Shown here: piece by piece, positions 1 to 11,107 of the stretch
How the letters are laid out: the number at the start of each line of letters is the position of its first letter
Position numbering within the stretch: position 1 is the stretch's first letter
Source: Verrucomicrobiota bacterium
GTDB lineage: Bacteria; Verrucomicrobiota; Verrucomicrobiae; Chthoniobacterales; UBA10450
Assembly (NCBI GenBank): GCA_003219495.1
Contig: QHOZ01000167.1
Coordinates: 1 to 11,107, forward strand
Direction of reading: 5' to 3'
DNA length: 11,107 nucleotides
The notes under the pieces: generated by a model
Databases searched by the model: none
What the model saw: only the letters and a program-made list of their open reading frames with translations
Told to the model about the DNA's origin: nothing
Program-made: the position numbers and the translations under genes

Positions 1-2254
1 CAAGATCGACAATTTTCTCGCGGACGCGCTCGATCGACATTAGGCGATTGTGCAGAGAATAAACCTGGCCCTGGCGATCGAGCTCGCGCTTGATCGTGTC
101 ACGAATGATTCGTTCGTCGTAACCGGAGACGATCGTTTCGACCGGCAAACGATTGAGCGGCGGCGTTTCGATCGTCGACATATCTTTCACGCCGACGAGC
201 GAAAGGTAAAGCGTGCGCGGAATCGGCGTCGCCGAAAGCGTTAGCACGTCCACGAGCTTGAAGAGCTCTTTGAATTTTTCTTTGTGCAAAACGCCGAAGC
301 GCTGTTCCTCGTCGATGACGACAAGGCCGAGATCTTTGAAAACGACGTCGCCGGAAATCAATCGATGCGTGCCGATTACAATGTCGACTCCGCCCTGGCG
401 CAGCAGCTGAAGAATTTTTTTCTGCTCACCCTGCGTGCGGAAACGGCTGAGCATTTCGATTCGCACCGGATAATCGAGCATGCGCTGCCGAAAAACTTCG
501 AAATGTTGTTGCGCAAGCACAGTGGTCGGCGCGAGGACCGCGACTTGTCGTCCATCCATTACCGCTTTGAACGCGGCGCGAATCGCCACTTCGGTTTTGC
601 CGAAGCCGACGTCGCCACAAATCAAACGGTCCATCGGACGCGGACGTTCCATGTCGATCTTCGCGTCGATAATCGCTTTCAATTGGTCGGGCGTTTCGCG
701 GAACGGAAATGAATGCTCGAATTCCCGCTGCCACTTCGTGTCCGGACCGAACGCGTGGCCGGGAACGGTTTCGCGCTCGGCCTGGACCGTGAGCATTTTG
801 CCGGCATAATCGAAAATCGAGGACGCGGCCGCCTTTTTTGCGCGCGCCCATTTTGCGTCAGCGAGCGAGCTCAGTTTCGGCGAGCGTTTGCCGACGCCGA
901 CATAACGCGAAACCAAGTAAGCTTGCTCGAGCGGAACATAGAGCTTTGCTTCTTCGGCGAACTCGAGCGCGAGAACTTCCTGTTCCCCATTGTCCGATGT
1001 CGGAATTTTAGTGAGACCGTTAAAGCGGCCGACGCCGTGCTCGAGGTGAACAACGAGATCGCCTTCGTTCAGCTCGCTGAAATCGATCTGCGCTCGATGG
1101 CGCTCCGCGTGATAAAGGCGGCGACGCGCGTGCGGCGCGAATCGCCCGAACAATTCGGCCGCAGACAAAATGACAAGGTTGGCCGCGGGAAAGCAAAAAC
1201 CGCGCGCGAGTGTGCCGAGGACAAGATCGACATCATGCAACGCGTCGGCGCTGATCAATTCGCGAAAACGCTCAATCTCGCCTTCAGTTTGAAAATAGAT
1301 GACGACGCGCGCGTTGTTCTTTTTCCATTCGCCGAGATGCTTGATGAATTGGTCCCGCTTCGCTTCCGCGAGCAGAAAATCGCCGACCGCGAACTCGCCA
1401 ACATCGCAATCCTGGAATGCTCCGCCGAAATCTTCGGGGCCGTCCTCGATCCAGCTTTCACTGATTTGAATGTGCGCCCTGGAATCTTCCGCCGGCTCGA
1501 TCTCGATCGTCAGATCGTCTTTGCCGATGTAATCGCGAACGACGCCGCTTTTGTCGTCCGCCGCGCCGAGGAGGACGTCGATCTTGCGCAGGTCGCGCAC
1601 GGAAGTTTGCGTATCGATGTCGAACTCGCGGAGCGATTCGATGGTGTCGCCAAAGAATTCTACGCGCGCCGGCAGCGGCGCTTGCCATGAGTAAAGATCG
1701 ACAATGCCGCCGCGAACCGCGAATTGCCCGCGCGTTGTCACTTGCGGGACGCGGTCGTAACCGGCGGCGCTTAATTTCTCGAGCAATTGCTCCATCGTGG
1801 AGCTCGCGCCGCGTTTCAGCGTTAAGGTCGCGGACGAAACGGCTCCTCGTTTCGGCGCCGGCTGGTCAAGGCTCGCGCGGGTCGTGACAATTACTTGCCG
1901 GCCCGCTTCACGATCGATCGTCGCAAGCAGCGCCAAACGCTCGGCGGCAATTTCGGGATCGGGCAGAATATTTTCAACGGCGGCGAATTCCGCTTCGGGA
2001 AGAAATTGCGTGCCCGGCAGCCAATTTTGAATCGTTTCGAAAAGTGAATCTTGCATGCGAACGGTTGGACAAAGAATCCAAATCGTTTTCGAAACGCTTC
2101 GCGCGATGAACGCGGCGAGAAAGGCCTGCGCCGGCCAAATGACGTGTGAAAATTTAACCGGCGCGCCTTGAGCTCCGATCCGTGCGAGCTTGCGCGCAAT
2201 CGCGTCGGATTGCGCAACGCGCTCGAGCAATTGATTCGCCAGCGGCGTTTCCAC
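1..2254 (-). CDS. mfd: Transcription-repair coupling factor Mfd, N-terminal 751 codons (C-terminus beyond left edge)
   Basis: Mfd is a DNA translocase that pushes stalled RNA polymerase off damaged DNA and recruits UvrA for nucleotide excision repair. Read on the minus strand, the frame is open from 2254 to the edge. The UvrB-like module is near residues 1-230, with [11 protein letters not shown] at 180-190; R181, R197 and F201 line up with the E. coli UvrA-contact residues R165, R181 and F185. The RNA-polymerase-interacting (CarD-like) domain follows at about 393-460 ([14 protein letters not shown]). The helicase core has Walker A GDVGFGKT at 547-554, the DEEQ box at 648-651 and SATPIPRT near 672. 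The start is GTG at 2254: an in-frame TAA lies at 2275-2273 and no other start codon lies between. About 350-400 C-terminal residues are missing from the window. The stretch between the UvrB-like module and the D3-like region is roughly 100 residues shorter than in E. coli. Family assignment is secure. Confidence 0.96.
2..11 (+). repeat. AAGATCGACA word, copy 1
   Basis: Exact 10-mer, inside mfd; in the mfd frame it encodes the Val-Asp-Leu phase (IVDL). Confidence 0.7.
652..661 (-). repeat. AAGATCGACA word, copy 2
   Basis: Exact 10-mer on the minus strand, inside mfd; Lys-Ile-Asp phase (AKIDM). Confidence 0.7.
1223..1232 (+). repeat. AAGATCGACA word, copy 3
   Basis: Exact 10-mer, antisense to mfd; Val-Asp-Leu phase (DVDLV). 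Confidence 0.7.
1577..1585 (-). repeat. AAGATCGAC word, copy 4 (9-mer only)
   Basis: The one copy followed by G instead of A; inside mfd, Lys-Ile-Asp phase (RKIDV). Confidence 0.65.
1694..1703 (+). repeat. AAGATCGACA word, copy 5
   Basis: Exact 10-mer, antisense to mfd; Val-Asp-Leu phase within the conserved GGIVDLYS segment. Confidence 0.7.
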
Positions 2255-2259
2255 CCGCG

Positions 2260-2274
2260 AAGTTCGCCGAACTT
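2260..2274 (-). promoter_or_regulatory. Short perfect hairpin just before the mfd start codon
   Basis: AAGTTC and GAACTT form a perfect 6-bp stem around a 3-base loop. It ends five bases upstream of the mfd GTG, where a ribosome binding site would lie. No Shine-Dalgarno-like purine run is visible there. It could lower translation initiation, be a small dyad operator, or be chance; there is no T-run, so it is not a convincing terminator. Confidence 0.3.
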
Positions 2275-2286
2275 AGCGGCGATTCA

Positions 2287-2296
2287 AAGATCGACA
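2287..2296 (+). repeat. AAGATCGACA word, copy 6 (intergenic)
   Basis: Exact 10-mer in the 43-base gap between the L,D-transpeptidase and mfd, one base past the L,D-transpeptidase stop codon. Read in the gene direction it is TGTCGATCTT. Confidence 0.75.
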
Positions 2297-2297
2297 G

Positions 2298-2909
2298 TTA
2301 ATTTGAGATCGTGACCGGAGTGCCGACGGAAACGGATTTGAAAAATTCCTTGGCCATGAATTCCGGCATTCGAATGCAGCCGTGCGAAGCGGGATAGCCC
2401 GGGAGATATCCGGCGTGCATTCCAAAGCCCGGCGCGATCTGCATATAATATGGCATCGACGCGCCTTTGTAATGCGCTCCCGGCGGCTTCCTATCTTTTT
2501 CGACGTCGACGTTTGGCATGACGATATTTCCAGCGTCATCGACGTAATCGCCATATCGGCTGGAAGCGTGCGCGATATCTTTCTTAACGACGCTGAATTT
2601 TCCCAACGGCGTGTTTAAGCCTTCCCGGCCGGTCGAGAGCTGCGAAATCCCGACGAGCATATTGTTTTTGTAAAAGTAAGCGCGCTGTTCTTTGAGGCTG
2701 ATTTTGACCAAAGGTTTACCGCCGATGTGATCCCCGTCCCAATAAGAGATGTTGTCATTCGGCGCGCCGCTGGTGGGCTGATTTCCGTAAACCCCGCCCA
2801 GGTATTGGGTTTGGCCGGAGTAACGCACGTCCTCCGTGCACCCGGCGAAGAGCAAAGCGGAAACAGCAACCAGTGCGAAAATGGAGAAACGATTAAATAA
2901 CGAACGCAT
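2298..2909 (-). CDS. L,D-transpeptidase (YkuD domain) lipoprotein
   Basis: This is a 203-residue exported enzyme expected to make 3-3 cross-links in peptidoglycan or to attach proteins to it, using an active-site cysteine. Residues 1-23 form a lipoprotein signal peptide (MRSLFNRFSIFALVAVSALL) ending in FAGC, with C24 as the lipidated residue; Phe at -3 is slightly off the usual Leu. The YkuD domain spans about 66-202: a typical strand-rich start (LVKISLKEQRAYFY), TPLGKF at 100-105, H165, and the signature SHGCIRMP at 175-182 with catalytic C178 and conserved R180. Length and domain order are normal for the family. The gene lies 43 bases upstream of mfd on the same strand, so the two may be co-transcribed; I know of no functional reason for the pairing. 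No strong Shine-Dalgarno precedes the ATG. Confidence 0.93.
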   Translation of the reverse strand: MRSLFNRFSIFALVAVSALLFAGCTEDVRYSGQTQYLGGVYGNQPTSGAPNDNISYWDGDHIGGKPLVKISLKEQRAYFYKNNMLVGISQLSTGREGLNTPLGKFSVVKKDIAHASSRYGDYVDDAGNIVMPNVDVEKDRKPPGAHYKGASMPYYMQIAPGFGMHAGYLPGYPASHGCIRMPEFMAKEFFKSVSVGTPVTISN

Positions 2910-3038
2910 AAAAACTTTTCGGCGAAACCCTTTACCGGCGATGCATTCAAAGTCAAGGGGACGGGTCTCGTTAGCCCCGCCAGAATTCCTCGGAGAGCGC
3001 GGCTTGAATTGTGCTTTCTAGCAGGGAGCGTCTCGGGC
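2910..3038. promoter_or_regulatory. Divergent intergenic region between the L,D-transpeptidase and fmdB-like genes
   Basis: These 129 bases separate two genes that face away from each other, so promoters for both directions should be here or overlap the gene starts. I could not pick out a convincing -35/-10 pair. AGGGAG at about 3024-3029 lies roughly ten bases before the ATG at 3039 and is the only good Shine-Dalgarno sequence in the window. Confidence 0.4.
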
Positions 3039-3389
3039 ATGCCGACGTACGACTATCACTGCCAGAAATGCGACAAGAATTTCGAGATGTTTCAATCAAT
3101 GCGAGACGAAGCGCTTCGGCAATGTCCCAAGGAACTTTGCCGTTTGCCCAAATGGGGGCATGGCAAAGTGAAACGCCTCCTTGGCACCGGCGCCGGGATT
3201 ATTTTCAAGGGCTCGGGTTTTTACGTCACCGATTATCGCAGCAAAGCGTATCAGGAAGCGGCCAAGAAAGAATCGCCCGCGGCCAGCTCGTCCGAAAAAT
3301 CTTCGGCCGGAAAAGAAACGAAACCTTCCCCGGAAAAAAAATCTACGTCAACCCCAGCAACTAAACCGAAAAAAGAATCGGCGGCATGA
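3039..3389 (+). CDS. FmdB-type zinc ribbon protein
   Basis: This is a 116-residue protein of the FmdB/CxxC_CXXC_SSSS zinc-ribbon family, whose cellular role is not established (the name comes from a proposed regulator of formamidase/amidase genes). It opens with the family signature MPTYDYHC. Likely zinc ligands are C8, C11, C29 and C34, so the second knuckle is C-x4-C, not the C-x2-C of many homologues; I recall this spacing in other Verrucomicrobia. The segment KVKRLLGTGAGIIFKGSGFY (47-66) is the conserved core and is followed by TDYRS. From about residue 75 the protein becomes a Lys/Ser/Thr/Pro-rich tail, probably disordered. The frame extends upstream to 3009, but ATG 3039 is chosen for the invariant MPxYxY start and the AGGGAG sequence before it. 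The stop overlaps the next start (ATGA), implying translational coupling. Confidence 0.9.
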   Translation: MPTYDYHCQKCDKNFEMFQSMRDEALRQCPKELCRLPKWGHGKVKRLLGTGAGIIFKGSGFYVTDYRSKAYQEAAKKESPAASSSEKSSAGKETKPSPEKKSTSTPATKPKKESAA

Positions 3390-4141
3390 CGACTACAACT
3401 ACAGAACCAGCGAAAAAGGTTATTTGCACGGAGTGCCGGCACGACAACGAGGCCGAGCGCATTTACTGCCACAATTGCGGCGAGCGACTCGACCGCTCAG
3501 TCGTTCTGGCCAAGAAGAAGGGCACGGATCCAGGCGAAGAGCACCGTCGTTTGCAGAAAATGATGGAAGGCCCGAGCAAGCTTCGCCAGAATTTTTTCGC
3601 GGTCGCCAAAGTGGCGTTGGGCGCAGCGGGTGCGGCTGCACTGGTGTTAATTGCAACGCCGGCGGAAGTTCCGGCGCCGACAAAGGTGATCCCGCCTCAA
3701 ATGGATCTCGATCTTGAAAGCGCGGCGTCGTTTCAAAAACCCGGACCACTCGAGTATTCGCAAGAACAGGTGAACGCATATCTCGCGTATCGTTTAACGA
3801 GCAAGAAGAAGGCGTTGAACAAACCGTTCCTGGATTTCGTGCGCGCGTCAGCATCGTTCCACGACAGCGCCTGCACGATCGCGATGGAGCGTTCGCTTTT
3901 CGGATATTCCATTTTCACGCGATCCTCTTTTCGCATCGAAACCGGTGGCGGAAAAACAGCCGTGCAGAACGTCGGCGGTTGGATCGGACAATTGCCGGTT
4001 CATCCCGCGATCATGCAATACGGGAACATCATCTTCGCGGATTTGTGGAATGCGCTCGATCGCGAGCACAAGCTTGTCGCCAAGATGGCGGCGGTAAATT
4101 TCCACGACGCGGGAGTGACGATCACTCCGCCGTCACGCTAA
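3386..4141 (+). CDS. Zinc-ribbon protein with one transmembrane helix, function unknown
   Basis: I do not recognise this 251-residue protein as a named family. It begins with a compact zinc ribbon: C14-x2-C17 and C28-x2-C31, ending CHNCGERL. A basic and polar linker follows (about 35-69), then one hydrophobic helix at about 70-90 (FFAVAKVALGAAGAAALVLI) and a Pro-rich stretch. The C-terminal 150 residues form a globular-looking domain that includes YSQEQVNAYLAYRL (about 124-137), a pattern seen in proteins whose predicted job is at the membrane. The arrangement suggests a cytoplasmic zinc ribbon and an external domain anchored by the helix. It starts inside the stop codon of the fmdB-like gene, so the two zinc-ribbon proteins are probably made together. 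No function is assigned. Confidence 0.85.
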   Translation: MTTTTTEPAKKVICTECRHDNEAERIYCHNCGERLDRSVVLAKKKGTDPGEEHRRLQKMMEGPSKLRQNFFAVAKVALGAAGAAALVLIATPAEVPAPTKVIPPQMDLDLESAASFQKPGPLEYSQEQVNAYLAYRLTSKKKALNKPFLDFVRASASFHDSACTIAMERSLFGYSIFTRSSFRIETGGGKTAVQNVGGWIGQLPVHPAIMQYGNIIFADLWNALDREHKLVAKMAAVNFHDAGVTITPPSR

Positions 4142-4144
4142 AAA

Positions 4145-4178
4145 GGAAGGGCCGGGAGCCCGAATGGACTCGCCGGCC
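4145..4178 (-). terminator. Probable rho-independent terminator of the peptidoglycan-binding-protein gene
   Basis: On the minus strand GGCCGG (4178-4173) pairs with CCGGCC (4155-4150). After a one-base bulge, GAG (4171-4169) pairs with CTC (4158-4156), giving nine pairs around a 10-base loop. The stem is followed on that strand by C, then TTCCTTTT. It lies 26 bases past the stop at 4204 and between two convergent genes, so it may also slow transcription from the plus strand, where the following sequence is much less T-rich. Confidence 0.5.
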
Positions 4179-4203
4179 AACCAACCAATTTGTTCGTATT
4201 CGT

Positions 4204-4851
4204 TTAGTAACGAAGACCCATGCTGCGAACTAACGGTCCACTGACTGTGCCGTCCATGCGCAGACCATGGTCGCGTTCGTAGGCGCGAATCGCGAAACTC
4301 GTTCCCGGTCCCATGATTCCGTCAATCGGGCCGCGATAATAACCCATGTGGGCCAATCGCGTTTGCACCGCGATCACGACTGAGCCGTGGCCGTAGCCGT
4401 AATCATTGTAGGAATAGGCGCCGTAATTGTAGTTGTACGGGTACGAACTGTAGCCGTACGGGTAATAGCCGCCGTAGTACGGTGAACCGAATCCGAAGGA
4501 AATCGACGGACCGTAGTTGTAGCCATAGGACGGATAACCGTAACCATAGCCGCTGCCGTAACCGTACGAGCTGTACGGATAACTGCCGCTACGCGTTACC
4601 ACGCGTGTTCGAGTTTGGACCGGCGCGCCGGTCGTTCCGGTGACGTATCGCGTGTTTCCGCTGCGCGTCACGACGCGCTGAGTTCTCACCGCGCGGTTTG
4701 TTTGTTTACTGGTGACTGTGGTAGTCGCAGTAGGCTTGCTCGCTCGCACTTTTGTTTTGGTGCGAACCTGGTCATTCCCTGAGGCCGCCATGAGCGACCC
4801 GGTCAACAAAGCCCCTGTGACCACGCTTACTAGTATGCGTTTTGTATTCAT
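4204..4851 (-). CDS. Exported Tyr/Gly-rich protein with C-terminal peptidoglycan-binding domain
   Basis: This is a 215-residue secreted protein. Residues 1-23 look like a signal peptide (NTKRILVSVVTGALLTGSLM, then AAS). A Thr/Arg-rich region follows (about 24-90) in which RVVTRSG occurs twice, at about 59-65 and 83-89. Residues 91-154 are a low-complexity run of Tyr, Gly, Ser and Pro. The last 60 residues match a peptidoglycan-binding type 1 domain: VQTRLAHMGYYRGPIDGIMG (162-181), then GTSFAIRAYERDHGL and DGTVSGPLV. The domain should tether the protein to the cell wall. The Tyr/Gly segment could be structural or surface-exposed; its role cannot be read from sequence. It is divergent from the 414-residue gene and convergent with the zinc-ribbon gene. 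Confidence 0.87.
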   Translation of the reverse strand: MNTKRILVSVVTGALLTGSLMAASGNDQVRTKTKVRASKPTATTTVTSKQTNRAVRTQRVVTRSGNTRYVTGTTGAPVQTRTRVVTRSGSYPYSSYGYGSGYGYGYPSYGYNYGPSISFGFGSPYYGGYYPYGYSSYPYNYNYGAYSYNDYGYGHGSVVIAVQTRLAHMGYYRGPIDGIMGPGTSFAIRAYERDHGLRMDGTVSGPLVRSMGLRY

Positions 4852-4971
4852 AAGCCTGTAGAAATTAGACGGGCTTACGTGCCGATAGTTTCACTTTATT
4901 TGCGATAAATTTCGGATCGTGCTGGCAATTGCGCGCCCCGGGCAATTATCCTGCCTCGAACTGTTTGTCGG
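4852..4971. promoter_or_regulatory. Divergent intergenic region with an AT-rich core
   Basis: These 120 bases lie between two genes that diverge. An AT-rich block at about 4888-4913 (containing TTTATT and GATAAATTT) stands out from the GC-rich surroundings and is the likeliest place for promoters on both strands. I could not fix a -35/-10 pair with confidence. No open frame is visible in it. Confidence 0.4.
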
Positions 4972-6216
4972 GTGAAATCCACTATTCTCCTCGGACTCGC
5001 GCTCGGTGCGTTGTCGATCTTTGCTCTTGAATCAGGGGCGAACGACGTCCTCGAGCGCAGCATCAGCCCATCGCGGCAATTCGTAATCTATGGGGGCGAT
5101 GCCGGTTTGCGCGGCGCGATCTCGACCTTAGCGGAGCGTTTGAAGGGTGATGTGCTCGGCGTTCTGGAACAGCGTGATAACTGGAAGACGGCGGCAGTGA
5201 TCAATTTGCAGGCGCGCGCCGCGAACCTGCCCGAAGTCCCGATGAGCGCGTTTCACGTCAGTCAAACGCCGTCCGGGTTGAAGCTTCAACTGGATTTGAC
5301 GATTTCGCGTGAGCTCAATCCGGAAACGCTCGAGCGCGAAATTCTGCGTCTGATTTTGCTCGAGATGATTTATCGCAAGCAGACCGGCATCGCGTCCGGT
5401 GAAACGTATGTCACTCCGCCGCCATGGCTGGTGGAAGGATTGCTCGCGCTCGGGCCGAACGGTGACCGCGGATCGCTGGTCAACATGCTGAACGTTTCGC
5501 AGCGCGTTCCATCGTTGGAAGAATTTCTGCAGCAGCGTCCTGAACTGCTCGACTCAGCGAGCCGCGCGATTTACCGCGCGTATTCGTTCGCGTTCGTGCA
5601 ATTGCTCGCGAACGATCCGAATCAGCTCGGCCGTTATATCGATAATCTCACTTTCAGCACGAACGATTCGCTTGCCGATTTGCAAAAAAGTTTTCCGCGG
5701 CTCGCGGGCAAGGATTTCGAAAAAACCTGGCGAGCGAAGATCGACAACGTCATCGATTCGCGGCGGACGGAGCTTCTGGGCTTCGGTGAAAGTGAAGCAC
5801 AGCTCGAAGCGCTGCTTCAGGCACTTTCACTGGAAGCGCTTTGCCACAAGAAGTTGGACGCGACGCAAAAACTCGAACTGAAAAAGTTCAGCGAAGACTT
5901 GATGCTTCTCGCCGCGCACGCAAATCCTGCCCTTCGCCCGATCGTTGAGAACTATCAGCAGCTCGCCGCGCAACTCGCGCTCGGGAAAAATCACGGTGTC
6001 GCCGCGAAATTGAGCGACCTGAAAAAATTGCGGATGCAGCTCGGTGCGCGCATGAGCGAGATCGACGATTACATGAATTGGTTTGAGGCGACGCAGCTAA
6101 AGACCGCCAGCGGTTTGTTTGAAACGGTCAAGGTTTCGCTCGATCCGAGTGAGACCCGCCCGCGTCGCCACGATAATTTTTCGACCTATCTCGATGCGAT
6201 GGAATCGCAGTTTTGA
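4972..6216 (+). CDS. Exported hypothetical protein, peptidase MA-like but apparently lacking zinc histidines
   Basis: This is a 414-residue protein with no firm family name. The first 23 residues form a signal peptide (KSTILLGLALGALSIFAL, then ESGA), which supports the GTG start at 4972; no Shine-Dalgarno is evident. The centre resembles the peptidase MA-like (gluzincin) arrangement: a helix at about 121-135, then PPPWLVEGLLAL at 149-160, a helix YRAYSFAFVQLLA at 201-213, and FEKTWRAKID at 249-258. In active relatives the first helix carries HExxH and the E of WLxEG is the third zinc ligand. Here the aligned segment reads REILR (122-126), so both histidines appear to be Arg. The C-terminal part (about 265-375) is helical and rich in Leu, Ala and Gln. 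If the match is right, it is a pseudopeptidase. The fold assignment is inference from motif spacing only. Confidence 0.82.
   Translation: MKSTILLGLALGALSIFALESGANDVLERSISPSRQFVIYGGDAGLRGAISTLAERLKGDVLGVLEQRDNWKTAAVINLQARAANLPEVPMSAFHVSQTPSGLKLQLDLTISRELNPETLEREILRLILLEMIYRKQTGIASGETYVTPPPWLVEGLLALGPNGDRGSLVNMLNVSQRVPSLEEFLQQRPELLDSASRAIYRAYSFAFVQLLANDPNQLGRYIDNLTFSTNDSLADLQKSFPRLAGKDFEKTWRAKIDNVIDSRRTELLGFGESEAQLEALLQALSLEALCHKKLDATQKLELKKFSEDLMLLAAHANPALRPIVENYQQLAAQLALGKNHGVAAKLSDLKKLRMQLGARMSEIDDYMNWFEATQLKTASGLFETVKVSLDPSETRPRRHDNFSTYLDAMESQF
5737..5746 (+). repeat. AAGATCGACA word, copy 7
   Basis: Exact 10-mer inside the 414-residue gene; Lys-Ile-Asp phase (AKIDN). Confidence 0.7.
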
Positions 6217-6223
6217 GCAAGGA

Positions 6224-6233
6224 TGTCGATCTT
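6224..6233 (-). repeat. AAGATCGACA word, copy 8 (intergenic)
   Basis: Exact 10-mer, read as TGTCGATCTT on the plus strand, seven bases past the stop of the 414-residue gene. Its orientation relative to the preceding gene is the same as copy 6. Confidence 0.75.
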
Positions 6234-6247
6234 CTCGCGGCGGACAG

Positions 6248-6276
6248 TTGCTCGCGCGACTTTTGCTGATTAAGAT
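6248..6276 (+). promoter_or_regulatory. Possible promoter for the Minf_1886 transcription unit
   Basis: TTGCTC (6248-6253) and TAAGAT (6271-6276) are separated by exactly 17 bases. They lie in the 75-base gap before the ATG at 6292. The match to sigma-70 boxes is only partial (3/6 and 4/6), and a start site from it would give a very short leader. Confidence 0.25.
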
Positions 6277-6291
6277 AGCGCGCCCTTTATC

Positions 6292-6720
6292 ATGCAGAAG
6301 ATTGGATTTGCCGAAGCCCTGGAGTCGATTGTCGCCAGCGATACACGTTATCAACGCGAGGCGTATATCTTTTTGCGCGACGCGCTCGATTACACGACGA
6401 AGCAGCAAAAGAAAGCGAAAGGGACAACGGTCCGCCACGTTTCGGGGCCGGAATTGCTGGACGGCGTTCGCCACTACGCGCTGAAAGAATTCGGCCCGAT
6501 GGTGCTGACGGTGTTCGACAATTGGGGAATCCGCTCGACCGAAGATATCGGTCACATGGTATTCAATTTGATCAACGCGGGAATTTTTGGAAAAACGGAT
6601 GAGGATTCGATCGAGGATTTCAAAAACATTTACGATTTTCGCGAAGCGTTCGTGAAGCCATTCGCGCCAGAAAAGAAAGTCGAAGCCCCGAAACATTTGC
6701 CGGCGCCGAAAACGGTATGA
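6292..6720 (+). CDS. Minf_1886 family protein (Verrucomicrobia/Planctomycetes-restricted, unknown function)
   Basis: I recognise this 142-residue protein as the Minf_1886 family (TIGR04138 as I remember it), found mainly in Verrucomicrobia and Planctomycetes; its function is unknown. The family pattern is visible throughout: MQKIGFAEALESIV at the N-terminus, DTRYQREAYIFLRDALDYT (17-35), VSGPELLDGVRHYALKEFGP (50-69), and VFDNWGIRSTEDIGHMVFNL (74-93) followed by INAGIFGKTDED. The final 20 residues are a Lys/Pro-rich tail. There is no signal peptide or membrane helix, so it should be cytoplasmic. It starts 75 bases after the previous gene, and its stop overlaps the M16 start (ATGA), so it is probably the first gene of the unit running through the M16 and DUF1844 genes. 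Confidence 0.9.
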   Translation: MQKIGFAEALESIVASDTRYQREAYIFLRDALDYTTKQQKKAKGTTVRHVSGPELLDGVRHYALKEFGPMVLTVFDNWGIRSTEDIGHMVFNLINAGIFGKTDEDSIEDFKNIYDFREAFVKPFAPEKKVEAPKHLPAPKTV

Positions 6721-8324
6721 CCGGCCAAGCGCCGCGGGTGGCGCTGATTTGTGCAATCGCGTTTAGCATCGTGAACTTGAAAGCAGCGGATCGTCCTCAG
6801 TCGAAACCAACTCCGAGCGCGGCGGCGAAGAACAGAGAGCAATCGAACTGGCTCACGTTTCCGCCGAGCAGCGCGAAGAAATTCGTGTTGCCGGACGGAC
6901 TCACCATCATCGTCCAGGAAGATCGCAGCGCACCGGTAGCGAGCGTGCAGGCATGGTGCGCGACGGGCAGCATCGTCGAAGATGAAAAGCTCGGCGCCGG
7001 TCTCTCGCATATCCTCGAGCACATGCTCTTCAAAGGAACGAAGACGCAAAAGGCGAACGACATTGCGCAAAAAGTTCAGGACGTCGGCGGTTACATCAAT
7101 GCTTACACCTCGTTCGATCGCACCGTTTTTTGGATCGATGTCCCGAAAGATGGCGTCGAGAGCGCGCTCGCAGTTTTGTCGGACGCGATGATGAACTCCA
7201 CCTTGCCGCCCGAGGAATACAACAAGGAACAGGAAGTCATCCGGCGCGAGTTCGCGATGAACGTCGATGATCCCGACCGGATGTTGAGTCTGTTGTTGTT
7301 CGCGACCGCGTATCAAAAGCATCCGTATCGGCTGCCGGTCATCGGTGAGATGGAAATTTACAACCAGCTCACGCAGGAACAGGTGATGCAGTATTACAAA
7401 ACGCGTTACGTGCCGAACAATCTCACCTTCATTGTCGTCGGCGATGTCGATGCGGAAAAAATTCACCAGCAGCTCGCCGATTATTTCAAAAATTATCCCG
7501 GGAAAGCGCTCAAGCCGGTCTTTGTTCCGAACGAGCCGCCACAACTCGGCCGGCGCGAAGTGCACAACGAGTTCGCAACCGAGCTGAGTCGCCTCTCAAT
7601 CGCGTGGCATATTCCGGAGATCACGCATCCCGACGTTCCAGCGCTTGATTTGTTGGCTGGAATTTTGGGCGACGGCCGCAGCTCGCGGTTGTATCGCCGG
7701 GTTCGGGAGCAAACCGGGCTCGCCTACGGCGTGTCAGCGTTTTCCTACACACCGGGTGATCCCGGATTGTTTGGCGTCGACGCGACGGTCGATCCCAAGA
7801 AGCGCGATGAGGCGCAGAAACTGATTTTGCAAATGATCGACGAAATCAAACAGGCGGGCGTGACCGCCGACGAGCTGGTGAAGGCGCAGAAAATGTCGCT
7901 CGCGCATCATTTCGACGCGCTCACGACGATGCGCGGTCAAGCCTCCGATATCGGATCCAATTGGTTGCTGACGCGAAACCTGGATTTCAGCCGCCATTAC
8001 TTGATTGCGGTGCAGAAAGTAACGCTCGCTGACATTCGCCGCGTCGCCGCGAAATATCTTGTCGATCAAAACCTGACCGTCGCGTCGTTGAATCCGAAAG
8101 GCTCGGTCGGCCCGAAACAGGAAGCTTCGAAACCGCCGGCCGCGGCTGAGATTCAAAACTTCGAATTGTCGAACGGGCTGCGGTTGCTCGTGCGCGAAGA
8201 CGCGCGCTTGCCGCTTGTTTCTATCACTGCGGTGTTCCGGAGCGGTTTGCTCGCGGAAACATCGGAGACGAAATCGAAGCGATCGGCGGTTCGATTTCCA
8301 GCGAAGCCGGGAACAACAGCATGA
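6717..8324 (+). CDS. M16 (insulinase-like) zinc peptidase, N-terminal part of a two-module protein cut short by a frameshift
   Basis: M16 peptidases are zinc proteases that degrade peptides in a clamshell chamber; bacterial two-module forms are usually exported. This frame gives 535 residues. Residues 1-24 look like a signal peptide (VALICAIAFSIVNLKAA). The first module (about 50-460) is complete: inverted zinc motif HILEH at 98-102, the downstream acidic cluster with the third ligand at about 171-178 (EQEVIRRE), and the partner-half Arg/Tyr region RVREQTGLAYGVSAFSY at 328-344. The second module starts normally (FELSNGLRLLVREDARLPLV, 482-501) and runs to about E514. After that, 21 residues of unrelated frame lead to TGA at 8324, while the true continuation is in another frame. 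The full gene would span 6717-9325. Its start overlaps the Minf_1886 stop. The catalytic module could still fold, but M16 enzymes normally need both halves. Confidence 0.88.
   Translation: MTGQAPRVALICAIAFSIVNLKAADRPQSKPTPSAAAKNREQSNWLTFPPSSAKKFVLPDGLTIIVQEDRSAPVASVQAWCATGSIVEDEKLGAGLSHILEHMLFKGTKTQKANDIAQKVQDVGGYINAYTSFDRTVFWIDVPKDGVESALAVLSDAMMNSTLPPEEYNKEQEVIRREFAMNVDDPDRMLSLLLFATAYQKHPYRLPVIGEMEIYNQLTQEQVMQYYKTRYVPNNLTFIVVGDVDAEKIHQQLADYFKNYPGKALKPVFVPNEPPQLGRREVHNEFATELSRLSIAWHIPEITHPDVPALDLLAGILGDGRSSRLYRRVREQTGLAYGVSAFSYTPGDPGLFGVDATVDPKKRDEAQKLILQMIDEIKQAGVTADELVKAQKMSLAHHFDALTTMRGQASDIGSNWLLTRNLDFSRHYLIAVQKVTLADIRRVAAKYLVDQNLTVASLNPKGSVGPKQEASKPPAAAEIQNFELSNGLRLLVREDARLPLVSITAVFRSGLLAETSETKSKRSAVRFPAKPGTTA
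8256..8261 (+). other. Deletion/frameshift junction inside the M16 gene
   Basis: Up to GAA at 8256-8258 the frame encodes SGLLAE, as expected for the start of the second M16 module. From ATC at 8261 the frame in register with the downstream ORF encodes IGDEIEAIGGSISSEAGNNS, also expected. Comparison with the first module shows that about 25 residues that should lie between them are absent, and the reading frame changes. The lost part corresponds to the helix bearing the (often degenerate) HxxEH in module two. It could be a real mutation or an assembly error. Confidence 0.75.
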
Positions 8325-9325
8325 GTGTCGGCGTGCACGTGATGAAGCCCGACGTGAAGACCGGCGTTGGTCTGCTCGCCGATGTTTTGTTGAACGCGAC
8401 GTTTCCCGACAACGTGGTCACGCGCGAGAAGCAGGTCCAAATCGCCGGGATCAAACAGGAAGAAGAGCAGCCGACGACGGTTGCGCGGAATATTTTGCGG
8501 CACGCGTTGTTTCAGGAGCATCCCTACGCGTTGCGCGCGAACGGGGCGCCGGAATCGGTGGAGCGCCTGGCCCAAAAAGATCTCGTCGCTTTCCGCGACA
8601 AATATGTCGTCGCCAAAAATGGCGTGATCTCCGTTTTCGGCAACGTGAACGCGAACGAAGTGAAACAGTTATTCGAAGAAGCGCTCGGCAAAATGAAAGC
8701 CGGCGAGCTCGCGCTTAGCAGCGTGCCGCAGCCGCCGACGATCTCGAAAGTTGAAAGCGTCGACGCGAGTAAAGAAAAAGCGCAGGGCGTGATCATGGTC
8801 GGCTATCGCGGCGTCGACATGTTCAGCAAAGATCGACATGCGCTTGAATTGATCGACGAAGCGAGCAGCGATCTCGGCTCGCGATTTTTCATCCGCATCC
8901 GCGAAAACATGGGCCTGGCGTATTACGTCGGCGCGATGCAGATGCAGGGACTCGTGCCCGGCGTGTTCGCGTTTTACCTCGGGACGGACCCGCAGAAAAT
9001 CGAGCCGGTGAAAACAGCGTTGCTCGACGAGATTGGAAAACTGGCGAGCGAAGGCTTGAGCGAAGCCGAGCTTAATCGCGCGAAGAAGAAGTTGATTGGG
9101 CAACATCAGATCGCGATGCAGAGCACCGACTCGTTCGGGTTCCAATCCGCGCTCGATGAGATCTACGGGCTCGGCTTCGATTATTACAAGAAGATCGACA
9201 ACGAAGTGAACGCGGTGACGCTTGAGGAGATTAAGAGCGTGGCGGCGAAATATTTCCGCGATCAACCCTACGTCTTAGCAACTGTGCGACCGCCGGAAGG
9301 AACGCCAGCCGCGAAACAAAAGTGA
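8321..9325 (+). CDS. M16 peptidase, C-terminal part of the second module (frameshifted remainder)
   Basis: This frame holds most of the second, normally non-catalytic, M16 module. Coding similarity already begins at 8261, upstream of the ATG (IGDEIEAIGG), so ATG 8321 is merely the first start codon in the frame. It overlaps the TGA of the upstream half (ATGA), which could permit coupled re-initiation by chance. The 334 residues show typical M16 features: REKQVQIAGIKQEEEQPTTV (36-55), the strand motif NGVISVFGNVNANEV, and the substrate-binding Arg/Tyr region RIRENMGLAYYVGAMQM, followed by a helical end with YFRDQPYVLATVRPPE. A protein started here would lack the first strands and helix of the module, so it would be unlikely to fold alone. 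It ends three bases before the DUF1844 gene. Confidence 0.8.
   Translation: MSVGVHVMKPDVKTGVGLLADVLLNATFPDNVVTREKQVQIAGIKQEEEQPTTVARNILRHALFQEHPYALRANGAPESVERLAQKDLVAFRDKYVVAKNGVISVFGNVNANEVKQLFEEALGKMKAGELALSSVPQPPTISKVESVDASKEKAQGVIMVGYRGVDMFSKDRHALELIDEASSDLGSRFFIRIRENMGLAYYVGAMQMQGLVPGVFAFYLGTDPQKIEPVKTALLDEIGKLASEGLSEAELNRAKKKLIGQHQIAMQSTDSFGFQSALDEIYGLGFDYYKKIDNEVNAVTLEEIKSVAAKYFRDQPYVLATVRPPEGTPAAKQK
8829..8838 (+). repeat. AAGATCGACA word, copy 9
   Basis: Exact 10-mer in the second M16 half, in a third coding phase (Ser-Lys-Asp-Arg-His). Confidence 0.7.
9191..9200 (+). repeat. AAGATCGACA word, copy 10
   Basis: Exact 10-mer in the second M16 half; Lys-Ile-Asp phase (KKIDN). Confidence 0.7.
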
Positions 9326-9328
9326 ACC

Positions 9329-9754
9329 ATGGCTGAAGTCCAAAAAGCAACGCAGAGCGGCGAAATGTCCCAGCGCTTCATCGAGTTCGTGATGATGCAC
9401 GCGCAAAACGCGGCGCTTTTTCTAGGCCAAATTCCGAATCCGAAAACCGGCCAGGGTGAAGTGAATCTCGAGCTTGCGAAAATGTTCATCGATCAACTCG
9501 CGATGATTCAGGAAAAAACGCGCGGCAATCTGACCAGTGAGGAAGCGACCGTCTTGAAAAACACGTTGTCGAATTTGCAGATGCTGTACGTCGAGATCTC
9601 GCGGTCGCCGCAAGCAGCGGCTTCGGTGCCGCCTTCGTCCGAACCGGAGCCGGAAGAGTCAACATCCGCCGCGGAGCAGCCGCCGGCTTCGTCTGAGCCC
9701 CCGCCCCCGGAAGGCGAGTCGAAGAAAAAATTCACGAAGAGCTACGGCTCGTGA
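9329..9754 (+). CDS. DUF1844 domain protein
   Basis: This is a 141-residue protein whose first 95 residues match DUF1844, a small helical domain of unknown function. Visible family features are FIEFVMMHAQNAALFLGQIP (17-36), NPKTG, LELAKMFIDQLAMIQEKTRG (47-66), NLTSEEATVLKNTLSNLQML (67-86) and YVEISRS. The rest is a low-complexity Pro/Glu/Ser-rich tail ending in a basic KKKFTKSYGS. No signal peptide is present, so it is presumably cytoplasmic. It begins three bases after the M16 stop, so it should be the last gene of that unit. A perfect hairpin lies just past its stop codon. Confidence 0.9.
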   Translation: MAEVQKATQSGEMSQRFIEFVMMHAQNAALFLGQIPNPKTGQGEVNLELAKMFIDQLAMIQEKTRGNLTSEEATVLKNTLSNLQMLYVEISRSPQAAASVPPSSEPEPEESTSAAEQPPASSEPPPPEGESKKKFTKSYGS

Positions 9755-9762
9755 ATTGAACA

Positions 9763-9779
9763 GACGCGGCCTTCGCGTC
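9763..9779 (+). terminator. Hairpin after the DUF1844 gene, weak terminator candidate
   Basis: GACGCG (9763-9768) and CGCGTC (9774-9779) make a perfect 6-bp GC-rich stem with a 5-base loop, starting nine bases after the TGA. No T-run follows, so it is not a classic rho-independent terminator; it may stabilise the transcript end or be chance. The 77-base gap otherwise contains nothing recognisable. Confidence 0.3.
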
Positions 9780-9831
9780 GTCGAAGAAGACGCTTGCCGC
9801 CGGATCATCGTCGGGCGGCGATCTCAATGGG

Positions 9832-10932
9832 ATGCACGCGAGGGCAAAAAATGGGAACGGCAACGGTTCGAAACTCGTCGCCGAAGCAATTGAAGCGGCT
9901 GAGGAAGCGGGTCTGCGTTATATCAGCGATGACCGCGCTGGCTACACGCGCAGGAAAAAAGGCGACGACTTCGAATATTTGGATACCGACGGAAAACCGG
10001 TCCGCGACGAGCAGCGCTTGCTGCGCTTGAAGCGGCTGGGGATTCCACCTGCCTGGACGGACGTATGGATTTGTCCGTCGTCGAATTGCCACATTCAAGC
10101 AACCGGACGGGATGCGCGTCGTCGCAAACAATATCTTTATCACGAACGGTGGCGCGAAATTCGCGATGAAAATAAATACGATCGCATGATCGCGTTCGGC
10201 AAAGCGCTGCCGAAAATTCGCAGACGCATGTCGGAGGATTTGAAGTTGGCGGGATTACCGCGCAATAAAGTTCTGGCGACGGTGGTGCAATTGCTCGAGC
10301 GCACTTTCATCCGCATCGGCAACGAAGAGTACGCGCGCGAAAACAAATCATTCGGTCTGACGACGATGAAAGATCGACACGTGGAGGTGAAAGGATCGAA
10401 ATTGCGTTTTCGATTTCGCGGCAAGAGCGGCAAGGACCACGACGTGGACGTGACCGACCGGCGAATCGCGAAAATTATTTCCAGGCTGCAAGATTTGCCC
10501 GGTCAGGATTTGTTTCAGTACGTCGATGACGACGGCGAAGTGCACAACGTCAGCTCGCAGGACGTGAACGAATATCTCCGTGAGATCACCGGCGAAGATT
10601 TCAGCGCGAAAGATTTTCGGACTTTGGCGGGCACAGTTCTGACCGCGGTTGCGCTCAATGCTCAGGAAAAGTTCGAGACCAAGAAACAAGCCAAGTCCAA
10701 CGTCACAACGGCGGTCAAAGCCGTTGCTCAAATTCTCGGCAACACGCCCGCCATTTGCCGGAAGTGCTATGTTCATCCGGCGATTTTCGAAAGTTATCTC
10801 GGTCAAAAATCAATCGAGGGTCTCAAACAAATGACCGAAGAAGCGCTCGAGCGGGACGATGTCGATCTTCGCTCGAGCGAAAAAGCCGTTTTGAAGTTTC
10901 TCGAAGCGCGGCTTGCGAAAAAAGCGGCGTAA
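9832..10932 (+). CDS. DNA topoisomerase IB (poxvirus-like bacterial type)
   Basis: This 366-residue enzyme relaxes supercoiled DNA by nicking one strand through a 3'-phosphotyrosine. The N-terminal domain (about 25-110) has the family pattern LRYISDDRAGYTRR, DTDGKPVRDEQRLLRLKRLG, PPAWTDVWICP and HIQATGRDARRRKQYLYH. The catalytic domain shows the full active site: R161 (IRIGNEEYA), K198 (FRGKSGKDHDVDV), R263 (KDFRTLAGT), N304 and nucleophile Y313 (CRKCYVHPAIFESY). The spacings 37, 65, 41 and 9 equal those I remember for the Deinococcus radiodurans enzyme (R137, K174, R239, N280, Y289). DFRTL has Leu where DFRTW is common. ATG 9832 is the only usable start: an in-frame TGA lies at 9757 with no other start codon between. 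The length, slightly above that of Deinococcus, comes from the N-terminal extension and an acidic/basic C-terminal tail. Confidence 0.95.
   Translation: MHARAKNGNGNGSKLVAEAIEAAEEAGLRYISDDRAGYTRRKKGDDFEYLDTDGKPVRDEQRLLRLKRLGIPPAWTDVWICPSSNCHIQATGRDARRRKQYLYHERWREIRDENKYDRMIAFGKALPKIRRRMSEDLKLAGLPRNKVLATVVQLLERTFIRIGNEEYARENKSFGLTTMKDRHVEVKGSKLRFRFRGKSGKDHDVDVTDRRIAKIISRLQDLPGQDLFQYVDDDGEVHNVSSQDVNEYLREITGEDFSAKDFRTLAGTVLTAVALNAQEKFETKKQAKSNVTTAVKAVAQILGNTPAICRKCYVHPAIFESYLGQKSIEGLKQMTEEALERDDVDLRSSEKAVLKFLEARLAKKAA
10370..10379 (+). repeat. AAGATCGACA word, copy 11
   Basis: Exact 10-mer in the TopIB gene, third coding phase (Met-Lys-Asp-Arg-His). Confidence 0.7.
10860..10869 (-). repeat. AAGATCGACA word, copy 12
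   Basis: Exact 10-mer on the minus strand in the TopIB gene; Val-Asp-Leu phase (DVDLR). Confidence 0.7.
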
Positions 10933-10935
10933 AAA

Positions 10936-11107
10936 TCAGCGCCCGCCGCCGCCTGGAGTCGATTTCGGCTTGGCGGTTTTGCGAACGGTGATTGTTTCCT
11001 CACTCGGAGTGGGGGACTTCTCGGGAGATTTTTTGGTGGTCGGATAGATCAAACGCCACGGCTGCGATTTTATCGTTTCGCTGAATTCTTTAATGTTCTG
11101 TCCGGTC
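10936..11107 (-). CDS. C-terminal end of a minus-strand gene, possibly an MCE/MlaD family protein
   Basis: Reading the minus strand from the right edge, 56 codons are open up to TGA at 10938-10936. The peptide includes NIKEFSETIKSQPWRLIYP, followed by TTKKSPEKSPTPSEE and a basic Gly-rich end. The helix-then-PWRLIYP pattern resembles the C-terminus of MlaD/MCE-domain lipid-transport proteins of Verrucomicrobia and related groups, in which a periplasmic helix ends in a similar PWR(L/V)IWP segment. The MCE domain itself lies outside the window, so the product name is tentative. Its stop is only three bases from the TopIB stop on the other strand. Confidence 0.6.
   Translation of the reverse strand, partial: TGQNIKEFSETIKSQPWRLIYPTTKKSPEKSPTPSEETITVRKTAKPKSTPGGGGR

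What the first reader, a model, noticed from the sequence alone, without database searches (positions are those of the whole stretch)
2..10869. Highly iterated word AAGATCGAC(A): a candidate DNA uptake sequence or other genome-wide signal
AAGATCGAC or its complement occurs 12 times in 11.1 kb (2, 653, 1223, 1577, 1694, 2287, 5737, 6225, 8829, 9191, 10370, 10861), and 11 of these extend to AAGATCGACA. Base composition at roughly 57% GC predicts about 0.07 copies of the 9-mer in both strands. I counted about 16 sites with the core GATCGAC, and 12 carry the AA prefix, so the excess is not just GATC or CGA richness. Coding preference alone is a poor explanation: the word appears in three phases (Lys-Ile-Asp, Val-Asp-Leu, Lys-Asp-Arg), on both strands and twice in the 5% of the window that is intergenic. 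A density near one per 0.9 kb is like that of known uptake sequences (Haemophilus, Neisseria) or HIP1 in cyanobacteria. Alternatives are a motif for replication, segregation or recombination, or a methylation-linked word.
Basis: partly seen in the sequence, partly recalled or inferred. Interest (0 to 1): 0.78.

Follow-up and report, generated by a model that had tools for sequence, protein, structure and literature searches.

The report
Candidate DNA-uptake word in soil Verrucomicrobia
A ten-letter DNA word repeated far more often than chance in this soil bacterium is repeated thousands of times in some relatives' genomes, and behaves like the 'password' that some other bacteria use to take up only their own kind's DNA; if proven it would extend that system to a very different group of bacteria.

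Summary
The window lies among Chthoniobacterales. Its own genome is not held, but relatives carry the word genome-wide: 4,653 copies in 2.9 Mb of G001, strand-symmetric. There it is the top 10-mer, uses all six coding phases, alters proteins (KID 351 against 41 expected), is enriched between genes and has the core AAGATCGACAW. Exact copies exceed one-mismatch copies 4:1. Word sites are conserved between species. A 105-kb conjugative-type island has none. An unrelated word, GCCTAACGA, dominates a sister clade; G001 carries both. Words are sparser and decayed in the Udaeobacter clade, where a PilQ/HofQ-like secretin and a PilT copy of the relatives were not found. ComEC and DprA are present in nearly all tested genomes. 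Best reading: a DNA-uptake-sequence-like signal kept by biased natural transformation, with clade dialects. No receptor was identified and uptake is untested; two relatives with that machinery have few words.

The parts
2..11 (+). AAGATCGACA-A, inside mfd (gene on - strand)
   Evidence: identical at the aligned place in L001, L066, L068
652..661 (-). AAGATCGACA-T, inside mfd
   Evidence: identical in L001, L066, L068
1223..1232 (+). AAGATCGACA-T, inside mfd
   Evidence: one or two mismatches in L001, L066, L068
1577..1585 (-). AAGATCGAC followed by G: a one-off copy inside mfd (exact word at this place in L066)
1694..1703 (+). AAGATCGACA-A, inside mfd
   Evidence: one mismatch in L001, L066, L068
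2287..2296 (+). AAGATCGACA-G, intergenic between mfd and an L,D-transpeptidase gene
5012..5021 (-).
   Evidence: identical in L068
5737..5746 (+). AAGATCGACA-A, inside ORF 4972-6216
   Evidence: not conserved in L001, L066, L068
6224..6233 (-). AAGATCGACA-T, intergenic between ORFs 4972-6216 and 6292-6720
8829..8838 (+). AAGATCGACA-T, inside M16 peptidase ORF 8321-9325
   Evidence: identical in L068, one or two mismatches in L001 and L066
9191..9200 (+). AAGATCGACA-A, inside M16 peptidase ORF 8321-9325
   Evidence: not conserved in L001, L066, L068
10370..10379 (+). AAGATCGACA-C, inside topoisomerase IB gene 9832-10932
   Evidence: identical in L001, L066, L068
10860..10869 (-). AAGATCGACA-T, inside topoisomerase IB gene 9832-10932
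   Evidence: identical in L001, L066, L068

Best explanation
The word, 11-bp core 5'-AAGATCGACAW, is a DNA-uptake-sequence-like signal of a clade of Chthoniobacterales. Proposed mechanism: a surface component of a type IV pilus machine (a minor pilin, not identified) binds the word on extracellular double-stranded DNA; PilT-type motors retract it through a PilQ/HofQ-like secretin; ComEC passes one strand inward; DprA and RecA recombine it. Because fragments with the word enter more often, recombination keeps restoring exact words and spreads new ones wherever a mutation makes one. Lineages that lose the machine stop restoring them and the words decay; lineages whose receptor changes acquire another word (GCCTAACGA). 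Shown: genome-wide exact iteration, symmetry, coding-independent placement, site conservation between species, absence from one probably acquired island, a second word in a sister clade, and lower, more decayed word content in the clade where one secretin and one PilT copy were not found. Inferred: that the word is read during DNA uptake, by which protein, and that biased uptake rather than selection for another use maintains it.
For: Counts: G001 4,653 AAGATCGACA in 2.9 Mb, 2,314 forward and 2,339 reverse, reversed-word control 0. Top 10-mer of G001 against an order-3 Markov model, 970 vs 7.2 in 663 kb; still first at orders 5 and 6. Order-wide: 44 of 213 genomes have more than 100 AAGATCGACAW by my reading of the table, all inside one block of 83 (G001-G012, G117-G187); the 130 others have 0-33. 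One-off words near background at the inner positions; G001 as a whole has 5,772 at up to one mismatch against 4,653 exact, i.e. +24%; Frye 2013 reports +21% for kingDUS, 5,918 copies in 2.4 Mb (passages). All six coding phases; rare codons forced: RST as AGATCGACA 106 vs 0.2 from codon usage, CRS 21 vs 0.0, VDL peptide 500 vs 102. Intergenic 339 of 1,589 sites against 14.6% non-coding, crude gene caller. Site conservation, window vs G001: 6 of 7 identical against 11.5% of other 10-mers; with amino acids conserved 5 of 5 against 28.9%. Island G001 C14 354,865-459,713: no word in 104.8 kb, the next largest gap on the contig being 5.3 kb; it has TraG-like P-loop and heavy-metal efflux genes. Machinery: ComEC 26 of 28, DprA 28 of 30, PilT family above cut-off 28 of 30. 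Lineage test: the PilQ/HofQ-like secretin is found in 40 of 45 searched genomes outside the Udaeobacter clade and 0 of 35 inside (E <= 1e-40); PilT copy X (87% identity or more, three of them partial) likewise in 40 of 45 and 0 of 35. Word density median 362/Mb (14 first-word genomes assigned the machine by clade) vs 61/Mb (35 without); one-off/exact ratio 0.98 vs 2.37 (24 of the 35 had both counts); Spearman density vs ratio -0.91 over 38 genomes.
Against: No receptor was found and no uptake experiment exists. ComEC and DprA are also present in word-less relatives, and the outgroup G015, with few words, has a PilT set and a secretin of similar length, so the machinery does not imply the word. 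G007 and G120 keep both the secretin and PilT X but have only 64 and 42 words per Mb, strongly decayed. Conversely in G163 and G186 neither was found, yet they keep 290 and 324 words/Mb with ratios near 1. More perfect than one-mismatch copies holds in only 3 of 9 first-word genomes with both counts. The machinery loss is one clade, so it may be one evolutionary event, confounded with genome reduction; 30 of the 35 clade members keep other PilT homologues. The density-ratio correlation is partly mechanical. The 15/16-bp tandem spacing is not a feature of uptake sequences in the passages I read. The genomes with known record titles are MAGs or draft assemblies, so single absences are weak.
Confidence: 0.68

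Rival explanations
1. The word is the binding site of an abundant intracellular DNA-organising protein (nucleoid-associated, segregation or repair factor), kept by direct selection at each site.
For: Pairs of words at exactly 15 bp (43) or 16 bp (21) on one strand, about 1.5 expected per distance, and one at 17-26 bp, look like cooperative binding by one protein. Sites are positionally conserved between species. Weak flank signal reaches to about +21.
Against: The inner positions show one-off words only near background level, whereas regulatory binding sites have a more relaxed consensus (argued in PMC1626085, passages). A 105-kb island lives without it. Density varies from 13 to 1,557 per Mb among related genomes and another unrelated word is dominant in a sister clade.
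Confidence: 0.14
2. A HIP1-like, methylation-linked word: a methyltransferase recognising GATC or another inner sequence biases repair toward the word.
For: The word contains GATC, as HIP1 does; HIP1 also shows replacement by alternate words (PMC4390886, passages). PF02086 matches occur in two of three second-word-rich genomes tested (G010 clear, G151 weak, not G152) and in G148.
Against: Not palindromic; 10-11 specified positions; GCCTAACGA contains no palindrome of four bases or more by inspection. GATC-keeping neighbours of the word are mostly near background. PF02086, the Dam-type family, was not found in 11 of 12 high-density first-word genomes tested (only G148 has it). Other methyltransferase families were not searched.
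Confidence: 0.07
3. A Chi- or KOPS-like polar signal for recombination or segregation.
For: Non-palindromic, frequent, genome-wide.
Against: No polarity: 532 forward and 538 reverse on the 737-kb contig C14, largest cumulative excess 20; the origin of replication is not located. The density is high for Chi (recalled).
Confidence: 0.04
4. Codon-pair or peptide preference (KID, VDL, RST) without a DNA-level signal.
For: Some phases are preferred (VDL and KID hold 764 of the 1,196 in-frame copies).
Against: All six phases, codon choices far above codon usage (RST codons 106 against 0.2), intergenic enrichment; the tripeptides themselves are over-represented up to about 8.6-fold.
Confidence: 0.01

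Closest known systems
DNA uptake sequence (DUS) of Neisseriaceae, read by the minor pilin ComP
   Same: Exact 10-12-mer at high density, few one-off copies in the densest genomes, dialects that follow the phylogeny, one genome with two dialects, close pairs of words (S. muelleri dyads) (PMC3630211, passages seen)
   Different: Different phylum; unrelated letters; the two words here share no core, whereas all DUS dialects keep CTG; close pairs here are direct, at 15/16 bp; no ComP homologue identified; uptake untested
Uptake signal sequence (USS) of Pasteurellaceae
   Same: About one per kb, strong consensus, no orientation bias, arises by mutation rather than insertion, subclade-specific types, decay where competence genes are broken (PMC1626085, passages seen); weak T-rich flank 3' of the core here
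   Different: 3' flank much weaker than the AT-rich USS segments; different letters; receptor unknown here
HIP1 of cyanobacteria
   Same: Highly iterated word containing GATC; alternate words in some species (PMC4390886, passages seen)
   Different: HIP1 is palindromic and tied to methyltransferases; this word is not palindromic and no such link was found in the one family searched
Chi sites
   Same: Short over-represented non-palindromic word
   Different: No polarity on the contig tested

Membership tests
DNA uptake sequence (DUS/USS) | 9-12-bp word massively over-represented across the whole genome | tested here: met
   (relatives; the window's own genome is not held)
DNA uptake sequence (DUS/USS) | About one copy per kb without orientation bias | tested here: met
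   G001 1.6/kb, 2,314 vs 2,339; C14 532 vs 538; window 12 in 11.1 kb. Most other word-carrying genomes are below 0.7/kb
[quoted passage not shown]
   Met in the densest genomes: G001 4,653 vs 1,119, G002 1,509 vs 884, G008 1,419 vs 1,282; i.e. 3 of the 9 first-word genomes with both counts, before subtracting background. G003 (996 vs 1,017) and G004 (1,016 vs 1,096) are about equal; G005, G006, G007, G009 not met
DNA uptake sequence (DUS/USS) | In coding and non-coding DNA, enriched in non-coding | tested here: met
   Intergenic 339 of 1,589 vs 14.6% non-coding, crude caller
DNA uptake sequence (DUS/USS) | Dialects congruent with phylogeny | tested here: met
   Mfd tree of 67 rows; genomes rich in one or the other word fall in separate clades except G001, which holds both. 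G148, not in the tree, stands among second-word genomes in the listing but carries the first word
DNA uptake sequence (DUS/USS) | Natural transformation genes present (type IV pilus, secretin, retraction ATPase, ComEC, DprA) | tested here: met
   in relatives; ComEA, PilD and RecA were not searched; none among the ten window ORFs scanned
DNA uptake sequence (DUS/USS) | Dedicated receptor (ComP-like minor pilin) | not tested
   Only a motif scan for prepilin-like ORFs in part of G001; no receptor proposed
DNA uptake sequence (DUS/USS) | Word increases DNA binding, uptake or transformation | not testable with these tools
   Needs an experiment
HIP1-like highly iterated palindrome | Palindromic word | tested here: not met
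   AAGATCGACAW and GCCTAACGA are non-palindromic
HIP1-like highly iterated palindrome | Cognate methyltransferase in word-rich genomes | tested here: inconclusive
   PF02086 not found in 11 of 12 high-density first-word genomes; found in second-word-rich G010 and weakly G151, not G152; other families not searched
Chi / KOPS | Orientation bias relative to replication | tested here: not met
   No polarity along the 737-kb contig C14; replication origin not located

The most novel reading that the evidence does not exclude
Verrucomicrobiota evolved their own DNA-uptake passwords, and within one family the password switched between two words that share no core (GCCTAACGA and AAGATCGACAW), with at least one lineage (G001) keeping both at high density. 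That implies two different receptors or receptor replacement rather than gradual dialect drift, and a tandem 15/16-bp arrangement read as a unit.
Probability: 0.4. Interest if true: 0.9.

Novelty: new variant of a known kind. Interest (0 to 1): 0.8.

Why it matters
As far as I recall, uptake words are established only in Neisseriaceae and Pasteurellaceae. Four library searches pairing uptake-sequence or transformation terms with names of this group gave no paper except one review, which was not opened; a fifth on Verrucomicrobia with competence genes listed six papers whose titles concern other organisms or questions, none opened. A third, unrelated origin in a soil lineage would show that self-recognising DNA uptake evolves repeatedly. 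Two unrelated words in one family, clades at every stage from saturation to decay, and a machinery loss in one of them make the origin, switching and death of uptake specificity testable by comparative genomics. It would also predict frequent within-species recombination in bacteria known here mainly from metagenomes.

Tried and rejected
Literature searches for the bare letters (145 papers hold AAGATCGAC, 20 listed; 49 hold GCCTAACGA, 8 listed): no listed title concerns this group and none was opened. Further general searches on uptake sequences and HIP1 were seen as listings; of these only PMC3630211, PMC1626085 and PMC4390886 were looked into, as passages. A whole-machinery correlation was only partly successful: ComEC, DprA and PilT families do not discriminate; the secretin and PilT X do so by clade only, and G180 and G185 keep a more divergent PilT pair. 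Higher-order Markov models absorb the words: GCCTAACGA in 1.14 Mb of G001 is 662 against 15 (order 3), 424 (order 5) and 652 (order 6) expected. No receptor was found: the prepilin motif scan gave four ORFs in 1.14 Mb of G001, none tested further. Rows dropped: the tree used 66 of 80 fetched loci plus the window; three of 83 family handles (G131, G141, G143) were left out, so the 'noX' label of G141 and G143 means not searched. In one search, 14 word-carrying genomes were grouped as 'with the machine' by clade although PilT X was not found in G117. One-off ratios were computed for 24 of the 35 Udaeobacter-clade genomes.
Full report
Observation. AAGATCGAC occurs 13 times in 11,107 bases against 0.16 in shuffles; 12 extend to AAGATCGACA. 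Ten window ORFs were scanned with Pfam: they include an Mfd fragment, an L,D-transpeptidase, a peptidoglycan-binding protein, an M16 peptidase in two ORFs, a DUF1844 protein and a type IB topoisomerase; none is a competence gene.

Whose genome. No genome is held for the window. Its Mfd finds Chthoniobacterales MAGs at up to 86% identity and falls in a well-supported group with G004-G007 and G120, with G001 as the next branch.

Genome-wide word. Twelve whole genomes were counted first: AAGATCGACA 4,653 in G001 (2.9 Mb), 1,509 in G002, 1,419 in G008, 1,016 in G004, 996 in G003, 713 in G005, 654 in G006, 240 in G009, 227 in G007, and 19-33 in G010-G012; the reversed-word control gave 0-3. Forward and reverse counts are nearly equal. 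Across 213 genomes of the order, AAGATCGACAW exceeds 100 copies in 44, by my reading of the table, all inside one block of 83 genomes; the other 130 have 0-33.

Anatomy in G001. In 663 kb it is the most over-represented 10-mer (970 against 7.2, order-3 model); in 1.14 Mb it has 1,748 copies against 12.5, 188, 594 and 1,325 at orders 3, 5, 6 and 7, ranking first at orders 5 and 6. The eleventh base is A or T in 97%; weaker preferences are SGC before the core and WYKDC then T-rich to +18 after it, also seen in sites that have no neighbour within 60 bp and, for the part up to +15, in intergenic sites. One-off variants are near background at the inner positions; the main tolerated ones are T at the first, G at the second, C at the third and G at the ninth position. 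Direct pairs occur at 15 bp (43) and 16 bp (21) against about 1.5 expected, with one at 17-26 bp. Placement is otherwise roughly random (spacing CV 0.99).

Not a coding effect. Of 1,589 sites 339 are intergenic (21% against 14.6% of bases; crude caller), and the rest use all six phases. KID occurs 351 times against 41 expected, VDL 500 against 102; AGA-TCG-ACA encodes RST 106 times against 0.2 expected from codon usage, and TGT-CGA-TCT encodes CRS 21 times against 0.0. Words therefore bend both codon choice and protein sequence.

Maintenance. At about 75% DNA identity, window word sites are identical at 6 of 10 places in L068, 4 of 9 in L066, 4 of 10 in L001 and 6 of 7 in L074 (G001), against about 11% of other 10-mers; two lower-density relatives gave 1 of 6 (L003, background 8.7%) and 2 of 6 (L065, 6.0%). 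With amino acids conserved: 5 of 5 against 29% for L074. Numbers are small and come from one locus. In G001 positions 354,865-459,713 of contig C14 hold no word, the next largest gap being 5.3 kb; about 175 would be expected at the contig's density. The stretch has similar GC and word-rich flanks, a TraG-like P-loop protein, a helicase of restriction type and heavy-metal efflux genes among eight proteins scanned: probably DNA acquired by conjugation that has not gained words. GCCTAACGA is reduced there too, 11 in the ten bins 360-460 kb.

Second word. GCCTAACGA is also iterated in G001 (383 against 8.9 in 663 kb, order 3) and is the top 9-mer in the sampled 389 kb of G151 (491 against 9.0), where inner one-off words are at background and 15/16-bp pairs are absent. 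Whole genomes: 4,605 in 4.3 Mb of G151; above 1,000 in 7 of 213. The words share no core. On the Mfd tree genomes rich in one or the other occupy different clades, G001 having both; G148, not on the tree, stands among second-word genomes in the listing but has the first word (671) and little of the second (60).

Decay. Across 38 first-word genomes the ratio of one-off (above background from six word-less genomes) to exact words rises as density falls, 0.20 in G001 to 3.37 in G120 (Spearman -0.91, partly mechanical). The Udaeobacter clade (G009, G154-G187) has median 61 words/Mb against 362 in 14 others.

Machinery. ComEC 26 of 28, DprA 28 of 30, PilT family 28 of 30 above cut-off, secretins 29 of 30. 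A 617-aa secretin, closest by profile to PilQ and next to GspD and the DNA-uptake porin HofQ, though below the curated cut-offs, stands apart from other pilus genes beside mqn and recJ/recG-like genes (names from sequence inspection). It is found in 40 of 45 family genomes outside the Udaeobacter clade and 0 of 35 inside; PilT copy X shows the same split, 40 of 45 (three partial) and 0 of 35. So a specific pilus machine seems missing in the clade with decayed words. Against a simple rule: G007 and G120 have both genes and few words; in G163 and G186 neither was found and they hold 290-324 words/Mb; ComEC and DprA are also present in word-less genomes; 30 of the 35 clade members keep other PilT homologues; and the loss may be one event.

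Comparison with print. Passages of PMC1626085 list for USS/DUS: about one copy per kb, no orientation bias, more perfect than mismatched copies, non-coding preference, origin by mutation rather than insertion, weak USS in H. ducreyi with broken competence genes. Passages of PMC3630211 give kingDUS 5,918 in 2.4 Mb, +21% with one mismatch, and S. muelleri with two dialects and paired words. G001 has 4,653, +24%, two words and paired words. HIP1 (PMC4390886, passages) is palindromic and methyltransferase-linked, unlike this.

Verdict. A real genome-wide word, most likely a DNA-uptake-type signal (0.68), with clade dialects and decay. Uptake, receptor and mechanism of maintenance are inferred.

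Noticed in passing
L111-L116 (G001 contig C14, 354,865-459,713): 105-kb island without AAGATCGACA and with few GCCTAACGA, word-rich flanks, TraG-like P-loop, NOV_C, restriction-type helicase and heavy-metal efflux genes: probably an integrated conjugative element
   Followed up: partly
G151, G010, G152, G147, G149, G150, G001 (whole genomes): A second iterated word, GCCTAACGA, up to 4,605 copies per genome; it contains a stop codon in one frame of each strand
   Followed up: yes
G001 sample, 1.14 Mb: Word pairs in direct orientation at exactly 15 or 16 bp and one at 17-26 bp
   Followed up: partly
window 6717-9325: M16 peptidase gene split over two overlapping ORFs in different frames near 8321; a frameshift (real or sequencing error) in the second M16 unit is likely
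   Followed up: no
L169:14869-16722 (minus) and its counterparts: PilQ/HofQ-like secretin gene beside recJ/recG-like genes, not found in any of 35 Udaeobacter-clade genomes
   Followed up: yes
L149:18664-19128 (plus): 154-aa protein without a Pfam match directly after the PilT-PilT pair; a similar ORF follows the pair in G148 (L153:8266-8736, minus)
   Followed up: no
window 9832-10932: Bacterial type IB (eukaryote-like) DNA topoisomerase with two copies of the word
   Followed up: no
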